A stretch of 64,000 nt of DNA from Sandarakinorhabdus sp. AAP62. GTDB lineage: Bacteria > Pseudomonadota > Alphaproteobacteria > Sphingomonadales > Sphingomonadaceae. Position numbers and translations under genes: made by a program. Below are positions 1-64,000 of the stretch, in pieces (the stretch's first letter is position 1; each line of letters starts with the position of its first letter). The stretch is from contig NZ_ANFY01000009.1 in the NCBI RefSeq assembly GCF_000331225.1, forward strand, positions 62,001 to 126,000. Direction: 5' to 3'. The notes under the pieces were generated by a model. It saw nothing but the letters and a program-made list of their open reading frames with translations. It searched no databases and was not told where the DNA came from.

Positions 1-24
1 TGATGCCGTCTCGGCGCAATGGCC

Positions 25-510
25 TCAGGCGGCGGCAGGCGGATCGGCGATCATCGCCGTGAAACTGCATTCGGCGACCAGTTTTCCATCCACTTCGGCG
101 CGGCCGGTGAACTTGGCAACGCGGCCGCGATCCTGCACCACCTGCACCTTCAGATGCAGCAGGCAGCCCGGCTCCACGGGATTGCGGAACTTGGCGTTCT
201 CGATCGCCATGAAGAAGACCAGCTTGTCCCCGCCGGTCGGGTCCTTGGCCCGCGCACCGTGAATGGCGAGCACGCCGGCCGTCTGCGCCAGGGCTTCGAC
301 GATCAGCACGCCCGGCATGATCGGCTTGGCCGGGAAATGCCCGGCAAAGAACGGCTCGTTGATGGTCACCGCCTTGATGCCAGTCGCCGATTGACCGGGG
401 ATCATGTCGATCACCCGGTCAACCAGCAGCATCGGAAACCGATGCGGCAGCAGGGCCATCACGGCCAGCACGTCCGCCGTGCTGGCCACTTGTGGCACGG
501 CGTCGCTCAT
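25..510 (-). CDS. fabZ: 3-hydroxyacyl-[acyl-carrier-protein] dehydratase FabZ
   Basis: FabZ dehydrates (3R)-hydroxyacyl-ACP to trans-2-enoyl-ACP in type II fatty-acid synthesis in the cytoplasm. The 161-residue hot-dog-fold protein has the usual length. It carries the [12 protein letters not shown] start and the active-site stretch [13 protein letters not shown], giving catalytic His58 and Glu72. It is the last complete gene of a long minus-strand run. Its ATG shares one base with the stop of the upstream skp-like gene (TGATG), which suggests translational coupling. In related genomes lpxA commonly follows, but only 24 bases remain here and no start is visible. Identity is very secure. Confidence 0.97.
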
Positions 511-1124
511 CAGCGGCGCGGCGGTGCAGCCGGAGCGGCCGGAGCCGGGGCCGCCGGCGCAGCACCCGCAGGCGGGGCCGGCGGGGTGATCGACACCTTG
601 GGCAGCGCCTTGTCGAGACGGGCCACCACATCAGCGGTGACGTCGATGGCGGCGGCGTGCTGGATCGTCACCTGCTCGTCAACGGCGATGTTGGCGCCCT
701 TTTCGCGCATGATCTGGCTGATGATCGGCTGGGCGCCATCATTGATCTGCTTCACGACCCACTGTTCGGCCTGCTGGATTTCCTGCTGGCGGCGCTGCAG
801 TTCCTGATCCGCCTGCACGCGGCGGTTTTCGAAATCGCGCGCCTTGGTCTGCCAGGCCTGGATGGCGGCCGGCAGCGCGCCCTGCTGGGGCTGGGTATCG
901 CGCAGCGTCTTTTCCTCGGCAGAAAGGCTGGTGCGCAGCTGGTTCAGGCGGGCGTTCAACGCATCGGCCTTCGGCTTCAGCTCGGCCTGCGCGGCCTTGG
1001 CGGCAGCCGAGGTGGCGATCATTTCCTGGCGGTCAACCGTCACGATCACGGCGGCCGGCAGCTGCTGCGCGAGCACCGGAGTGGCAACGCCGGCAAGCGC
1101 CAGCGCGATCAGAATCTTCTTCAT
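510..1124 (-). CDS. OmpH/Skp family periplasmic outer-membrane chaperone
   Basis: A 204-residue secreted protein. It has a signal peptide ([19 protein letters not shown], cleavage near residue 19) followed by a charged, coiled-coil-rich region with many Glu, Gln, Arg and Lys at about residues 35-130, as in Skp/OmpH chaperones that hold unfolded outer-membrane proteins. The position directly after bamA is the classical one for skp. The last 30 residues are an unusual low-complexity Ala/Pro tail ending in Arg-Arg, absent from the E. coli protein (161 residues). Start and stop overlap the neighbours by one base on both sides (TGATG). Family assignment rests on context plus composition. Confidence 0.85.
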
Positions 1125-3742
1125 CAGAATGCAGTCCCTACGTTGAATTGGAAAAGTTGCGGATCATCGCCCGGTTGAGTCACCAGGGCCTTGGCAAGGT
1201 CGAACCGGAACGGCCCGAACGGCGAATTCCAGTTGACCCCGATACCCACCGAAACGCGCGGTTTCGGTGTATTCCCGAGGAATTCCTCGACAAAGCCCGA
1301 CGAGAAGCCATCGTTGGGCAAGCAGGGCGCCACCTGGCCAGGCACGCGCGGCGCCGGGCCGGACGGACCATCCTGGCAGGTGAGCGTGGGCGATTTCAGA
1401 CTCCACAGCGCCCCGACATCGGCAAAGATCGATGGGCGAATGCCCAGTTCGCTGCCCGCCGAACCCAGCGGAATGCGGATTTCCGCACGCGCCTGGTAAT
1501 AGGCGCGACCACCCAGCGCATCATCCAGCGCCTGGCGGCGATCCTGCACGATCGTGCCATCCAGATTGAGCGGACGACGCAGCACGCGCGGACCGACACC
1601 GCGGATGTTGAAGCCACGGAACTGCGGCTGCCCGAGGAAGAAGCGGTTGGTCAGGATCACGTCCTGCCCGCCATAGCCCGTCACATAACCGCCTTCCGCG
1701 CCCAGGTTCAGCACGAAGCCAGTGCCGAACAGCGGGGTGAACCAATCATAGTTGGCACGGGTGGTGATGAACTTGATGCCAATGGGCAGGCCGGCGATAT
1801 CCTGGTTGAAGCTGAAGCGCTGACCGGCCGACGGCAGGCGCACGTTGTTCAGGCTGTTGTACAGCAGCGAATAGCCGATGGTGGAAACGGTGCGATTGCC
1901 CAGCTGTTCGCACAGGAAGCGACCGGCGCGCAGCGGATCGCAGACGCCGTTGGTGAAGAAGATCGATTCATCCAGACCAATCTCTTCGCGGCTCAGGCCA
2001 TAGCGCAGCGAGGCGGCCCAGAATTCGGTGATCGAGAAGCCGGTGCGCACCTGGAAGCCGGTCGAAACCTGCGTGTAGGTGGTGTCGCGGGTGTTGTTGC
2101 CGGTGAAGCGGAACGACCGGAAATCACGGCGGAACACGTCAAAGCCCAGCGCCAGGTTGCGGCCACCCAGATAAGGCTCGGTAAAGCCGGCTTCGATCGA
2201 GCGGGCAAAGCTGGAGATATTGCCCGACAGGCGGATTTCCTGGCCACGGCCGCGGAAGTTGCGCTGGCGCACGCTGGCCGAGAAGATGAAGCGTTCGATC
2301 GACGAGAAGCCGGCTGACAATTGCAGTTCGCCGGTGGGGCGTTCCTGCACATTGGCTTCCAGCACGATGCGATCGGGCGTCGTGCCGGGCTTCTGCTCGA
2401 TGTCCAGCTTGTCCTGGAAGAAGCCGAGGCCAAGCAGACGATCCTTGGAACGCTTGACCTTGATCGAGTTGAAGGCATCGCCTTCCGCCAGGCGGAATTC
2501 GCGGCGGATGACATTGTCATAGGTGATGGTGTTGCCGTTGATGGCGACCTTTTCCACATAGACGCGCGGCACCTCCCCGATCTGGAAGGTGACGTTCATC
2601 TTCAGGTCTTCCTTGTTGCGCTCGAACTGCGGGCGCACGTCGGCAAAGGCATAACCCAGGAGGCCGGCCGTTTCCGACAGGCTTTCGACCGTGTTCTCGA
2701 TCAACTGGGCGTTGTACCAATCGCCTTCCTTGATGCGGATGATCGGGCGGAATTCCTTGGGCTTGATATCGCGCAGCTGGCTTTCCAGATCGACCTTGCC
2801 GAACTTGTAGCGCTCGCCCTCTTCCACGACATAGGTAACGATGAAATCCTTCTTGTCGGGCGTCAGTTCGGCCACCACCGAGGCAACGCGGAAATCCGCA
2901 TAGCCTTCGGTCAGATAATATTGGCGCAGCTTCTGCTGGTCATAGGCCAGGCGATCGGGATCATAGGTATCGTTGGACGTGAAGAAGCGCCACGGCCGCG
3001 ACTGTTTCGATGCCATCTGCTTGCGGATCTCGCCTTCCTTGAACTTGCTGTTCCCGAGGATATTGATCTGGCGGATCTTGGATTTGGGGCCTTCGCTGAT
3101 CTCGAAGATCACGTCGACACGGTTCTGTTCGAGCTGGACGATCTTGGGCTCGACACTGGCCGCGAACCGTCCGCCGCGACGATAGAGTTCCAATATGCGG
3201 CCGAGATCGGCGCGGGTCTTGGAACGGGTGAAGATCTGGCGCGGGGCAAGGCGGATTTCCTCGCGGATCTTCTCTTCCTTCACGCGCTTGGCGCCTTCGA
3301 TGATGATCCGGTTGATCACCGGATTTTCCTTCACCTCGACAATCAGCGCGCCATTGTCGTCGCGGATGGTGGCATCGGAAAACAGTTCGGAGGCATAGAG
3401 CGCCTTCAGCGCCGTATCGAGCGCATCGCGGTCATAACGATCACCGATGGCGAGGTTGAGGTAGGAGCGGACGGTTTCCGGCTCCAGGCGCTCGGTGCCG
3501 CGCACCACGACACTGCGCACGATGCCGGCATTGGCGGCGGTGGCCGGCAGCGCCGTCTGGTTGCGGGATTCAGCGGCACGCGCTTCTGCTTCGGCCGACG
3601 GGCGCGCCGGTTCCGGAGCCGGCGGACGCGGGCGTTGCTGGGCCACCGCGGGCGCGGCCAGCGCGGTCGAGAGCAGCAGCGCCGCCAGCGGGCGCCGCCA
3701 CCCGGCCACACCATGTTCGTCGCGAACAAATTTGGCTTCCAT
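1124..3742 (-). CDS. bamA: Outer membrane protein assembly factor BamA
   Basis: BamA is the Omp85 core of the complex that inserts beta-barrel proteins into the outer membrane. With the ATG at 3742 it has 872 residues. They comprise an N-terminal signal peptide (hydrophobic stretch about 18-34 ending AVAQ), a Pro/Ala-rich linker, five POTRA repeats from about residue 75 (starting VVVRGTERLEPE) to about 420, then the membrane barrel with the loop-6 RGF motif (QFRGFNIRG) and a C-terminal Phe as outer-membrane targeting signal. The frame stays open well upstream into rseP, but the signal peptide and a purine-rich GGTGGGG before 3742 fix this start. It lies 92 bases after rseP and one base into the skp-like gene. 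Confidence 0.96.
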   Translation of the reverse strand: MEAKFVRDEHGVAGWRRPLAALLLSTALAAPAVAQQRPRPPAPEPARPSAEAEARAAESRNQTALPATAANAGIVRSVVVRGTERLEPETVRSYLNLAIGDRYDRDALDTALKALYASELFSDATIRDDNGALIVEVKENPVINRIIIEGAKRVKEEKIREEIRLAPRQIFTRSKTRADLGRILELYRRGGRFAASVEPKIVQLEQNRVDVIFEISEGPKSKIRQINILGNSKFKEGEIRKQMASKQSRPWRFFTSNDTYDPDRLAYDQQKLRQYYLTEGYADFRVASVVAELTPDKKDFIVTYVVEEGERYKFGKVDLESQLRDIKPKEFRPIIRIKEGDWYNAQLIENTVESLSETAGLLGYAFADVRPQFERNKEDLKMNVTFQIGEVPRVYVEKVAINGNTITYDNVIRREFRLAEGDAFNSIKVKRSKDRLLGLGFFQDKLDIEQKPGTTPDRIVLEANVQERPTGELQLSAGFSSIERFIFSASVRQRNFRGRGQEIRLSGNISSFARSIEAGFTEPYLGGRNLALGFDVFRRDFRSFRFTGNNTRDTTYTQVSTGFQVRTGFSITEFWAASLRYGLSREEIGLDESIFFTNGVCDPLRAGRFLCEQLGNRTVSTIGYSLLYNSLNNVRLPSAGQRFSFNQDIAGLPIGIKFITTRANYDWFTPLFGTGFVLNLGAEGGYVTGYGGQDVILTNRFFLGQPQFRGFNIRGVGPRVLRRPLNLDGTIVQDRRQALDDALGGRAYYQARAEIRIPLGSAGSELGIRPSIFADVGALWSLKSPTLTCQDGPSGPAPRVPGQVAPCLPNDGFSSGFVEEFLGNTPKPRVSVGIGVNWNSPFGPFRFDLAKALVTQPGDDPQLFQFNVGTAF

Positions 3743-3834
3743 CAACCCCACCAATCGACCACCACTCAGCCCTGCGGCTCGCCGGTTGCTCCCGCGATGC
3801 CCAAAATTGCGCACTACCGGACGGACAGAAACAC

Positions 3835-4977
3835 TCATCCCAGCAAGTTCGCCAGACGGTTCCACAGCCCGACACTCAACATGTCGTGCCAGGTCAGCAC
3901 CGCCATCAGCGACATCAGCGCGGCAAAGCCCGACATGAAGGCCCATTGCTGCACCTTTTCCGCCAGGGGCTGCCGCCGCACCGCCTCGATGCCGTAGAGC
4001 AGAAGATGGCCGCCGTCCAGCATCGGGATGGGCAGCAGGTTGATGAAACCCAGGTTGATCGAGAAGAAGGCCATGAAGGCCACGGCCGACAGCAGGCCCA
4101 GGCTGGCCTGCTGGCCGGCGATCTGCGCGGTCTTCACCGGGCCGCCCATTTCGGTGATGTCGCGATCGCCCGTCACGACCTGACGCAAGGTGCGCCCGAT
4201 GGTCTGGGTGATGCCCCAGGTATCGATCACGGCCCAGCGCACGGCATCGATCAGTCCAACCTCTTCCACCACCTCGGCAGGACGCACGATGCCGAGGCGC
4301 GGATGGCGCGACACATTGCCGAAGCGGTCGCGGCTTTCCACCATCGTCGGCTTGACCACGATGCGGCGCTCGCTGCCGGCCCGCAAAACCCGCAGTTCCA
4401 CCTTGTCGCCGGTCCCGGTGACGATCTGCGCGGTGATATCCTCGAAGCGGCTGACCGGCTTGCCATCGACTGCCAGCACGCGATCCCCCACCGCCAGGCC
4501 GTCGCGTTCGGCGGCGCTGCCCGGCATCACCCGTTCCACCACCGGCGGCGAGGCCTGATGGCCCAGCGCCAGGTTGAAACCGGCCAGGATCAGAATCGCA
4601 AACAGGAAATTGATGGCCGGGCCGGCGGCCACGATGATGGCGCGCTGCCACAGCGGCAGGAAGGCAAACAGGCCGCGCCGTTCGCTTTCCGGCAACGACT
4701 GCAACGCCGGATCGATCTGGCTGGCCTCGTTCATGTCGCCCACGAACTTCACATAGCCGCCCAGCGGGATGGCGTTGATCTTCCAGCGCACACCGCGCCG
4801 GTCGCTCCAGCCGATCAGTTCGCGGCCAAAGCCGACCCCAAAGGCCTCGATCCGTGCGCCGAACACGCGCCCGGCGAGATAATGGCCGCCCTCGTGCACG
4901 ACCACCAGCACGGCGATCATGGCGATGAAGCTGGCCAGAGTGAAGATCAGGCCGGGCTGGGGCAGAAATTCACTCAT
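3835..4977 (-). CDS. rseP: RseP site-2 zinc metalloprotease
   Basis: An intramembrane protease that in other bacteria cuts anti-sigma factors and remnant signal peptides. The 380-residue protein has the zinc motif HEGGH at residues 28-32 in the first membrane helix. A PDZ domain follows at about 125-205 (VMPGSAAERDGLAVGDRVLAVDG), and the second active-site motif MLDGGH lies near residue 318 within the C-terminal membrane segments. The gene sits between dxr and bamA, the usual alphaproteobacterial order. Its ATG overlaps the dxr stop by four bases (ATGA). All catalytic residues are present. Confidence 0.96.
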   Translation of the reverse strand: MSEFLPQPGLIFTLASFIAMIAVLVVVHEGGHYLAGRVFGARIEAFGVGFGRELIGWSDRRGVRWKINAIPLGGYVKFVGDMNEASQIDPALQSLPESERRGLFAFLPLWQRAIIVAAGPAINFLFAILILAGFNLALGHQASPPVVERVMPGSAAERDGLAVGDRVLAVDGKPVSRFEDITAQIVTGTGDKVELRVLRAGSERRIVVKPTMVESRDRFGNVSRHPRLGIVRPAEVVEEVGLIDAVRWAVIDTWGITQTIGRTLRQVVTGDRDITEMGGPVKTAQIAGQQASLGLLSAVAFMAFFSINLGFINLLPIPMLDGGHLLLYGIEAVRRQPLAEKVQQWAFMSGFAALMSLMAVLTWHDMLSVGLWNRLANLLG

Positions 4978-6134
4978 GCGGCCCGTCTCGCCACTTGCGC
5001 CCGCGCCACATTGCGTGCGGCGGCGTCCACGGCCAGCACTTCGTCCAATGTTGCAACCGGCCCAGAAGGCATCATCGCCAAGGTCTCCGCCACGATGGCG
5101 TCGATATCAAGGAAGCCGGCTTGCCCAGCGATGAACGCCGCAACGGCAATTTCATTGGCGGCATTCAGGATGCAGGGCGCGCTGCCGCCTGCCCGCATGG
5201 CTTCCCACGCCAGCGCCAGACAGGGAAAGCGTTCCAGATCAGGCTTTTCAAAGGAAAGATTGGCTTGCGCGGCGAAGTCGAGACGCGCCGCCGGCGTGGC
5301 GATGCGTTCCGGCCAGCCCATCGCATAGGCAATCGGAATGCGCATGTCGGGGCTGCCAAGCTGCGCCAGCACGCTGCCATCGGCATATTCCACCATCGAA
5401 TGAATCACCGATTGCGGGTGAACGATCACGTCCAGCCTGTCGACCGGCACCGGGAAGAGCTGCGCCGCTTCGATCAGTTCCAGCCCCTTGTTCATCAGCG
5501 TGGCCGAATCGATGCTGATCTTGGCGCCCATGCTCCAGGTTGGATGCTTGCAGGCATCGGCGACGCTCACCCCGGCCATCTCGGCGCGGCTGCGGGTGCG
5601 GAACGGGCCACCACTGGCGGTGAGGATCACGCGCTCGACCTGCGTCGGATCGTGGTGGGGAAAGACCTGAAAGATGGCGTTGTGCTCGCTGTCGACCGGC
5701 AGCAGCGTGGCACCATGGGCCTTTGCGGCCGCCATCACCACCGGGCCGGCACAAACCAGCGTTTCCTTGTTGGCAATGCCGATCTGCGCGCCGCGCCGCA
5801 CGGCGGCCATGGTCGGCGGCAGGCCGGCGGCACCCACGATGGCGGTGATGACGATCTCGGCATCGCGGGCGGCGGCCTCGACCAGGGCGCCCGGCCCCGC
5901 CCCGCTTTCGATCCCGGACCCGGCCAGCGCTTCCTTCAGCGCTTCGCCCCTGGCCGCATCGGCCACTGCCGCAAATCGCGCCCCGCAGGCGCGGGCGGCC
6001 GCGGCGAGCGCAGCGACATCGCTGCCGGCGGTGAGGGCTTCGACCTGCCAGCGGCCGGGATTGCGCGCCACAAGGTCGAGCGTCTGGCTGCCCACCGATC
6101 CGGTGGCGCCCAGGATGGTCAAACTGCGCGTCAT
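4974..6134 (-). CDS. dxr: 1-deoxy-D-xylulose 5-phosphate reductoisomerase
   Basis: Catalyses the first committed step of the MEP isoprenoid pathway (DXP to MEP with NADPH). The 386-residue protein begins MTRSLTILGATGSVGSQTL, the NADPH-binding loop. It contains the metal-site motif DSEHNAIFQ and the NKGLELIEA helix typical of Dxr. A Met three codons upstream (6143) is possible. I chose 6134 because it gives the same ATGA stop/start overlap with cdsA that joins most neighbours in this operon. The product feeds UppS two genes upstream through isopentenyl diphosphate. Confidence 0.96.
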   Translation of the reverse strand: MTRSLTILGATGSVGSQTLDLVARNPGRWQVEALTAGSDVAALAAAARACGARFAAVADAARGEALKEALAGSGIESGAGPGALVEAAARDAEIVITAIVGAAGLPPTMAAVRRGAQIGIANKETLVCAGPVVMAAAKAHGATLLPVDSEHNAIFQVFPHHDPTQVERVILTASGGPFRTRSRAEMAGVSVADACKHPTWSMGAKISIDSATLMNKGLELIEAAQLFPVPVDRLDVIVHPQSVIHSMVEYADGSVLAQLGSPDMRIPIAYAMGWPERIATPAARLDFAAQANLSFEKPDLERFPCLALAWEAMRAGGSAPCILNAANEIAVAAFIAGQAGFLDIDAIVAETLAMMPSGPVATLDEVLAVDAAARNVARAQVARRAA

Positions 6135-6946
6135 CCCGTCCACCCCGTGGCGGCAAACACACCGGCGCCAGCAACGGCGGCGGGCACCAGGCCATCCAGG
6201 CGGTCCATCACGCCGCCATGGCCGGGCAGCAGCGTGCCGCTGTCCTTCACGCCGGCCTTGCGCTTGAGCCAGCTTTCATAAAGATCACCCAGGATCGACA
6301 TCACCGCCAGCGGCAGCGCCAGCAGCGCCAGCCGGCCAATGCCGGCCATGTTGGCATAGCCCGGCCACAGCAGCGCCAGCGCGCCGGCGGCCAGCAGCGA
6401 CCCGATCAGCCCACCGAAGGCGCCGCTCCACGTCTTGTTGGGGCTGATCGCGGCGGCCAGTTTCGGCCCGCCCAGCGCCCGGCCGGTGAAATAGGCGGCG
6501 ATATCCGCGCCCCATACCACCGCCATCACGAACAGGGTCGCATAAAAGCCCCAGGGCGTGGCCCGCAGCCAGACCAGCGCCACCGCCGGCAGCCCGCAAT
6601 AGAGCAGGCCCAGCACCATCGGCCGCCCCAGCCCCTTCTGCAGGCGGCTGGCAAACAGGCCGAGCAGACCGGCCCCGCCGCCCAGCAGCATCAAGGCTTC
6701 GGCCGGATTGCCCATCACCGCCACCACCCATACCACCAGGCCCAGCACGGCAAGGCCCAGGCGGCGCAGCAGCAGCGGCAAGCGGTGCATCGCCGTCCAT
6801 TCGGTGAACATCACCAGCACCGCGGCGGCGGCCAGCACGGCAAAGGCCGGCCCGCCCAGCCACAGGGCGCCAATCGCCACGACCACCAGCACGACGCCGG
6901 TCGCAACCCGTTGACCCAATTGGCCGGCCCCCACCGCCATGGTCAA
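6131..6946 (-). CDS. cdsA: Phosphatidate cytidylyltransferase CdsA
   Basis: Makes CDP-diacylglycerol from phosphatidic acid and CTP at the inner membrane, the entry to phospholipid synthesis. The 271-residue protein is almost wholly membrane helices. It ends with the family signature SWLKRKAGVKDSGTLLPGHGG followed by MDRLDGL; Lys, Asp and His of the metal/CTP site are all visible. Its start overlaps the uppS stop by four bases and its stop overlaps dxr by four. The length matches the usual 265-285 residues. Confidence 0.95.
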   Translation of the reverse strand: MTMAVGAGQLGQRVATGVVLVVVAIGALWLGGPAFAVLAAAAVLVMFTEWTAMHRLPLLLRRLGLAVLGLVVWVVAVMGNPAEALMLLGGGAGLLGLFASRLQKGLGRPMVLGLLYCGLPAVALVWLRATPWGFYATLFVMAVVWGADIAAYFTGRALGGPKLAAAISPNKTWSGAFGGLIGSLLAAGALALLWPGYANMAGIGRLALLALPLAVMSILGDLYESWLKRKAGVKDSGTLLPGHGGVMDRLDGLVPAAVAGAGVFAATGWTG

Positions 6947-7671
6947 CGGCCACCGAAGCGGCGTTCGCGGCGCGAGAATTCATCCAGCGCTGCGGCCAGC
7001 GCCGCGCCGTCGAAATCCGGCCACAGTGTTTCCGTGACCAGAAACTCGGCATAGGCCGTCTGCCACAGCAGGAAATTGGACAGGCGCAGTTCGCCCGACG
7101 TGCGCAGCACCGCATCCGGCGGCGGCAGGCCCGCGGTATCAAGCCGGGCTTCCAGCATGTCGGTGGTGATGCCGTCTGGCGCCAGCGTGCCCGCCGCGAC
7201 ATCTGCCGCCAGCGCCCTGGCCGCCCGCACGATCTCGCCCTGCCCGCCATAGTTCAGCGCCATCACCAGTCGCAGGCCGCTGTTGGAACGGGTCTTGTCG
7301 CGCGCGGTGGCCAGCAGTTGGACCAGATCGGGCTTCAACGCCTGCCAGTCGCCGATGAAATCCAGTCGGACACCATTCCTGTGCAGCGTATCAAGCTCGT
7401 GCTGCACATAGTGGCGCAGCAGGCCCATCAGGTCGCTCACCTCGTCGGCCGGCCGCTTCCAGTTCTCGCTGGAAAAGGCATAGAGGGTCAGCACATCGAG
7501 GCCGAGCGTCGGCGCGGCCTCCACCACGCGGCGGACGGCCTGCACCCCTTCCCTATGCCCGGCGATGCGCGGCAGCCGCTTGGCCTGTGCCCAGCGGCCA
7601 TTGCCATCCATGATGATGGCCAAGTGCCGGCAGCCGCCACCTTCGGCAACAGAGGCCGCAACCGCTGTCAC
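6943..7671 (-). CDS. uppS: Undecaprenyl diphosphate synthase (cis-prenyltransferase)
   Basis: Condenses isopentenyl diphosphate units onto farnesyl diphosphate to form the C55 lipid carrier for peptidoglycan and O-antigen. The 242-residue protein shows [13 protein letters not shown] with catalytic Asp22, the GHREG stretch, [11 protein letters not shown], and the C-terminal [15 protein letters not shown] / [12 protein letters not shown] region that binds diphosphate. It is linked by ATGA overlaps to frr upstream and cdsA downstream. Assignment is secure. Confidence 0.96.
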
Positions 7672-8237
7672 TTGCCAAGGATTTCCTTTTCCTTGGCCGC
7701 CACGGTGGCATCGATATCGGTCATCGCCTTGTCGGTGATTTTCTGGACGTCGGCTTCCAGGCGCTTCTGCTCGTCCTGGCTGATCTTGCCCTTCTTCTCG
7801 GCCGCCTTCAGCGCTTCCATGCCGTCACGGCGCACGTTGCGGGCGGCGATCTTGGCCTTTTCGGCATAGCTGCCGGCCAGCTTCACCATTTCCTTGCGGC
7901 GCTCCTCGGTCATGTCCGGGATCGGCAGGCGCAGCGTCTGGCCGTCGGTGATCGGGTTGAGGCCCAGGCCGGCAGAGCGGATGGCCTTTTCCACCGGGGT
8001 CACATTGGATTTGTCCCACACCTGCACCGAAAGCATGCGCGGTTCCGGCACCGTCACGGTGGCGACCTGGCTGAGCGGCATCGACGAACCATAGACTTCC
8101 ACGTGCACCGTATCGAGCAGGCTGGTATTGGCACGGCCAGTGCGCAACGACCCCAGGTCATGCTTGAGCGCATCCACGGCGCCGGCGGTGCGGCGTTCCA
8201 GATCGGCCTTGAACGGGCCTGGCTCGAACTCAGCCAT
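7668..8237 (-). CDS. frr: Ribosome recycling factor
   Basis: Together with EF-G it splits the post-termination ribosome. The 189-residue protein has the expected three-helix bundle with the LRTGRAN loop near residues 30-37 and the conserved central region ([17 protein letters not shown]). It has the family length (about 185). It starts eight bases inside the end of pyrH and overlaps uppS by four bases, the widespread pyrH-frr-uppS order. Confidence 0.97.
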
Positions 8238-8952
8238 TTGCTTCTCCTGTCACAGTGGTCGAAGTGCCCCCGCCGTTCAGCACGGCCAGCAGGGCACCGG
8301 GTTCGCGGATGTTGAACACGATGATCGGAATATCATTGTCGCGGCACATGGAAACCGCGCTGGCATCCATCACCTTCAGATTGTCGGCCAAGACCTTGGA
8401 ATAGCTCACCGTTTCATAACGGCGTGCGCCCGGCACCTGCTTGGGATCAGCATCATAAACGCCATCAACACTGGTGCCCTTGAACAACGCATCGCAGTTC
8501 ATTTCGGCGGCACGCAGGGCAGCACCGGTATCGGTCGTGAAGAACGGGTTGCCGGTGCCGGCGGCAAAGATCACCACGCGGCCCTTTTCCAGGTGGCGCT
8601 CGGCGCGGCGGCGAATGTAGGGCTCGCACACCGATGGCATCGGGATGGCCGACTGCACGCGGGTGACAACGCCGATATTTTCCAGCGCGTTCTGCATGGC
8701 CAGCGCGTTCATCACCGTGGCCAGCATGCCCATGTAATCGGCGCTGCCGCGATCGAAGCCCTTGGCCGCGGCGGCCAGCCCGCGGAAGATGTTGCCGCCG
8801 CCCACCACCAGGCAGGTTTCGACGCCGGTATCGTGCACGGCCTTCACTTCACCAGCGATGCGCGCAGCCTGATCGGGATCGATGCCATAGGCGCCCTGCC
8901 CCATCAGCACTTCGCCGGAGAGTTTCAGGAGAATGCGCTTGAAGGCTGGCAT
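8230..8952 (-). CDS. pyrH: UMP kinase
   Basis: Phosphorylates UMP to UDP. The 240-residue amino-acid-kinase-fold protein starts with [13 protein letters not shown] (phosphate loop) and carries the GGGNIFRG loop, [12 protein letters not shown] and DGVYDADPK, all diagnostic of bacterial PyrH. It is the first gene of the long minus-strand operon. The 120-base upstream stretch to the tsf terminator contains a plausible sigma-70-like pair on the minus strand: TTGGCA, 17 bases, TAGTGA. That would end shortly before the ATG, but I hold it only as a suggestion. Confidence 0.97.
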
Positions 8953-9072
8953 GGGGCGGCGTTCACTCTGTGTCAGGATGATAGGTCACTAGCGGTGCTT
9001 GACCGCGCTGCCAAGCGGCGCACACGCAAAAAGCGTGGACAAGCCAAGATGGGCGGGGTCGAAACGGGCAGC

Positions 9073-9107
9073 AAAAAGGGCAGGCCGGGAACTCCCTGCC
9101 TGCCCTT
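9073..9107 (-). terminator. Rho-independent terminator of rpsB-tsf
   Basis: A perfect 10-bp stem (AAGGGCAGGC paired with GCCTGCCCTT) encloses a 12-base loop. On the minus strand it is followed directly by a run of T (TTTTTG). It starts 18 bases past the tsf stop, so it ends the rpsB-tsf transcript before the pyrH promoter region. Confidence 0.9.
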
Positions 9108-9124
9108 CCTGTCTTCACCCTTGC

Positions 9125-10051
9125 TTACAGGCCGGCAGCAGCCGCCACTTCGGCAGCGAAATCGCTCTGCTGCTTCTCGATGCCTTCGCCCAGCTGCATG
9201 CGGACAAAGCCCTTCAGCGTGATCGCGGTGCCGGCGGCCTTGGCAGCAGCGGCCACCACGTCGGACACCTTGGACTTGCCATCGATCACGAAGATCTGGT
9301 TCACCAGCGTGGCTTCCTGCGCGAACTTGCGCACGCCGCCTTCGATCATCTTCTCGATGATTTCGGCCGGCTTGCCCGAGGTGGCGGCCTTTTCGCGAGC
9401 GATGGCGCGTTCACGCTCCACCAGCGCCGGATCAAGGCCAGCTTCGTCCAGCGCCAGCGGGCTGGCAGCGGCCACGTGCATGGCGATCTGCTTGGCCAGC
9501 GGCTCCAGCACGTCGGCAGCAGCGGCCGATTCCAGGCCCACCAGCACGCCGATGCGACCGATGCCCGGCGCAATGGCGTTGTGGACATAGGCCGCAACCA
9601 CGCCCTGGCTCACTTCCAGCATGGCCGTGCGGCGCAGCGACTGGTTTTCGCCGATGGTGGCGATGTTGGCGGTCAGCTTGTCCGCCACGCTGCCTTCGCC
9701 GCCGGGGAACGGCAGCGCGCCCAGCGCATCGGCATCGGCGCCGCTGGCCAGCGCGAGGCCGGTCACGGTGGTGACGAACGACTGGAAAATCTCGTTCTTG
9801 GCAACGAAATCGGTTTCGCTGTTCACTTCGACAGCGGCGCCCTTGTTGCCGGAAACGGCCACGCCCACCAGGCCTTCAGCGGCGGTGCGGCCGGCCTTCT
9901 TGGCAGCCGCAGCGAGTCCCTTGGCGCGCAGCCAATCGACAGCGGCTTCCATGTCGCCAGCGGTTTCGCCCAGCGCCTTCTTGCAATCCATCATGCCGGC
10001 GCCGGTCTTTTCGCGCAGGTCTTTCACCATCGCGGCGGTGATCTCAGCCAT
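9125..10051 (-). CDS. tsf: Elongation factor Ts
   Basis: Nucleotide exchange factor for EF-Tu. The 308-residue protein opens with the UBA-like helix region [27 protein letters not shown]. It contains the highly conserved [10 protein letters not shown] motif near residue 80 and two repeated core subdomains. The length agrees with alphaproteobacterial EF-Ts. It lies 116 bases after rpsB, and that gap holds two hairpins. Confidence 0.97.
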
Positions 10052-10114
10052 GTCGAGGCTCCTCTTCTAGCGTTGGCAGGGCCATGCCCGGCCATCATGA
10101 AATATGTGTGACAA

Positions 10115-10143
10115 GAGGCTGGGCACATGTCGCGCCCAGCCTC
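10115..10143 (-). promoter_or_regulatory. Hairpin in the rpsB-tsf gap
   Basis: A perfect 10-bp inverted repeat (GAGGCTGGGC ... GCCCAGCCTC) with a 9-base loop. On the minus strand it is followed by TTGTCAC, so the U-tract is weak. With the hairpin at the rpsB stop it makes a two-hairpin element that could reduce or time read-through into tsf, or protect the rpsB 3' end. The function is inferred from structure only. Confidence 0.55.
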
Positions 10144-10152
10144 CCGTTGGTT

Positions 10153-10177
10153 CGAAAACGGGAAGCCTCAGGCTTCC
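10153..10177 (-). terminator. Hairpin with the rpsB stop codon in its loop
   Basis: A 7-bp stem (GGAAGCC / GGCTTCC) whose 3-base loop is the TGA stop codon of rpsB, followed on the minus strand by CGTTTTCG. The layout resembles a partial intrinsic terminator that a terminating ribosome would cover. It may adjust the rpsB to tsf ratio. Confidence 0.5.
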
Positions 10178-10980
10178 GGCTGGGCGTCCATCACCGCTTC
10201 CGGCGCGACGTCGGCAACAACTTCGGCTTCCGGAGCGATATATTCCACCGGGGCTTCTTCCATCGCGCCCAGATCAACACCCATGTCGGCAGCGCGGCCC
10301 TGCTTGGCGTCGATCACGGCGTCGGCAATGGCGTTCACATACAGCTGGATGGCGCGGCTGGCGTCATCATTGCCCGGCACCGGGAAAGCGATTCCGCTCG
10401 GATCGGTGTTGGAATCGAGGATGGCCACGACCGGGATACCCAGCACATTGGCTTCCTTGACCGCCAGTTCTTCCTTGTTGACGTCGATGATGAAGATCAC
10501 TTCCGGCAGGCCGCCCATGTCGCGGATGCCGCCCAGCGAGGCCTGGAACTTGTCACGCTCACGGGTGAGCTTCAGAACTTCCTTCTTGGTCAGGCCGGTG
10601 GTGTCGCCCGACAGGGTTTCTTCCAGCTGCTTGAACTTGCGGATCGAGCCCGAAATGGTCTTCCAGTTGGTGAGCATGCCGCCCAGCCAGCGGTGGTTGA
10701 CATAATGCTGGCCGCAGCGGCGCGCGGCATCAGCGATCGGGTCCTGCGCCTGGCGCTTGGTGCCGACAAACAGCAACTTGCCGCCGTGCTGCACCGACAC
10801 GCGCACGAAATCGAGCGCGCGGGCGAACAGCGGTACGGTCTGCGACAGGTCGATGATGTGGACGCCGTTGCGCTCACCAAAGATGTAGGGCTTCATCTTC
10901 GGGTTCCAGCGATGTGTCTGGTGGCCGAAATGGGCGCCTGCTTCGAGCAGATTCGCCATGGAAACGACGGGAGCCGCCAT
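10168..10980 (-). CDS. rpsB: 30S ribosomal protein S2
   Basis: A 270-residue S2 with the conserved start ([20 protein letters not shown]) and the central [11 protein letters not shown] and [11 protein letters not shown] motifs. The last 45 residues form an acidic Ala/Glu-rich extension ([15 protein letters not shown]-like), common in alphaproteobacterial S2. It is the first gene of rpsB-tsf. The upstream 140 bases contain a candidate promoter. Confidence 0.98.
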
Positions 10981-11070
10981 AGTATTTTTCCTCCGGTTGG
11001 TCCGCTGCAGGGGGAGCGTGGCAAAGGCCGCGCACCGGATATGTTCCCTGCATGGGGTTTGGAAGTGGCG

Positions 11071-11099
11071 CGCTTAGCGAAGCGCGCTCTCCCCGTCAA
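11071..11099 (-). promoter_or_regulatory. Candidate rpsB promoter
   Basis: On the minus strand TTGACG (11099-11094) is followed after 17 bases by TAAGCG (11076-11071), about 90 bases before the rpsB ATG. The -35 is near consensus and the -10 is weak. The same bases form a GC-rich palindrome (GCGCGCTT-AGCG-AAGCGCGC) that might instead end the upstream dehydrogenase transcript, so the call is tentative. Confidence 0.4.
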
Positions 11100-11120
11100 G
11101 CATGCGTCACTTGGCCAAGG

Positions 11121-12287
11121 TCACTTCTGGGGCGTCACCTTCAGCAGCTTGCCGTCCGCAGCATCGGTCAGCAGATACATCTCGCCGGCTGGCCCTTCGA
11201 TCACGTCGCGGATGCGTTCCTTGCGGTCGGTCAGCAGCCGTTCCTCGCCCGCCACCTTGTCACCGTTCATCACCAGCCGCACCAGCGACGCCGCGCGCAG
11301 GCCGCCCACGAAGATATTGCCCTTGAACTCCGGCGCACCCTTGCCCGAATGGAAAATCATGCCCGAGGGCCCGATCACCGGGTCCCAATAATATTGCGGC
11401 TGTTCCATGCCCGGCGCCTGGGTGGCGTTCTCGTTGATCGGCTTGCCCGAATATTCCTCGCCATAACCGATGGTGGGCCAGCCATAATCACGGCCCATCT
11501 GGATCTGGTTCAGCTCGTCCCCGCCCTGCGGGCCGTGCTCCACTTCCCACAGCCGGCCCTTGGCATCCAGCGCCGCGCCCTGCACGTTGCGATTGCCATA
11601 GCTCCAGATTTCCGGCCGCGCGCCGGGCGCGTTCACGAAGGGATTGTTCTGCGGGATCGAGCCGTCGCGGTTCACGCGGACGATCTTGCCGATCAGGCTG
11701 TCCAGCTTTTGCGCCTGCACGCGGCCGGGCAGGATCGAACGATCGCCCAGCGTGATGATCAGTGTGCCATCCTTGGGAAACACCAGGCGGCCGCCATAAT
11801 GCTGAACGGAATCGAGCGACGGCTGCTGGCGGAAAATCACCGCCACATCGCGCATCTCGCTGCCAACCAGGTGGCCACGCGCCACTGCCGTGCCATTGCC
11901 GCCTTCTCGCGGTTCGGCATAGCTCCAGTAGATCCAGCCGTCGCCGGGATTGGCCACACCCAGCATCCCGCCCTGCGCGCGGGCGTCGGTGGCGGGGGTG
12001 CCGGTCACCGGCGTCTTGCTGCCATCGGCACCAACGATGGTCAGCCGGCCCGCGGCCTTTTCGCTGACCAGGAAGCGCCCCTTGTCCAGCAGAGCAACGC
12101 CCCACGGCCGGTTGAGACCCGTGGCAATTTCGGTGACGCTGAGCCTGGTTTTGGCCACCACCGCTTCAGCGCGGGTCTGGCCGGCAAAGGCCGCCTTCTT
12201 CTCAGGCACATTGGGGGCGGCCTGCGGTACCGGGGCAGCACAGGCCGGCGTGGCGATCAGCAGCGCGAGAATGAGGGCACGATTCAT
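11121..12287 (-). CDS. Secreted PQQ-dependent sugar dehydrogenase (soluble aldose dehydrogenase family)
   Basis: A 388-residue periplasmic beta-propeller of the soluble glucose/aldose dehydrogenase family, which oxidises sugars with PQQ. Recognisable stretches are LNRPWGVALLDKG, the HYGGRLVF strand near mid-protein, YGNRNVQGAALDAKGRLWEVEHGPQGGDELN, and the C-terminal YYWDPVIGPSGMIFHSGKG. The start at 12287 gives a signal peptide (MNRALILALLIATPACA) preceded by AAGGAG seven bases upstream; the frame is open further but without such a site. A Cys at the cleavage point hints at a lipoprotein, though the lipobox is poor. PQQ genes are not in the window. Confidence 0.85.
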   Translation of the reverse strand: MNRALILALLIATPACAAPVPQAAPNVPEKKAAFAGQTRAEAVVAKTRLSVTEIATGLNRPWGVALLDKGRFLVSEKAAGRLTIVGADGSKTPVTGTPATDARAQGGMLGVANPGDGWIYWSYAEPREGGNGTAVARGHLVGSEMRDVAVIFRQQPSLDSVQHYGGRLVFPKDGTLIITLGDRSILPGRVQAQKLDSLIGKIVRVNRDGSIPQNNPFVNAPGARPEIWSYGNRNVQGAALDAKGRLWEVEHGPQGGDELNQIQMGRDYGWPTIGYGEEYSGKPINENATQAPGMEQPQYYWDPVIGPSGMIFHSGKGAPEFKGNIFVGGLRAASLVRLVMNGDKVAGEERLLTDRKERIRDVIEGPAGEMYLLTDAADGKLLKVTPQK

Positions 12288-12304
12288 GGCGTTTCTCCTT
12301 GGAC

Positions 12305-12360
12305 CAAGCCCATGCCCCCTTCTCCCCTCCCTTTCAAGGGAGGCATCGGGGGGTGGGTGC
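12305..12360. repeat. Short palindromic intergenic repeat, second type
   Basis: CCTCCCTT-TC-AAGGGAGG followed by a G-rich tail (GGGGGGTGGGT) in the gap between the DUF1993 gene and the sugar dehydrogenase. A related form, CCTCCCGC-TTGA-GGGAGGGG followed by TTGGGGTAGGT, occurs at about 12985-13017. These look like a dispersed REP-like family distinct from the larger palindromes at 26090, 28877 and 40369. Confidence 0.55.
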
Positions 12361-12388
12361 TCACCGCCAGCGCTCACATCGCCATGAA

Positions 12389-12898
12389 CTACAGGGACAT
12401 TCTGGGCCGGCCCATGAAATCCATCTTGCCCAGCGCCACGCCCTTGTTGCGGAAAATGGCGTAGACCATCGAGGCGTGGAAATAGAAATTCGGCTGGCTG
12501 AAGCTGAGCAGGAAATTCTCGGACGTGAATGGCATCCGGCGGTCGCGAAACACGAAATCGGTCTGGCCGCCGATGAAGCCTTCCATCTCCGCCTCGGTCA
12601 CGGCGGCCAGCGCCGCATCGGCTTCGGCGAGCATGGCGATGAAGCTGGCATAATCCGGCTCCGGCATCGGCAGCCCACCGCCGGGGCTGAACTGGCCGGC
12701 GCGCACTGCGGCGATCGCACCGGCACTGTGCGCGGCGACGCTCTGCACCTGGAAGGCGAGCGGGAACATGTCGGGCGCCAGTTTCTGTTCGCCAAGATCA
12801 CCGATGCCGGCAGCTTCGGCCTTGGCCAGCACGGCAAGGCAGCCGCCGATCACCTGGCGGCAGGAGGGCACGAAAGCGGCGTGGAGCGAAAGCGGCAT
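12389..12898 (-). CDS. DUF1993 family protein
   Basis: A 169-residue protein that I recognise as DUF1993, a DinB-like helical-bundle family of unknown function (about 170 residues). The start MPLSLHAAFVPSCRQVIGG, the HSAGAIAAVRAG region and the C-terminal FYFHASMVYAIFRNKGVALGKMDF are typical. The His residues could bind metal in a DinB-like way, which is inference. It has no signal peptide. The frame is open 55 codons upstream, but those codons read through intergenic repeat and have no family similarity. The neighbours do not suggest a shared job. Confidence 0.8.
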   Translation of the reverse strand: MPLSLHAAFVPSCRQVIGGCLAVLAKAEAAGIGDLGEQKLAPDMFPLAFQVQSVAAHSAGAIAAVRAGQFSPGGGLPMPEPDYASFIAMLAEADAALAAVTEAEMEGFIGGQTDFVFRDRRMPFTSENFLLSFSQPNFYFHASMVYAIFRNKGVALGKMDFMGRPRMSL

Positions 12899-13232
12899 GG
12901 TGGCGAGTCCCCGATAGATGAGGATTTGAGTGTGGCTTGGATCGGAGCGGTGAGCAAGTGTGTGCCGGCTGCGCGAACAGCTCACCTCCCGCTTGAGGGA
13001 GGGGCTTGGGGTAGGTCCATGCGTCTGCAAAGGCCGGTGCGCGGGGGCGCGGCCGGCGGCCAAGCCGCCGAGTCCGCCTGGAGTGTGATGAAACGAAGAA
13101 AGAAAGAGCGCGGCAAAGCCGCGCCGTCGGACGAATCAAAAAGGGCGGGGTGTTGGCCCCGCCCCTTTTCGCTCGCCGTCCGATCTTGCCGGAGTAGGCA
13201 AATAGCTGCGCTATTTGCGCGCCCGGCTGCGA
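12899..13232. other. Gene-free stretch of 334 bases
   Basis: I see no supported gene here. It holds a copy of the second-type palindrome (about 12985-13017), a GCGCGGC-AAA-GCCGCGC hairpin (13109-13125) followed on the minus strand by a pyrimidine-rich TCTTTCTTTCTT, and the ferredoxin terminator. The minus-strand order is ferredoxin, terminator(s), then the DUF1993 promoter region. Confidence 0.6.
13135..13167 (-). terminator. Rho-independent terminator after the ferredoxin gene
   Basis: The stem AAGGGCGGGG pairs with CCCCGCCCCTT (one bulged base), with a short TGTTGG-type loop. On the minus strand it is followed by a run of T. It lies 66 bases past the ferredoxin stop and would end the P450-ferredoxin transcript. 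Confidence 0.8.
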
Positions 13233-13553
13233 TTAATGCTGCGTCGCCGGCATGTGCACTTCCATGCCATCCAACGCCGCGCTCGCCTTGATCTGACACG
13301 CCAGCCGGCTGTTCGGCATCGCCGTATCCGCCAGCTCGATCATCGAATCTTCCAGCTCGCTGCGTTCACCCGTCAGCGCCTGCCAGGCTTCCGGAATATA
13401 GCAGTGGCAGGTGGCGCAGGCCGCGTTGCCGCCGCAATCGCCATCGATGCCGGGCACATTGTTCTGCACGGCGCCTTCCATCAGGTTTTCACCTTCCGGC
13501 ACGTTGACTTCGTGACGGGCACCATTGTGCTCGACGTAAATGATCTTGACCAT
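13233..13553 (-). CDS. 2Fe-2S ferredoxin, P450 redox partner
   Basis: A 106-residue adrenodoxin/putidaredoxin-type ferredoxin. The cluster ligands are visible as DCGGNAACATCHCY (Cys-x5-Cys-x2-Cys) and the later Cys in SRLACQI. It lies 12 bases after the P450 gene on the same strand, so it very probably delivers electrons to it. The matching FAD ferredoxin reductase is not in this window. Length and spacing of cysteines fit the family. Confidence 0.94.
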   Translation of the reverse strand: MVKIIYVEHNGARHEVNVPEGENLMEGAVQNNVPGIDGDCGGNAACATCHCYIPEAWQALTGERSELEDSMIELADTAMPNSRLACQIKASAALDGMEVHMPATQH

Positions 13554-13565
13554 GAAACCCTCTGC

Positions 13566-14909
13566 TTAAGCCGGAATCCGGACCATCATTGATTTGTAGC
13601 CGCGCACGAAAGCGCTTGGCACCCGCTCCGGCTCTTCCAGCACTTCGATATGATCAAAGCGCTTCAGGATTTCCTCCCACAGGATCTTCAGTTGCAGTTC
13701 GGCCAGGCGGTTGCCCACGCAGCGGTGGATGCCGAAACCGAAGCTCATGTGCTGGCGGGCGCGGGCGCGATCGATGATGAACTCGTCCGGCCGATCGAGA
13801 ACCGTGTCGTCACGGTTGGCCGACGAATACCACATCACCACCTTGTCGCCCTTGTGGATCAGCTGGCCGCCCAGCACCGTATCCTGCAGGGCGGTGCGGC
13901 GCATGTGGGCCAGCGGCGTCTGGTAGCGGATGATCTCCGAAACCATGTTCTCCACCAGGCCGTGGTTGGCCTTCAGCTTGGCATATTCGCCCGGGTTCTT
14001 GTTGAGGAAATAGAGGCCGCCCGAAATCGAGTTGCGGGTCGTATCATTGCCGCCCACGATCAGCAGCACCAGATTGCCCATGAATTCCATCGGCGGCATG
14101 TTCCGCGTGGCGGGATTGTGCGCCAGCATCGAAACCAGATCGCCGGTCGGCTCGCTGTTCACCCGCTCGTTCCACAGCATGGTGAATTCCTGCAGCATGC
14201 CCAGCAGGATGCCCTGACGTTCTTCCTTGCCCGGATTGCCCGGCAGCTCCGGATCGGATGTCGACACGTCCGACCAATAGGTCAGCATGCGGCGGCGTTC
14301 CTGCGGCCAGCCGAACAGCGTCGCCAGCATGCGGCTGGTCAGCTCGATGGAGACCTTGTCCACCCAGTCAAAGGCTTCGCCGCGCGGCAGGCTGTCCAGC
14401 ACTTCGCAGGTGCGGCTGCGGATCAGTTCTTCATAGCTGGCGAGATTCTGGCCCGAAACGATCGGATTCACCGCCTTCCTTTGCACGTCGTGCTTGGGCG
14501 GATCCATGGCGATGAACATCGGCATGATGAAATCCGGGTCCATGTCGAAAAGGGTGATCCCGCCCAGCATGGCTTCGGAGCTGAACACCTGGTGGTTGGT
14601 ATCCACCGCCATGATGTCGTTCCAGCGCGTCACGTTCCAGAAGCCGCGGTGGCGGTTGCTGTTCACATGGGTGAAGAACACCGGCGCTTCTTCGCGCAGG
14701 CGGCGGAAATAGACATGGTTGGTGTCCGTCTCCCACCACAGCGGATCGGCGATATCCACTTCGTCGAGCGGCGCCGAGGCCAGATAGGATTCCAGCGTCG
14801 CCTTGTCGTGGTTCGGCAGTTCCGGCCGCACACGCGGCGGCAGCGGCCAGCTCACACTGCCCTGCGGCAACGATTGGGTGATCCGCGTGTCTTTCAGTTG
14901 CGTCGCCAT
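13566..14909 (-). CDS. Cytochrome P450, CYP153-type alkane/fatty-acid terminal hydroxylase
   Basis: A 447-residue soluble P450. The heme-binding loop is FGFGIHRCVGNRLAE with the thiolate Cys at about 397. The I-helix is GGNDTTRNS near residue 300, and the ExxR is SEIIRY. The FGFGIHRCVGNRLAELQLKILWEEILKRF block and the NPIVSGQNLASYEELIRSRT region are close to CYP153 enzymes, which hydroxylate terminal carbons of alkanes, terpenes or fatty acids. The substrate cannot be told from sequence alone. It is paired with a ferredoxin 12 bases downstream, and repeated ATTTGCGGAG-like sites lie just upstream. Confidence 0.9.
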   Translation of the reverse strand: MATQLKDTRITQSLPQGSVSWPLPPRVRPELPNHDKATLESYLASAPLDEVDIADPLWWETDTNHVYFRRLREEAPVFFTHVNSNRHRGFWNVTRWNDIMAVDTNHQVFSSEAMLGGITLFDMDPDFIMPMFIAMDPPKHDVQRKAVNPIVSGQNLASYEELIRSRTCEVLDSLPRGEAFDWVDKVSIELTSRMLATLFGWPQERRRMLTYWSDVSTSDPELPGNPGKEERQGILLGMLQEFTMLWNERVNSEPTGDLVSMLAHNPATRNMPPMEFMGNLVLLIVGGNDTTRNSISGGLYFLNKNPGEYAKLKANHGLVENMVSEIIRYQTPLAHMRRTALQDTVLGGQLIHKGDKVVMWYSSANRDDTVLDRPDEFIIDRARARQHMSFGFGIHRCVGNRLAELQLKILWEEILKRFDHIEVLEEPERVPSAFVRGYKSMMVRIPA

Positions 14910-14941
14910 ATGGTCCTCCCCATGGGAATGAAGCCGCCCTC

Positions 14942-15007
14942 ATTTGCGGAGATACACTACGCAAAGCCGGGTTGCCAGCCAAATATGCGGATTTCGCCTC
15001 CGCATTT
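14942..15007. promoter_or_regulatory. Repeated ATTTGCGGAG-like sites upstream of the P450 gene
   Basis: Three related 10-mers occur within 66 bases: ATTTGCGGAG at 14942, ATATGCGGAT at 14983, and an inverted copy CTCCGCATTT at 14998. The last two form an inverted pair. They lie 33-98 bases upstream of the P450 ATG and 54-119 bases upstream of glutaminase. This is the expected place for an activator or repressor; no regulator gene is adjacent. Confidence 0.5.
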
Positions 15008-15060
15008 GCACGGATGGGCCCACAGCGCTCATAATCACGGCCGAAACGGAGCGCACTTGC

Positions 15061-15996
15061 ATGGCAGATCTGGCAGAGCTGGTGGACCAAATCGCCAAGG
15101 ACATGGCCACCACGCCCGAGCGTGGCCGCGTGGCCGATTACATCCCCGAACTGGCCAAGGTCTCGCCCGCGCATTTCGGCCTGGTCGCCATTACCGCCGA
15201 TGGCCAGGAAGTGGCGGCGGGCGATGCCGATCTGCCCTTTTCCATCCAGTCGGTTTCCAAGCTGTTTGCGCTGGTCGAAGCCCTCGGCCGCAATGCCGAT
15301 GCCGTGTGGGCCCGGGTCGGACGCGAGCCATCGGGCAGTGCATTCAATTCCATCGTCCAGCTCGAAGCCGAAGGTGGCCGACCGCGAAACCCGTTCATCA
15401 ACGCCGGTGCCATTGCCGTGACCGATCTGGTCGCCGCGGGTGACGATCCGCGCGCCGGCGTGGGTGCGATCCTGCGGCTGGTCCGCCGTCTGGCCGGAGA
15501 CGATGGCATTTCGGTTGATGGCGCCGTTGCCTATTCCGAAGCCGCCACTGGCCACCGCAACGCCGCGCTGGCCCATTTCATGAAGGCGCACGGCGTCATC
15601 ACCGGCAGCGTCGACGCCACGCTTTCCACCTATTTCCACCAATGCGCCATCGCCATGAGCTGCCGGCAACTCGCCCGCGCCGGGCGTTTCCTGATGCACG
15701 GCGGCATCGATCCGGCGAGCGGCGAAGCGATCGTCTCCCCCGAACGTGCGCGGCGCATCAATGCGCTGATGCTCACCTGCGGACATTATGATGCATCGGG
15801 CGAATTCGCCTTCCGCGTGGGCCTGCCTGCCAAATCCGGGGTGGGCGGCGGCATCCTGGCCATCGCACCGGGCCGCGCCTGCATCGCCGTTTGGTCGCCC
15901 GGCCTGTCGGCGCAAGGCAACTCGCTGCTCGGCACCGCTGCGCTGGAGCGACTGGCCGGCGCAATGGGCTGGAACGTGTTCAATCCGGACGGCTGA
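15061..15996 (+). CDS. glsA: Glutaminase
   Basis: Hydrolyses glutamine to glutamate and ammonia. The 311-residue serine-dependent enzyme has the beta-lactamase-like fold. SIQSVSKLF carries the catalytic Ser-x-x-Lys, PFINAGAI is conserved, and the C-terminal [14 protein letters not shown] loop is typical of GlsA. I placed the start at [15 protein letters not shown] because residues before it lack family similarity. It ends six bases before the convergent dnaE stop. Confidence 0.93.
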
Positions 15997-16002
15997 GAGA
16001 CC

Positions 16003-19000
16003 CTAGCCCACCAGCGCCAGTTGCGGCGGGTCGAGCACTTCCTGCACCACCCGTTCCAGCCCCAGCGCGCGCGCCACGGCGGCTTCCAGATCGGCATCGA
16101 TCAGGAAGTGCCGGCCCAGCACCAGCCGCGCCGTGCCGGCTTCGGTGCTGACTTCGGCCACCAGCTCGCCACGGCCCCTTGCCGGCGAAGGGCCGATCAC
16201 GCCGAGCAACACATCCACTTCCGCCGGGTGGGCGAGCTGCACCACAAGCCGGCCGCGGGTGCGCCGGGCCAGATCAGCCAGCGGCTGGCAGGAACGCATG
16301 GTCAGGCGCGGTACATCCTCGCCCTCCTTCCACTGCAATTCCATGCCGATCAGCAGCGCCGGCGACTCATTCACCAGCGTCTCGATCTTCTCCTGCAATT
16401 CCTCGTCGAAGCAGCTGGTGACATATTGGCCGGAACGATCGGAAAAGGTGAGGAACTGATAGCGCCGCCCGCTTTGCGTATTGCGCCAGCGCCGTTCTTC
16501 CAGCCGGCCGGCCATCATCACCATCTTCTTGCCGCCACCCAGCGGCGCCGTCATGCCCGCCACCTCGCCAAAGCTGACGACCTGATTGGCGGTAAGCACA
16601 TTGGCATAGGCATCCACCGGGTGACCGCTGAAGAAGAAGCCGAATGCCTCCTGCTCATGCGCCATGCGCTGCGCCATCGTCCAATCGATGTTGGGCACCA
16701 TCAGGGCCAGGCTGGCATGATCCGCCACGCCGGTGGCATCGCCAAACAGCGCGACCTGCGCGCTCTCGCGTTCCTGCGCGGCGGCTTGGGCACTGGCCAT
16801 GATGGCTTCGGCCAGGGCGTGGACGCCAGCGCGATTGGGGTGGAGTGCATCAAAGCCGCCCGACGCAATCAGGCTTTCCAGCTGGCGCTTGTTGAGGCCA
16901 CGCGGATCAACACGGCGGGCGAAATCGGCGAGGTCCTTGAAAGGCCCCTTCCCGTCCCGTTCGGCGGCCAGTGCTTCCATCGCCTTCAGGCCCACGCCCT
17001 TCAGGCCAGCCAGCGCATAACGCACCGACAAGCCAAAATCCTCGTCATCCTCCACGGTGAAATCGGCCGCCGACACGTTGATGCACGGCGGCAGCACTTC
17101 GACATCGGCGCGGCGCGCATCGTCAACGAACACGGCCAGACGGTCGGTGTTGTCGACGTCATACGCCATCGACGCGGCATAGAAGATGGCACGGTGGTGC
17201 GTCTTCAGCCAGGCGGTGTGATAGCTGACAACCGCATAGGCCGCCGCGTGGCTCTTGTTGAAGCCATAGTTGGCGAATTTCAGGATCAACTCGAAGATGG
17301 CGTCGGCCGTGGCTTCCTCGATGCCATTGGCGGCGGCGCCGGCGCAGAAATCGGCCTTTTGCGCCACCATTTCGGCATGGATCTTCTTGCCCATGGCGCG
17401 CCTGAGCAAATCGGCCTGACCGAGGCTGTAGCCGGCCAGTTCCCGCGCCAGGCTCATCACCTGTTCCTGGTAGACGATGATGCCATAGGTTTCGCGCAGG
17501 ATCGGCTCCATCAGCGGGTGGAGCAGTTCCACCTTCTCGCGGCCGGCCTTGCGCAGGGCAAAGCTGGGAATATTGTCCATCGGGCCGGGGCGATAGAGGG
17601 CGCCCAGCGCGACGATATCGGCGAAACAATCGGGGCGAACCTGGCTGAGCGCGCGGCGCATGCCTTCCGATTCAAACTGGAACACGCCCACCGTGTCGCC
17701 TTCGGCGATCAGCTTGTAAACGGCTGGATCGTTCATCGGCAGTGTCGCCCAGTCCACCTCGACGCCGCGGGCGCGCAGCATGGAGGCGGCACGATCCAGA
17801 ACGGAAAGCGTTTTCAGGCCGAGGAAATCGAATTTGACGAGGCCAGCCTTTTCAGCGGCCTTCATTTCGAACTGCGTCACCGCCATGTCCGAGCGCGGAT
17901 CGCGGTACAGCGGCACCAGCTGCGACAATGGCCGATCACCGATCACCACGCCGGCCGCGTGGGTGGAACTGTGGCGCGGCAAGCCTTCCAGCTGCAGGGC
18001 GATATCGACCAGCCGCTTCACCTTGGGATCGCGCTCGACCTCCACCATGAACGCCATTTCGCCCAGATAGGCCTTGCCGTCCTTGTCATGTCCCCGGCCC
18101 AGGGTGCGGGCCAGTGTCCACGGGTCGGTGGGGTGGCTGGGCACCAGCTTGGCCAGCCGGTCGATCTGGCCATAGGGCATCTGCAGCACGCGGCCAACAT
18201 CCTTCAGCACGGCGCGGGCCTTCATCTTGCCGAAGGTGATGATCTGCGCGACCTGTTCGCGGCCATAGCGCTGCTGGACATAGTCGATGACCTCGCCGCG
18301 CCGCGTTTCGCAGAAATCGATGTCAAAGTCCGGCATCGAGACGCGATCGGGGTTGAGGAAGCGTTCGAACAGCAGGCCATGCTCGAGCGGATCGAGATCG
18401 GTGATGGTGAGCGACCACGCCACCACCGAGCCCGCGCCAGACCCGCGCCCCGGCCCCACCGGAATCCCCTGCCCCTTCGCCCACACGATGAAATCGGCCA
18501 CGATCAGGAAGTATCCGGCAAAACCCATGCCGTTGATGACATCGATCTCGAACGCCAGTCGCTCGCGATAGGGCGCGCGCGCCTCATCACCGAGGCCAAG
18601 TACATCGAGCCGCCTTTCCAGCCCCGCCGCGGCCTGGGCCTGCAGCGCCTCATCCTCGCCGCCTTCCGACAGGCGCGGCAGGATCGGCTTGCGGCTGGGT
18701 GCCATCATCGCGCAGCGCTGCGCCACCACCATGGAGTTGGCGATGGCCTCGGGCAGATCGGCGAACAATTGGTGCCAGTCGTCGGCGGATTTCAGCCAGT
18801 GCTGCGGGTTGGAACGACGGCGGTCCTCGGCCTCGACATAGCTGCTGTCGGCAATGCACAACAGCACATCATGGGCCTCGTGCATGTCGGGCGTGAGGAA
18901 CTTCACCGGCGCGGTGCCCACGATCGGCAGCGCCCGCGCTTCGGCCAGGCGCAGCAGGCCGGCCTCGCTCTTCTGCTCGACGAGGTCGCCGCTGCGCGAA

Positions 19001-19518
19001 ATCTCGATGTAGAGCCGGCCGGGGAACAGCCCTTGCAGCCGATCGGCCATCGTATCGACGCTCTGGCCTTCGGCGAGCAATCGCGCCAGCGCGCCATCGG
19101 CACCGCCGGTCAGGCAGATCAGCCCTTGCGTGCGCCCGTCCAGTTGTTCCAGCCGCAACACCGGATCGCCGGCCATCTCGGAACCCAGATGCGCATCCGA
19201 CACCAGGCCGATGAGATTGGTATAGCCCGCCGCATCCTGGGCATAGACGACCAGCCAATCAATCAGCGCCTTGCCCTGCAAGGTCGCAGAGCCCGGCCGT
19301 TCGATGGGCAGCAACGCACCGATCAGCGGCTGAACACCGGCATCCTTGGCGGCGGCGGAAAAATCCATCGCGGCGAACATGTTGGCCCGGTCTGCCAGGC
19401 CAATCGCCGGGAAACCCAGTTCACGCGCCGCCTTGGCCAGGTTTTCCGGCTGGATGGCACCTTCCAGCATCGAATAGGCGCTGTGGCAGCGAAGAGGGAC
19501 GAATCCGGCGTGAGGCAC
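16003..19518 (-). CDS. dnaE: DNA polymerase III alpha subunit
   Basis: The replicative polymerase subunit, 1171 residues if started at the GTG at 19518 (PHAGFVPLRCHSAYSMLEGA), which matches DnaE N-termini. Domain order: PHP (1-270), polymerase core with GPGRGSGAGSVVAWSL and the catalytic aspartates in MPDFDIDFCE, GLKTLSVLDRA, the NKSHAAAYAVVSYHTAWLKTHH fingers region, an HhH-type stretch (LKGVGLKAMEAL), and a C-terminal OB fold and tau-binding region. The frame continues 57 codons upstream without family similarity. The PHP metal residues look degenerate, as in most proteobacterial DnaE. Confidence 0.96.
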   Translation of the reverse strand: MPHAGFVPLRCHSAYSMLEGAIQPENLAKAARELGFPAIGLADRANMFAAMDFSAAAKDAGVQPLIGALLPIERPGSATLQGKALIDWLVVYAQDAAGYTNLIGLVSDAHLGSEMAGDPVLRLEQLDGRTQGLICLTGGADGALARLLAEGQSVDTMADRLQGLFPGRLYIEISRSGDLVEQKSEAGLLRLAEARALPIVGTAPVKFLTPDMHEAHDVLLCIADSSYVEAEDRRRSNPQHWLKSADDWHQLFADLPEAIANSMVVAQRCAMMAPSRKPILPRLSEGGEDEALQAQAAAGLERRLDVLGLGDEARAPYRERLAFEIDVINGMGFAGYFLIVADFIVWAKGQGIPVGPGRGSGAGSVVAWSLTITDLDPLEHGLLFERFLNPDRVSMPDFDIDFCETRRGEVIDYVQQRYGREQVAQIITFGKMKARAVLKDVGRVLQMPYGQIDRLAKLVPSHPTDPWTLARTLGRGHDKDGKAYLGEMAFMVEVERDPKVKRLVDIALQLEGLPRHSSTHAAGVVIGDRPLSQLVPLYRDPRSDMAVTQFEMKAAEKAGLVKFDFLGLKTLSVLDRAASMLRARGVEVDWATLPMNDPAVYKLIAEGDTVGVFQFESEGMRRALSQVRPDCFADIVALGALYRPGPMDNIPSFALRKAGREKVELLHPLMEPILRETYGIIVYQEQVMSLARELAGYSLGQADLLRRAMGKKIHAEMVAQKADFCAGAAANGIEEATADAIFELILKFANYGFNKSHAAAYAVVSYHTAWLKTHHRAIFYAASMAYDVDNTDRLAVFVDDARRADVEVLPPCINVSAADFTVEDDEDFGLSVRYALAGLKGVGLKAMEALAAERDGKGPFKDLADFARRVDPRGLNKRQLESLIASGGFDALHPNRAGVHALAEAIMASAQAAAQERESAQVALFGDATGVADHASLALMVPNIDWTMAQRMAHEQEAFGFFFSGHPVDAYANVLTANQVVSFGEVAGMTAPLGGGKKMVMMAGRLEERRWRNTQSGRRYQFLTFSDRSGQYVTSCFDEELQEKIETLVNESPALLIGMELQWKEGEDVPRLTMRSCQPLADLARRTRGRLVVQLAHPAEVDVLLGVIGPSPARGRGELVAEVSTEAGTARLVLGRHFLIDADLEAAVARALGLERVVQEVLDPPQLALVG

Positions 19519-19811
19519 GGGCAAACTATGGGCGCACGGGCCCGCGCTGCCAACCAAGGCGCGGCGTTTGTCCCCAACTAATATTTCACAGGCAAAACTG
19601 CCTTCGGCGGCCAGGGACTGAGCCCCTGGGTCCACTTTCGTTGGCGCGTGCCCCACGACGAAAATTCGGCATAGCGGGCGGGCAAGCAACTGGGTGCAGG
19701 CCTCAGGCCTGCCCGCCGGAGGCTCTGTTTCCTTCTACTTCTCCGCCTGAAATCACTGGGGCGGACGAAGTTGCCCCCGCCCGCCCCGCAATCACGTCAG
19801 ACGTTCCAGCC

Positions 19812-20549
19812 TCAGGCCAGATAGTCGTGCAGCACCTTGCCGTACGGCAGCGTCATGTCGGTCACGATGTGCAGCCCGCCCAGCTGCTCATGCACCGGCA
19901 GATCGGCCATCGGGCAGTTGACGGCCGGCACCATCTCCAGCCGCGCCCGCCCGGTCCAGGCACCCTTCACGACAACATGCGCAAAATTGATGCCAACCAG
20001 CTGGGCAATCGCCGGTGTGCCGTCGATGTCGGGGATCAGCTTCAGCGTCACCTGGGTGCGCTTCAGCATCGCCTCGATCTCGCCCATGTCGCTGGGGCTG
20101 CTGTGCTTGTAGACCATGGTGCCGCTGGCCACCTTCTGGCCGGCATAGACCAGTTCGCCGGTCAGCGTGTCGCTCGCCGTGACCAGCTTGGGCTGGCCAT
20201 ATTTCATCGGATAGCCCCAGATTTCGCGACCGCCAGCCAGTGGCGGGCAGTTATCGACATACATCTGCACGAGGAAATTGCACTTCTCCCCGTTCAGCGT
20301 GCACGGGATCGTCTGCACGGCGGCCGAATAGGCACCAAAGCCTTCGCCATCGGGCAGATCGAGCCACTGCACCGACACTACGTCGCCATCGGGCAACAAG
20401 GGCTCCGGCAGCAGCTTGCGGATCACTGCCGGATCGCTGCGATACTGGATGATCATGTACTGCCGGTTGAAGAATTTGTAGGGCCCGGTCGGATAGGTCG
20501 GGCTCTGCAACGGCATCGAGCTGAGTTTCAGCACATCCTGCTTGTTCAT
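19812..20549 (-). CDS. Acetoacetate decarboxylase-like protein lacking catalytic residues
   Basis: A 245-residue protein that aligns without gaps to Clostridium acetobutylicum acetoacetate decarboxylase over the first 116 residues (PLQSPTYPTGPYKFFNRQY versus PLTSPAFPRGPYKFHNREY). Arg29 and Lys116 are kept, but the Schiff-base lysine 115 is Met (GYPMKYG), Glu76 is Ala (AYSAAVQ) and Glu61 is Gln. By analogy with the studied enzyme it should not form the lysine-acetoacetate Schiff base. It may be a pseudoenzyme partner of the intact paralogue 13 bases upstream, or have a different chemistry. The start at 20549 is chosen by alignment. Confidence 0.88.
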   Translation of the reverse strand: MNKQDVLKLSSMPLQSPTYPTGPYKFFNRQYMIIQYRSDPAVIRKLLPEPLLPDGDVVSVQWLDLPDGEGFGAYSAAVQTIPCTLNGEKCNFLVQMYVDNCPPLAGGREIWGYPMKYGQPKLVTASDTLTGELVYAGQKVASGTMVYKHSSPSDMGEIEAMLKRTQVTLKLIPDIDGTPAIAQLVGINFAHVVVKGAWTGRARLEMVPAVNCPMADLPVHEQLGGLHIVTDMTLPYGKVLHDYLA

Positions 20550-20562
20550 GTCCGGTCCCCCC

Positions 20563-21318
20563 TCAGCCCGCAGCGTCTTTGATGTAATCGAACAGCACGC
20601 GGCCATGCGGCAGCGTGAGGTCGGAAACGAAATGTTTGCCGCCCACGATGCGCAGGATCGGCAGATCGGCCACCGGCGCGTTCACATGCGGGATCAGCTG
20701 CAGCCGGGCCGGGCTGACCCAGACGCCCTTCACCGTGATATTCTCCAGATTATAGGCGACGAGCTGGCAGATCTTCGGGCTGCCATCGACATCGGGGATG
20801 ATCTTCAGATTGCACGATGTCTTGGTCATGCCCTTGGCCTGGGCCTCGCAGCCGCCGGGGGCTTCCTGCCACTTGTAGGCCATGGTGCCCATCGCCACCG
20901 TCTGCCCGGCGTAAGACAAGGTGCCGGTCAGCGTGTCGGACGCCACTTCCAGCTTGGGCAGCGCATATTTCTTGGGGAAGCCCCAGATTTCGCGGCCACC
21001 ATCGATCGGCGGCTGATCGTCCAGATACATCTGGGCGGTATAGTTGATCGGTTCACCGTTGAAGGTGCACGGAATCACGATGCCGCTTTCGGTATAATCG
21101 CCAAAGCCCGAACTGTCGGGCATGCGGATCCATTCATACAGAACATGGTTGTCCGCGTTCGGCACCAGCGGTTCCGGCACGGCAGCGCGCAGCAGCACCG
21201 GATCGGTTTCATAGGTGATGATCATGAATTCGCGGTTGATGAAGCGATAGGGCCCCAGCGGATAGCTGGGCGCCACTGCCGGCATCGACGGCAGTTTCAG
21301 TATTTCTTCCGGTGTCAT
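20563..21318 (-). CDS. adc: Acetoacetate decarboxylase
   Basis: Converts acetoacetate to acetone and CO2. The 251-residue protein keeps every active-site residue: Arg29, Glu62 (YEWIRM), Glu77 (DYTES), and the pair Lys116-Lys117 in GFPKKYALPKL; numbering is one higher than in the clostridial enzyme. It sits between a patatin gene (21 bases upstream) and a degenerate paralogue (13 bases downstream). 3-hydroxybutyrate dehydrogenase, which makes acetoacetate, is divergent beyond the patatin. The set reads as a ketone-body or polyhydroxybutyrate breakdown module. Confidence 0.92.
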   Translation of the reverse strand: MTPEEILKLPSMPAVAPSYPLGPYRFINREFMIITYETDPVLLRAAVPEPLVPNADNHVLYEWIRMPDSSGFGDYTESGIVIPCTFNGEPINYTAQMYLDDQPPIDGGREIWGFPKKYALPKLEVASDTLTGTLSYAGQTVAMGTMAYKWQEAPGGCEAQAKGMTKTSCNLKIIPDVDGSPKICQLVAYNLENITVKGVWVSPARLQLIPHVNAPVADLPILRIVGGKHFVSDLTLPHGRVLFDYIKDAAG

Positions 21319-21339
21319 CGTTTCCCCCGTGCTTGGATG

Positions 21340-22398
21340 TCAGAGAAAGGCGGACTTGATGTCGGTCGACGAGCGCACGCCGACATCATCGAAATGTTCG
21401 TCCAGCCACTTGCTGGCGGTGGCGCGGCCCACATCGCGCAGCGTCTTCATGAAGCCCCAATCCGGGTTCAGCTTGCTGGTGACGCCCAGGCTGGTCATGT
21501 ACTCTTCGTTCATGATCGAATGGATCAGCATGCGGCGATGCTTGTCGTCCTGCAGCTGGCCATCGTCGATCAGATGGCTGACAAAGGCGATCGCCCGCAT
21601 TTCCCGCATCAGGCTCGAATTGAAGCTGATCTCGTTGATGCGGTTCATGATGTCCTTGGCCGTTTTCGGAATCTCGTTCCGATTGAGCGGATTGATGTGG
21701 ACGATCACGACATCGTTGGTCTGGCTGCCATAGATCAGCGGGAAAATCGCCGGATTGCCCATGTAGCCGCCGTCCCAATAGGCCTCGCCATCGATCTCGA
21801 CAGTGTGGAACATGAAGGGCAGGCAGCCCGAAGCCAGCACCTGATCCGGGCCGATTTCATGGTTTTCGAACATCCTGACCTTGCCGGTGCGCACATTGGT
21901 CGCCGACAGGAACAGTTTGACCGGGCAGCCCTCGCGCAGCACGTTGAAATCAACCGAGCTTTCCAGCACCTTGCGCAAGGGGTTGATGTTCATCGGATTG
22001 AGTTCGTAGGGCGACATGATGCGGGACAATATGTCCATCATCATGAAGGCCGGGCTGTAATCCAGGCTGTGGTTGTTCAGCGCCTTGTCGATCCACGACG
22101 GTTGCAGCGGCCCCTTGGCGCCTTCGTCGCTGATCTTCTTCCAGAATTTCTCCAGCTCCTCGCGGGCGCCGTCGGCGCCGCCGATGGTCAGGCCATAGCC
22201 GAGCACCGTGGCATTCATCGCGCCGGCGCTGGTGGCGGAGACGGCATCAAAGGCCACCCGACCATCTTCCAGCAGGCGATCGAGCACGCCCCAGGCAAAG
22301 GCGCCGTGCGCACCGCCACCCTGCAACGCCAAATTGACTTTCTTGCTGTTCGCGCCTGCAACATAGGCTGGCGCAGCGCGCCCGTTCCCCGATGCCAT
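21340..22398 (-). CDS. Patatin-like phospholipase / lipid acyl hydrolase
   Basis: A 352-residue Ser-Asp dyad hydrolase. The oxyanion loop is QGGGAHGAF (26-34), the nucleophile Ser57 lies in ATSAG (the usual first Gly of GxSxG is Ala), and the second residue is Asp209 in YWDGGYMGNP. There is no signal peptide, so it is intracellular. Patatins of this type often stand next to 3-hydroxybutyrate dehydrogenase in proteobacteria. A role on polyhydroxybutyrate granules or their oligomers is plausible from context, but a phospholipase role is equally possible. Confidence 0.88.
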   Translation of the reverse strand: MASGNGRAAPAYVAGANSKKVNLALQGGGAHGAFAWGVLDRLLEDGRVAFDAVSATSAGAMNATVLGYGLTIGGADGAREELEKFWKKISDEGAKGPLQPSWIDKALNNHSLDYSPAFMMMDILSRIMSPYELNPMNINPLRKVLESSVDFNVLREGCPVKLFLSATNVRTGKVRMFENHEIGPDQVLASGCLPFMFHTVEIDGEAYWDGGYMGNPAIFPLIYGSQTNDVVIVHINPLNRNEIPKTAKDIMNRINEISFNSSLMREMRAIAFVSHLIDDGQLQDDKHRRMLIHSIMNEEYMTSLGVTSKLNPDWGFMKTLRDVGRATASKWLDEHFDDVGVRSSTDIKSAFL

Positions 22399-22412
22399 AA
22401 CATGTCCCCCGT

Positions 22413-22443
22413 CTACCGCACGTCAACGTTGATTTCGCGGTAG
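22413..22443. promoter_or_regulatory. Nested palindrome upstream of the patatin-adc operon
   Basis: A perfect 10-bp palindrome TCAACGTTGA (22423-22432) is framed by CTACCGC (22413-22419) and its inverted copy GCGGTAG (22437-22443). It lies 15 bases before the patatin ATG in the 212-base divergent gap shared with 3-hydroxybutyrate dehydrogenase, so it is a good operator candidate for the module. On the minus strand it also contains TTGACG. Nothing else recognisable lies in the rest of the gap. Confidence 0.5.
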
Positions 22444-22610
22444 AAGGATTGGATAACCCGCGACAGGGAAAGCGGCAAGGTCGATTCGCCGCAGCTGCGA
22501 ACTCTTCATCAAGCGGACACAAAATCTTGGCAGAGCGCGATATCGGGGAAAAGCGCCGCCAGCCTGATCAGCCAGTTTCTCAACCAAGTGCAATCATCGG
22601 GGGATAAAGC

Positions 22611-23393
22611 ATGCTCAAGGGACTTAATGCGATCGTGACCGGCTCTACCAGCGGCATCGGTCTGGGTATTGCCAATGTGCTGGCGTCCAAGGGCGCCAAC
22701 CTGGTCATCAACGGTTTTGGTGACGCCGCCGCGATCGAAGCCGAACGCGCCAATCTGGAAGCCAAATATGGCGTGAAGGTCGTCTACAGCGGCGCCGACA
22801 TCTCCAAGCCGGCCGACGTGAAGGCGATGGTGGAACTGTGCGTCAGCAGCTTTGGCTCGGTTGACATCCTCGTCAACAACGCCGGCATCCAATATACCGA
22901 AAGCGTCGAGAATTTCCCGGCCGAGCGTTGGGATGCGATCATTGCCATCAACCTGTCGGGCATTTTCCATGGCATCCAGGCGGCGCTGCCGCACATGAAG
23001 GCCAAGGGCTTCGGCCGCATCATCAACATCGCCTCCGTGCACGGCCTGATCGGCAGCACCCACAAGGTCGCCTATGTTGCCGCCAAGCATGGTGTGGTCG
23101 GCATGAGCAAGGTGGTTGCGCTGGAAAACGCCGGCACCGGCATCACCTGCAACACCATCTGCCCGGGCTGGGTGCACACCCCGCTGGTGCAGAAGCAGAT
23201 CGAGGACAAGGCCGCCGCCCAGGGTATCAGCGTTGCTCAGGCCACCGAAGACCTGCTGATCGCCAAGCAGCCTTCCAAGCAGTTTGCCACGCCGGAACAG
23301 ATGGGCGAACTCGCCGCCTTCCTGTCGAGCGAAGCCGCCGCCCAGATGACCGGCATCGCCATCCCCGTCGATGGCGGCTGGACGGCGCAATAA
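22611..23393 (+). CDS. bdhA: 3-hydroxybutyrate dehydrogenase
   Basis: An NAD-dependent SDR that interconverts (R)-3-hydroxybutyrate and acetoacetate. The 260-residue protein has TGSTSGIG at 10-17 for NAD, NNAG near 90, and the catalytic Ser, Tyr and Lys in INIASVHG and YVAAKHG. It ends in VDGGWTAQ, the C-terminus typical of bacterial BDH. GGGGGATAAAGC precedes the ATG. It is divergent from the patatin-acetoacetate decarboxylase operon, which would use its product. Confidence 0.95.
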   Translation: MLKGLNAIVTGSTSGIGLGIANVLASKGANLVINGFGDAAAIEAERANLEAKYGVKVVYSGADISKPADVKAMVELCVSSFGSVDILVNNAGIQYTESVENFPAERWDAIIAINLSGIFHGIQAALPHMKAKGFGRIINIASVHGLIGSTHKVAYVAAKHGVVGMSKVVALENAGTGITCNTICPGWVHTPLVQKQIEDKAAAQGISVAQATEDLLIAKQPSKQFATPEQMGELAAFLSSEAAAQMTGIAIPVDGGWTAQ

Positions 23394-23599
23394 GCCATCT
23401 GCTCGCACCAACGACGGGCCCAATCACGGCGGCGCGGCAGCCCCAGGTGGCGGCCGCGCCGTTTCTGTCTGGCGCCCGCCGCGTCCGGCCTTCGTCCCGG
23501 GGTGATTATTCAAGTTGCTCACTGCCAATCGTGCAATCTTCATTTTTGGTTAGCCATCTTGTGGTTGACTACGCAGGCACCAATCGGAGAGCCAATCAC

Positions 23600-24163
23600 A
23601 TCCGCAATCACCTGCTGGCACTGTCACTGCTCGCCTCCAGCCTTGCCGCGCCGGCGATGGCTGCGCAGACGCTGAGCAACCAGTTCGTGATCGTCTCCAG
23701 CCTGGGTGACGGTCTCTACAGCTTTGTCCAGTCCGGTTTCGACGGCGGCGCCAACGTGTCGGGCAGCTTCACCGGCAACGATCTCAACGAGGATTTCCAG
23801 CTCAACGCCTTCAGCGGCGAAATCAGCAACTTCACAGCCAGTTTCTCCGGCAATGCGCTGGTGGCGGCCTGGACCTCCACCAATGGCGTGCTGGTGTTCG
23901 ATCTCAACGGCTCTGATCTGCTGGGCGATGGCCAGACCGGCGGGATCGAAGGCATTGCCGTGAACTTCGGCGGCGCGCCCGGTGACCCGAGCTGGGTTGC
24001 CGGCCCCGGCCCGTTCGCCCTGTGCGGCACCGGCAATGATTGCGGCCGCGTGCAAGGCCCTGCCCCGTCCGCCATTCCCGAACCAGCCAGCTGGGCCATG
24101 CTGATCGCGGGCTTTGGTCTGGCTGGCGCCGTGCAGCGCCGCCGCCGGGCGGCTGCCGCCTAA
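23600..24163 (+). CDS. PEP-CTERM sorted exported protein, probable non-AUG start
   Basis: A secreted protein with a signal peptide ([20 protein letters not shown]) and a C-terminal sorting tag: [21 protein letters not shown], then RRRR. Exosortase cleaves such tags and places the protein on the surface or in exopolysaccharide. The 130-residue middle is acidic, rich in Gly, Asn, Ser and Phe, with paired Cys near the tag. No ATG fits. GGAGAG lies eight bases before ATC 23600, exactly where Met is expected, giving 187 residues. GTG 23561 is the alternative, with no ribosome site and a long polar leader. A base change or sequence error at the start codon is also possible. Confidence 0.75.
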
Positions 24164-24840
24164 CTGGCCACCAGCCGTCCGCCCGACAGACTGACCACCC
24201 GGTCCATCTTTTGGGCCAGGGCGATATTGTGCGTGGCGACCAGCGCAGCAGCGCCCGATGAGCGCACCAGATCGAGGAAGGCGGTCAGCACAAGCTGCGC
24301 CGTTCCCTCATCAAGGTTGCCGGTCGGCTCGTCGGCCAGCACCAGCGCCGGGCGGTTGGCCAGCGCGCGGGCGACGGCCACGCGCTGCTGTTCCCCACCC
24401 GACAATTGCGCCGGCTTGTGCGTGAGACGCGCGCCGAGGCCAAGCGATGTGAGCAATTCATCGGCGCGCGTGGCGGCACCGGTTTCCGGTACGCCGGCCA
24501 CCATCTGGGCCAGCATCACATTCTCGCGCGCGGTGAAATCGGGCAGCAGATGGTGGAACTGATAGACAAAGCCGAGCCGCTGCCGGCGCACGCGGGTGCG
24601 GCCCGGATCATCAAGGCTGCCAACGGGTTCACCGCAGATCCTGATATCGCCGGTGAAGCCGCCTTCCAGCAGACCGACCGCCTGCAGCAGCGTGGACTTG
24701 CCCGATCCTGATGGCCCCAGCAGCGCCACGATCTCGCCAGGGGCAACGCTCAGGTCGACGCCGGCCAGCACATCGATGCGGGCGCCGCCCTGTTCGAAAC
24801 TGCGGGCCAGGCCCGTGACCTGCAGCACCGGCTCACTCAT
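24160..24840 (-). CDS. lolD: Lipoprotein-releasing ABC transporter ATPase LolD
   Basis: The ATPase of the LolCDE complex that extracts lipoproteins from the inner membrane. The 226-residue ABC protein has Walker [10 protein letters not shown] (42-50), the signature [15 protein letters not shown], Walker [14 protein letters not shown], and the switch His in ATHN. It starts eight bases before the lolC/E stop, so the two are coupled. Its stop overlaps the convergent PEP-CTERM gene stop by four bases. Confidence 0.94.
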
Positions 24841-26080
24841 AGCGCAGCACCGTCACCGGATCGGTAGAGGCCGCCTTCCACGCCGGATACAGCGTAGCGA
24901 GGAAGCTCAGGAGCACGGCAAGAATGACGATGCCAAGCACCTCCATCGGATCGGTCTTGGCCGGCAGCAGCGTGAGATAGCGCACCGACGGGTCCCAGAT
25001 ATCGGTGCCGGTCAGCCGCGAGACGCCATCAACAATGGACTGGCGGAAGGTGAGCAGGGTGAAGCCCAGCACCAGCCCCGCCGCCACCCCGGCCGCACCG
25101 ATCAGCGTGCCCACCGTCATGAAGATGCGCATCATCGCCGCCCGGCTGGCGCCCATGGTGCGCAGGATGGCGATGTCGCGCGTCTTGGCGCGCACCAGCA
25201 TGATCAGCGAGGAGAGGATATTGAACACCGCCACGACGATGATGATGGACAACACCCAGAACATCACCGTCTGCTCCACCACCAGCGCCGAAAACAGCGC
25301 CGAATTGCTGGCCTGCCAGTCGTTGATCACGGCAATTCCAGCGAGTTTCTGGCGCAGCGGTTCCAATATGGCCTTGGCTCTGTCGGGATTGTCGGTGACG
25401 ACCTCGATCATGCCCACGGCCTCATCGAGGCGCAGCAGCGTCTGCGCATCCTCCAGCGGCATCACCACGAAGGCCTTGTCGTAATCGTAAACGCCCACTT
25501 CAAACACCGCGACCACCGTATAGGCGACGATGCGCGGCACGGTGCCGAACGGCGTGGACTGGCCGGCGGGATTGATCAGCGAAATCTGTTCGCCCACCCG
25601 CACGCCCAGCTGTTCGGCAAGGCGGGCACCGATGGCCACCGTGTTGGCACCCGGCGCCAGCCCCTCCAGGGAGCCACCGCGGATATTGCCGGCAATTTCA
25701 GGATTGGCGCGAATGTCCGCCAGCCGCATGCCGCGCACGATCACCCCTTCGACGCGGCCACCGAAGCTGCCCATCAACGGCTGTTCGATCAACGGCAGCG
25801 CCTGCGTCACGCCGGGCAGCGCCCGCGTGTCGGCCATCACCTGCGGCCAGTTTTCCAGCCGCCCGCCATAGCCCTGCACCACGGCATGGCCATTCAGGCC
25901 CAGGATGCGGTCAAACAGTTCGGCGCGAAAGCCGTTCATCACGCTCATCACCGCGATCAGCGCGGCAACGCCCAGTGCCACGGCCACCAGGCTGATGCCG
26001 GCGACCAGGAAGATGAAGCCTTCCCCCTGCCCCGGCATCAGGTAACGCCGGGCAACCATGCGCTCATAGGCGGTGATCAT
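24833..26080 (-). CDS. Lipoprotein-releasing system permease LolC/LolE
   Basis: A 415-residue inner-membrane permease. One N-terminal helix ([23 protein letters not shown]) is followed by a large periplasmic domain (about 50-270) and three C-terminal helices, the FtsX-like layout. It starts [14 protein letters not shown], the conserved LolC/E N-terminus. The frame is open upstream, but those codons cross a palindromic repeat (TSPRRGEV-type peptide) and are not protein. Sphingomonads often have a single LolC/E hybrid gene next to lolD. Which of C or E it represents cannot be decided here. Confidence 0.93.
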
Positions 26081-26089
26081 GGGTGATCG

Positions 26090-26232
26090 GCCCCTCTCCC
26101 GCTCGCTTCGCGAGTCGACCTCTCCCCGGCGGGGAGAGGTGAAGAACGGCCCACCTCTCCCCGCCGGGGAGAGGTCGAGAGACGCCGAAGGCGGCAGAGG
26201 CCTGCCCCGCACTTGATGCGGGGGAGAGGGGC
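26090..26232. repeat. Composite palindromic intergenic repeat, copy 1
   Basis: Two inverted halves, each containing CCTCTCCCCGCCGGGGAGAGG or its reverse, next to a smaller GCC-TTCGGC type hairpin and a GAGAGGGGC end. Here the halves are arranged with the large hairpins inside and back to back, separated by about 10 bases. One half has an extra 25 bases. It fills the gap between proS and lolC/E. The other copies at 28877 and 40369 have the opposite half order. Confidence 0.85.
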
Positions 26233-26246
26233 GGCACGCGCCAAGA

Positions 26247-27560
26247 TCAGCCCACCCTCCCCACAACCGCCTCGATCGGCACTTCCACGCGCTCGCCGGT
26301 GGCGCGGCGCTTCAGTTCGACGATGCCGGCCGCCAGACCCTTGGGGCCAACGATCACCTGCCACGGCAAGCCAATGAGATCGGCGGTGGCGAACTTGGCA
26401 CCGCCGCGCTCGTCGCGATCATCATAGAGCACATCAACGCCGGCCGCAGTGAAATCGGCATAGAGCTTGTCGCAGGCGGCCTGGCAGGCCGCATCATCGG
26501 CGCGCAGATTGATGAGCGCGACCTTGAACGGCGCGACGGCGTCCGGCCAGACGATGCCGGCCTCATCATGGCAAGCCTCGATGATGGCACCAACCAGCCG
26601 CGACACGCCGATGCCATAGCTGCCCATCAATGGGGTGACAGGCGCGCCATCCGGACCCTGCACGGTCACGCCCATCGGGGTGGTGTATTTGTCGCCGAAA
26701 TAGAAGACCTGGCCGACCTCGATGCCCTTCGACTGTTTCAGCGCCGTTCCACAGGCGGCTTCGGCGGCGAGATCACGCTTTTCATCGGTGGCGGCATAAT
26801 CGGCGTTCAGCCCGTCGATGAAGGCGGCCAGTGCGGCGCGATCATCGGCGTTGATGGTGCTGGTGTCGCGCGGTTTCAGCCAATTCTCGTGGTAGAACAC
26901 GTCGCTTTCGCCCGTGGGGGCCAGCACGATGAATTCGTGGGAAAGATCACCGCCGATCGGCCCGGTATCAGCCTGCATCGGGATCGCGTTCAGCCCCATG
27001 CGCTGGAAAGTGCGCATATAGGCGATGAACATGCGGTTGTAGCTGTGCACCGCGCCATCGAAATCCAGATCGAAGCTGTAGGCATCCTTCATCAGGAATT
27101 CCCGCCCGCGCAGCACGCCGAAGCGCGGGCGCACCTCGTCACGGAACTTCCACTGGATCTGGTAGATGTTGCGCGGCAGGTCGCGATAGCTCTTGGCGCC
27201 ATTCTGGAAGATGGCGGTGAACAGCTCCTCGGCGGTCGGGCTGAACAGCATCTCGCGGTCGTGCCGATCGGTGATGCGCAGCATTTCCGGGCCATAGGCA
27301 TCATAGCGGCCCGACTGCTTCCACAGGTCCGACGACTGGATGGTGGGCATCAGTACTTCGATGGCGCCAGCCCGGTCCTGCTCCTCGCGCACGATACGCT
27401 CGATATTGGCGAGCACGCGCTTGCCCAGCGGCAGCCAGGCATAGATGCCCGACGACGTTTGCCGCACCATCGCGGCACGCAGCATCAGCTGGTGGGAAAT
27501 CACCTGGGCTTCGCCGGGCGTTTCCTTGAGGACAGGCATGAAATAGCGGGACAGTCGCAC
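26247..27560 (-). CDS. proS: Prolyl-tRNA synthetase, short alphaproteobacterial type
   Basis: Charges tRNA-Pro. Started at the GTG at 27560 ([30 protein letters not shown]) it has 437 residues and lacks the large editing insertion, as is usual in alphaproteobacteria. Class II motifs are visible: motif 2 in [31 protein letters not shown], and motif 3 in [16 protein letters not shown]. The C-terminal anticodon domain follows ([22 protein letters not shown]). An AAGAAGAGA ribosome site precedes the GTG. It is transcribed toward lolC/E across the repeat. Confidence 0.95.
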
Positions 27561-27834
27561 GATGGTCTCTTCTTCGCGGTTCGATTGTGAACGCGGCCTT
27601 AGCATGGCTGGCGGTCAGGGCAAGCGGCACGCCTTTCACTTAACCCTAACCAATTGTTGCAACCATGCCACAGTCGGCAAAATCGTTGCGGGCCAATGCA
27701 TTCTGCGCCCTGACAGCGACAAAGAATCGGCATATCACATGCCAACGGGTGTGCACCGCGAGGGACGCATTCCCAGAGAATAGACACCAGGTCTGGCCAC
27801 GCAAGGGGTAGCCCTGATTGTCTTTCACCGCTGC

Positions 27835-28003
27835 GCGCCGGTCCTGATCGGGTCAACCAGGATGGGCTTAGGCTGCGCGCGCCGGCCGGGGTAGATGGGG
27901 GCATTGACCCTGGCCGGCGCCGAGTGGTGCCAAAATCGGCTTACGACGGCATGTCTCGTCACGAAAGGGCCCGGCCAGGCAAATGGCCGGGCCCTTTTCC
28001 TTT
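27835..28003 (+). ncRNA. Candidate small RNA or leader ending in a strong terminator
   Basis: A structured segment with no ORF. It has an inverted repeat around 27879-27921 that can form a 14-bp stem with one mismatch, then about 40 unpaired bases, then a textbook terminator. I compared it by eye with signature sequences of RNase P RNA, tmRNA and SRP RNA and found none. It could be a free-standing small RNA or an attenuating leader for the hydratase gene 86 bases on. Boundaries at the 5' side are guesses. Confidence 0.4.
27964..28003 (+). terminator. Orphan intrinsic terminator, 14-bp perfect stem
   Basis: AAAGGGCCCGGCCA (27964-27977) pairs perfectly with TGGCCGGGCCCTTT (27984-27997) around the loop GGCAAA, followed on the plus strand by TCCTTTG. 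No gene on the plus strand ends upstream within four kilobases, so it must end an unrecognised RNA or act as an attenuator before the hydratase gene. Confidence 0.85.
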
Positions 28004-28088
28004 GTGCCATCCAGCGCCCCCACCCTTTCATCAGTCCGCCGCCGTCCGCCCGCCATGGCACAAGCATGGCATCAAGGGAGGATCTGCA

Positions 28089-28871
28089 ATGGCATATGAA
28101 CATGTGACGGTAGAACGAGACGGCCGCATCCTCATGGTGACCATCAACCGGCCCGATCGCATGAACGCCCTGCACCCGCCCGCCAATGCCGAGCTGGATG
28201 CAGTGTTCAACGATTTCGCTGCCGATCCCGATCTGTGGGTGGCGATCATCACCGGCGCCGGCGAACGCGCCTTTTCCGCCGGCAACGATCTCAGGTGGCA
28301 GGCCGAAGGCAACGCCATCACCGTGCCGCCGTCAGGCTTTGGCGGGCTCACCAGCCGCTGGGATCTCGACAAGCCGGTGATCGCCGCTGTGAACGGGGTG
28401 GCCATGGGCGGCGGCTTTGAAGTGGCGCTGGCGGCCGACATCATCCTGGCATCGGAAAATGCCACCTTCGCCCTGCCCGAACCCAAGGTTGGCCTGGCCG
28501 CGCTGGCCGGCGGCCTGCACCGCCTGCCGCGCGCCATCGGCGTTTCCCGGGCCATGGCGATGATCCTCACCGCCCGCACCGTATCGGCCGCCGAAGGCAA
28601 GGAACTGGGTTTCGTCACCGAAGTCGTGCCGGCGGCCGACCTGCTCACACGCGCCAAGGCGCTGGCGGCGGCCATGTGCGAATTGTCGCCGCTGTCCCTG
28701 CGCGCGTCGAAGCAGGCTGTGCTGAAGGGGCTGGAAGAACCGTCCCTGCGCGCCGCCTACGAAGGCCAGGGCAAATATTCCGCCGTCGGCGCCCTGTTCC
28801 GCAGCGAAGACCTGCGCGAAGGCCCGCTGGCCTTTGCCCAGAAGCGCAAGCCGGAGTGGAAGGGGCGCTGA
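28089..28871 (+). CDS. Enoyl-CoA hydratase/isomerase family protein (crotonase)
   Basis: A 260-residue crotonase-fold protein. Both acid residues of true hydratases are in place: Glu in MGGGFEVALAADI and Glu in ALPEPKVGL. The oxyanion stretch AFSAGNDLRW and the C-terminal FRSEDLREGPLAFAQKRKPEWKGR are typical of carnitinyl-CoA or enoyl-CoA hydratase subgroups. The start is fixed by GGGAGG nine bases before the ATG. The exact substrate is unknown. It stands alone, with a terminator before it and a palindromic repeat after it. Confidence 0.9.
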   Translation: MAYEHVTVERDGRILMVTINRPDRMNALHPPANAELDAVFNDFAADPDLWVAIITGAGERAFSAGNDLRWQAEGNAITVPPSGFGGLTSRWDLDKPVIAAVNGVAMGGGFEVALAADIILASENATFALPEPKVGLAALAGGLHRLPRAIGVSRAMAMILTARTVSAAEGKELGFVTEVVPAADLLTRAKALAAAMCELSPLSLRASKQAVLKGLEEPSLRAAYEGQGKYSAVGALFRSEDLREGPLAFAQKRKPEWKGR

Positions 28872-28876
28872 CCACT

Positions 28877-29008
28877 CACCTCTCTCCGCCGGGGAGAGGT
28901 CGAGAGACGCCGAAGGCGGCCCGGGAGAGGGGCGGTTGATACGACAGGCAGGCCCCTCTCCCGCCGCGCGTGCCGCGCGAGTCGACCTCTCCTCGGCGGG
29001 GAGAGGTG
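28877..29008. repeat. Composite palindromic intergenic repeat, copy 2
   Basis: A 132-base imperfect palindrome. The left half is CACCTCTCTCCGCCGGGGAG with the GACGCCGAAGGCGGC hairpin and GGGAGAGGGGC. A spacer of about 22 bases follows, then the mirrored right half ending GGCGGGGAGAGGTG. Each half folds on itself and the halves can pair with each other. It fills the space between the hydratase gene and the MFS gene. Its transcribed or translated forms give meaningless TSPRRGEV-like peptides. Confidence 0.88.
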
Positions 29009-29068
29009 AAGTCGGCCTGCGGCAACCCACCGGTTGACCGCGCCGCCGCCACCGGGCAACGCCCCGCC

Positions 29069-30619
29069 ATGAAGGCTTTCCTGTCACGCGATCGCATCAC
29101 CGCACCGCCCGGTTTTGACCGCTGGCTGGTGCCGCCTTGCGCGCTGGCCATCCACCTGTGCATCGGCATGGCCTATGGTTTTTCGGTGTTCTGGTTGCCG
29201 CTCAGCCATGCGCTGGGCGCGCCGGCCTGCACTGGGCTTGGCGAGGCCTTGATCAGCACCGGCTGCAACTGGCGGGTGAGCGATCTCGTCTGGGTCTACA
29301 CGCTGTTCTTCGTCGTCCTTGGCCTGTCGGCGGCGCTGTTTGGCAGTTGGGTAGAGCGCGTTGGTCCGCGCCGGGCCGGGCTGCTGTCGGCCGCCTGCTG
29401 GTGCGGCGGGATGGCGGTGGGCGCACTGGGCGTGTTCCTGCACCAGCTATGGCTGTTCTGGCTGGGTGCCGGCGTGCTGGGCGGCATCGGCCTCGGCATC
29501 GGCTATATCACGCCGGTTTCCACCCTGATCAAATGGTTTCCCGATCGGCGCGGTCTGGCCACCGGCATGGCGATCATGGGCTTTGGCGGCGGCGCCATGG
29601 TCGGCAGCCCGGCGGCAGACCGGCTGATGGCGGCCTTCGCCGGCCCGGGCGAAGCCGGCGTCTGGCAGGCGATGCTGATGCTGGCCGGCGTCTATGCGCT
29701 GTTCATGACGGCCGGCGCCCTGGGTTTCCGCCTGCCAGCGCCGGGCTGGGCGCCGCCCGGCAAGGCCGAAGTGATCGCCGGCGGCCGCTTTGTGCCGATC
29801 GGCGTGGCAAGTCGTACGCCGCAATTCTGGCTGGTCTGGTGCGTGTTGCTCTGCAACGTCTCGGCCAGTATCGGGATCATCGGCATTGCCTCACCAATGG
29901 CACAGGAAATCTTTGGCGGCGGCCTGTTCGGAGAACCGTCACGCTTTGCCGATTTCACCGAAACCCAGAAGGCCGCTGCCGCAGCTGCGGGTGCCGGTTT
30001 CGTTGGCCTGATCAGCCTGTTCAACATCGCCGGCCGCTTCTTCTGGGCCAGCCTGTCGGATCGGATCGGCCGCAGGGCGATGTATGCCGCCATCCTGGCG
30101 CTGGGCGCGGCTTGCTATGGCTTAGCCCTACCCGGCACACCGACCCTCCCGCTGTTCGTGGCGGTGTTCGCGCTCATCGCCTCCATGTATGGCGGCGGCT
30201 TTGCTGCGGTGCCGGCCTGGCTGGCCGATCTGTTCGGCACCAGGCAGGTGGGCGCCATCCACGGCCGCCTGCTCACCGCCTGGTCCACCGCCGGCATTCT
30301 CGGCCCGCTGCTGGTCGCCTATGTGCGCGATGCGCGCCTGGCCGCAGGCGTGGCACGCGAAGCGGTCTATGGCCCGATCTTCCTGATGCTGGCCGGCCTG
30401 CTGGCGCTCGGCCTGGTGGCGGCGCTGCTGGTCAAGCCGGTGCGCGCCGATCTTTGGCAACAGGACGCGGAATCGCCGCCGGCGCTCGCATCAACGACTG
30501 CAGCCGCCGTACCGGCGGCGTGGGGCCTGCGCTTGCTGGCCTGGGCCACCGTGCTGGCGCCCTTGGCGTGGGGCGCCAGCTTCACGGTGCAAAAGGCGGC
30601 CGTGCTGCTCGCGCAATGA
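29069..30619 (+). CDS. MFS transporter, oxalate/formate antiporter (OFA) type
   Basis: A 516-residue membrane carrier with 12 predicted helices and a long loop between helices 1 and 2 that contains three Cys (PACTGLG, GCNW). The loop motif WFPDRRGLATGMAIMGFGGGAMVGSP after helix 4 is the hallmark of the OFA group, which carries oxalate, formate, lactate or other monocarboxylates. A second-half motif (GRFFWASLSDRIGRRAMY) is also present. The start at 29069 (MKAFLSRDRITAPP) is chosen because earlier codons cross the repeat. Its stop codon lies against a terminator read on the other strand. Confidence 0.9.
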   Translation: MKAFLSRDRITAPPGFDRWLVPPCALAIHLCIGMAYGFSVFWLPLSHALGAPACTGLGEALISTGCNWRVSDLVWVYTLFFVVLGLSAALFGSWVERVGPRRAGLLSAACWCGGMAVGALGVFLHQLWLFWLGAGVLGGIGLGIGYITPVSTLIKWFPDRRGLATGMAIMGFGGGAMVGSPAADRLMAAFAGPGEAGVWQAMLMLAGVYALFMTAGALGFRLPAPGWAPPGKAEVIAGGRFVPIGVASRTPQFWLVWCVLLCNVSASIGIIGIASPMAQEIFGGGLFGEPSRFADFTETQKAAAAAAGAGFVGLISLFNIAGRFFWASLSDRIGRRAMYAAILALGAACYGLALPGTPTLPLFVAVFALIASMYGGGFAAVPAWLADLFGTRQVGAIHGRLLTAWSTAGILGPLLVAYVRDARLAAGVAREAVYGPIFLMLAGLLALGLVAALLVKPVRADLWQQDAESPPALASTTAAAVPAAWGLRLLAWATVLAPLAWGASFTVQKAAVLLAQ

Positions 30620-30648
30620 AAAGGGGCCGCCGGTTGCCCGACGACCCC
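30618..30648 (-). terminator. GNRA-capped intrinsic terminator of the micro-ORF transcript
   Basis: On the minus strand GGGGTCGTCGG pairs with CCGGCGGCCCC (two G-U pairs) around the loop GCAA, a GNRA tetraloop, followed by TTTTC. It lies 40 bases past the micro-ORF stop. The plus-strand reading has no U-run, so it serves minus-strand transcription. Confidence 0.85.
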
Positions 30649-30688
30649 AAAACATTGTCATCCGTCCACGAAGGGCGGTGTCTGGTGT

Positions 30689-30754
30689 TCAGCGCGCCCC
30701 GACCTTGACCGGGGCCACCAGCGCCTTCGCGCCGTGAATGAAGCAATGAGACAC
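30689..30754 (-). CDS. 21-residue micro-ORF with a perfect extended Shine-Dalgarno
   Basis: GTG at 30754 opens 21 codons ending TGA at 30689. The peptide begins MSHCFIHGAKAL and ends APVKVGAR: basic, one Cys, two His, no membrane segment. It is preceded by AAAGGAGGTGATCCA (30755-30769), complementary to the last 14-15 bases of 16S rRNA, with seven bases between AGGAGG and GTG, and followed by an intrinsic terminator. It thus has every sign of a free-standing, strongly translated unit. I do not recognise the peptide. It could be a functional micropeptide, a leader, or the coding part of a dual-function small RNA. Confidence 0.65.
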   Translation of the reverse strand: MSHCFIHGAKALVAPVKVGAR

Positions 30755-30769
30755 TGGATCACCTCCTTT
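30755..30769 (-). promoter_or_regulatory. Extended Shine-Dalgarno, near-complete match to the 16S 3' end
   Basis: AAAGGAGGTGATCCA on the minus strand; ordinary genes in this window show 4-6 matching bases. The plus strand therefore reads GGATCACCTCCTTT like the 16S tail, but the flanks do not resemble 16S rRNA, so it is a ribosome site rather than an rRNA remnant. Confidence 0.8.
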
Positions 30770-30772
30770 CAG

Positions 30773-30785
30773 CTTGTTGAACAAG
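30773..30785. promoter_or_regulatory. 13-bp palindrome between micro-ORF and MOSC gene
   Basis: CTTGTT-G-AACAAG is a perfect palindrome. It lies four bases upstream of the micro-ORF ribosome site and 25 bases before the divergent MOSC ATG. It could be an operator for either side. Confidence 0.4.
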
Positions 30786-30810
30786 GCCGTCAGTGTCAGA
30801 GGAATTCGCC

Positions 30811-31467
30811 ATGATCGCAAGTGGCATAATCACGCAGCTGCGTATCGGCCGGCCGCAGCCATTGCCGGGCCATCCCATGCTCTCTGCCTATCGCCGCCAG
30901 CCCGTGAGCGGCCCGGTGGCGGTGCACGCGCTGGGGCTGGAGGGTGATCAGGTTGGCAACACCCGCGTGCATGGCGGGCCGGAAAAAGCGATCTATGCCT
31001 ATCCCGTGTCAGGTTATGCGGCGTGGATGGCCGAATTCCCGGCGCTTGCGGATCGCTTTCACTTGGGCGCGATGGGCGAAAATCTGGCGGTCGATGGCGT
31101 TGATGAAACCAGCCTGTGCCTGGGCGACGTCATCCGCTGCGGCACGGCCACGCTGCAGATTGCCCAGATCAGGGAGCCCTGCTCCACCTTTGCCGCCGCC
31201 ATGGGCACCACGCGGGTAGTGAAGGCCATGACCCGTTCAGGTCGCTGCGGCTGGTATTTCCGGGTGCTCGAGGGCGGTGCCATTGCACCGGGCGATGGCC
31301 ATGACGTGATCGAGCGGCCCAATCCGGCCTGGCCGATCAGCCGTTTCACGCCGATCGCTGCCGGCAAGGCTGGCCGCGTGGAAGAACTGACCGAGCTTGC
31401 CGGTCTGCCCGGCCTCAGTGCCTATTGGCGGGCGAAGCTTGCGCGCCGCCTGGCGGATCAGCAATAG
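30811..31467 (+). CDS. MOSC domain protein (YiiM-like)
   Basis: A 218-residue protein with the MOSC fold (molybdenum cofactor sulfurase C-terminal). The marker stretch GLEGDQVGNTRVHGGPEKAIYAYP and the Cys in IREPCSTF, the sulfur/Moco ligand position, are clear. The GENLAVDGVDE and LGDVIRCGTATLQIAQIREPC blocks match YiiM-type proteins, which reduce N-hydroxylated compounds using Moco. ATG 30811 with AGAGGA upstream is preferred over GTG 30793. The 3' end overlaps the convergent membrane-protein gene by 53 bases. Confidence 0.9.
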   Translation: MIASGIITQLRIGRPQPLPGHPMLSAYRRQPVSGPVAVHALGLEGDQVGNTRVHGGPEKAIYAYPVSGYAAWMAEFPALADRFHLGAMGENLAVDGVDETSLCLGDVIRCGTATLQIAQIREPCSTFAAAMGTTRVVKAMTRSGRCGWYFRVLEGGAIAPGDGHDVIERPNPAWPISRFTPIAAGKAGRVEELTELAGLPGLSAYWRAKLARRLADQQ

Positions 31468-32455
31468 CGCGCGCTGCGCGGAAAGCGCGGGCCTCCATCA
31501 CGGCCAGCAGCGCGGCGCCAAGCAGGAACGGCACAAAGGTATAGAGGATGCGGAACAGCGCGACGGCGGCCAGCACGCCGGCCTTGTCGGCATCGGGCAT
31601 CAGGCCAACGATCACCAGTTCAAACACGCCCAGCCCGCCCGGCGCATGGGCCAGCGCGCCTGTCACCATGGCGACGGCGTAGATGACCAGGAAGGTGAGC
31701 AGATCGGGAATGCCGGCCACCGGCAGCAGCAGGATGTAGAGCGCCCCACCGGCCAGCGCGAGATCGAGCGTGCCGATGGCAATCTGCTGCAGCGTCTGCT
31801 TGCCGTCCGGGATGGTGAAGCGATAGCGCAGCAACTTGAAGCTGCGCCGCCACACGGTCGCCAGCAGCGTGTAGGCAACGACACCAGCCAGCATCAGCGC
31901 GCCGGTCCATTCCTCGAGACCTTGCGGGACCCATTCGCGGATCGGTTCGGCGAGGCCCGGCGAAACGATCAGGCCGATACCGGCGACAAAGATGATGCCC
32001 AGCCAGAAGGTCCAGCCACACAGCAGGATGATCATGGCGATATCGGCGGGCTTCACGCCGGCACGGGTGTAGATGCGATATCGCACGGTGCCACCGGTGA
32101 GGATGGTCACGCCCAGCGTATGGCTCATGGTGAAGCTGGAGAAGCTGGCGGCGGCCAGCGTGGGCCAGCGGATATGGGTATAGCCGAGGTGGCGGGTGGC
32201 AAACCAGTCATAGCCAACCAGCACCACATAGGAGAGGAAGGTGGACAGCGCGGCAAAGGCGATCAGATGGCCCGGCGTGGCCTGAATTTCGGCCATCACG
32301 TCGGCCAGTGTCACCTGGCCGGAAATCTTCTTCAGGCCCCAGGCTGCCAGGCCCAGCACGACCAGGCCCAGCACGGCGCCAGCCCAGCTTTTCCAATTGG
32401 CGCGGGGGCGTGCATCCTCGGCGGGGCTGCTGGTTTCCACTTGCTGTGACGACAC
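31415..32455 (-). CDS. Lysylphosphatidylglycerol synthase TM-region / UPF0104 family membrane protein
   Basis: A 346-residue protein with about eight membrane helices and the UPF0104 (YbhN, MprF flippase-like) pattern: SFSSFTMSHTLGVTILTGGTVRYRIY near residue 120 and GALAHAPGGLGVFELVIVG near 275. No synthetase domain is attached, so it is a stand-alone flippase-like module of unknown substrate (probably a lipid). The last 17 codons overlap the convergent MOSC gene. Downstream of its start, toward the tRNA gene, lie hairpin repeats. Confidence 0.87.
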   Translation of the reverse strand: MSSQQVETSSPAEDARPRANWKSWAGAVLGLVVLGLAAWGLKKISGQVTLADVMAEIQATPGHLIAFAALSTFLSYVVLVGYDWFATRHLGYTHIRWPTLAAASFSSFTMSHTLGVTILTGGTVRYRIYTRAGVKPADIAMIILLCGWTFWLGIIFVAGIGLIVSPGLAEPIREWVPQGLEEWTGALMLAGVVAYTLLATVWRRSFKLLRYRFTIPDGKQTLQQIAIGTLDLALAGGALYILLLPVAGIPDLLTFLVIYAVAMVTGALAHAPGGLGVFELVIVGLMPDADKAGVLAAVALFRILYTFVPFLLGAALLAVMEARAFRAARAIADPPGGAQASPANRH

Positions 32456-32477
32456 GTGCAGACGCCGCTTCCTTCAA

Positions 32478-32558
32478 ACTGCCGGCAAGGCCGGCCGAAC
32501 TGCCGGTAGGCCCGGCCAAACCGCCGGTAGGCCCGGCCAAACCGCCGGTAGGCCCGGA
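32478..32558. repeat. Tandem 21-bp hairpin repeat running into the tRNA-Ile 3' end
   Basis: Units of period 21 start at 32478, 32499, 32520 and 32541. The consensus is ACCGCCGGTAGGCCCGGCCAA. Each contains the mini-hairpin GCCGG-TAGGC-CCGGC. The last unit merges with the tRNA acceptor end (GGTAGGCCCGG), so the array looks like copies of the tRNA 3' end walked downstream on the transcribed strand. The unit farthest from the tRNA is the most diverged. Confidence 0.85.
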
Positions 32559-32621
32559 GGGACTCGAACCCCCAACCAAGCCGTTATGAGCGGCCTGCTC
32601 TAACCATTGAGCTACAGGCCC
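32549..32621 (-). tRNA. tRNA-Ile (anticodon CAT, lysidine-modified type)
   Basis: A full cloverleaf of 73 bases. Acceptor GGGCCTG pairs with CGGGCCT (two G-U pairs), D-arm GCTC AATGGTTA GAGC, anticodon arm with loop CTCATAA (anticodon CAT), and T-arm with loop TTCGAGT. D-stem and anticodon context (AGCTCAATGGTTAGAGCAGGCCGCTCATAA) closely follow E. coli ileX rather than tRNA-Met. So TilS would convert C34 to lysidine to read AUA. CCA is not encoded; the discriminator A is followed by CCG. Confidence 0.92.
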
Positions 32622-33041
32622 GAACCGGGCTCCCAGCGGTTAGCCGATGCCGATGCACTTGGGAAGGCCGGGCGTGCGGTGCAAGGTGGCGCAGGCGCGC
32701 AGACAGAAAAAGGGCCGGACGCAGCTTGTGCATCCGGCCCTTCAATCTTGCCCGGGCGCCGGGAGGGGAGGAGGGCGCATCCGGGCTGATCGGCCGCCTC
32801 AAGGGGGGAGGAGTGGCGGACCGATCAGGCCGGGCGGGCTGCGGGGGGGGAGAGCAGCGGGCCCGGCGTTACCGCTATCGCGGCGACACGTTCTATCTAC
32901 GGATTCGCGCGGCCTTATTGCAGTGCACAATATTGGGTTGCAGCCATGCACTGAGCGCATGGCTTGCGCCAGCCATTGCCAACAACCCATTGTTATCATT
33001 TCATGACAGCGACTGCGCAGACCAGGCTGCGACAGCCTGCC
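32622..33041. other. Gene-free 420-base stretch between lysR and tRNA-Ile
   Basis: No supported gene. It contains a strong minus-strand terminator (32707-32742), a poly-G tract at 32843-32851, and a GCCATGC-ACTGAG-CGCATGGC hairpin at about 32943-32963. The part nearest the tRNA should carry its promoter. The 300 bases between the lysR stop and the terminator are either an unusually long 3' UTR or a separate small RNA. Confidence 0.6.
32706..32742 (-). terminator. Intrinsic terminator upstream of tRNA-Ile
   Basis: AAGGGCCGGACGCA (32710-32723) pairs with TGCATCCGGCCCTT (32729-32742), 14 bp with one G-U. The loop is GCTTG, followed on the minus strand by five T. It ends a transcript coming from the lysR side, 90 bases before the tRNA. 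Confidence 0.85.
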
Positions 33042-33953
33042 TCACATGTCCAGTGCGGCATTGGTCATGCGTTCGACCAGAAAATCACGCAGCACCCCAA
33101 TGCGAATGGAGCGCCGAAGCTCGGATGGATAGGTGAAGAAGGTGCGGAACACCGGGCCTTCCACCTGCGGCAGCACCACCTGCACCTTGCCGGAAAAGCG
33201 GATCAGATAGGAAGGCAGCGCCGCGATGCCGGCGCCGGCTTCCACCGCCTGCAACACACCGTGGCTGTTGTTGATGGTGAGTGCCGCCGCCCGCGGGCTG
33301 CCTTCATGGCCCAGCTCCAGGATCCAGTTGATGCCCTTCAGAAACTCCGGCGCCGCATCGCCATAGGCTATCAGCCGGTGATGATCGAGATCGGCGATAC
33401 TCCTGGGTTCACCATGGCGAGCCAGATAGTCCGGGCTGGCCACGAGGTGATGGCGGATTCCGGCCAGTGGGCGCTGCATCAGTTCATTCTGGAACGGCCG
33501 GTGAAAGCGGATCGCCACGTCTGCCTCGCGTTTGGCCAGATCGAGATCGGCATCGGTCAGCATCAGGTGCACGCTGATATCGGGATAAAGATCGAGGAAA
33601 TCGCCCAACTGCCTTGCCAGCCAGGTGGAACCGAAGGAAACCGTTGTGGTCAGGCGGATGGCGCCAGTGGGCCGATCCCGGCTGACATCGATGGCCTGCG
33701 CTGCCTTGTCGATGCGTTCGTGCATGTCGGCGGTGGCGGCGCGCAGCTGCTCGCCCTCGTGCGTCATGGCAAGGCCGCGGGCGTGGCGATGGAACAATTT
33801 GGCGCCCAGGCTTTCTTCCAGCGCCGCGATCTGGCGGGAAAGCGCCGGCTGGCTCATGTGCAGGCGGCGCGCGGCTTCGGTGAAGCTGCCGGCTTCGGCC
33901 ACGGTGTCGAACAGGCGCAGCTTTTCCCAATCGAGATTGATGCCGGATTGCAT
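33042..33953 (-). CDS. LysR family transcriptional regulator
   Basis: A 303-residue LysR protein. The winged helix-turn-helix at 8-67 (LRLFDTVAEAGSFTEAARRLHMSQPALSRQIAALEESLG) is followed by an effector-binding domain at about 95-295. It lies 15 bases after trxB on the same strand, an arrangement seen in other sphingomonads, so they probably share a transcript. The ligand and targets are unknown. The usual divergent target of a LysR gene is missing, which supports co-transcription with trxB. Confidence 0.93.
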   Translation of the reverse strand: MQSGINLDWEKLRLFDTVAEAGSFTEAARRLHMSQPALSRQIAALEESLGAKLFHRHARGLAMTHEGEQLRAATADMHERIDKAAQAIDVSRDRPTGAIRLTTTVSFGSTWLARQLGDFLDLYPDISVHLMLTDADLDLAKREADVAIRFHRPFQNELMQRPLAGIRHHLVASPDYLARHGEPRSIADLDHHRLIAYGDAAPEFLKGINWILELGHEGSPRAAALTINNSHGVLQAVEAGAGIAALPSYLIRFSGKVQVVLPQVEGPVFRTFFTYPSELRRSIRIGVLRDFLVERMTNAALDM

Positions 33954-33968
33954 GCGCCCCTCCTCCCC

Positions 33969-34901
33969 TTATCCGTGTGCCAGGAAACGCTCCGCTTCCA
34001 GCGCCGCCATGCAGCCCATGCCGGCCGCGGTGACAGCCTGGCGGTAGAGCTTGTCCTTCACGTCGCCAGCGGCAAACACGCCGGGCACGCTGGTGGCCGT
34101 ACTGTCGGGCGCGGTGAGGACATAACCCTCCTCGTCCATGTTCAGCTGGCCGGCGAACAGGCCGGTCGCGGGCACGTGGCCGATGGCGATGAACAGGCCA
34201 TCCACCTTCAGCTGACGGGTGCTGCCGTCGCGCGTGTCGGCCAGCGTGATGCCTTCCACCTTCAGCGGCATGTCCTGGCCCTGCACGTCAGTCACTTCGG
34301 CATGCCAGTGCATTTCCACCTTGGGATTGTCCAGCAGACGGGCCTGGTTGGTCTTGTCTGCCCGCAACTCGCCGCGACGGTGGATCAGGTGCACCTTGCT
34401 GGCGAATTTGGTGAGGAACATCGCCTCCTCCACCGCCGTGTTGCCGCCGCCCACCACGGCGACTTCCTTGCCGCGGAAGAAGAAGCCATCGCAGGTGGCA
34501 CAGGCTGAAACGCCGAAACCGCGGAACTTCGTCTCGCTCGGCAGGCCGAGCCAGCGCGCCTGGGCGCCAGTGGCGATCACGATGGTATCGGCGGTCCAGC
34601 CCTGGCCGCTGTCGGTCTCCAGCACGAACGGACGGCGAGCGAGATCGACCTTCGTCACGATATCGGTGATGATTTCGGTGCCGACATGGCGCGCCTGGGC
34701 TTCCATCTTCACCATCAGATCGGGGCCCATCACCATGGTTTCGCCCGGCCAGTTCTCCACTTCGGTGGTGATGGTCAACTGGCCGCCGGGTTGCAGGCCC
34801 TGGATCAGCACCGGGTCCAGCATGGCGCGGGCGGCATAGACGGCAGCGGTATAGCCGGCCGGACCGGAGCCGATGATCAGAACCTTGGCGTGACGGGACA
34901 T
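33969..34901 (-). CDS. trxB: Thioredoxin-disulfide reductase
   Basis: NADPH-dependent FAD enzyme that keeps thioredoxin reduced. The 310-residue protein has the FAD loop GSGPAGYTAAVYAAR (11-25), the redox-active ACATCDG near residue 137, the NADPH loop GGGNTAVEEA, and the C-terminal FAAGDVKDKLYRQAVTAAGMGCMAAL. All functional residues are present. It is divergent from an Lrp-type regulator. Confidence 0.96.
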   Translation of the reverse strand: MSRHAKVLIIGSGPAGYTAAVYAARAMLDPVLIQGLQPGGQLTITTEVENWPGETMVMGPDLMVKMEAQARHVGTEIITDIVTKVDLARRPFVLETDSGQGWTADTIVIATGAQARWLGLPSETKFRGFGVSACATCDGFFFRGKEVAVVGGGNTAVEEAMFLTKFASKVHLIHRRGELRADKTNQARLLDNPKVEMHWHAEVTDVQGQDMPLKVEGITLADTRDGSTRQLKVDGLFIAIGHVPATGLFAGQLNMDEEGYVLTAPDSTATSVPGVFAAGDVKDKLYRQAVTAAGMGCMAALEAERFLAHG

Positions 34902-35041
34902 GAAAGCGAATCTCCAAAAAGGGACGCCGGTTGGCGCACGTGCGGACTGACTTAAGGAAATTTGTCATCATTTCCAGCCCGCAGGCGGCGCGGCAGCAAG
35001 GCTTGCGCGAACAAGGCCTGCGCCAATCTGCATCTTGCGCG

Positions 35042-35056
35042 ACATTGAAACAATGT
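35042..35056. promoter_or_regulatory. Palindrome upstream of the Lrp gene
   Basis: ACATTG-AAA-CAATGT is a perfect 15-base inverted repeat ending 22 bases before the Lrp ATG, in the 177-base gap shared with trxB. Lrp/AsnC proteins usually control their own gene from such sites. A direct repeat CTTGCGCGA occurs just upstream at about 35002 and 35034. Confidence 0.45.
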
Positions 35057-35078
35057 TATCAAGAACGGGGATTTTGGG

Positions 35079-35573
35079 ATGGGGAGTTACTCTGTGGTGC
35101 ATCGTTCGCGGCTGCCGATCGACGATATCGATCGCGTGATCCTGCGTCATCTGCAGGCCGAAGGCCGCATCACCAACGTTGATCTGGCCACCCGCGCCGG
35201 GCTGACCGCCCCGCCCTGCTTGCGCCGCGTGCGGGCGCTGGAGGAAAATGGCGTCATCAGGGGCTATCACGCCGATCTGGATTCCGTGGCGCTGGGCTAT
35301 GGCATCACCGTCTTTGCCATGGTCAGCCTGCGCAGCCAGGCCGAAGCCGATCTGCGCGCCTTTGAAGACCATGTCGCCGCCCTGCCCCAGGTCCGCGAAT
35401 GCCATATGCTCAATGGCGAGATCGATTTCATCCTGAAGGTCGTTGCCCACGATCTGCAGGAATTCCAGAAATTCCTGACCAGCGAACTGACTCCGGCGCC
35501 GAATGTGGAGAGCGTGAAGACCAGTTTCGTGATCCGTACCGCGCTGTCACGGCCGGGCGTGCCGGTGGACTAG
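35079..35573 (+). CDS. Lrp/AsnC family transcriptional regulator
   Basis: A 164-residue regulator. The N-terminal winged helix (IDRVILRHLQAEGRITNVDLATRAGLTAPPCLRRVRALEENGVIRGY) is followed by the RAM effector domain with CHMLNGEIDFILKVVAHDLQEFQKFL, close to Lrp itself. Its C-terminus shares the bases CTAG with the convergent rhomboid gene: each gene's TAG stop is read from the same four bases. A palindrome upstream suggests autoregulation. Confidence 0.92.
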   Translation: MGSYSVVHRSRLPIDDIDRVILRHLQAEGRITNVDLATRAGLTAPPCLRRVRALEENGVIRGYHADLDSVALGYGITVFAMVSLRSQAEADLRAFEDHVAALPQVRECHMLNGEIDFILKVVAHDLQEFQKFLTSELTPAPNVESVKTSFVIRTALSRPGVPVD

Positions 35574-36160
35574 CCGCCCTGTGCGCTGCGCATCAACGGC
35601 CGCGCCAGCGCCAGTCCGGCAACGAAGCCACCAATGTGCGCCATGATCGCGATCCGCAGATCTGGCCCGCCCATCGCCGCGCCGGCCAGTACCTGCAGCA
35701 CAACCCAGGCCACCGCCAGGCCCAGCGCCTGCATCAGCGGCCCGCGTTTCGATTGGCCAAACAACATGGCCTGCGCCGCGACCAGGCCGGAAATCGCACC
35801 AGAAGCGCCAACGGCAGGGACGGTGCTCATCGGCGACCAGACCCATTCGGCCAGACCGCCGGCGAGGCCCGAGACCAGGTAGAGGATGAGGAAGCGCCGG
35901 CTGCCCAGAGTGGGTTCAAGGATTCGGCCGATGGCGATCAGCATCACCATGTTCATCAGCAGGTGCGTCGCCCCGCCATGCAGGAACATGTGGCCGAACA
36001 GGGTGGAAACCGCGCCCAGCACCGGCAATTGCCCGTCCACCGCCAGCGTGAGCCGCGCCGGTACCAGGCCGGCCCAGAACAGCAGTATCTGCCGCGCCTG
36101 GCTGCCGGCCAAGCCCATCAGGATGGCCACGATCGCGTTCAGCAGGACCAGCACGCGCAT
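35570..36160 (-). CDS. Rhomboid family intramembrane serine protease
   Basis: About 196 residues and six membrane helices. HMFLHGGATHLLMNM carries the oxyanion His and Asn, VGASGAISGL has the catalytic Ser, and AHIGGF has the catalytic His. The dyad is complete, so it should be active. The start is uncertain: ATG 36160 opens just before helix 1. A TTG overlapping the greA stop (36225) would add 22 polar residues, and ATG 36277 would lie inside greA. It is 49 bases after greA on the same strand. Confidence 0.88.
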   Translation of the reverse strand: MRVLVLLNAIVAILMGLAGSQARQILLFWAGLVPARLTLAVDGQLPVLGAVSTLFGHMFLHGGATHLLMNMVMLIAIGRILEPTLGSRRFLILYLVSGLAGGLAEWVWSPMSTVPAVGASGAISGLVAAQAMLFGQSKRGPLMQALGLAVAWVVLQVLAGAAMGGPDLRIAIMAHIGGFVAGLALARPLMRSAQGG

Positions 36161-36209
36161 CACCGTGGCCGGATGATGCTCCTCCGGCTCGGCGCTGGCT
36201 GGTACGGGT

Positions 36210-36689
36210 TCAGATGAACTCAACGCGGTCGATCTGGTAATATTTGTCGCCCGACGGGGTGTGGACTTCCACTTCATCGCCCACCCGGCGGCCGATCAGC
36301 GCCTTGCCCAGCGGCGAGGAGAAGCTGATGCGGCTGGCCTTCACATCGGCTTCATGCTGGCCGACGATCTGATAGGTGACCGGCTTGTCGTCTTCATCGA
36401 GCAGGTGGACTGTGGCGCCGAAAACCGCCTTGTCGCCCGACAGCGTCTTGGGATCGATCACGATGGCGCGGGCCAGCATGTCTTCCAGCTCGATCACCTG
36501 GGCTTCGATCTGGCCCTGGCGTTCCTTGGCGGCGTGATATTCGGCGTTTTCCGACAGATCGCCATGGGCGCGCGCTTCCTCGATGGCTTCCACCACCGCC
36601 GGCCGCTCCACTTCCTTCAGGTTGCGCAACTGGACAATCAGGGCTGAATGCCCCGATGGCAGCATCGGCACCTTTTCCATCGTCGCCAT
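36210..36689 (-). CDS. greA: Transcription elongation factor GreA
   Basis: Rescues backtracked RNA polymerase by stimulating transcript cleavage. The 159-residue protein has the N-terminal coiled coil with the acidic tip [20 protein letters not shown], and the C-terminal FKBP-like domain ([23 protein letters not shown]). It follows carB by 95 bases, the usual carAB-greA order of this group. Confidence 0.97.
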
Positions 36690-36784
36690 GGTCGTTCAAC
36701 TATCCTGCAAGTCGTTCCAAAGATTTGCCCCTGCCGGCGCGTTTCGGCGTCGTCAGGGGCCGCAGGCGGATATTCTGCCGCCGA

Positions 36785-39700
36785 TCAGGATTGGTGATGA
36801 TAGGATTGAAGTGGCCGAACTTCAAGCCGGTGTCGCCGCATTGCAGCAATTGCCGCCACGGCCGCCCGGCTGGCCGGGGCCGTGGTGTAGTACGGAACCC
36901 GGCCATAGAGTGCCGATGCGCGGATCGACTGGCTGTCCTTCAGCGATTGCAGGCCTTCGGTGGTGTTGAAGATCAGCGCGATCTCGCCATCCTTGATGCG
37001 ATCGACGATGTGCGGCCGGCCTTCGGCCACCTTGTTCACGGCCGTTACCGGGATGCCGGCGGCCTTCAACGCGGCTTCGGTGCCCGACGTCGCCACCAGT
37101 TCGAAGCCCAGTGACACCAGGTCGCGCGCGGCATCCATGATCTGCGGCTTGTCGCTGTCCTTCACGCTGATGAACACGCGGCCCGATTGCGGCAGCACGG
37201 TGAAGGCGCCCAGCTGGCTCTTGGCAAAGGCGGTGGCGAAATCGGCATCAATGCCCATCACTTCGCCGGTGGACTTCATTTCGGGGCCGAGCACCGGATC
37301 GACGCCAGGGAAGCGCGCGAACGGGAACACGGCTTCCTTGACGGCGATATGATTGCCGACATTGCGCGGGGACAGATCAAAACTGGCGAGTTTCTCACCC
37401 GCCATCACGCGCGCCGCGATCTTGGCCACCTGGATGCCGGTCGCCTTGGCGGTGAACGGCACGGTGCGGCTGGCGCGGGGATTGACCTCGATCAGGTACA
37501 CGTCGCCATCCTTCACCGCGAACTGCACGTTCATCAGGCCCTTCACCTTGAGCGCACGGGCCAGCACCTCGGTCTGGCGCTCGATTTCGGCGATGATGTC
37601 GGCGGGCAGGCTGTAGGGCGGCAGCGAGCAGGCGCTGTCACCTGAGTGCACGCCGGCTTCCTCGATGTGCTGCAGCACGCCAGCCACATACACGGTGTCG
37701 CCATCGGCCACCGCGTCCACGTCCACTTCGATGGCGTCACGCAGATAGCGGTCGATCAACACCGGGGACGTGCCGGACACCACCACGGCTTCGCGAATAT
37801 AGGTTTCGAGCTGCGCCAGCGTGTCGACGATTTCCATGGCACGGCCACCCAGCACGTAGGAAGGCCGCATCAGCACCGGATAACCGATGGTTTCGGCCAC
37901 GCGCACGGCTTCCTCGGCCGACCGGGCGATGCCGTTTTCGGGCTGCTTCAGGCCCAATTCGGTGATCAGGGCGGCAAAGCGCTCGCGATCTTCAGCCAGA
38001 TCGATGCTGTCCGGGCTGGTGCCCAGGATCGGAATGCCGGCATCCTGCAGCGCCTGCGCCAGTTTCAGCGGCGTCTGGCCACCGAGCTGCACGATCACGC
38101 CGACCAGTTCGCCGTTCTGCATTTCGGTGTGGAGGATTTCCAGCACGTCCTCGGCGGTCAGCGGCTCGAAATAGAGCCGGTCCGATGTGTCATAATCGGT
38201 CGACACGGTCTCCGGATTGCAGTTGACCATGATGGTTTCATAGCCCGCATCATCCAGCGCAAAGCAGGCGTGACAGCAGCAATAGTCAAACTCGATACCC
38301 TGGCCGATACGGTTGGGGCCGCCGCCGAGGATGACGATCTTCTTTCGATCCGTCGGCTTGCTCTCGCAGTCCGGCGCACCGAAGCTGGGGGCTTCGTAGC
38401 TCGAATACATGTAGGGCGTTTTCGCCGCAAATTCGCCGGCGCAGGTATCGATGCGCTTGAACACCGGCCGCACATTCAGCACCCGGCGGGCGCGCGACAC
38501 CTCGGCTTCCGTCGTGCCGGCCAGCTTGGCCAGCCGCGCGTCGGAGAAACCCAGCGATTTCAGGTGGCGGAAGCTGGCAGCCGTGGTGGGCAGGCCCTTC
38601 GCCTTCACCTTGGCTTCCTCTTCCACCAGTTCGGCCATCTGGCGCAGGAACCAGGGTTCGAACTTGGCGATCTGATGGATGCGATCAACGCTCATGCCGG
38701 CGCGCAGCGCGTCGGCCGCCACCAGCAGGCGATCGGGCGTCGGGCGGCTCAGCGCGGCCTCGATTTCCTCGATGCTGGCGCCAACCAGATGCTCCAGTTC
38801 GTCAAAGCCGGTCAGGCCGGTTTCGAGCCCGCGCAGCGCCTTCTGCACGCTTTCCTGCCAGTTGCGGCCGATGGCCATCACTTCGCCCACCGACTTCATC
38901 GCGGTGCCGAGCAGATTCTGCGCGCCCTTGAACTTTTCGAAGGCAAAGCGCGGGATCTTGGTGACAATATAATCGATGGTCGGCTCGAACGAGGCCGGCG
39001 TCGCACCAGTGATATCGTTCATGACCTCATCGAGCGTGTAGCCAACCGCCAGCAGCGCCGCCACCTTGGCAATCGGGAAGCCGGTGGCCTTGGATGCCAG
39101 AGCCGAGGAGCGCGACACGCGCGGGTTCATCTCGATGACGACCAGGCGGCCATCCTTCGGGTTCACCGCATATTGCACGTTGGAACCGCCGGTTTCGACG
39201 CCGATCTCGCGCAGCACCGCGATGCTGGCGTTGCGCATGATCTGATATTCCTTGTCGGTCAGCGTCAGCGCCGGGGCGATGGTGATGGAATCGCCGGTGT
39301 GGACGCCCATCGGATCGATATTCTCGATGGAACACACGATGATGGCATTGTCCGCCTTGTCGCGGACCACCTCCATCTCATACTCCTTCCAGCCCAGCAC
39401 GCTTTCTTCCACCAGCACTTCAGTGGTCGGGCTGGCATCAAGGCCGCCGGTGACGATCTGGATGAATTCCTCGCGGTTATAGGCGATGCCGCCGCCGGTG
39501 CCGCCCATGGTGAAGCTGGGGCGGATGATGGCGGGCAGGCCAACGAACTCCAGCGCGCTGAGCGCTTCCTCGATCGAATGGGCGATGCGGCTGCGCGGCG
39601 ATTCCAGCCCGATCTTGTCCATCGCATCGCGGAATTTCAGCCGGTCCTCGGCCTTGTCGATGGCTTCGGCATCGGCGCCGATCAGCTGCACGCCATATTT

Positions 39701-40027
39701 TTCCAGCGTGCCGTCGCGGTGCAGGGCGAGCGCAGTGTTGAGCGCGGTTTGCCCGCCCATCGTCGGCAGCACGGCGTCGGGCCGCTCCTTCTCGATGATG
39801 CGCGCGACGATTTCGGGCGTGATCGGCTCCACATAGGTCGCGTCCGCCAATTCCGGATCGGTCATGATCGTCGCCGGGTTGGAGTTGACCAGGATGATGC
39901 GATAGCCTTCCGCCTTCAACGCCTTCACCGCCTGCGTGCCCGAATAATCGAACTCGCAGGCCTGGCCGATGATGATCGGGCCGGCGCCGATGATGAGGAT
40001 GGATTGGATGTCGGTGCGTTTGGGCAT
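36785..40027 (-). CDS. carB: Carbamoyl-phosphate synthase large subunit
   Basis: Forms carbamoyl phosphate for pyrimidine and arginine synthesis together with CarA. The 1080-residue protein has two homologous ATP-grasp halves (about 1-550 and 551-935), each with a phosphate loop region ([18 protein letters not shown]), and a C-terminal MGS-like allosteric domain (940-1070). The start [22 protein letters not shown] is standard. Its ATG shares one base with the stop of a DUF559 gene, so its translation is probably coupled to that gene and not directly to carA. Confidence 0.97.
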
Positions 40028-40368
40028 CAGGCGTTCCGGGCTGCGTGCGTGGCAAGCGCATGGGTGATGGTGCAGGCGACGTCGTCGAGGCGTTCGAGCA
40101 CGTCGAGGGCGGGAATTCTGAGAAGATGGTAGCCCTGTTCAGCCAACCACGCATCGCGGCGGGCATCATGGCAGTGGGTCTGCAAGTGTGACTGGCCGTC
40201 AACCTCCACGACGAATTTTTCGCGACGCGCAGCAAAATCAGCAATGTAAGGGCCGATCGGCACCTGCCGCGCGAACTTCCAGCCATCGAGCCGGCCAGCG
40301 CGCAGAACTGTCCACAACCGCGCTTCTGGCGGGGTCATCTCACTCCGCATCGCCTTGGCACGACCCAT
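40027..40368 (-). CDS. DUF559 (Vsr/endonuclease-like) protein between carA and carB
   Basis: A 113-residue protein of the DUF559 family, distantly related to very-short-patch and restriction endonucleases. The pattern [35 protein letters not shown], then VVEVDGQSH (the Glu-x-Asp of the nuclease core), then [11 protein letters not shown] is clear. The frame is open 55 codons upstream, but those lie in a palindromic repeat. I start at ATG 40368 at the repeat edge. It is stop/start-coupled to carB by TGATG. The function is unknown and a link to the car genes is not evident. Confidence 0.85.
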
Positions 40369-40510
40369 CACCTCCCTCCGCCGGGGGGAGGTCGAGAGAC
40401 GGCGCGCAGCGCCGGCCCGGGAGAGGGGCACGGCACCCGCATCAATCGGGGGAACAGGCCCCTCTCCCGCCGCCTTCGGCGAGTCGACCTCTCCCCGGCG
40501 GGGAGAGGTG
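40369..40510. repeat. Composite palindromic repeat, copy 3, inside the carA-carB operon
   Basis: A 142-base copy with the same half order as the one at 28877: CACCTCCCTCCGCCGGGGGGAGG, GACGGCGCGCAGCGCCGGC, GAGAGGGGC, spacer, then GCCCCTCTCCCGCCGCCTTCGGCG and GGCGGGGAGAGGTG. It begins at the base next to the DUF559 start codon and ends 19 bases before the carA stop, so it is transcribed as a large hairpin within the operon. Confidence 0.88.
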
Positions 40511-40529
40511 ATGGCCTCTCCCGGCGTGG

Positions 40530-41693
40530 TCACTTCAGCCCCCCGACAAACTTCTCGAACAGATATTGGCTGTCCTGCGGGCCGGGGCTGGCTTCGGGGT
40601 GATATTGCACGCTGAACGCCGGGCGGTCGGTGAGTTCAAGGCCGGCCAGCGTGCCGTCGAACAGCGAGATATGGGTGGGCCGCGCCGTCGCCGGCAGCGT
40701 GTCGGTATCGACGGCAAAGCCATGGTTCATCGAGGTGATCTCGACCCGGCCATCGGAAAGCCTCTTGACCGGGTGGTTCGCGCCGCGGTGGCCCTGCGTC
40801 ATCTTCAGCGTCTTCGCGCCCACCGCGAGGCCGAGCAACTGGTGGCCAAGGCAGATGCCGAACAATGGCATGCCGGCGTTCAATATCCTCTGGATGGTCG
40901 GCACCGCGTGCACGCCGGTGGCAGCCGGATCGCCGGGGCCGTTGGACAGGAAGATGCCGGCCGGCTTCAGCGCCATGATTTCATCGAACGTCGCGGTGGC
41001 CGGCACCACCGTGACGCGGGCACCAGCGGCGACCAGGTTGCGCAGGATGTTGCGCTTCATGCCATAATCGATGGCCACCACATGCGGGCCATCCTGGTTG
41101 GCGCTGTGCACGGCATAGCCGCCCTGCAACGTCCACAATCCATCATCCCAGCTGTAATTCTGGGTGGCACTGATCACCGAGGCCAGGTCCATGCCTTCCA
41201 GCCCCGGCCACGCCTTGGCCTGGCTCAGCAACTTCTTCACATCGAACTGGCCGGCCTTGTTGTGGGCGATCACACCGTTGGGCGCGCCGCCCTCACGGAT
41301 GCGCTTGGTCAGCGATCGTGTGTCGACGCCGGAAATGCCGATGCGGCCCCAGGCCTTCATCCAGTCGTCAAAGCGGCGCTGGCTGCGGAAATTGGCGGCG
41401 GCCGTCACGGGTTCACGCACCACGCAGCCCAGCGCATGCGGGTTGGCGGATTCGATATCCTCGTTGTTGGCGCCGACGTTGCCGATGTGCGGGAAGGTGA
41501 AGGTGATGATCTGCCCGGCATAGCTGGGGTCGCTCATCACTTCCTGATAGCCGGTCATCGCGGTGTTGAAGCACACCTCGCCCACCGCCACGCCTTCGGC
41601 GCCAAAGCCATGGCCCCAAATGACGCTGCCATCGGCCAGAACCAATACCCCCGTCGCGCCTTTGGGTTGGGCGGGCGCAGGGGCGGCGGCCAT
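40530..41693 (-). CDS. carA: Carbamoyl-phosphate synthase small (glutaminase) subunit
   Basis: Releases ammonia from glutamine for CarB. The 387-residue protein has the N-terminal CPSase domain (VGEVCFNTAMTGYQEVMSDPSY) and the class I amidotransferase domain with the nucleophile Cys in MPLFGICLGHQLLG and the His/Glu of VQYHPEASPGP. Started at 41693 (MAAAPAPAQPKG); codons before it are not conserved. It is the first gene of the car operon. Confidence 0.96.
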   Translation of the reverse strand: MAAAPAPAQPKGATGVLVLADGSVIWGHGFGAEGVAVGEVCFNTAMTGYQEVMSDPSYAGQIITFTFPHIGNVGANNEDIESANPHALGCVVREPVTAAANFRSQRRFDDWMKAWGRIGISGVDTRSLTKRIREGGAPNGVIAHNKAGQFDVKKLLSQAKAWPGLEGMDLASVISATQNYSWDDGLWTLQGGYAVHSANQDGPHVVAIDYGMKRNILRNLVAAGARVTVVPATATFDEIMALKPAGIFLSNGPGDPAATGVHAVPTIQRILNAGMPLFGICLGHQLLGLAVGAKTLKMTQGHRGANHPVKRLSDGRVEITSMNHGFAVDTDTLPATARPTHISLFDGTLAGLELTDRPAFSVQYHPEASPGPQDSQYLFEKFVGGLK

Positions 41694-41846
41694 GGTCGAT
41701 TTCCTTTTTGCGTTCGGGGGGCAGGTTGCGGGCAAACGGCGGGGGACCTAGGGGTGAAGGGCCGCGCCGTCAATCTATTAATTGACTGCCTGAGACGCTA
41801 TCGAGCCCCAAAGATCAATCTGCAATTTCTTGCACCGGAGAATGCC

Positions 41847-42299
41847 ATGCTGCGCGACACCATCAAAGCCGATACAATCGAGGCCATGAAGGCCCGCGAC
41901 AGCGCCCGGCTGGGCGCGTTGCGGCTGATTTCCGCGGCACTGAAAAACAAGGATATCGAACTGCGCACGGGCACCGCCCCGGCGGACGACGATGTGCTGG
42001 TGGCCGACGTGCTGATGAAAATGGCCAAGCAGCGCCGCGAATCGATCGAGATGTATGTGGCCGGCAACCGCGCCGAACTGGCCGATGCCGAGCGGGCCGA
42101 ACTGGCGGTCATCGAAAGCTATCTGCCGCAACAGATGGACGAAGCCGAGGCACTGGCGGCGATCAAGGCCGTGGTGGCCGAACTGGGCGCCACCAGCGTG
42201 AAGGACATGGGCCGCGTGATGGCCGCCGTGAAGGAGCGTTTTGCCGGCAAGCTGGATATGAGCAAGGCCAGCGGGCTGGTAAAAGCCGCGCTGGCCTGA
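41847..42299 (+). CDS. GatB/YqeY domain protein
   Basis: A 150-residue protein of the YqeY family, similar to the tRNA-binding tail of GatB. MLRDTIKADTIEAMKARDSARLGALRLISAALKNKDIELR and the C-terminal DMGRVMAAVKERFAGKLDMSKASGLVKAAL are characteristic. Its biochemical role is not settled. It precedes dnaG by 10 bases and is divergent from carA, a frequent arrangement in alphaproteobacteria. A GGAGAATGCC sequence precedes the ATG. Confidence 0.93.
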   Translation: MLRDTIKADTIEAMKARDSARLGALRLISAALKNKDIELRTGTAPADDDVLVADVLMKMAKQRRESIEMYVAGNRAELADAERAELAVIESYLPQQMDEAEALAAIKAVVAELGATSVKDMGRVMAAVKERFAGKLDMSKASGLVKAALA

Positions 42300-42309
42300 A
42301 CCTGACGGG

Positions 42310-44145
42310 ATGAGCCTTTCCCCCGCCTTCCTCGACGAACTGCGCGCCCGGGTTCCGGTTTCGGGCGTCATCGGTCGACGTGTGAAGCTGACCCGGGCGG
42401 GGCGGGAGATGAAGGGCTGCTGCCCCTTCCACAATGAAAAGACGCCCAGTTTCTATGTGAACGACGAAAAGGGCTTTTATCACTGCTTTGGCTGCGGCGC
42501 GCATGGCGATGTGATCCGCTTCATGACCGACAACATGGGCCTGCCGTTCATGGAGGCAGTGAAGCAGCTGGCCGCCGAAGCCGGACTGGAAGTCCCCGCC
42601 CTCTCCCCCGAGGCGCGCCACAAAGCGGAAGTGGCCGACAGCCTGGCCGAACTCACGGCCCGCGCCGCCACCTGGTTCCAGGCGCAGTTGGCCAGCGATG
42701 GCGGGAACAATGCGCGCGCCTATCTGGAACGGCGCGGCGTGCGGCCGGCCACGGTGAAGGCGTTCGGGCTGGGCTATTCCCCCGATTCGCGCACGGCGCT
42801 GCGCGGCCACCTGAAGGACGCGACCGCCGACACGCTGCTGGAGGCCGGCTTGATCGGCAAGACCGATACCGACGAGACCTATGATCGGTTTCGTGGCCGG
42901 CTGATGTTCCCGATCCGTGATGCGCGTGGGCGGGTGGTCGGCTTTGGCGGGCGCGCGCTGGGTGACGTGCAGCCCAAATATCTCAACTCCGCCGATGGCC
43001 CACTCTTCGACAAGGGCCGGCTGCTCTACAATCTTGATCAGGCCGGGCCGACCGCGCGCAAGGCGAACCGGCTGATCGTGGTGGAAGGCTATATGGACGT
43101 GATCGGCCTTGCCCAGGCCGGCATTGCCGAGGCCGTGGCCCCGCTGGGCACCGCGATGACCGAAACCCAGCTGATGCTGGCGTGGCGGCTGGTTGATGTG
43201 CCAGTGCTGTGTTTCGATGGGGATGCCGCCGGCAAGCGCGCCGCCACCCGTGCTGCCATGCGGGCGCTGCCGCTGCTGAAACCCGGCAAATCGCTGCGCA
43301 TCGCGACCCTGCCGTCGGGGCAAGACCCGGACGATATCTGCCGCACCGGCGGCGCCGCAGCATTCGAAGCCGTTTTGGCCAGCGCTGTGCCCCTGATCGA
43401 CCATATCTGGGCCACCGAAACCGCCGGCATGGACACCGCCACCCCCGAACACCGCGCGCGAGGACGCCAGCATCTGCGCGAAGCCGCCGCCAGCATCGGC
43501 GACCCCGATGTGCGCGCGCTGTATCAAGCCGAGTTCAGCCAGCGTTTCGAAGCGGCGTTCATGGCGCGGCCACAGCGCCCGGCATGGACACCGCAAAAAC
43601 CGGGCGAGCGCTGGCAGCCGCCCATCCCCGGCGCGACGCCGGCACTGAAGGCCCTGGTGGCGCGCGGCAACGATCCGATGATGGATGCGGTGCTGGCCGG
43701 TGTGCTCGCGCGTCCAGTACTGGCCGATCTGCATCACGATGCGCTGGCGGCGCTGCGCCCTGAGGACGACGGGGCCGCCGCCGTGCTGACGGCGGTGCTG
43801 GCTGCCACGGCGGCTGACCCTGGCCTTGAAAATGTGGCCCTGGCAGCCCATCTGACCGAAATCGGATTGGCAGCCGAAGCGGAGCGCATCCGGCGCGGCA
43901 ACAATTTGCGATTGAGTTTCACGCGGGCCGAAACGCCGGCAGATGTGGCTGAAGCCGATTTCGCCATGACGCTGGCCCAAGCCACGGCCCGCGCCGGACT
44001 GGTGCAGGCGTTGGCCGAAGCCACGCTACGGTTCCAAGCCAGCCTCGATGAGGCTGACTGGGAAGCGCAGCAGAATTTGCGCCAGGAGGTCGAGTCGCTT
44101 GATGCGGCGATGTTGAAGCTGGCGGAATCGCGGCGAGACGGCTAA
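42310..44145 (+). CDS. dnaG: DNA primase
   Basis: Lays down RNA primers at the replication fork. The 611-residue protein has the N-terminal zinc-binding module (CPFHNEK ... CFGCGAHGD; ligands Cys38, His41, Cys59, Cys62). The TOPRIM core follows with [11 protein letters not shown] and [11 protein letters not shown] acidic residues, then a C-terminal helicase-binding region (about 440-611). It lies in the yqeY-dnaG-rpoD order of the macromolecular-synthesis cluster. Confidence 0.96.
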
Positions 44146-44154
44146 GAAGCGCGG

Positions 44155-44160
44155 TATAAT
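44155..44160 (+). promoter_or_regulatory. Perfect -10 hexamer in front of rpoD
   Basis: TATAAT ten bases after the dnaG stop. The spaced -35 (GGCGAG at 17 bases) is poor, so promoter strength is uncertain. A transcript from here would have a leader of about 115 bases containing the hairpin at 44180-44215. Confidence 0.45.
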
Positions 44161-44179
44161 ATGCGCGCAGCATTCGCCT

Positions 44180-44215
44180 GCCCCGCCGGAGACAGACTCC
44201 AGTGGGCGGGCTTTT
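44180..44215 (+). terminator. Terminator-like hairpin between dnaG and rpoD
   Basis: CCCGCC ... GGCGGG with an inner GGAG-ACAGA-CTCC stem, followed by CTTTTG. It could end the dnaG transcript or act as an attenuator in the rpoD leader. Confidence 0.6.
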
Positions 44216-44281
44216 GCACGTTATTCATGGGTTTACGGCCGGGGTTTTGGGTACCGGCGCAGATCAAGGACGCGACACAGG

Positions 44282-46294
44282 ATGGCCAAGACGGTCTCGA
44301 ACGACGCCACCGATGCCAAGGCGGATGGCGATGCTCCGCTCATTGATCTCAACGAAGCCTCGGTCAAGAAGCTGATCGCCCGCGCCAAGAAGCGCGGTTA
44401 CATCACCTATGACGAGATCAATGAAGCCCTGCCGCAGGATCAGATGACCAGCGAGCAGATCGAGGACATCATGTCCGCGATCAACGAGATGGGCATCAAC
44501 GTCGTCGAGAACGAAGACACCACCGAAGACGCCGACACGCCCGAAGAGGAAGAGCCCGAAGCCGAACCGGTCGATGGCGATCTGTCGCCGGCGCCGGTGG
44601 CCGCCGTCAAGGCGCCGCTGGATCGCACCGACGATCCGGTGCGCATGTATCTGCGCGAAATGGGCGCCGTGGAGCTGCTCAGCCGCGAAGGCGAAATCGC
44701 CATCGCCAAGCGCATCGAAGCCGGCCGCAACACCATGATCGCCGGCCTATGCGAAAGCCCGATGACCTTCCAGGCCATCATCGAATGGTCGAACGCCTTG
44801 AACGAAGGCCGCATGCAACTGCGCGAGATCCTCGATCTGGAAGCCATGCTGGCCAAGGTGCCGGGCGAAGATGGCGAGGAGGTGGAGGAAGGCGGCGATC
44901 TGCCCACCGTGCAGTTCAAGGAAGACGAAGAACCGGAAGCCGAGGCCCCACCGGCCGACGAGGAAGACGAATTCACCGAACGCCGCGCCCAGCAGCGCGC
45001 TGCTGAAGCCGAGGAAGATGACGAAGGCGGGCTGTCACTCGGCCAGATGGAAGAGCAGCTCAAACCTGCTGCGCTGGAGAAATTCGCCGAAATCACCAGC
45101 ACCTACAAGAAGTTCCACAAGCTGCAGGAAGCCCGGCTGTCGTCGCTGCATGGCGGCCCGGCGTTCGCCAATGGCGACGAGAAGAAATATCAGAAGCTGC
45201 GCGAGGAACTGACGCGCGGCGTGCAGTCGATCCACTTCAACAACAACAAGATCGAACTGCTGGTCGAGGCGCTCTACACCCAGAACAAGCGACTGATGGC
45301 ACTGGGCAGCAACATGATGCGCCTGGCCGACAAGCACAAGATCGTCCGCAAGAGCTTCCTGGATGAATATGTTGGCAACGAGCTGACCGAAGGCTGGCTC
45401 GACCGCGTGGCCACCATCGACAAGAAGTGGGCGGCCTTTGCCGCCGCCGAAGCCGCGTCGATCGATCAGAACCGTCGCGAACTGGCCGGCATAGCCGAAA
45501 CCACCGGCGTTGATCTGGGTGAATTCCGGCGCATCGTCAACATGGTGCAGAAAGGCGAACGCGAGGCGCGGATTGCCAAGAAGGAAATGGTGGAGGCGAA
45601 CCTGCGCCTCGTCATCTCCATCGCCAAGAAATACACCAACCGCGGCCTGCAATTCCTTGATCTCATTCAGGAAGGCAATATCGGCCTGATGAAGGCGGTG
45701 GACAAGTTCGAGTATCGCCGCGGCTACAAGTTCAGCACCTATGCGACCTGGTGGATCCGCCAGGCGATCACGCGCAGCATCGCCGATCAGGCCCGCACCA
45801 TCCGTATCCCGGTGCACATGATCGAAACGATCAACAAGCTGGTGCGCACCAGCCGCCAGATCCTGCACGAAATCGGCCGCGAGCCGACTCCGGAAGAACT
45901 GGCCGAGCGGCTTTCCATGCCGCTGGAAAAGGTCCGCAAGGTGATGAAGATCGCCAAGGAGCCGATCAGCCTCGAAACGCCGATTGGTGACGAGGAAGAC
46001 AGCCATCTGGGCGATTTCATCGAAGACAAGAACGCCGTCATCCCGGTCGATGCGGCCATCCACAGCAACCTCAAGGAAACCGTGACGCGCGTGCTGGCCA
46101 GCCTGACCCCGCGTGAAGAGCGTGTGCTGCGCATGCGTTTCGGCATCGGCATGAACACCGATCACACGCTGGAAGAAGTTGGCCAGCAGTTCAGCGTGAC
46201 CCGCGAGCGTATCCGCCAGATCGAAGCCAAGGCGCTGCGCAAGCTGAAGCACCCGTCGCGCAGCCGCAAGATGCGCAGCTTCCTCGACGTGTGA
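44282..46294 (+). CDS. rpoD: RNA polymerase primary sigma factor RpoD (sigma-70)
   Basis: The housekeeping sigma factor, 670 residues. Region 1.1 (about 1-80) is followed by an acidic Glu/Asp-rich stretch and region 1.2 ([29 protein letters not shown]). The non-conserved domain (about 190-430) is very acidic at first. Regions 2.1-2.4 carry [41 protein letters not shown], region 3 is present, and region 4.2 has the helix-turn-helix [33 protein letters not shown]. It is complete and normal in length for the group. Confidence 0.98.
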
Positions 46295-46373
46295 TACGGT
46301 TCCAGGGCTGGAGCTGAAACAGGCGCCAAAGCTGACTGTTGCCAAGCGCAGCCGCCTGTTCCACGTTTGGGCG

Positions 46374-48017
46374 ATGATGATCCGTTCCGCTGCCGCCCTG
46401 TCCGCCTTCCTGCTGTGCACGTCGGCGGCTCCAGCCCCCTCCCCGGCCAATCTGGTGCTGGCCGCCGCACTGGCCGCCAACATGTGCGGGCAAGGTGGCG
46501 GGGTGGGTGAAGGCACCGGCACCGGCACCAGGGCCAACATCGTGCTGGTGCCCGGCCTGACGCCAGTGCACATGCCGGTGAGCGCCGACGCCCAGGCCCA
46601 AGCCTTCTTCGATCAGGGCCTTGGGCAATTGTGGGGCTTTGACTATGACGAAGCCCTGAAGAGCTTTCAGGAGGCCAGGCGCCTCGATCCCGGCTGCGCC
46701 ATGTGCCTGTGGGGCGAAGCCCTGGCGATGGGGCCCTATGTCAACAGCGGCGCCATCGATCCGGCCATCATCGCCAGGGCCCGCCTGTTGACGGCGCAGG
46801 TGCTGCAGGCACCCGGCCTGTCGGAGCGTGACCGTGCGCTGGCGGAAGCACTGCACGCCCGCTATGCCCCCGATGGCACCAAGGACAATGTCCATGGCGA
46901 CGGCTTTGCCGACACGATGACGGCGCTGGCCGCGCGCTGGCCGGATGATGACATGCTGGCGATCATGGCGGCCGAAGCCATCATGACCAGCCAGCCCTGG
47001 GACTATTGGGAAGCCGGCGGCAAGACGCCCAAGGCCCGGGCCGGCACGGCGCTGGCCCTGGTGGACAAGGTGCTGGCGCGCAATCCCAACCACCCGCAGG
47101 CCATTCACCTGATCATCCACCTGACCGAAGCCAGCGCCAATCCCGAGCGCGCCGCCGGGCCAGCTGCCCGCCTGGGCGACCTTGCGCCGGGCGCGCCGCA
47201 CATGGTGCACATGCCCAGCCACACCTGGTATCGCATCGGCCAGTTCGATCGCGCCATCGCGGCCAACAAGCAGGCAGTTGCTGCCGACGAAGCCTATGCC
47301 CGCGCCGTTGGTGCCGATCCGAAATTCTACGGCTATTTCACCCACCACACGCATTTCCTCGCCTCGTCCGCGGTCCAGATCGGCGACAGGGAAACCGCGC
47401 TGGCTGCGGCCGCCGGGCTGGAAGCGGCGGTTGATCCGGCCAGGGTCGCCACCTCCCCCTGGCTGGAAATGCGGCTGATCACGGCGTTGCATACCCGCAC
47501 CCAGTTCATGACGCCGGCCGAAATCCTCGCCCTGCCCCGGCCGGACCAGCGCCTGCGCCGGCTGAACATCGCCTTCCACGGCGCCCGCGCCGAAGCGCTG
47601 GCCATGAGCGGCAACCCTGATGGCGCGGAAGGCGAGTTGAAGGCACTGCGCATCGCCCGCGATGCGCTGCAGCAGCCAACGCGTCGGCGCCGGGGGGGCG
47701 GCGGCGACATGCAATTTTCCGCCATCGCCGATGCCGTTGCCCGTGGCCGCATCGCCACCGCACGCGGCGACGTGGCCGCTGCCCTGCGGGCCTTCAGCGC
47801 CGCCGAGGCGATCGAAGCCAATCTGCCCTATCAGGAACCACCGCTGTGGCCGCAGCCGATTTCGGTGCTGTCGGGGCAGTTGCGGCTGGCCCAGGGTGAC
47901 ACGGCGGGCGCCGCAGCCGATTTCCGGCGCGCCCTCGCCCAACGTCCGGGTAACCGGCTGGCGATCAATGGTCTGGCGGCGGCAAGAACCGGCGATCAGG
48001 CCGTGCCTGCCAACTGA
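46374..48017 (+). CDS. Exported tetratricopeptide-repeat protein
   Basis: A 547-residue protein with a signal peptide (MMIRSAAALSAFLLCTSAAPAPS). The TPR-like stretches include FFDQGLGQLWGFDYDEALKSFQEARRLDPGCAMCLWGEALAMG (with a Cys-x2-Cys pair) and further repeats at about 250-290, 395-420 and 440-540. The motif HMVHMPSHTWYRIGQFDRAI recurs in a family of bacterial TPR proteins whose function I do not know. It follows rpoD by 79 bases on the same strand but is not known as part of that operon. Confidence 0.8.
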   Translation: MMIRSAAALSAFLLCTSAAPAPSPANLVLAAALAANMCGQGGGVGEGTGTGTRANIVLVPGLTPVHMPVSADAQAQAFFDQGLGQLWGFDYDEALKSFQEARRLDPGCAMCLWGEALAMGPYVNSGAIDPAIIARARLLTAQVLQAPGLSERDRALAEALHARYAPDGTKDNVHGDGFADTMTALAARWPDDDMLAIMAAEAIMTSQPWDYWEAGGKTPKARAGTALALVDKVLARNPNHPQAIHLIIHLTEASANPERAAGPAARLGDLAPGAPHMVHMPSHTWYRIGQFDRAIAANKQAVAADEAYARAVGADPKFYGYFTHHTHFLASSAVQIGDRETALAAAAGLEAAVDPARVATSPWLEMRLITALHTRTQFMTPAEILALPRPDQRLRRLNIAFHGARAEALAMSGNPDGAEGELKALRIARDALQQPTRRRRGGGGDMQFSAIADAVARGRIATARGDVAAALRAFSAAEAIEANLPYQEPPLWPQPISVLSGQLRLAQGDTAGAAADFRRALAQRPGNRLAINGLAAARTGDQAVPAN

Positions 48018-48149
48018 AGCGACCCGGCACGGCGCCGTTCGTTCATCAAGCTGCAACAGGTGATGCTGCAATGCAACGCCACGCCGGCAACTGCGCCCTT
48101 TGGGGTGGATGCCGGTTGTGGTGCATCGCCGCGATGGGCTATTGGCAAG

Positions 48150-48845
48150 ATGATGACAAAAGGTCGCACATTCCTCTTGCCGCTATTTGCCGGCCTGTTG
48201 CTGGCGGCGGCACCGGGCGACGAATTGCGGCTGGAACCCCTGCGCGAAGCCATCATCTCCGACGCCCGCACCGCCGATCCGGCCACTATAGCCTTTGATC
48301 GCACCACTACCGCCGTCCGTCGCGGCCCCGGCATCAAGGAAAGGACCGTCACCGTCGAACGCTGGGACGGCCAGCGCTGGTCGCTGGTCAGCGTCAACGG
48401 CAAGACACCCAGCGCCAATCATCTCAAGATGTTCCGCAAGGCCACCGCGGCCAACCCGGTGCCCGGCTATTACCGCATGGCATCGCTGCTGGCCGCCGCG
48501 TCCGACATTTCGGTGGACAGCGAAGGCCGCAAGACATTGAAGATTCCAGTGCTGCCAGCCGGCACCGTGCGCACCGACACCGGCGACATTTCCAGCCATC
48601 TTTCCGGTGAAGCCATCATCGCCAGCAACGAGGGCAAGCCCTATGTCGCAAGGCTGAAAGTGAAATCGCGCGAGAATTTCAAGCTGAACCTGCTGATCAA
48701 GGTCACCAATTTCGAACAGATCAGCGATTATCGCCTCGGCCCCGACGGCCGCCCGCGCCTTGCCAGCCAGTCGGCCGACAGCAAGGGCAGCATGTTCGGC
48801 TTCGTCGGCGGCCAGACCGACGAAGTCACCTACGCCTATCGCTGA
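48150..48845 (+). CDS. Secreted protein of unknown function
   Basis: About 231 residues: a signal peptide (RTFLLPLFAGLLLAAAPG) and then a soluble, mainly beta-rich domain. I do not recognise the family. The composition is normal for the genome. The region VKSRENFKLNLLIKVTNFEQISDYRLGPDGRP resembles the basic and aromatic mix of periplasmic lipid-associated proteins, but that is not enough for a call. Start 48150 (or 48153) is chosen for the signal peptide; the frame is open 30 codons further up. It lies 18 bases from the stop of a convergent gene, also exported and unknown. Confidence 0.65.
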   Translation: MMTKGRTFLLPLFAGLLLAAAPGDELRLEPLREAIISDARTADPATIAFDRTTTAVRRGPGIKERTVTVERWDGQRWSLVSVNGKTPSANHLKMFRKATAANPVPGYYRMASLLAAASDISVDSEGRKTLKIPVLPAGTVRTDTGDISSHLSGEAIIASNEGKPYVARLKVKSRENFKLNLLIKVTNFEQISDYRLGPDGRPRLASQSADSKGSMFGFVGGQTDEVTYAYR

Positions 48846-48863
48846 CGCAGCACCTGTCGCTGA

Positions 48864-50390
48864 TCAGCGCTTGACCGGATCAGGCGCCTTGTACTGGCTG
48901 CCCAGCGCCGCCTCGATATCCACCACCTTCAGCGACCGGTCTTCCTGCGCGGCAAACAGCGGATCGGCCGGCGTCACGAACTCCAGGATGCCGACCCGGC
49001 TGCTCAGGCCGACCCGCGCAGTGCCCGGCACCACGAAGTTGATCAACACGGCAAAGCGATCCTGACCCTTGGCCTTGGTCGCTCGCGCCGCGGCCACCAG
49101 CAGTGCCTCGGTCGCCGTGTCGAGCGCTGCCATGCGCGCCGACGTGATGCCCGTGGCGGCACCATCGCGCACCGGCTTGGGCTGCATCGTCTTGGCGGTG
49201 GGCAGCATGGCCTTGCCAAATTCCTGGGCCGTGTCCGGATCTTCCCAGCGCGGCAGCATCGTCACCAGCAGGTTCAGCACGCCCTTGCCGGTGAGGCCAT
49301 CGCGCGCCACCTTGGTGGCATCGCTGCGGATCTTGGCCGGATCGACGCCCGTCGCGGCGCCGGCCCCCGCCTTGGCCTGCACATTGCCGACGATCGCCGC
49401 TGTCAGCGATGCCGGCGACAGCCAGCGCGGCCGCCCGGCGAGGAATCCCTTGGCTTCTTCCAGCTGGCCCTTGTTCAGCGCCAGCTGCGCCTTGGCCAGC
49501 TGCACCAGTTCATCGGCGCGGGCGACCTGCTGCGCGGCGGTTTGCGCGGCCTGATCGGTGCCGCCGGCCTTGGCCGCGAGCTCGTCAATATCCTGCCCCA
49601 CCCGTGCCAGCGTCGCTTCGGCGGCGGCGCTGTCACCAGCCAGCGCCTGCACGGCGGCCTGGCGCGACAGGGTGACAACCCCGGGCTTCTGCAGCACGCC
49701 CACCAGCGTCGAGAGGCTGGCGGCAGCATTCTTCCATTCCCCGGCACCATCCAGATGCTGGCTGTGGCGCACATTGGGCATCATCCGCCAGAAACGATCC
49801 AGCAATTGCCGCTCGTCGGCGCTGATCTCCGGCGTCAACGCCATGATCCGCAGTGCTTCCTCGGTCAGGAACGTGGCGTTGGGCCGCGCATTGGCCGCCA
49901 TGAAGGACAGGCGTTCGGCTTCAGCCTGATTGCCCTTCGACAGCATGGCAAAGGCTTCCAGCATCAGGGTGGACGCCCCGATATTCTTGTCGAAGTGAGC
50001 GCGCACCAAAGGGGTCAGCTCCACGGCGCGCGCGGCCTTGGCATCGGCCAAGGCATCATCAAAACGGCCCATCTCGAAGTGGCGCACACCGCGCATCAAC
50101 AGCACTTCGGCGCGGCGCACCGGGTTGCCGGTGGTACGGCTGTCGGTCAGTGCTTCGTTGCAGGCCGTGATGCCCTTCTCGCCGGCTTCGCGGGCGGCGG
50201 GATTGTCGGCTTCGGCACTGCCGAACAGGCCAAGCGTGCCCAGGATCACGAGGCCGCGGCCCACTTGCTCGCCCGGCGTCTGGCGACGGCCATAGCCATC
50301 GCATTTCAACAGGGCCGATGGCGCAGCCCACACCGGCGCGGCGGCCAGCAACAACGCCCCGGCCATACCGAGACGAACCATAAGCGACAT
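48864..50390 (-). CDS. Exported TPR-like protein of unknown function
   Basis: 508 residues: a signal peptide (VRLGMAGALLLAAAPVWA), a single Cys pair near residues 30 and 76, and helical TPR-like repeats (LMRGVRHFEMGRFDDALADAKAARAVELTPL; KNAAASLSTLVGVLQKPG; ELVQLAKAQLALNKGQLEEAKGFL). A C-terminal domain (about 400-508) is of mixed character. It is probably periplasmic. I do not recognise a named family. It is divergent from the MoxR gene (129-base gap) and convergent with the unknown secreted protein. Confidence 0.75.
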   Translation of the reverse strand: MSLMVRLGMAGALLLAAAPVWAAPSALLKCDGYGRRQTPGEQVGRGLVILGTLGLFGSAEADNPAAREAGEKGITACNEALTDSRTTGNPVRRAEVLLMRGVRHFEMGRFDDALADAKAARAVELTPLVRAHFDKNIGASTLMLEAFAMLSKGNQAEAERLSFMAANARPNATFLTEEALRIMALTPEISADERQLLDRFWRMMPNVRHSQHLDGAGEWKNAAASLSTLVGVLQKPGVVTLSRQAAVQALAGDSAAAEATLARVGQDIDELAAKAGGTDQAAQTAAQQVARADELVQLAKAQLALNKGQLEEAKGFLAGRPRWLSPASLTAAIVGNVQAKAGAGAATGVDPAKIRSDATKVARDGLTGKGVLNLLVTMLPRWEDPDTAQEFGKAMLPTAKTMQPKPVRDGAATGITSARMAALDTATEALLVAAARATKAKGQDRFAVLINFVVPGTARVGLSSRVGILEFVTPADPLFAAQEDRSLKVVDIEAALGSQYKAPDPVKR

Positions 50391-50519
50391 GCAATCCCCC
50401 GTTTATTGACCCTGTTCTGTTTGTTGCGGCGTTATGGCACTGGCCCGCCCTTGGCACAATGACAGGATTGCGCTGTCGCCGCCGCGACTCTAGCTGTGGT
50501 GCACGAAGGGGATTTGACG

Positions 50520-51362
50520 ATGCGTTTCGAAGGCACCACCGGCTATGTCGCCACCGATGATCTGAAGGTTGCGGTCAACGCCGCCGTCACCTTGCGCCGG
50601 CCGCTGCTGGTGAAGGGCGAACCCGGCACCGGCAAGACGGTTCTGGCCGCGCAGATCGCTGCAGCGTTCGATGCGCCGCTGATCGAATGGAACGTCAAAT
50701 CCACCACCAAGGCCCAGCAGGGCCTGTATGAATATGACGCCGTTTCCCGCCTGCGCGACAGCCAGCTGGGCGATCCGCGCGTTTCGGACATTGCCAACTA
50801 CATCCGCCGCGGCAAGATGTGGGAAGCCTTCACCTCCGAAAAGCTGCCCGTCCTCCTCATCGACGAGATCGACAAGGCCGATATCGAATTCCCCAACGAT
50901 CTGCTCACCGAGCTCGACCGCATGGAGTTCGATGTTTACGAAACCGGCGAGCGCATCAAGGCCACCCAGCGCCCGATCGTGATCATCACCAGCAACAACG
51001 AAAAGGAACTGCCCGATGCGTTCCTGCGCCGCTGCTTCTTCCACTATATCAAGTTCCCGGATCGCGACACGATGGAAGCCATCGTGCGGGTGCATTACCC
51101 CAACATCCAGCGCGCCCTGGTCGCCGAAGCCATGAACATCTTCTTCGACATGCGCGAAGTGCCGGGCATGAAGAAGAAGCCCAGCACCAGTGAGCTGCTC
51201 GATTGGCTGAAGCTGCTGATGCACGAGGATCTGCCGATCGACGTGCTGCGCAACCGCGACACGAAGAGCCTGATCCCGCCGCTGCACGGCGCCCTCTTGA
51301 AGAACGAGGCCGACGTGATGCTGTTCGAACGGCTGGCCTTCATGAGCCGGCGCGGACAATAG
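50520..51362 (+). CDS. MoxR-type AAA+ ATPase
   Basis: A 280-residue AAA+ protein with Walker A GEPGTGKT (33-40), Walker B VLLIDEIDKAD, sensor 1 ITSNNEKELPDAF and an arginine finger in RRCFFHY. It matches the CoxD/MoxR group that works with VWA-domain CoxE proteins in metal-centre or complex maturation. Such a VWA gene exists 5.2 kb downstream (56534) instead of next door. ATG 50520 with AAGGGG upstream is preferred over GTG 50496. Confidence 0.92.
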   Translation: MRFEGTTGYVATDDLKVAVNAAVTLRRPLLVKGEPGTGKTVLAAQIAAAFDAPLIEWNVKSTTKAQQGLYEYDAVSRLRDSQLGDPRVSDIANYIRRGKMWEAFTSEKLPVLLIDEIDKADIEFPNDLLTELDRMEFDVYETGERIKATQRPIVIITSNNEKELPDAFLRRCFFHYIKFPDRDTMEAIVRVHYPNIQRALVAEAMNIFFDMREVPGMKKKPSTSELLDWLKLLMHEDLPIDVLRNRDTKSLIPPLHGALLKNEADVMLFERLAFMSRRGQ

Positions 51363-51365
51363 CAA

Positions 51366-51391
51366 TCGCCTCTCCCCGCCGGGGAGAGGTG
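51366..51391. repeat. Palindromic repeat core, copy 4 (single hairpin)
   Basis: CCTCTCCCCGCCGGGGAGAGG followed by TGA: only the central hairpin of the composite repeat, between the convergent MoxR and amidase genes. It may double as a terminator structure, although no U-run follows. Confidence 0.8.
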
Positions 51392-51410
51392 ATAGATTGC
51401 CAAGGCGCGC

Positions 51411-53291
51411 CTAATCCGGTTTGAAATTCAGCGTTACCCGCCCCGTCCCCAGCGGCGCGGCCGCCGTGTAGAGCACCACCGCCAGCCGCCCCGCCGCCAG
51501 ATCGGCCCGGGCCAGCGCGTCGAGCACCAGATCGGCGCTGGCGCGTTTCTGCCCACGCAGCATGATCGGCACCAGCACCGGCCCCGACCCGCCTTCGTGG
51601 CTGCGATGCAGGGCCACCGCGAACGGCGCATCCTTGCCGTTGCCGCTGGCCGTCACATCGGCATGCATACGCGCCGTCGTCGGTTCATAGGTGAAGCGCA
51701 GCGTGGCCCTGGCTGACCCGGCACCGGTGAGGCTGGCCACCGCCCGTTGCGGCCCGGGCGCCTTGCCGCCCACCAGCGCCGGCGTGCTGAACGGCGGCTG
51801 GCGCGGTTTGGCCAGCTGCTCCCAGCCATAGGCCAGCGCCAGCAACCGCGGCTCGCTGAACGCCGGTCCGAGCAGTTCCAGCCCGACCGGCAGCCCGCGC
51901 GGGGTGAAACCGGCCGGAAAGGCCAGCGCTGGCAGCCCGGTGTCCACGCTCAAGCGGCAATTGTTGGCAACCCCCTGCGCCCCGATCACCGGTGGCCGGC
52001 CCAAGGCGGTGGGATAGAGCAGCGCGTCGAGGCGCTCCTTGGCGAACAGCGCATCCGTCACTGCCCGCACCACGCTGCGCTTGGCCAGTGCCAGTTGGTG
52101 ACCGGGCGATTGCCGACCAGCTTCCGCCAGATTGTCCCGCATCAACTTGTCGAGCTGGTCATGGTGCAGCCCGGCATTGACGATCTGTGCCAGCGATGTG
52201 ACCGGCGCGCCCGGATGGGCCGCCAGAAAGGCCTGCAGATCGGCGACAAATTCGAACTTCCGCGCGTTGCTGTCGGTCAGCATCTCGGCAAGTCCGGGGA
52301 TCGCCACCTCGATCACCTCGGCGCCAGCCCCGCGCAGAGACGCAATGGCCTTGTCGTAAACTTCCTTGCCCTCCGCATCCTCGGGCACCAACGTGAACAG
52401 GCTGCGCACCAACCCGATGCGTGCACCCTGCAACGCCCCGGCCTGCAGCGCATCGGCATAGGAACGCGGCACATGGGCGCCGGCCCCCTTGGTCACCGCA
52501 TCGGCAGGGTCCTCGCCAACGGTGGCATCCAGCATGGCGGCCAGATCGGCGACGCTGCGCGCCAATGGCCCGGCAACATCCTGCGTGTCCGACAGGGGGA
52601 TCACGCCCGTCCGGCTTCCCAGACCGCGCGTGGTGCGAAAGCCGAACAGATTCTGATAGGCAGCCGGAACCCGGATCGACGCACAAGTATCCGTGCCCAT
52701 GCCGGCCGCGGCAAAGCTGGCCGCCACCGCCGCCCCGGTGCCACCGCTGGAGCCGCCCGGCGACCGCTGCACATCATAGGGATTGCGCGACTGGCCGGTG
52801 AGCGAGGAAATGGTGGTGATGCCCATGGCCAGTTCATGCAGGGTCGTCTTGCCCAGGATGATGGCCCCGGCCGCCCGCAGCCTTGCCACCTGATGGGCAT
52901 CACTGGCCGGCACAAACGTCGCCAGCGCCAGCGTGCCGCCGCTGGTCGGCATGTCCTTCGTGTCGAAATTGTCCTTCACCAGCACCGGAATGCCGTGCAT
53001 CGGCCCGCGTGGTCCCTTGGCGGCGCGTTCCTTGTCCAGCGCATCGGCCTGCGCCAGCGCCGCGGGGTTGAGCGTCACGATGCTGTTCAGCGCCGGGCCT
53101 TGGCTGTCATAGGCGGCGATGCGAGCCAGATAAGCCTGCACCAGTTGGCGGGAGGTGACCGCGCCGCCTGCCAGCGCCGCCTGCAATTGCGGGATGGAGG
53201 CTTCCGTCACCTCGATCGCCTGCGCCGGACCCGCCAGCGCCGCCGGTGCCATAGCTGCCATCAACATGGCCACACTGCGGCTGCGCTTCAT
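51411..53291 (-). CDS. Exported amidase (amidase-signature family)
   Basis: 626 residues: a signal peptide (MKRSRSVAMLMAAMAPAALAGPAQA) and an amidase-signature domain (about 30-500). The Ser-Ser-Lys machinery is visible: Lys in IPVLVKDNFDT, the Gly/Ser loop SPGGSSGGTGAAVAASFAAAG, and the nucleophile Ser in TDTCASIRVPAAYQ, where the usual Gly-Gly is Cys-Ala. A C-terminal extension of about 120 residues looks like a beta-sandwich. It hydrolyses an unknown amide in the periplasm or outside. It separates the MoxR gene from its usual partner. Confidence 0.9.
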   Translation of the reverse strand: MKRSRSVAMLMAAMAPAALAGPAQAIEVTEASIPQLQAALAGGAVTSRQLVQAYLARIAAYDSQGPALNSIVTLNPAALAQADALDKERAAKGPRGPMHGIPVLVKDNFDTKDMPTSGGTLALATFVPASDAHQVARLRAAGAIILGKTTLHELAMGITTISSLTGQSRNPYDVQRSPGGSSGGTGAAVAASFAAAGMGTDTCASIRVPAAYQNLFGFRTTRGLGSRTGVIPLSDTQDVAGPLARSVADLAAMLDATVGEDPADAVTKGAGAHVPRSYADALQAGALQGARIGLVRSLFTLVPEDAEGKEVYDKAIASLRGAGAEVIEVAIPGLAEMLTDSNARKFEFVADLQAFLAAHPGAPVTSLAQIVNAGLHHDQLDKLMRDNLAEAGRQSPGHQLALAKRSVVRAVTDALFAKERLDALLYPTALGRPPVIGAQGVANNCRLSVDTGLPALAFPAGFTPRGLPVGLELLGPAFSEPRLLALAYGWEQLAKPRQPPFSTPALVGGKAPGPQRAVASLTGAGSARATLRFTYEPTTARMHADVTASGNGKDAPFAVALHRSHEGGSGPVLVPIMLRGQKRASADLVLDALARADLAAGRLAVVLYTAAAPLGTGRVTLNFKPD

Positions 53292-53359
53292 GGTGTCGTT
53301 CCCCCTTGCCCGTTTACCCGCATAGCAAAGGCCAGCACTGCCGCGCCGTCAATGGCTTA

Positions 53360-54091
53360 TCAGCGCAGCATCAAGCCGCCATCGATGGCCAGGCTCTGCC
53401 CGGTGATATAGCTCGCCGCCGGGCTGGCGAGGAACAGGATGGCGCTGGCGATTTCATCGGGCTCGCCCCAACGCTGCATCGGGATGGCGCGCATCAATTT
53501 CTTCTCGCGCTCCGGGTTGGTGCGGGCGCCTTCGGTCATGCGCGTGGCGATGAAGCCGGGCGCCACCAGGTTCACCCGCACGCCATCCGGCGCCCATTTG
53601 TCGCCCAGCGCCCGTGTCAGGCCCAGCAGCCCGGCCTTCGACGCCGTGTAGGCAGGCGTCTCCTTCAGCGCCAGGAAACTGGCCAGGCTGCCGACATTGA
53701 CGATGCTGCCCTTGGTCGCCTTCAAGAGCGGGTGCAGGCGCACGCTCAGGTCCATCACTGCATTCAGGTTGGAGTCGATGACATGCTCGAACTCTTCCTG
53801 CTCATATTCATTGGCCGAACCGCGCCCGGCATTGTTCACCAGCACATCGAGCGCATCGATGTGCGCGGCGATTTCGGCGCGGGCTTCGGGCCAGGTCAGA
53901 TCGGCCTGCAGATAGGTCACGCCTTCGGGCGGTTCGTCATAGCATTCGATCCGGGTGCGGGTGCCGGTGATCGTCACCTTGGCGCCAAGTGCCAGGAATT
54001 GTTCCGCCACCGCCTTGCCGATGCCCTGCGTGCCGCCGGTCACCAGCACGGACTTGCCGCGCGCCCAGCTGCCGTTGTTAAGGCCGTTCAT
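53360..54091 (-). CDS. Short-chain dehydrogenase/reductase
   Basis: A 243-residue classical SDR: TGGTQGIG near the N-terminus for NAD(P), VNNAGRG, NVGSLASF with the catalytic Ser, and AYTASKAG with Tyr and Lys. It ends in AIDGGLMLR. The substrate is unknown. Its start overlaps the stop of the next SDR gene (four bases), so the two are one operon and may act on the same compound. Confidence 0.92.
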   Translation of the reverse strand: MNGLNNGSWARGKSVLVTGGTQGIGKAVAEQFLALGAKVTITGTRTRIECYDEPPEGVTYLQADLTWPEARAEIAAHIDALDVLVNNAGRGSANEYEQEEFEHVIDSNLNAVMDLSVRLHPLLKATKGSIVNVGSLASFLALKETPAYTASKAGLLGLTRALGDKWAPDGVRVNLVAPGFIATRMTEGARTNPEREKKLMRAIPMQRWGEPDEIASAILFLASPAASYITGQSLAIDGGLMLR

Positions 54092-54819
54092 GCGCTCAAA
54101 CCCCCATCGATCACCAGCGACGTGCCGGTGACATAACGCGCCGCATCCGACGCCAGAAAAATGATCGGGCCGGCAATATCGTCGGGCTCGCCGATGCGGC
54201 CCAATGGCACCTGCCGTTCCGTGGCCGCCAGCCGGTCCGGATGCTCCCAGGTGATCGCGGTCATCTTCGATCGCACCAGGCCGGGCGCCACGAGATTGAC
54301 CCTGATCCCCTCTCCGCCCAGCGCCTGACCCAAGGTGCGGGTGAGCGTGAGCAGGCCGCCCTTGCTGGCCGAATAGGCCGGCTGGCCGATGGTGCCCTTG
54401 AAACTGGCGACGCTGCCGACGAACACGATGCTGCCCTTCGCGGCCGCCAGCGCGGCGCGGAACTTCATCGCCAGCGCCATCGGCCCGGTGAGATTGGTGG
54501 CCAGCACATCGGCAAAGGTATCGGGGATGAATTCGGCGCGCTTGTAGGCGACCTTGGCACCCGACACGACCAGCGCATGAAGCTGCGCCACCCCCGGATC
54601 AAAGGCCGCCACCGCCGCCAGATCGCCCTGATCGAGCTGATGATATTCAAGGCCCGCAAGATCGCCATCGGTGCCGGCATAATCCGCCGCACTGGCGCGC
54701 GTGCCCGTCACGATCACGCGCGCGCCTGTCGCAAGGAACCGGCGCGCGGCTGCATTGCCGATGCCGGTCGATCCCCCTGTCACTAGCACGGTCTTGCCGG
54801 CAAACGCGCCCACACGCAC
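54088..54819 (-). CDS. Short-chain dehydrogenase/reductase with altered NNAG motif
   Basis: A 243-residue SDR with TGGSTGIG, VGSVASF (Ser), and AYSASKGG (Tyr, Lys), all catalytic residues present. The structural NNAG motif is replaced by VSGA (HALVVSGAKVAYKR), which is uncommon. The substrate is unknown. It is the first gene of a two-SDR operon and is divergent from a third SDR with only a 30-base gap. Confidence 0.91.
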   Translation of the reverse strand: MRVGAFAGKTVLVTGGSTGIGNAAARRFLATGARVIVTGTRASAADYAGTDGDLAGLEYHQLDQGDLAAVAAFDPGVAQLHALVVSGAKVAYKRAEFIPDTFADVLATNLTGPMALAMKFRAALAAAKGSIVFVGSVASFKGTIGQPAYSASKGGLLTLTRTLGQALGGEGIRVNLVAPGLVRSKMTAITWEHPDRLAATERQVPLGRIGEPDDIAGPIIFLASDAARYVTGTSLVIDGGLSA

Positions 54820-54849
54820 TCTCCCCCGAGATGAGGAGGGATTTCAGCC

Positions 54850-55803
54850 ATGGCACTTCTATCCGGCAAGGTCGCGATTGTGACAGGCGGCGGCCGCGGA
54901 TTGGGCCGTTGCCACGCCTTGGCACTCGCCGCCCACGGTGCGGCGGTGGTGGTGAACGATCTGGGTGGCACAGTGACAGGGGGCTCCCCTGATCAAAAAC
55001 AGGGGGGCGCGGCAGACGATGTGGTGGCCGAAATCATCGCGGCAGGCGGGCGCGCAGTGGCCAATCGTGCCAGCGTCGCCGATTGGGCCGGCGCAGAATC
55101 GATCATCGCCGATGCCGTGGCCGCGTTCGGCGGGCTGGATATCATCGTCAACAATGCCGGGATCAATCGCCCGGCCAGCCTGATCGACCTGACCGAAGCC
55201 GATTATGACCTTGAAACCGGGGTGCACCTGAAAGGCACCACTGCGGTGTGCCACCACGCCGCCAAGTTCTGGGCGCACGAAGGCCGCAAGGAAGGGCGCG
55301 CCATCGTCAACACCACGTCACCGGTGGGTGTGCACCCGATGGTGAACGGCGGGCCCTATTGTGCCGCCAAGGCCGGCATTGCCGCGCTCACCGTGGTGGC
55401 GGCGCAGGAACTGGCGCACCTTGGCGTGCGCGCCAACGCCATCGCGCCGGCCGCCCGCACCCGCATGGTGATGGCCAGCCCGACCGTCGATGAACTGATG
55501 CCTAGATCCGAAGGTTTCGACCGGCACCTGCCCGATCATGTCTCGCCGCTGGTCGTCTATCTCGCCAGCCCGCTCAACCGCTTTACCGGCCGCATCTTTG
55601 GCGTCGAAGGCCCGGATGTGGCGCTGTACCAACCGTGGAGCGCCGACTGGCTGGCCACCGGCGATGGCCATTGGGACGTGACCGCCCTCGCCGAAGCCCT
55701 CGCCGCCCTGCCCGAACAGGCCCCCATCCGCGCCTTCTACCCCGGCGGCCGCATCGACACGGTGATCCCACCCAATCGCACGCTGAAGGCGCTGCGCGGA
55801 TGA
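54850..55803 (+). CDS. SDR of the 17-beta-hydroxysteroid dehydrogenase 4 / multifunctional-enzyme type
   Basis: A 317-residue SDR with the features of the dehydrogenase part of peroxisomal multifunctional enzyme 2: TGGGRGLGRCHALALA, VVVNDLGGTVTG after the second strand, NNAGINRP, and YCAAKAG. Such enzymes oxidise 3-hydroxyacyl-CoA, which could fit a lipid or sterol pathway. The C-terminal 70 residues extend beyond the basic SDR fold. Its stop overlaps the ATG of the GST gene (ATGA). Confidence 0.88.
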   Translation: MALLSGKVAIVTGGGRGLGRCHALALAAHGAAVVVNDLGGTVTGGSPDQKQGGAADDVVAEIIAAGGRAVANRASVADWAGAESIIADAVAAFGGLDIIVNNAGINRPASLIDLTEADYDLETGVHLKGTTAVCHHAAKFWAHEGRKEGRAIVNTTSPVGVHPMVNGGPYCAAKAGIAALTVVAAQELAHLGVRANAIAPAARTRMVMASPTVDELMPRSEGFDRHLPDHVSPLVVYLASPLNRFTGRIFGVEGPDVALYQPWSADWLATGDGHWDVTALAEALAALPEQAPIRAFYPGGRIDTVIPPNRTLKALRG

Positions 55804-56444
55804 CGCCTATCGTCAGCGTCTTCGCCGCCTCCCCCGATCGCGGGCGCGGGTTGGCGCGGGACATGGCGGTGCGCTGGGCGCTGGCAGAGGTGGGGCAGCC
55901 CCATGCGTTGCGCCCGCTTTCGTTCGCTGAACTCAAGACGCAAGAACACAAGACGCGACAACCGTTCGGGCAGATCCCGACCTATGAAACCGACAGTCTG
56001 ACCCTGTTCGAATCCGGCGCCATCGTGTTGCATATCGCCGAAACCCACGGCCTGCTGCCCACCGATCCGGCCGGCCGTGCCCGCACCATCGCCTGGATGT
56101 TTTCGGCGGCGAGCACGCTCGAACCGGTGATCGTTGAACGCGAAGTGGCCGTCTTGCTGGAGGGCGACAAGCAGTGGACCGCCGAGCGGCTGCCGCTGCT
56201 GGAAGCCCGGCTGCGGCAACGGCTGGATGATCTGGCGGCGTGGCTGCTGGGCAGGGACTGGCTGGAAGGCGACTTCAGCGCCGGCGACATCATGATGGTC
56301 TGCGTTCTGCGCCGGCCAGCGGCGGCCCTGCTGATGGGCGACTATCCGGTGCTGGCGGCCTATGTCGCCCGGGCCGAAGCGCGCCCGGCGTTTCGGACTG
56401 CTCATGCCGACCAACTGGCGCGGTTCGAGGCGTCCAGCGGCTGA
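55800..56444 (+). CDS. Glutathione S-transferase family protein
   Basis: A 214-residue GST: a thioredoxin-like N-terminal domain with QIPTYETDSLTLFESGAIVLHIAE (cis-Pro and the Glu-Ser glutathione contact) and an all-helical C-terminal domain with the DFSAGDIMMVCVL N-cap region. The catalytic Ser or Cys near residue 10 is not obvious (SVFAASPDRGRG). It is translationally coupled to the SDR gene before it, so it may process the same substrate. The class is undetermined. Confidence 0.9.
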   Translation: MTPIVSVFAASPDRGRGLARDMAVRWALAEVGQPHALRPLSFAELKTQEHKTRQPFGQIPTYETDSLTLFESGAIVLHIAETHGLLPTDPAGRARTIAWMFSAASTLEPVIVEREVAVLLEGDKQWTAERLPLLEARLRQRLDDLAAWLLGRDWLEGDFSAGDIMMVCVLRRPAAALLMGDYPVLAAYVARAEARPAFRTAHADQLARFEASSG

Positions 56445-56533
56445 GTGGGCACTGCGCGGCTGGCAAAATTCCGCATTGCGCTTGCACGCCGCCCCGGCAA
56501 CAGTCGCCACACTCAAGCCCAAGGCCCTGCCCG

Positions 56534-57709
56534 ATGTTCCTCACCTTTCTCGAAGAATTGCGCGCCGCGAAAATCCCGGCCTCCATGAAGGAGCATCTGA
56601 TGATGCTGGAGGCGCTGAAGGGCGACGTGATCGATTATTCAATCATCGATTTCTATTATCTGGCGCGCGCCACCTATGTGAAGGACGAAGGCCTGCTCGA
56701 TCGGTTCGATCAGGTGTTCGCCAAGGTGTTCAAGGGGATAGAACCAACACTGGAATCTGAAACTGAAATCCCGGAAGACTGGCTGCGCGCGCTCGCCGAA
56801 ATGAACCTGACCGAGGAAGAGCGCGCCGAACTGGAGAAGATGGGCTGGGACAAGCTGATGGAGACGCTCCAGAAGCGGCTGGAGGAACAGAAGAAGCGCC
56901 ACGAGGGCGGCAACAAGTGGATCGGCACGGCGGGCAAATCCCCCTTCGGCGCGCAAGGGGACAACCCCGAAGGCGTGCGCATCGGCCAGAAGGACGGACG
57001 CAAGCAGAGCGCCGTAAAGGTGTGGGACAAGCGCGAATTCAAGAATCTCGATTCAACCGTTGAACTGGGCACCCGCAACATCAAGGTCGCCCTGCGCCGT
57101 CTGCGCCGCTTCGCCCGCGAAGGCGCCGCCGACGAGCTCGACCTTGATTCCACCATCCGCGGCACCGCCAAGCAGGGCTGGCTCGATATCGTCATGCGCC
57201 CGGAACGGCACAATGCGGTGAAACTGCTGTTGATGCTGGATATTGGCGGTTCGATGGATCCGCATATCAAGCTGTGCGAGGAATTGTTCTCGGCCGCCAA
57301 GTCCGAATTCAAGCACATGGAATTCTTCTATTTCCACAATTGCCCCTATGAGGCGGTGTGGAAAGACAACAAGCGCCGCTGGACCGAGCGGACGCCGATG
57401 ATGGAGATCCTCCACAAATTTCCGCATGATTACAAATTGGTGTTCGTTGGTGACGCCTCGATGAGCCCGTATGAGATCACCTATGCCGGCGGCAGCACCG
57501 AACATTGGAACGAGGAACCCGGCGAGGCTTGGCTGCGCCGGATGACCGACGTCTATCATTCATCGATCTGGCTGAATCCGATCCCGGAGAAACATTGGGA
57601 AAACGGCCAGTCGATCCGCATGATCAAGGAAATCATGCACGACCGCATGTATCCGCTCACCCTGGAAGGGCTGGATCGCGGCATGCGGGAATTGAGCCGC
57701 AAGAAATAG
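56534..57709 (+). CDS. VWA domain protein, CoxE-like partner of MoxR ATPases
   Basis: 391 residues. The N-terminal part (1-200) is helical and charged, with a KRLEEQKKRHEGG coiled stretch. The C-terminal VWA domain starts VKLLLMLDIGGSMD, a MIDAS motif DxGxS in place of DxSxS. VYHSSIWLNPIPEKHW near the end is typical of this family. These proteins work with MoxR ATPases. The nearest, at 50520, is separated by five unrelated genes. Confidence 0.9.
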   Translation: MFLTFLEELRAAKIPASMKEHLMMLEALKGDVIDYSIIDFYYLARATYVKDEGLLDRFDQVFAKVFKGIEPTLESETEIPEDWLRALAEMNLTEEERAELEKMGWDKLMETLQKRLEEQKKRHEGGNKWIGTAGKSPFGAQGDNPEGVRIGQKDGRKQSAVKVWDKREFKNLDSTVELGTRNIKVALRRLRRFAREGAADELDLDSTIRGTAKQGWLDIVMRPERHNAVKLLLMLDIGGSMDPHIKLCEELFSAAKSEFKHMEFFYFHNCPYEAVWKDNKRRWTERTPMMEILHKFPHDYKLVFVGDASMSPYEITYAGGSTEHWNEEPGEAWLRRMTDVYHSSIWLNPIPEKHWENGQSIRMIKEIMHDRMYPLTLEGLDRGMRELSRKK

Positions 57710-57736
57710 GGGGCCAGCGCCACGCTGGCCCCTTAT
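57710..57736. terminator. Bidirectional intrinsic terminator
   Basis: GGGGCCAGCG pairs with CGCTGGCCCC around a 3-base loop, between the convergent VWA and quinohemoprotein genes. TTATC follows on the plus strand and CTATTTC on the minus strand. Confidence 0.8.
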
Positions 57737-57740
57737 CACC

Positions 57741-59882
57741 TTATTTGCCGCCAGCGGCTTCCAGCGCCTGCAGCTTCTTGGCTTGGCTGCCAACATAGGC
57801 GCGGACCGATTCGAGTTGGGCCGGCGTGTACCAACGGCTGAAGGCGATCATGCCGTTGGCCTTCAGCGCCCCATCATGGACGATGGCCTTCCACGCTTCG
57901 GCATCGGTCAACACGCCAGAGCGGCGCAGATCGGGCACGATGCCCGACGCATGAGCATCGGGACCATGACACCAGGCGCAGTTTGCGCTGTAGATCTTCG
58001 CGCCTTCGGTCACTTGCGCCGGCGTGAACATATCCTTGGGCGGATTGGCCGCCGCAAACACTGGCTCGGTTGCCTTGGGCAGAGCCGCCTTGCCGCCCAG
58101 CTTGAACACCAGCAACCGGCCATTGCGGGCATCGCGCGGATCGTCAAAGGCCGCGGTCAACGGGAAGGCCCCGCCATAGCCGACCATGATCGCCACATAT
58201 TGCTGGCCATTCACGGTATAGCTGACCGGTGGCGCAACGATGCCGGTCTGCGCCTTGAAGTTCCACAGCTTGGTGCCAGTGCTGGCGTTGAACGCCTGGA
58301 AATCGCCAGCGCCATTGCCCTGGAACACCAGATTGCCCGCCGTTGCCAGCGTGCCGCCATTCCAGGGGCCATCATAGGTGATTTCCCACGCCGGCTTCTG
58401 CGCCACGGGATCCCACGCAATCAGCCGGCCCTTCAATGCCGCCTTGAGCGCCTTGAACTGCGCCCGATCATCCGGAACCGAACCGGCGTCGGTGTTGATG
58501 CCCAGGTTCCAGGCGCCTTCACGATGTTCAAAACCGTCCTGCGCCTGGTAGAATTGCGGAATTTCCTGCGCCGGCAGATAGACCAAACCAGTGCGCGGGC
58601 TGTAGCTCATCGGGTGCCAGTTGTGCGCGCCCAGCGGCGACGGCATCACCAGCGAACCGGCCTTGCGATAACGCGCTTCCGGCACTTCGATCGGGCGGCC
58701 GGTCTTCATGTCGACGCCGGTCGTCCACGTCTGCGTGGCAAAACCCTTGGCCGAAATCAGCTGCCCATTGGCACGGTCGATCACATAGAAAAAGCCGTTC
58801 TTGGGCGCCTGCATCAGCACCTTTCGCGGTTTGCCGTCGATCATCAGCGTCGAAAGCATGATCGGCTGGGTGGCGGTATAATCCCAGGTCTCGGCCGGCG
58901 TGCCCTGGTAGTGCCAGAGATATTCACCAGTGTCCGGCTTCAGCGCCAGCACCGACGACAGGAAGAGATTGTCGCCCTTGCCGTCGGAACGGATCATGTG
59001 ATTCCATGGGCTGCCGTTGCCAACCCCGATATAGAGCTGATCCAGTTCCTGATCATAGACGATGGCATCCCAGGCCGTGCCGCCGCCGCCGCCCTTCCAA
59101 TATTCGCCCGACCATGTGGGCGCGACCTTGCCGGCCATCACGCTGTCCGACGCTTCGCCATCGGGGCCGTCTGCCGGGTTGCCCGGCACCGTGAAGAAGC
59201 GCCATTTCTTCTTGCCGGTCATCGCGTCATAGGCGGTCACATAACCGCGCACGCCCAGTTCGCCGCCGCCATTGCCGATCACCACCAGCCCCTTCATCAC
59301 GCGCGGCGCACCGGTGATGGTGTAGGGCTTGGCCGTATCAGTGAAGGTTTGCGTGGACCATTTCACCTTGCCAGTGCCCGCATCCAGCGCGATCAGCCGG
59401 CCATCGAGCGCAGCGACATACACCAGACCGCCCCACACCGCGACGCCGCGATTGACGACATCGCAACACGCACTATGCCCGCGCGCCTTGTCGACCTTGG
59501 GATCATAAAGCCACTTCACCTTGCCGGTGACGGCATCCAGCGCCATCACGTTCGACCATGATGTGGTGGTGTACATGGTGCCATCCACCACGATCGGCGT
59601 GGCTTCCTGGCCGCGGTTGGTGGGCAGATCGGCATACCAGGCCAGGCCCAGCTGGCCCACGTTATCGGCATTGATCTGGGTGAGATCGGCAAAGCGCTGT
59701 TCGGCATAGGTGCCGCCGTGAGTCATCCAGTTGCCCGGTTCGCTGCGGGCATTCATCAGCCGCTGCGCATCAACGCCGCGCACGCCGGTTCCCGGCCCGC
59801 CCGACACGGCCAGGCCCGCCGCCAGCATCGATCCTGAAAGCAGCATCGCTGCCCCAATGCCCTTCACTGCCAAACGCTTCAT
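57741..59882 (-). CDS. PQQ-dependent quinohemoprotein alcohol dehydrogenase
   Basis: An exported 713-residue protein: signal peptide, then an eight-bladed PQQ propeller (about 45-600) with the vicinal disulfide pair SACCDVV next to PQQ and the TWDYTATQP strand bearing the catalytic Asp. A C-terminal cytochrome c domain (heme motif CAWCH at about 635) follows. It oxidises alcohols in the periplasm and passes electrons to heme. Three ATGs stand in a row; the third (59882) has the best distance to GGGGAGG. The substrate is unknown. PQQ synthesis genes are not in the window. Confidence 0.93.
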   Translation of the reverse strand: MKRLAVKGIGAAMLLSGSMLAAGLAVSGGPGTGVRGVDAQRLMNARSEPGNWMTHGGTYAEQRFADLTQINADNVGQLGLAWYADLPTNRGQEATPIVVDGTMYTTTSWSNVMALDAVTGKVKWLYDPKVDKARGHSACCDVVNRGVAVWGGLVYVAALDGRLIALDAGTGKVKWSTQTFTDTAKPYTITGAPRVMKGLVVIGNGGGELGVRGYVTAYDAMTGKKKWRFFTVPGNPADGPDGEASDSVMAGKVAPTWSGEYWKGGGGGTAWDAIVYDQELDQLYIGVGNGSPWNHMIRSDGKGDNLFLSSVLALKPDTGEYLWHYQGTPAETWDYTATQPIMLSTLMIDGKPRKVLMQAPKNGFFYVIDRANGQLISAKGFATQTWTTGVDMKTGRPIEVPEARYRKAGSLVMPSPLGAHNWHPMSYSPRTGLVYLPAQEIPQFYQAQDGFEHREGAWNLGINTDAGSVPDDRAQFKALKAALKGRLIAWDPVAQKPAWEITYDGPWNGGTLATAGNLVFQGNGAGDFQAFNASTGTKLWNFKAQTGIVAPPVSYTVNGQQYVAIMVGYGGAFPLTAAFDDPRDARNGRLLVFKLGGKAALPKATEPVFAAANPPKDMFTPAQVTEGAKIYSANCAWCHGPDAHASGIVPDLRRSGVLTDAEAWKAIVHDGALKANGMIAFSRWYTPAQLESVRAYVGSQAKKLQALEAAGGK

Positions 59883-59959
59883 CATCATCCTCCCCAGAAT
59901 GTGAGCGGCAGACTATGGCATGAACGGCAAAGCGCAAACCGTTGATTGTCGCAGGCGTG

Positions 59960-60130
59960 TCAGGCGGGCACCGGCAGCGAAACGACCCAGGCGTTGAAGG
60001 CGACCACTGCGCCGGCCACCATCATCAATATGGCCTTGGTGCGGTTGCCGCCCGGCTGCCGAAGCAACCACAACCCGCCCAGCACCAGCGCCAGCGCCGC
60101 CGCCAGCGCCAGCCCGGTGATGGGGCTCAA
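59960..60130 (-). CDS. Small two-helix membrane protein, TTG start overlapping the glpK stop
   Basis: TTG at 60130 overlaps the glpK stop (TTGA) and opens 56 codons: SPITGLALAAALALVLGGLWLL (helix 1), a short basic loop (RQPGGNRTK), and AILMMVAGAVVAFNAWVVSLPV (helix 2). The spacing and the clean two-helix hairpin support a real, translationally coupled gene, although no ATG or clear ribosome site exists. The function is unknown. Confidence 0.6.
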   Translation of the reverse strand: MSPITGLALAAALALVLGGLWLLRQPGGNRTKAILMMVAGAVVAFNAWVVSLPVPA

Positions 60131-61620
60131 GCCAGCACCTTGGCGATGGCGGCCTGCCATTGTGCCCGGCGCGCACTGCGCGTGGCGCCATCGGTGGCCG
60201 GGTGAAAGCGCACATCTGCCGCGGCCATGGCATCGGCAGCGCCCCCCAGATCGGCAAACAGGCCAGCGCCGACACCCGCCAGCATCGCCGCGCCCATCGC
60301 GGTGGTTTCGATCACGCGCGGCCGTTCCACCACCACGCCCAGACTGTCGGCCAGATCCTGGCACAGCCAGTTGTTGGCCACCATGCCGCCATCCACCCGC
60401 AGCATGGCCGCCGGCACGCCATCGGCGGCGAGTGCATCCACCAGATCGGCGGTCTGCTGCCCTTGCGCTTCCAGCGCGGCGCGCACCACGTGGGCCCGCG
60501 TGGTACCACCCGAAAGCCCGCAGATCACGCCGCGCGCATCCGGATTCCAATAGGGCGCGCCCAGCCCGGCCAGCGCCGGCACGAAGCTGACGCCGCCATT
60601 GTCCGGCACGCTCTGCGCCAGCGCCTCGCTTTCGGCGCTGGTGGCAATGATCCCCAGCCCGTCACGCAGCCATTGCACGGCCGAACCCGCCACGAAAATC
60701 GCGCCTTCAAGGGCATAGGCCGGTTTGCCGTCCAGCCGCCACGCCACGGTGGCGAGCAGGCGATTGGTGGAGACCGGCGGCTCCGCCCCTGCATGGGCAA
60801 GCAGGAAGCAGCCAGTGCCATAAGTCGCCTTCAGCATGCCGGCCGACAGGCAAGCCTGCCCGATGGCGGCCGCCTGCTGATCGCCGGCTGCACCCGTGAT
60901 CGGGATCGTGCGGCCCAGCAAGGTCGTTTCTGCCAGCGGCCCGGCGCAATCGACGATGGCGGGCAGCGCCGCCTTGGGCACGCCCAGCATGGCGATCAGT
61001 TCATCGTCCCATGCGCATGTCGCCAGATCCATCAGCAGCGTGCGGCTGGCGTTGGTGGCGTCGGTCACGTGGGTCGTACCGCCCGACAGGTTCCAGATCA
61101 GCCAGCTTTCGACCGTGCCCACCGCCAGCCGGCCATCCCGCGCCGCATCCGCCACCATCGGCCAGTTATCCAGCGCCCAGCGGAACTTCGTGCCGGAAAA
61201 ATAGGGATCGAGCAGCAGCCCGGTCCTGGCCTGCACCTTGGCTTCCAGGCCCGGATCGGCGGCCTTCAGCCCGGCGCAATAATCGGCGGTCCGCCTGTCC
61301 TGCCAGACGATGGCACGGGCCAGCGGCTCGCCGGTGCTGCGATCCCAGAAACAGATGGTTTCCCGCTGGTTGGTGATACCGATCGCAGCAATGCGTTCCG
61401 CACCCACCGCGGCGGCCACTTCTTCAAGGCAGGCCTGCGACAGATCGCGAATCTCGGCCGGGTCATGCTCCACCCAGCCGCTGGCAGGGTAATGCTGGGT
61501 CATCGGGCGCCCGGCGCTGGCAACGATCTCGCCTTGGCAAGTGAAGGCAATCGCCCGGGTGGAGGTGGTGCCGGCATCGAGCACGAGGATGAGCTGGCCA
61601 GGAGTCTGTTGGTTCGTCAT
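60127..61620 (-). CDS. glpK: Glycerol kinase
   Basis: Phosphorylates glycerol. The 497-residue FGGY-family kinase has the phosphate-1 loop LDAGTTSTRA, AIGITNQRET, IVWQDRRTADYC with the catalytic region, TGAAGDQQAAAIGQACLSAGMLKATYGTG, and the second ATP region VDGGMVANNWLCQDLAD. The length is normal. It is divergent from glpD with only 42 bases between start codons, and the product glycerol 3-phosphate is the GlpD substrate. Confidence 0.96.
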   Translation of the reverse strand: MTNQQTPGQLILVLDAGTTSTRAIAFTCQGEIVASAGRPMTQHYPASGWVEHDPAEIRDLSQACLEEVAAAVGAERIAAIGITNQRETICFWDRSTGEPLARAIVWQDRRTADYCAGLKAADPGLEAKVQARTGLLLDPYFSGTKFRWALDNWPMVADAARDGRLAVGTVESWLIWNLSGGTTHVTDATNASRTLLMDLATCAWDDELIAMLGVPKAALPAIVDCAGPLAETTLLGRTIPITGAAGDQQAAAIGQACLSAGMLKATYGTGCFLLAHAGAEPPVSTNRLLATVAWRLDGKPAYALEGAIFVAGSAVQWLRDGLGIIATSAESEALAQSVPDNGGVSFVPALAGLGAPYWNPDARGVICGLSGGTTRAHVVRAALEAQGQQTADLVDALAADGVPAAMLRVDGGMVANNWLCQDLADSLGVVVERPRVIETTAMGAAMLAGVGAGLFADLGGAADAMAAADVRFHPATDGATRSARRAQWQAAIAKVLA

Positions 61621-61662
61621 GTCGCCTTTTCTATGGCGGCAAAGGCCGTTAGGGAAGCTCTT

Positions 61663-63198
61663 GTGAATCTCCCCTCCCAGCCTTTCGATCTTGCCATCAT
61701 TGGCGCCGGCATCAACGGCGCCGGCATTGCCCGCGATGCGGCCGGGCGCGGGCTTTCCGTGGCGATCCTTGATGCCAGTGATGTCGGCGGCGCGACCTCG
61801 TCAGCCTCGACCAAGCTGATCCACGGCGGCCTCAGATATCTGGAATATTATGCCTTTGGCCTGGTGCGAAAGGCGCTGGCCGAACGCGAAGTACTGCTCG
61901 ATATCGCGCCGCACATCACCTGGCCGCAGCCATTCGTGTTGCCGCATGCGCAAGGGATGCGCCCGGTGTGGATGCTGCGGCTGGGCACCTTCCTTTATGA
62001 TCATCTTGCCCGGCGCGAAGTGGTGCCGGGTTCGGCGCGCATCGATCTGCGCGCCGAACGTGCCGGCCGTGCGCTCGATACGCGCTATCGCACCGCCTTT
62101 CGCTATTGGGATGGCTGGGTGGACGATGCCCGGCTGGTGGTCGAAAATCTGAAAGACGCCGCCGCCCACGGTGCCACCGTGCTGCCGCGCATGCCCGTTG
62201 CGCGGGCGGAACGGGTGGATGGCTTGTGGCAGCTCAGCCTTGCCGATGGCCGCAGCATCGCCGCCCACCGCCTGATCAACGCCGCCGGGCCGTGGGCGGA
62301 GGATGTCGCCCGCCGGGTGATGGGCCTGAACGACGCGCCGCCGCTGCGGCTGGTGCAGGGCAGCCACATCGTCACCCGCCGGGTGCATCTGGGCCGCGAT
62401 GCCTTCATGCTGCAACAGCCCGATGGCCGCATCATCTTCATCATCCCCTATGAACATGATTATTCGCTGATCGGCACCACGGAAGGCGATGTGCAGCGGC
62501 CCGAAGATGCCAGGGTGAGCGATGCGGAGGTGGAGTATCTGCTGTCCGCCGCGAACCGCTATCTCGCCCGGCCACTGACGCCGGACGACGTGATGCACCG
62601 CTTTGTCGGCGTGCGCCCGTTGATCCTCGAAAGCGGCAAGGGCGACAAGGAGACGACCCGCGATTATCGGCTGGTCGAACATCCGGGGCTGGATGCGATG
62701 ACCATCGTTGGCGGCAAGATCACCACCTATCGCGTGCTCGCCGAAGACGTGATGGCCCGGATCGCACCCAAATCGAAAAGCTGGACCGGCAGCGCCCCCC
62801 TGCCCGGCGGCGCCATCGATCGCGGCGGCAATGGACGGGGGGGCGAACACGGCCAGGCCGCCTTCAAACGCTGGCTGGAACAGTTGCAGGCGCGCGAGGC
62901 CAATTATGATCCAAAGCTGGTCAAGCGGCTGGCGATGACCATCGGTGCGCCGGCGGCCGATATGCTGGCGGGCGGGTTGGGCCGCAACCTCGGCGGCGTG
63001 TTCGAGGCCGAGCTTGACTATTTCAAGGCCAATGAATGGGCAAAATCCAGCGCAGACGTGCTGTGGCGGCGCACCAAGCTGGGCCTGCACCTTGATGGCG
63101 CCGCCCAAGCCGAGGTTGCCCGGTGGTTCGGCGAAGAGCCGGCCGATGTGCGCGAAATACCGACCGGACACCGCTTCGCCCGACCGGGCGTAGAATGA
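61663..63198 (+). CDS. glpD: Glycerol-3-phosphate dehydrogenase (FAD, aerobic)
   Basis: Oxidises glycerol 3-phosphate to DHAP at the inner membrane, passing electrons to quinone. The 511-residue protein has the FAD loop IGAGINGAGIARDAAGRG, SSASTKLIHGGLRYLEYY, and the GSHIV and IIFIIPYEHDYSLIGTTE strands. It ends with a C-terminal domain. GTG 61663 with AGGGAAG upstream is preferred; ATG 61633 would add 10 residues and leave only 12 bases to glpK. It pairs with the divergent glpK. Confidence 0.95.
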   Translation: MNLPSQPFDLAIIGAGINGAGIARDAAGRGLSVAILDASDVGGATSSASTKLIHGGLRYLEYYAFGLVRKALAEREVLLDIAPHITWPQPFVLPHAQGMRPVWMLRLGTFLYDHLARREVVPGSARIDLRAERAGRALDTRYRTAFRYWDGWVDDARLVVENLKDAAAHGATVLPRMPVARAERVDGLWQLSLADGRSIAAHRLINAAGPWAEDVARRVMGLNDAPPLRLVQGSHIVTRRVHLGRDAFMLQQPDGRIIFIIPYEHDYSLIGTTEGDVQRPEDARVSDAEVEYLLSAANRYLARPLTPDDVMHRFVGVRPLILESGKGDKETTRDYRLVEHPGLDAMTIVGGKITTYRVLAEDVMARIAPKSKSWTGSAPLPGGAIDRGGNGRGGEHGQAAFKRWLEQLQAREANYDPKLVKRLAMTIGAPAADMLAGGLGRNLGGVFEAELDYFKANEWAKSSADVLWRRTKLGLHLDGAAQAEVARWFGEEPADVREIPTGHRFARPGVE

Positions 63199-63342
63199 CG
63201 CCTGCAGCCTGAATATTGCAGAAATATCGGTCAAACCATTCACATCGTTCGCTGATATCTAGGCCAATTTTTCTTTGCGCGGCTCATGCGTTTCCCTTAG
63301 GCCTGTCTTGTCTTGCAGCACCTGCAAGCGGGGGAAATATTC

Positions 63343-63789
63343 ATGAAATTGCTGGTTATTGCTCTGGCAATGGGCTCCGCCCTGCTGTCAACACTTTCGC
63401 TTGCCCAGCCGGCCGAAAAGCCCTTGACCATCCGCGCCGACGATCCGGCGCTGGCGTGGGGCCCCTGCCCCCCAGTATTTCCGGGCGCCTGCACCATTGC
63501 CGTGCTGCACGGCAACCCGGGCCAGCCCAATGCCGATGTCCTCCTGCGCATCGGGCCGGGATATGTGCTGCCGCCCCACCTGCATACATCGGCCGAACGC
63601 ATCACGCTGGTGAGTGGCCAGCTTGAGGTCCAGTACAAGGGCAATCCGGCCGCGCGGCTCGATCCGGGCAATTATGCCTTTGGCCCGGCTGGTATGCCGC
63701 ACAAGGGCCGCTGCCTGAGCAAGACGCCCTGCACGCTGTTCATTGCGTTCGAGACGCCGGTGGATGCGCAAGCTGCTCCCGATTTCTAG
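63343..63789 (+). CDS. Exported cupin-domain protein
   Basis: 148 residues: a signal peptide (MKLLVIALAMGSALLSTLSLA) and a single cupin barrel with PPHLHTSAERITLVSG (His, His, Glu of motif 1) and the second-motif His in GPAGMPHKG, so a metal site is likely. Two Cys pairs (CPPVFPGAC; RCLSKTPC) suggest disulfides in the periplasm. The substrate is unknown. GGGGGAAA precedes the ATG. Earlier in-frame ATGs lack a ribosome site. Confidence 0.85.
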   Translation: MKLLVIALAMGSALLSTLSLAQPAEKPLTIRADDPALAWGPCPPVFPGACTIAVLHGNPGQPNADVLLRIGPGYVLPPHLHTSAERITLVSGQLEVQYKGNPAARLDPGNYAFGPAGMPHKGRCLSKTPCTLFIAFETPVDAQAAPDF

Positions 63790-63882
63790 GGCCGGCGGCC
63801 TTACGGTCCTTACCCTAATTGCCGACCCCTTCGCGCTGGAGCAGCATGGCCCGACCGCGACAGCCAATGGGGAGGGCAGTCC

Positions 63883-64000
63883 ATGGACATTATCGACAAA
63901 GGCAGCCGCAAGCCGCCGGGCACACTCTCGGTGCATGTCAGCCGTCACCTCGACTGGGGCGACCTGAAAGCCGCTCTGGCTGCCGGCTGGGCCGACTATC
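63883..64000 (+). CDS. 5' end of a DUF2189-like membrane protein gene (cut by window end)
   Basis: ATG 63883 preceded by GGGGAGGG opens a frame that runs to the window edge (39 codons). The stretch HLDWGDLKAALAAGWADY resembles the N-terminal region of DUF2189 multi-helix membrane proteins (DLRAALRAGW-like). With so little sequence the family call is only tentative. Confidence 0.5.
   Translation, partial: MDIIDKGSRKPPGTLSVHVSRHLDWGDLKAALAAGWADY

Follow-up and report, generated by a model that had tools for sequence, protein, structure and literature searches.

A structured RNA gene related to Caulobacter CC2171 in Sandarakinorhabdus, with an extended Shine-Dalgarno sequence and a short reading frame kept without its peptide

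In Sandarakinorhabdus sp. AAP62, the minus strand at about 30786–30619 of the 64,000-nucleotide stretch of DNA analysed here (the window) holds a compact, free-standing small gene consisting of a 17-base complement to the end of 16S rRNA, a GTG start codon, 21 codons, a stop and a GNRA-capped terminator. The genome amounts to 3.13 Mb in 22 contigs. The neighbours, named from Pfam, are a convergent gene for an MFS transporter, the stop codon of which is touched on the other strand by the TTTT of the terminator (30622–30619), and a gene for a MOSC-domain (YiiM-like) protein, also on the opposite strand. The sole tRNA found in the window, a tRNA-Met (CAT), lies at 32547–32621 on the minus strand. 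From upstream to downstream, the small gene and its promoter-like region comprise the following parts.

30816–30821, minus strand: promoter-like -35 element CTTGCG, with CTTG starting 51 bases 5' of the Shine-Dalgarno sequence
30792–30798, minus strand: promoter-like -10 element TGACACT; by reading, TGACAYT stands at the matching place in most sequences of the genus
near 30786, minus strand: probable transcription start, placed from the promoter-like elements
30773–30785, minus strand: leader with the palindrome CTTGTTCAACAAG, the conserved portion of which is CAACAA
30754–30770, minus strand: extended Shine-Dalgarno sequence GAAAGGAGGTGATCCAG, the exact complement of the same-genus 16S 3' end CTGGATCACCTCCTTTC
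30689–30754, minus strand: reading frame of 21 codons, from GTG (30754–30752) to TGA (30691–30689)
30744–30748, minus strand: 5' strand of helix P1, CATTG, in codons 3–4; invariant in the genus, and covered by a class-wide pairing test
30716–30729, minus strand: 5' strand of helix P3, within the frame; covariation in the genus alignment
30696–30715, minus strand: P4 hairpin, within the frame; covariation in the genus alignment
30669–30680, minus strand: 3' strand of P3, CACCGCCCTTCG, past the stop codon; genus alignment
30653–30657, minus strand: 3' strand of P1, CAATG, immediately 5' of the terminator; genus alignment and class-wide pairing test
30619–30648, minus strand: intrinsic terminator GGGGTCGTCGG-GCAA-CCGGCGGCCCC-TTTT, with stem 30648–30638/30633–30623 and TTTT at 30622–30619

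Much of this layout had been described in a first-pass annotation, and the palindrome (30785–30773), the seven bases between GGAGG and GTG, the 21 codons with their start and stop, and the GNRA-capped terminator with a T-run reaching the MFS stop codon are all present on the minus strand as it claimed. Its broader description of a free-standing gene with a terminator and an extreme Shine-Dalgarno sequence likewise holds up against the comparisons reported below, in which the gene proves conserved and has a promoter-like site. The complementarity to 16S rRNA is real and slightly longer than the 14–15 bases that it gave. Since the assembly contains no other GGATCACCTCCTT, its own 16S end is taken to be absent, and the 16S of another genome of the genus (G001) was used instead; there the end reads ...CTGGATCACCTCCTTTCTAAGG / CTGCGGCTGGATCACCTCCTTTCTAAGG, complementary to 17 bases of the element. 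That end is the reason for counting 17 bases, a count that includes a terminal C belonging possibly to the mature 16S end and possibly to a precursor. GAAAGGAGGTGATCCAG and the start codon share one base, the last of the former and the first of the latter.

Such a segment is rare in the genome, as AAAGGAGGTGATCC occurs once on either strand, and the shorter word AAGGAGGTG occurs 12 times vs 53 times for the reversed word. The duplex with the 16S tail is predicted at -31.0 kcal/mol, vs -10.1 kcal/mol for AAGGAGG. Among 77 class-level rows, departures from the Shine-Dalgarno sequence at columns 0–14 preserve pairing in 23 cases and break it in 9, the pairing-preserving changes being A to G at column 11 (12 cases), C to T at column 14 (7) and A to G at column 1 (4). 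Column 15, which faces the following base of 16S, varies freely (A 47, G 19, C 5, T 6), and C or T, found in 11 of the 77 rows, would not pair there. In 217 of 220 extracted elements, the distance to the start codon is the same; extraction itself fixed the word AAGGAGGTG plus a start codon at 13–16 bases, and the Rfam model discussed below weights the Shine-Dalgarno sequence, so the invariance of this word and of the start is not independent evidence.

The CTTGCG/TGACACT pair resembles a promoter, and by this likeness transcription would begin near 30786. A CTTG is found 38–58 bases upstream in 62 of 140 non-redundant elements, vs 8 of 140 in a control stretch, and 50 of these 67 occurrences fall at 48–51 bases. 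CAAC lies within 14 bases 5' of the Shine-Dalgarno sequence in 117 of the 140. The palindrome noted by the first-pass annotation is present here and is not conserved as a palindrome, for relatives in the genus carry GTGTTCAACAACAC, GAGTTCAACAACTC or GAGTTCAACAATAC in place of CTTGTTCAACAAG and keep the CAACAA part.

The annotation did not recognize the family of this gene; that can now be corrected, as a distant relationship to Rfam CC2171 is identifiable. At a relaxed threshold, the window copy matches RF01867 "CC2171", a Caulobacter sRNA, over model positions 1–159 of 159 (56.5 bits, E 1.6e-11). It has the full-length architecture of that family (Shine-Dalgarno block, P1, terminator) and shares its order of parts, an AACAA leader, a GAAAGGAGGUGAUCCAGUGUCUCAUUG block, a P1 pair within the Rfam structure and the terminator. 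The inner helices differ, however, and the Rfam entry is an sRNA gene without a reading frame. The score lies below the curated cut-off of 75 bits, and for that reason the window copy is not filed as a member; as judged from sequence and structure models, it is clearly homologous to CC2171, as a divergent relative.

Among 14 named control genomes, RF01867 matched only Caulobacter vibrioides, and among 385 alphaproteobacterial genomes it gave matches at or above the curated cut-off in 13 and at E <= 1e-3 in 85. The survey of the class returned 92 matches, 90 loci of which were examined, with G297 and the second match of G303 left out. The pattern AAGGAGGTGRTCNNNTGTC matched in 93 of the 385 genomes (94 matches), and its reversed control in one; 92 of the 93 have one match, and only G071 has two. 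Seventeen genomes were found by the pattern alone, and the loci were read in 14 of these, excluding G300, G381 and G385. After three genomes with nothing beyond a terminator-only match had been taken out, the union of the RF01867 and pattern searches came to 99 of 385. A scan of named genomes gave at least 120 matches, and carriers among those listed include Sphingomonas, Novosphingobium, Erythrobacter, Brevundimonas, Methylobacterium, Bosea, Microvirga, Azospirillum and Roseomonas. In some Sphingomonadaceae, two elements occur in one genome, one of the MSHC type and one of an 18-codon MSHG type, as in the pairs L074/L153, L151/L178 and L051/L216 (Sphingomonas naasensis, Sphingomonas sp. Leaf21 and G071).

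A 191-base stretch matches 32 of 60 relatives, some of them by chance within other genes or by the terminator only; loci L023 and L031 look like chance matches of the former sort, and among 60 RF01867 loci, L221, L223, L226, L227, L230, L233, L240 and L241 look terminator-only. A further Rfam match, to BjrC68 (22.7 bits), covers the terminator only and was rejected. In the genus, the MOSC gene adjoins the element at 22 of 23 loci (the remaining one, L020, ends early) and the MFS gene at 11 of 23; in the other genera compared, only the block from the Shine-Dalgarno sequence to the start stays similar.

In a sample of the phylum, the pattern was found in 82 of 398 genomes (reversed control, one), six of them outside Alphaproteobacteria. 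Two of these six, G455 and G684, have 18-codon elements of the same build (L254 and L255), and within the family of G455 the element occurs in two of 59 genomes, both already counted. The Shine-Dalgarno sequences of L254 and L255 begin with TAAGG, matching the CCTTA of their own 16S ends; as TAAGG is present also in some alphaproteobacterial elements (L231, L260), this match is only suggestive. The other four, L256–L259, were rejected, since there the same Shine-Dalgarno and start word opens long reading frames, presumably genes for 2-oxoacid:ferredoxin oxidoreductase subunits. One locus, L134, comes from a record titled Candidatus Kuenenia stuttgartiensis; its match position equals that of G323:C40 in the alphaproteobacterial sample, and the title looks wrong.

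The RNA is strongly structured, as far as can be judged from folding and covariation: P1 is supported across the class, and helices running through the frame covary in the genus. The fold is better than all 200 shuffles (z -3.58, for a stretch slightly longer than the presumed RNA). Folded from the presumed start, the RNA has P1, P3, the greater part of P4 and the terminator in its lowest-energy structure, and its Shine-Dalgarno sequence is partly paired to the leader; the slightly longer stretch folds otherwise, with the Shine-Dalgarno sequence paired to the post-stop strand CACCGCCCTTCG. Single-sequence folds thus pair that segment in part with one or the other partner, and therefore it may not be freely open.

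In an alignment of 20 sequences of the genus (181 columns), the structure scored, consisting of P1, P3, P4 and the terminator, is paired in 96.4% of 717 cells vs 87.8% in shuffled alignments, with a covariation of 0.382 vs 0.208 and two-sided changes in 79 cells, at 17 of 36 pairs. None of 500 shuffles reaches the real structure on any of five measures, although relatedness among the sequences inflates the shuffle tests, and slid structures reach at most 60% paired cells and 0.149 covariation. Compensatory changes affect six of 12 pairs in P3 (93.3% of cells paired), four of eight in P4 (93.8%) and seven of 11 in the terminator (100%). P1, of five base pairs here, is invariant with its partner in all 20 sequences and so shows no variation in the genus. 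Across the class, its 5' strand pairs with its own pre-terminator partner at -12.4 kcal/mol, vs -9.2 kcal/mol (sd 0.24) with the partners of other elements (0 of 5000 permutations; n=125 non-redundant), in a test restricted to elements with a recognized terminator (200 of 214). The own partner ranks in the best 5% for 22 and in the best 10% for 30 of the 125, and examples of the pair are CAUUGUC:GACAAUG and CAUGAAU:AUUCAUG. TCN occupies the second codon in 76 of 79 class-level rows; by reading, the UC of this codon can pair in many elements with a GA 5' of the terminator, and this pairing would account for the preference.

An internal anti-Shine-Dalgarno strand was rejected as a universal feature (mean z -0.84; 31 of 166 non-redundant elements ranking within the best 5 of 100 shuffles). 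A Caulobacterales/Rhizobiales-type group shows it clearly, as CTGGATC-nnn-GCCTC at a fixed position, but overall it is weak. Because the covarying partner of the post-stop strand in the genus is the frame (P3), sequestration of the Shine-Dalgarno sequence is kept only as an alternative fold. A hairpin between the Shine-Dalgarno sequence and codons 4–6, proposed by RNAalifold, is G-U-rich and by eye absent from other lineages, and was not adopted.

Conservation in relatives had been made the touchstone of the first-pass annotation, and start, frame and stop are indeed kept. The first in-frame stop falls at codons 14–36 in 77 of 79 class-level rows, vs 24 and 20 of 79 in the other two frames, the count for one of these being lowered by stop codons that the fixed start block contains. 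When a non-redundant class-level set is read from codon 6, the stop falls at 14–36 in 59 of 59 elements vs 33.9% expected from shuffles, the other two frames giving 21 of 59 and 26 of 59; frames of more than 40 codons (two of the 79 class-level rows) were excluded beforehand. Among all 220 extracted elements, six have such frames, five of them signal-peptide-like and one spurious (L134), and the frame, duplex, hairpin and P1 tests were run without these six. The stop precedes the terminator in 199 of 200 elements. Within the genus, the frame of L013 is longer (26 codons) by a multiple of three, and TGA is replaced by TAA in L003, L018 and L019.

The peptide itself behaves differently. Beyond their first residues, peptides are nearly wholly different between lineages, and in the genus the differences in codons 6–21 of 19 sequences are spread evenly over the codon positions (626/581/578; 352/209/257 in single-change codons). 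The synonymous fraction of single-change codons in the genus is 0.340 vs 0.289 expected; as a yardstick, the neighbouring MOSC gene gives 0.793 vs 0.288. Among further groups, five gave values and a sixth gave no pairs, the MSHG group standing at 0.228 vs 0.297 and four MSHC groups at 0.133–0.278 vs 0.259–0.280. By this test, purifying selection on the peptide was not found in the genus or in the five further groups, and the annotation's suggestion of a micropeptide, if selected for its sequence, is not borne out. Its other suggestions, a ribosome-binding RNA or a dual-function small RNA with a translated frame and regulation by base pairing in trans, may yet hold, the maintained frame being the part of the latter observed here. 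Nineteen of 214 elements, all from outside the window genus, carry a hairpin with a CARC loop at +57 to +60 bases relative to the start. Eleven of the 19 are in frame 0, two in frame 1, three in frame 2 and three past the stop; several come from near-relative pairs, and two further matches lie near terminators. Since the peptide shows no constraint and this hairpin stays fixed while the frame shifts, it is nucleotides, and not residues, that appear to be kept. In Azospirillum and others (L113, L150, L165, L185, L236 and L271), frames of 55–59 codons have, by eye, a signal-peptide-like start; these elements look as though they have turned into genes for small secreted proteins, and there the protein may matter.

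Several explanations can be weighed against these observations. That the element is a micropeptide gene, with the 21-residue peptide as product and the strong Shine-Dalgarno sequence for high output, is distinctly unlikely: the maintained start, frame and stop would suit it, as would the 55–59-codon frames of some Azospirillum-type relatives, but no clear synonymous excess appears in any of the six groups, the peptides diverge almost completely, and an RNA motif, the CARC hairpin, holds its position while the reading frame shifts beneath it. A short frame followed by a terminator could also point to a type I toxin, or to a leader peptide or attenuator acting on a neighbour. In the window, however, the MFS gene downstream is convergent and the MOSC gene is on the opposite strand, the downstream frames of 142 elements show no co-directional bias (42 same strand, 63 opposite, 37 unclear), and the peptides are neither conserved nor, by eye, consistently hydrophobic, all of which makes this reading very improbable.

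In two other readings the frame is secondary. If the RNA were a sponge or decoy that merely occupies free 30S subunits, with the short frame letting them go, the complement to the 16S tail at a predicted -31 kcal/mol, the single pattern match in 92 of 93 matching genomes of the class and Shine-Dalgarno departures that mostly keep pairing would all be expected; yet a pure decoy needs neither a start nor a stop, all 59 of the non-redundant elements keep the frame, and very high abundance would be required, so that we think this improbable. An ordinary base-pairing sRNA, with the 5' Shine-Dalgarno sequence as only a stabilizer (STAB-SD-like) and the frame incidental, also seems rather unlikely. 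It would accord with the filing of the Caulobacter relative as an sRNA in Rfam, with a Shine-Dalgarno sequence near the probable 5' end and with structure as the main conserved feature, but not with frame maintenance far exceeding that of shuffles and of the other two frames, nor with the one start-codon spacing in 217 of 220 elements, as qualified by the extraction rule. Because the stop position is kept while the peptide is not conserved, a translation-coupled structured RNA is favoured over a micropeptide.

The explanation put forward here, with moderate confidence, is that of a structured RNA, homologous to CC2171 and built for ribosome entry, whose state would be set by ribosome capture and short translation. 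On this explanation, 30S subunits would be captured on the 16S-complementary segment. Only a few bases separate the beginning of P1 from the start codon, so that P1 lies where an initiating ribosome must be and initiation would open it; the ribosome would then pass about 20 codons of irrelevant identity and exit at a stop 5' of the P1 3' strand. The RNA would thus have two forms, closed when folded and open when translated, and the proportion of each would depend on how many free 30S subunits are available or on the initiation rate. Candidate outputs are altered stability or exposure of the RNA, or the withdrawal of 30S subunits from other messages. A more specific and tentative version makes of the element a ribosome gauge: its pairing would take in the entire free 16S tail, an initiating 30S subunit would open it, and it would possibly report or buffer free 30S. 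Should that doubtful step be right, the frame might be kept only for ribosome entry and exit, translation rather than the peptide being the signal. The carriers of such a gauge would, just as speculatively, be Alphaproteobacteria, with a patchy scatter of relatives from beyond the class.

Known systems resemble parts of this arrangement. In the STAB-SD of Bacillus (cry3A leader), a strong Shine-Dalgarno sequence near the 5' end binds 30S subunits and protects the downstream mRNA. The window element likewise has a strong Shine-Dalgarno sequence near its probable 5' end and, unlike STAB-SD, comes with a start codon, frame and terminator of its own. The rnTrpL/peTrpL dual-function sRNA of Sinorhizobium meliloti (PMC10117765) is likewise small, alphaproteobacterial and equipped with a short frame, but peTrpL is leaderless and a functional peptide, whereas the present element combines an extreme Shine-Dalgarno sequence with a peptide that shows no constraint. 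The sibling sRNAs SisA-D of Caulobacter, as described in PMC12559287, are small alphaproteobacterial RNAs with a motif tied to Shine-Dalgarno pairing; theirs is an anti-Shine-Dalgarno seed, in contrast to the Shine-Dalgarno sequence itself here. Further literature for comparison is found in PMC5988900, PMC5082802 and PMC5521070.

For Caulobacter, the accessible text of Schrader et al. 2014 (PMC4117421) reports 133 ncRNAs, the intergenic ones not translated by profiling, and two earlier ncRNAs that are translated, the names of which are not given there; as far as that text goes, the profiling counts against a translated RNA. Two papers, PMC5596092 and PMC11701678, carry CC2171 in tables, one of Rfam entries and one of predictions for Mesorhizobium. 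No description of a CC2171 reading frame was found in the literature searched, the scope of which leaves out Landt et al. 2008, so that an earlier mention is possible.

Distant relatives of CC2171, a family catalogued as a Caulobacter sRNA, are spread over many lineages of Alphaproteobacteria, and the combination of a near-maximal Shine-Dalgarno sequence with a frame kept open without conservation of its sequence is an unusual pattern. If the gauge reading were true, these bacteria would sense or buffer their translation capacity through a dedicated RNA.
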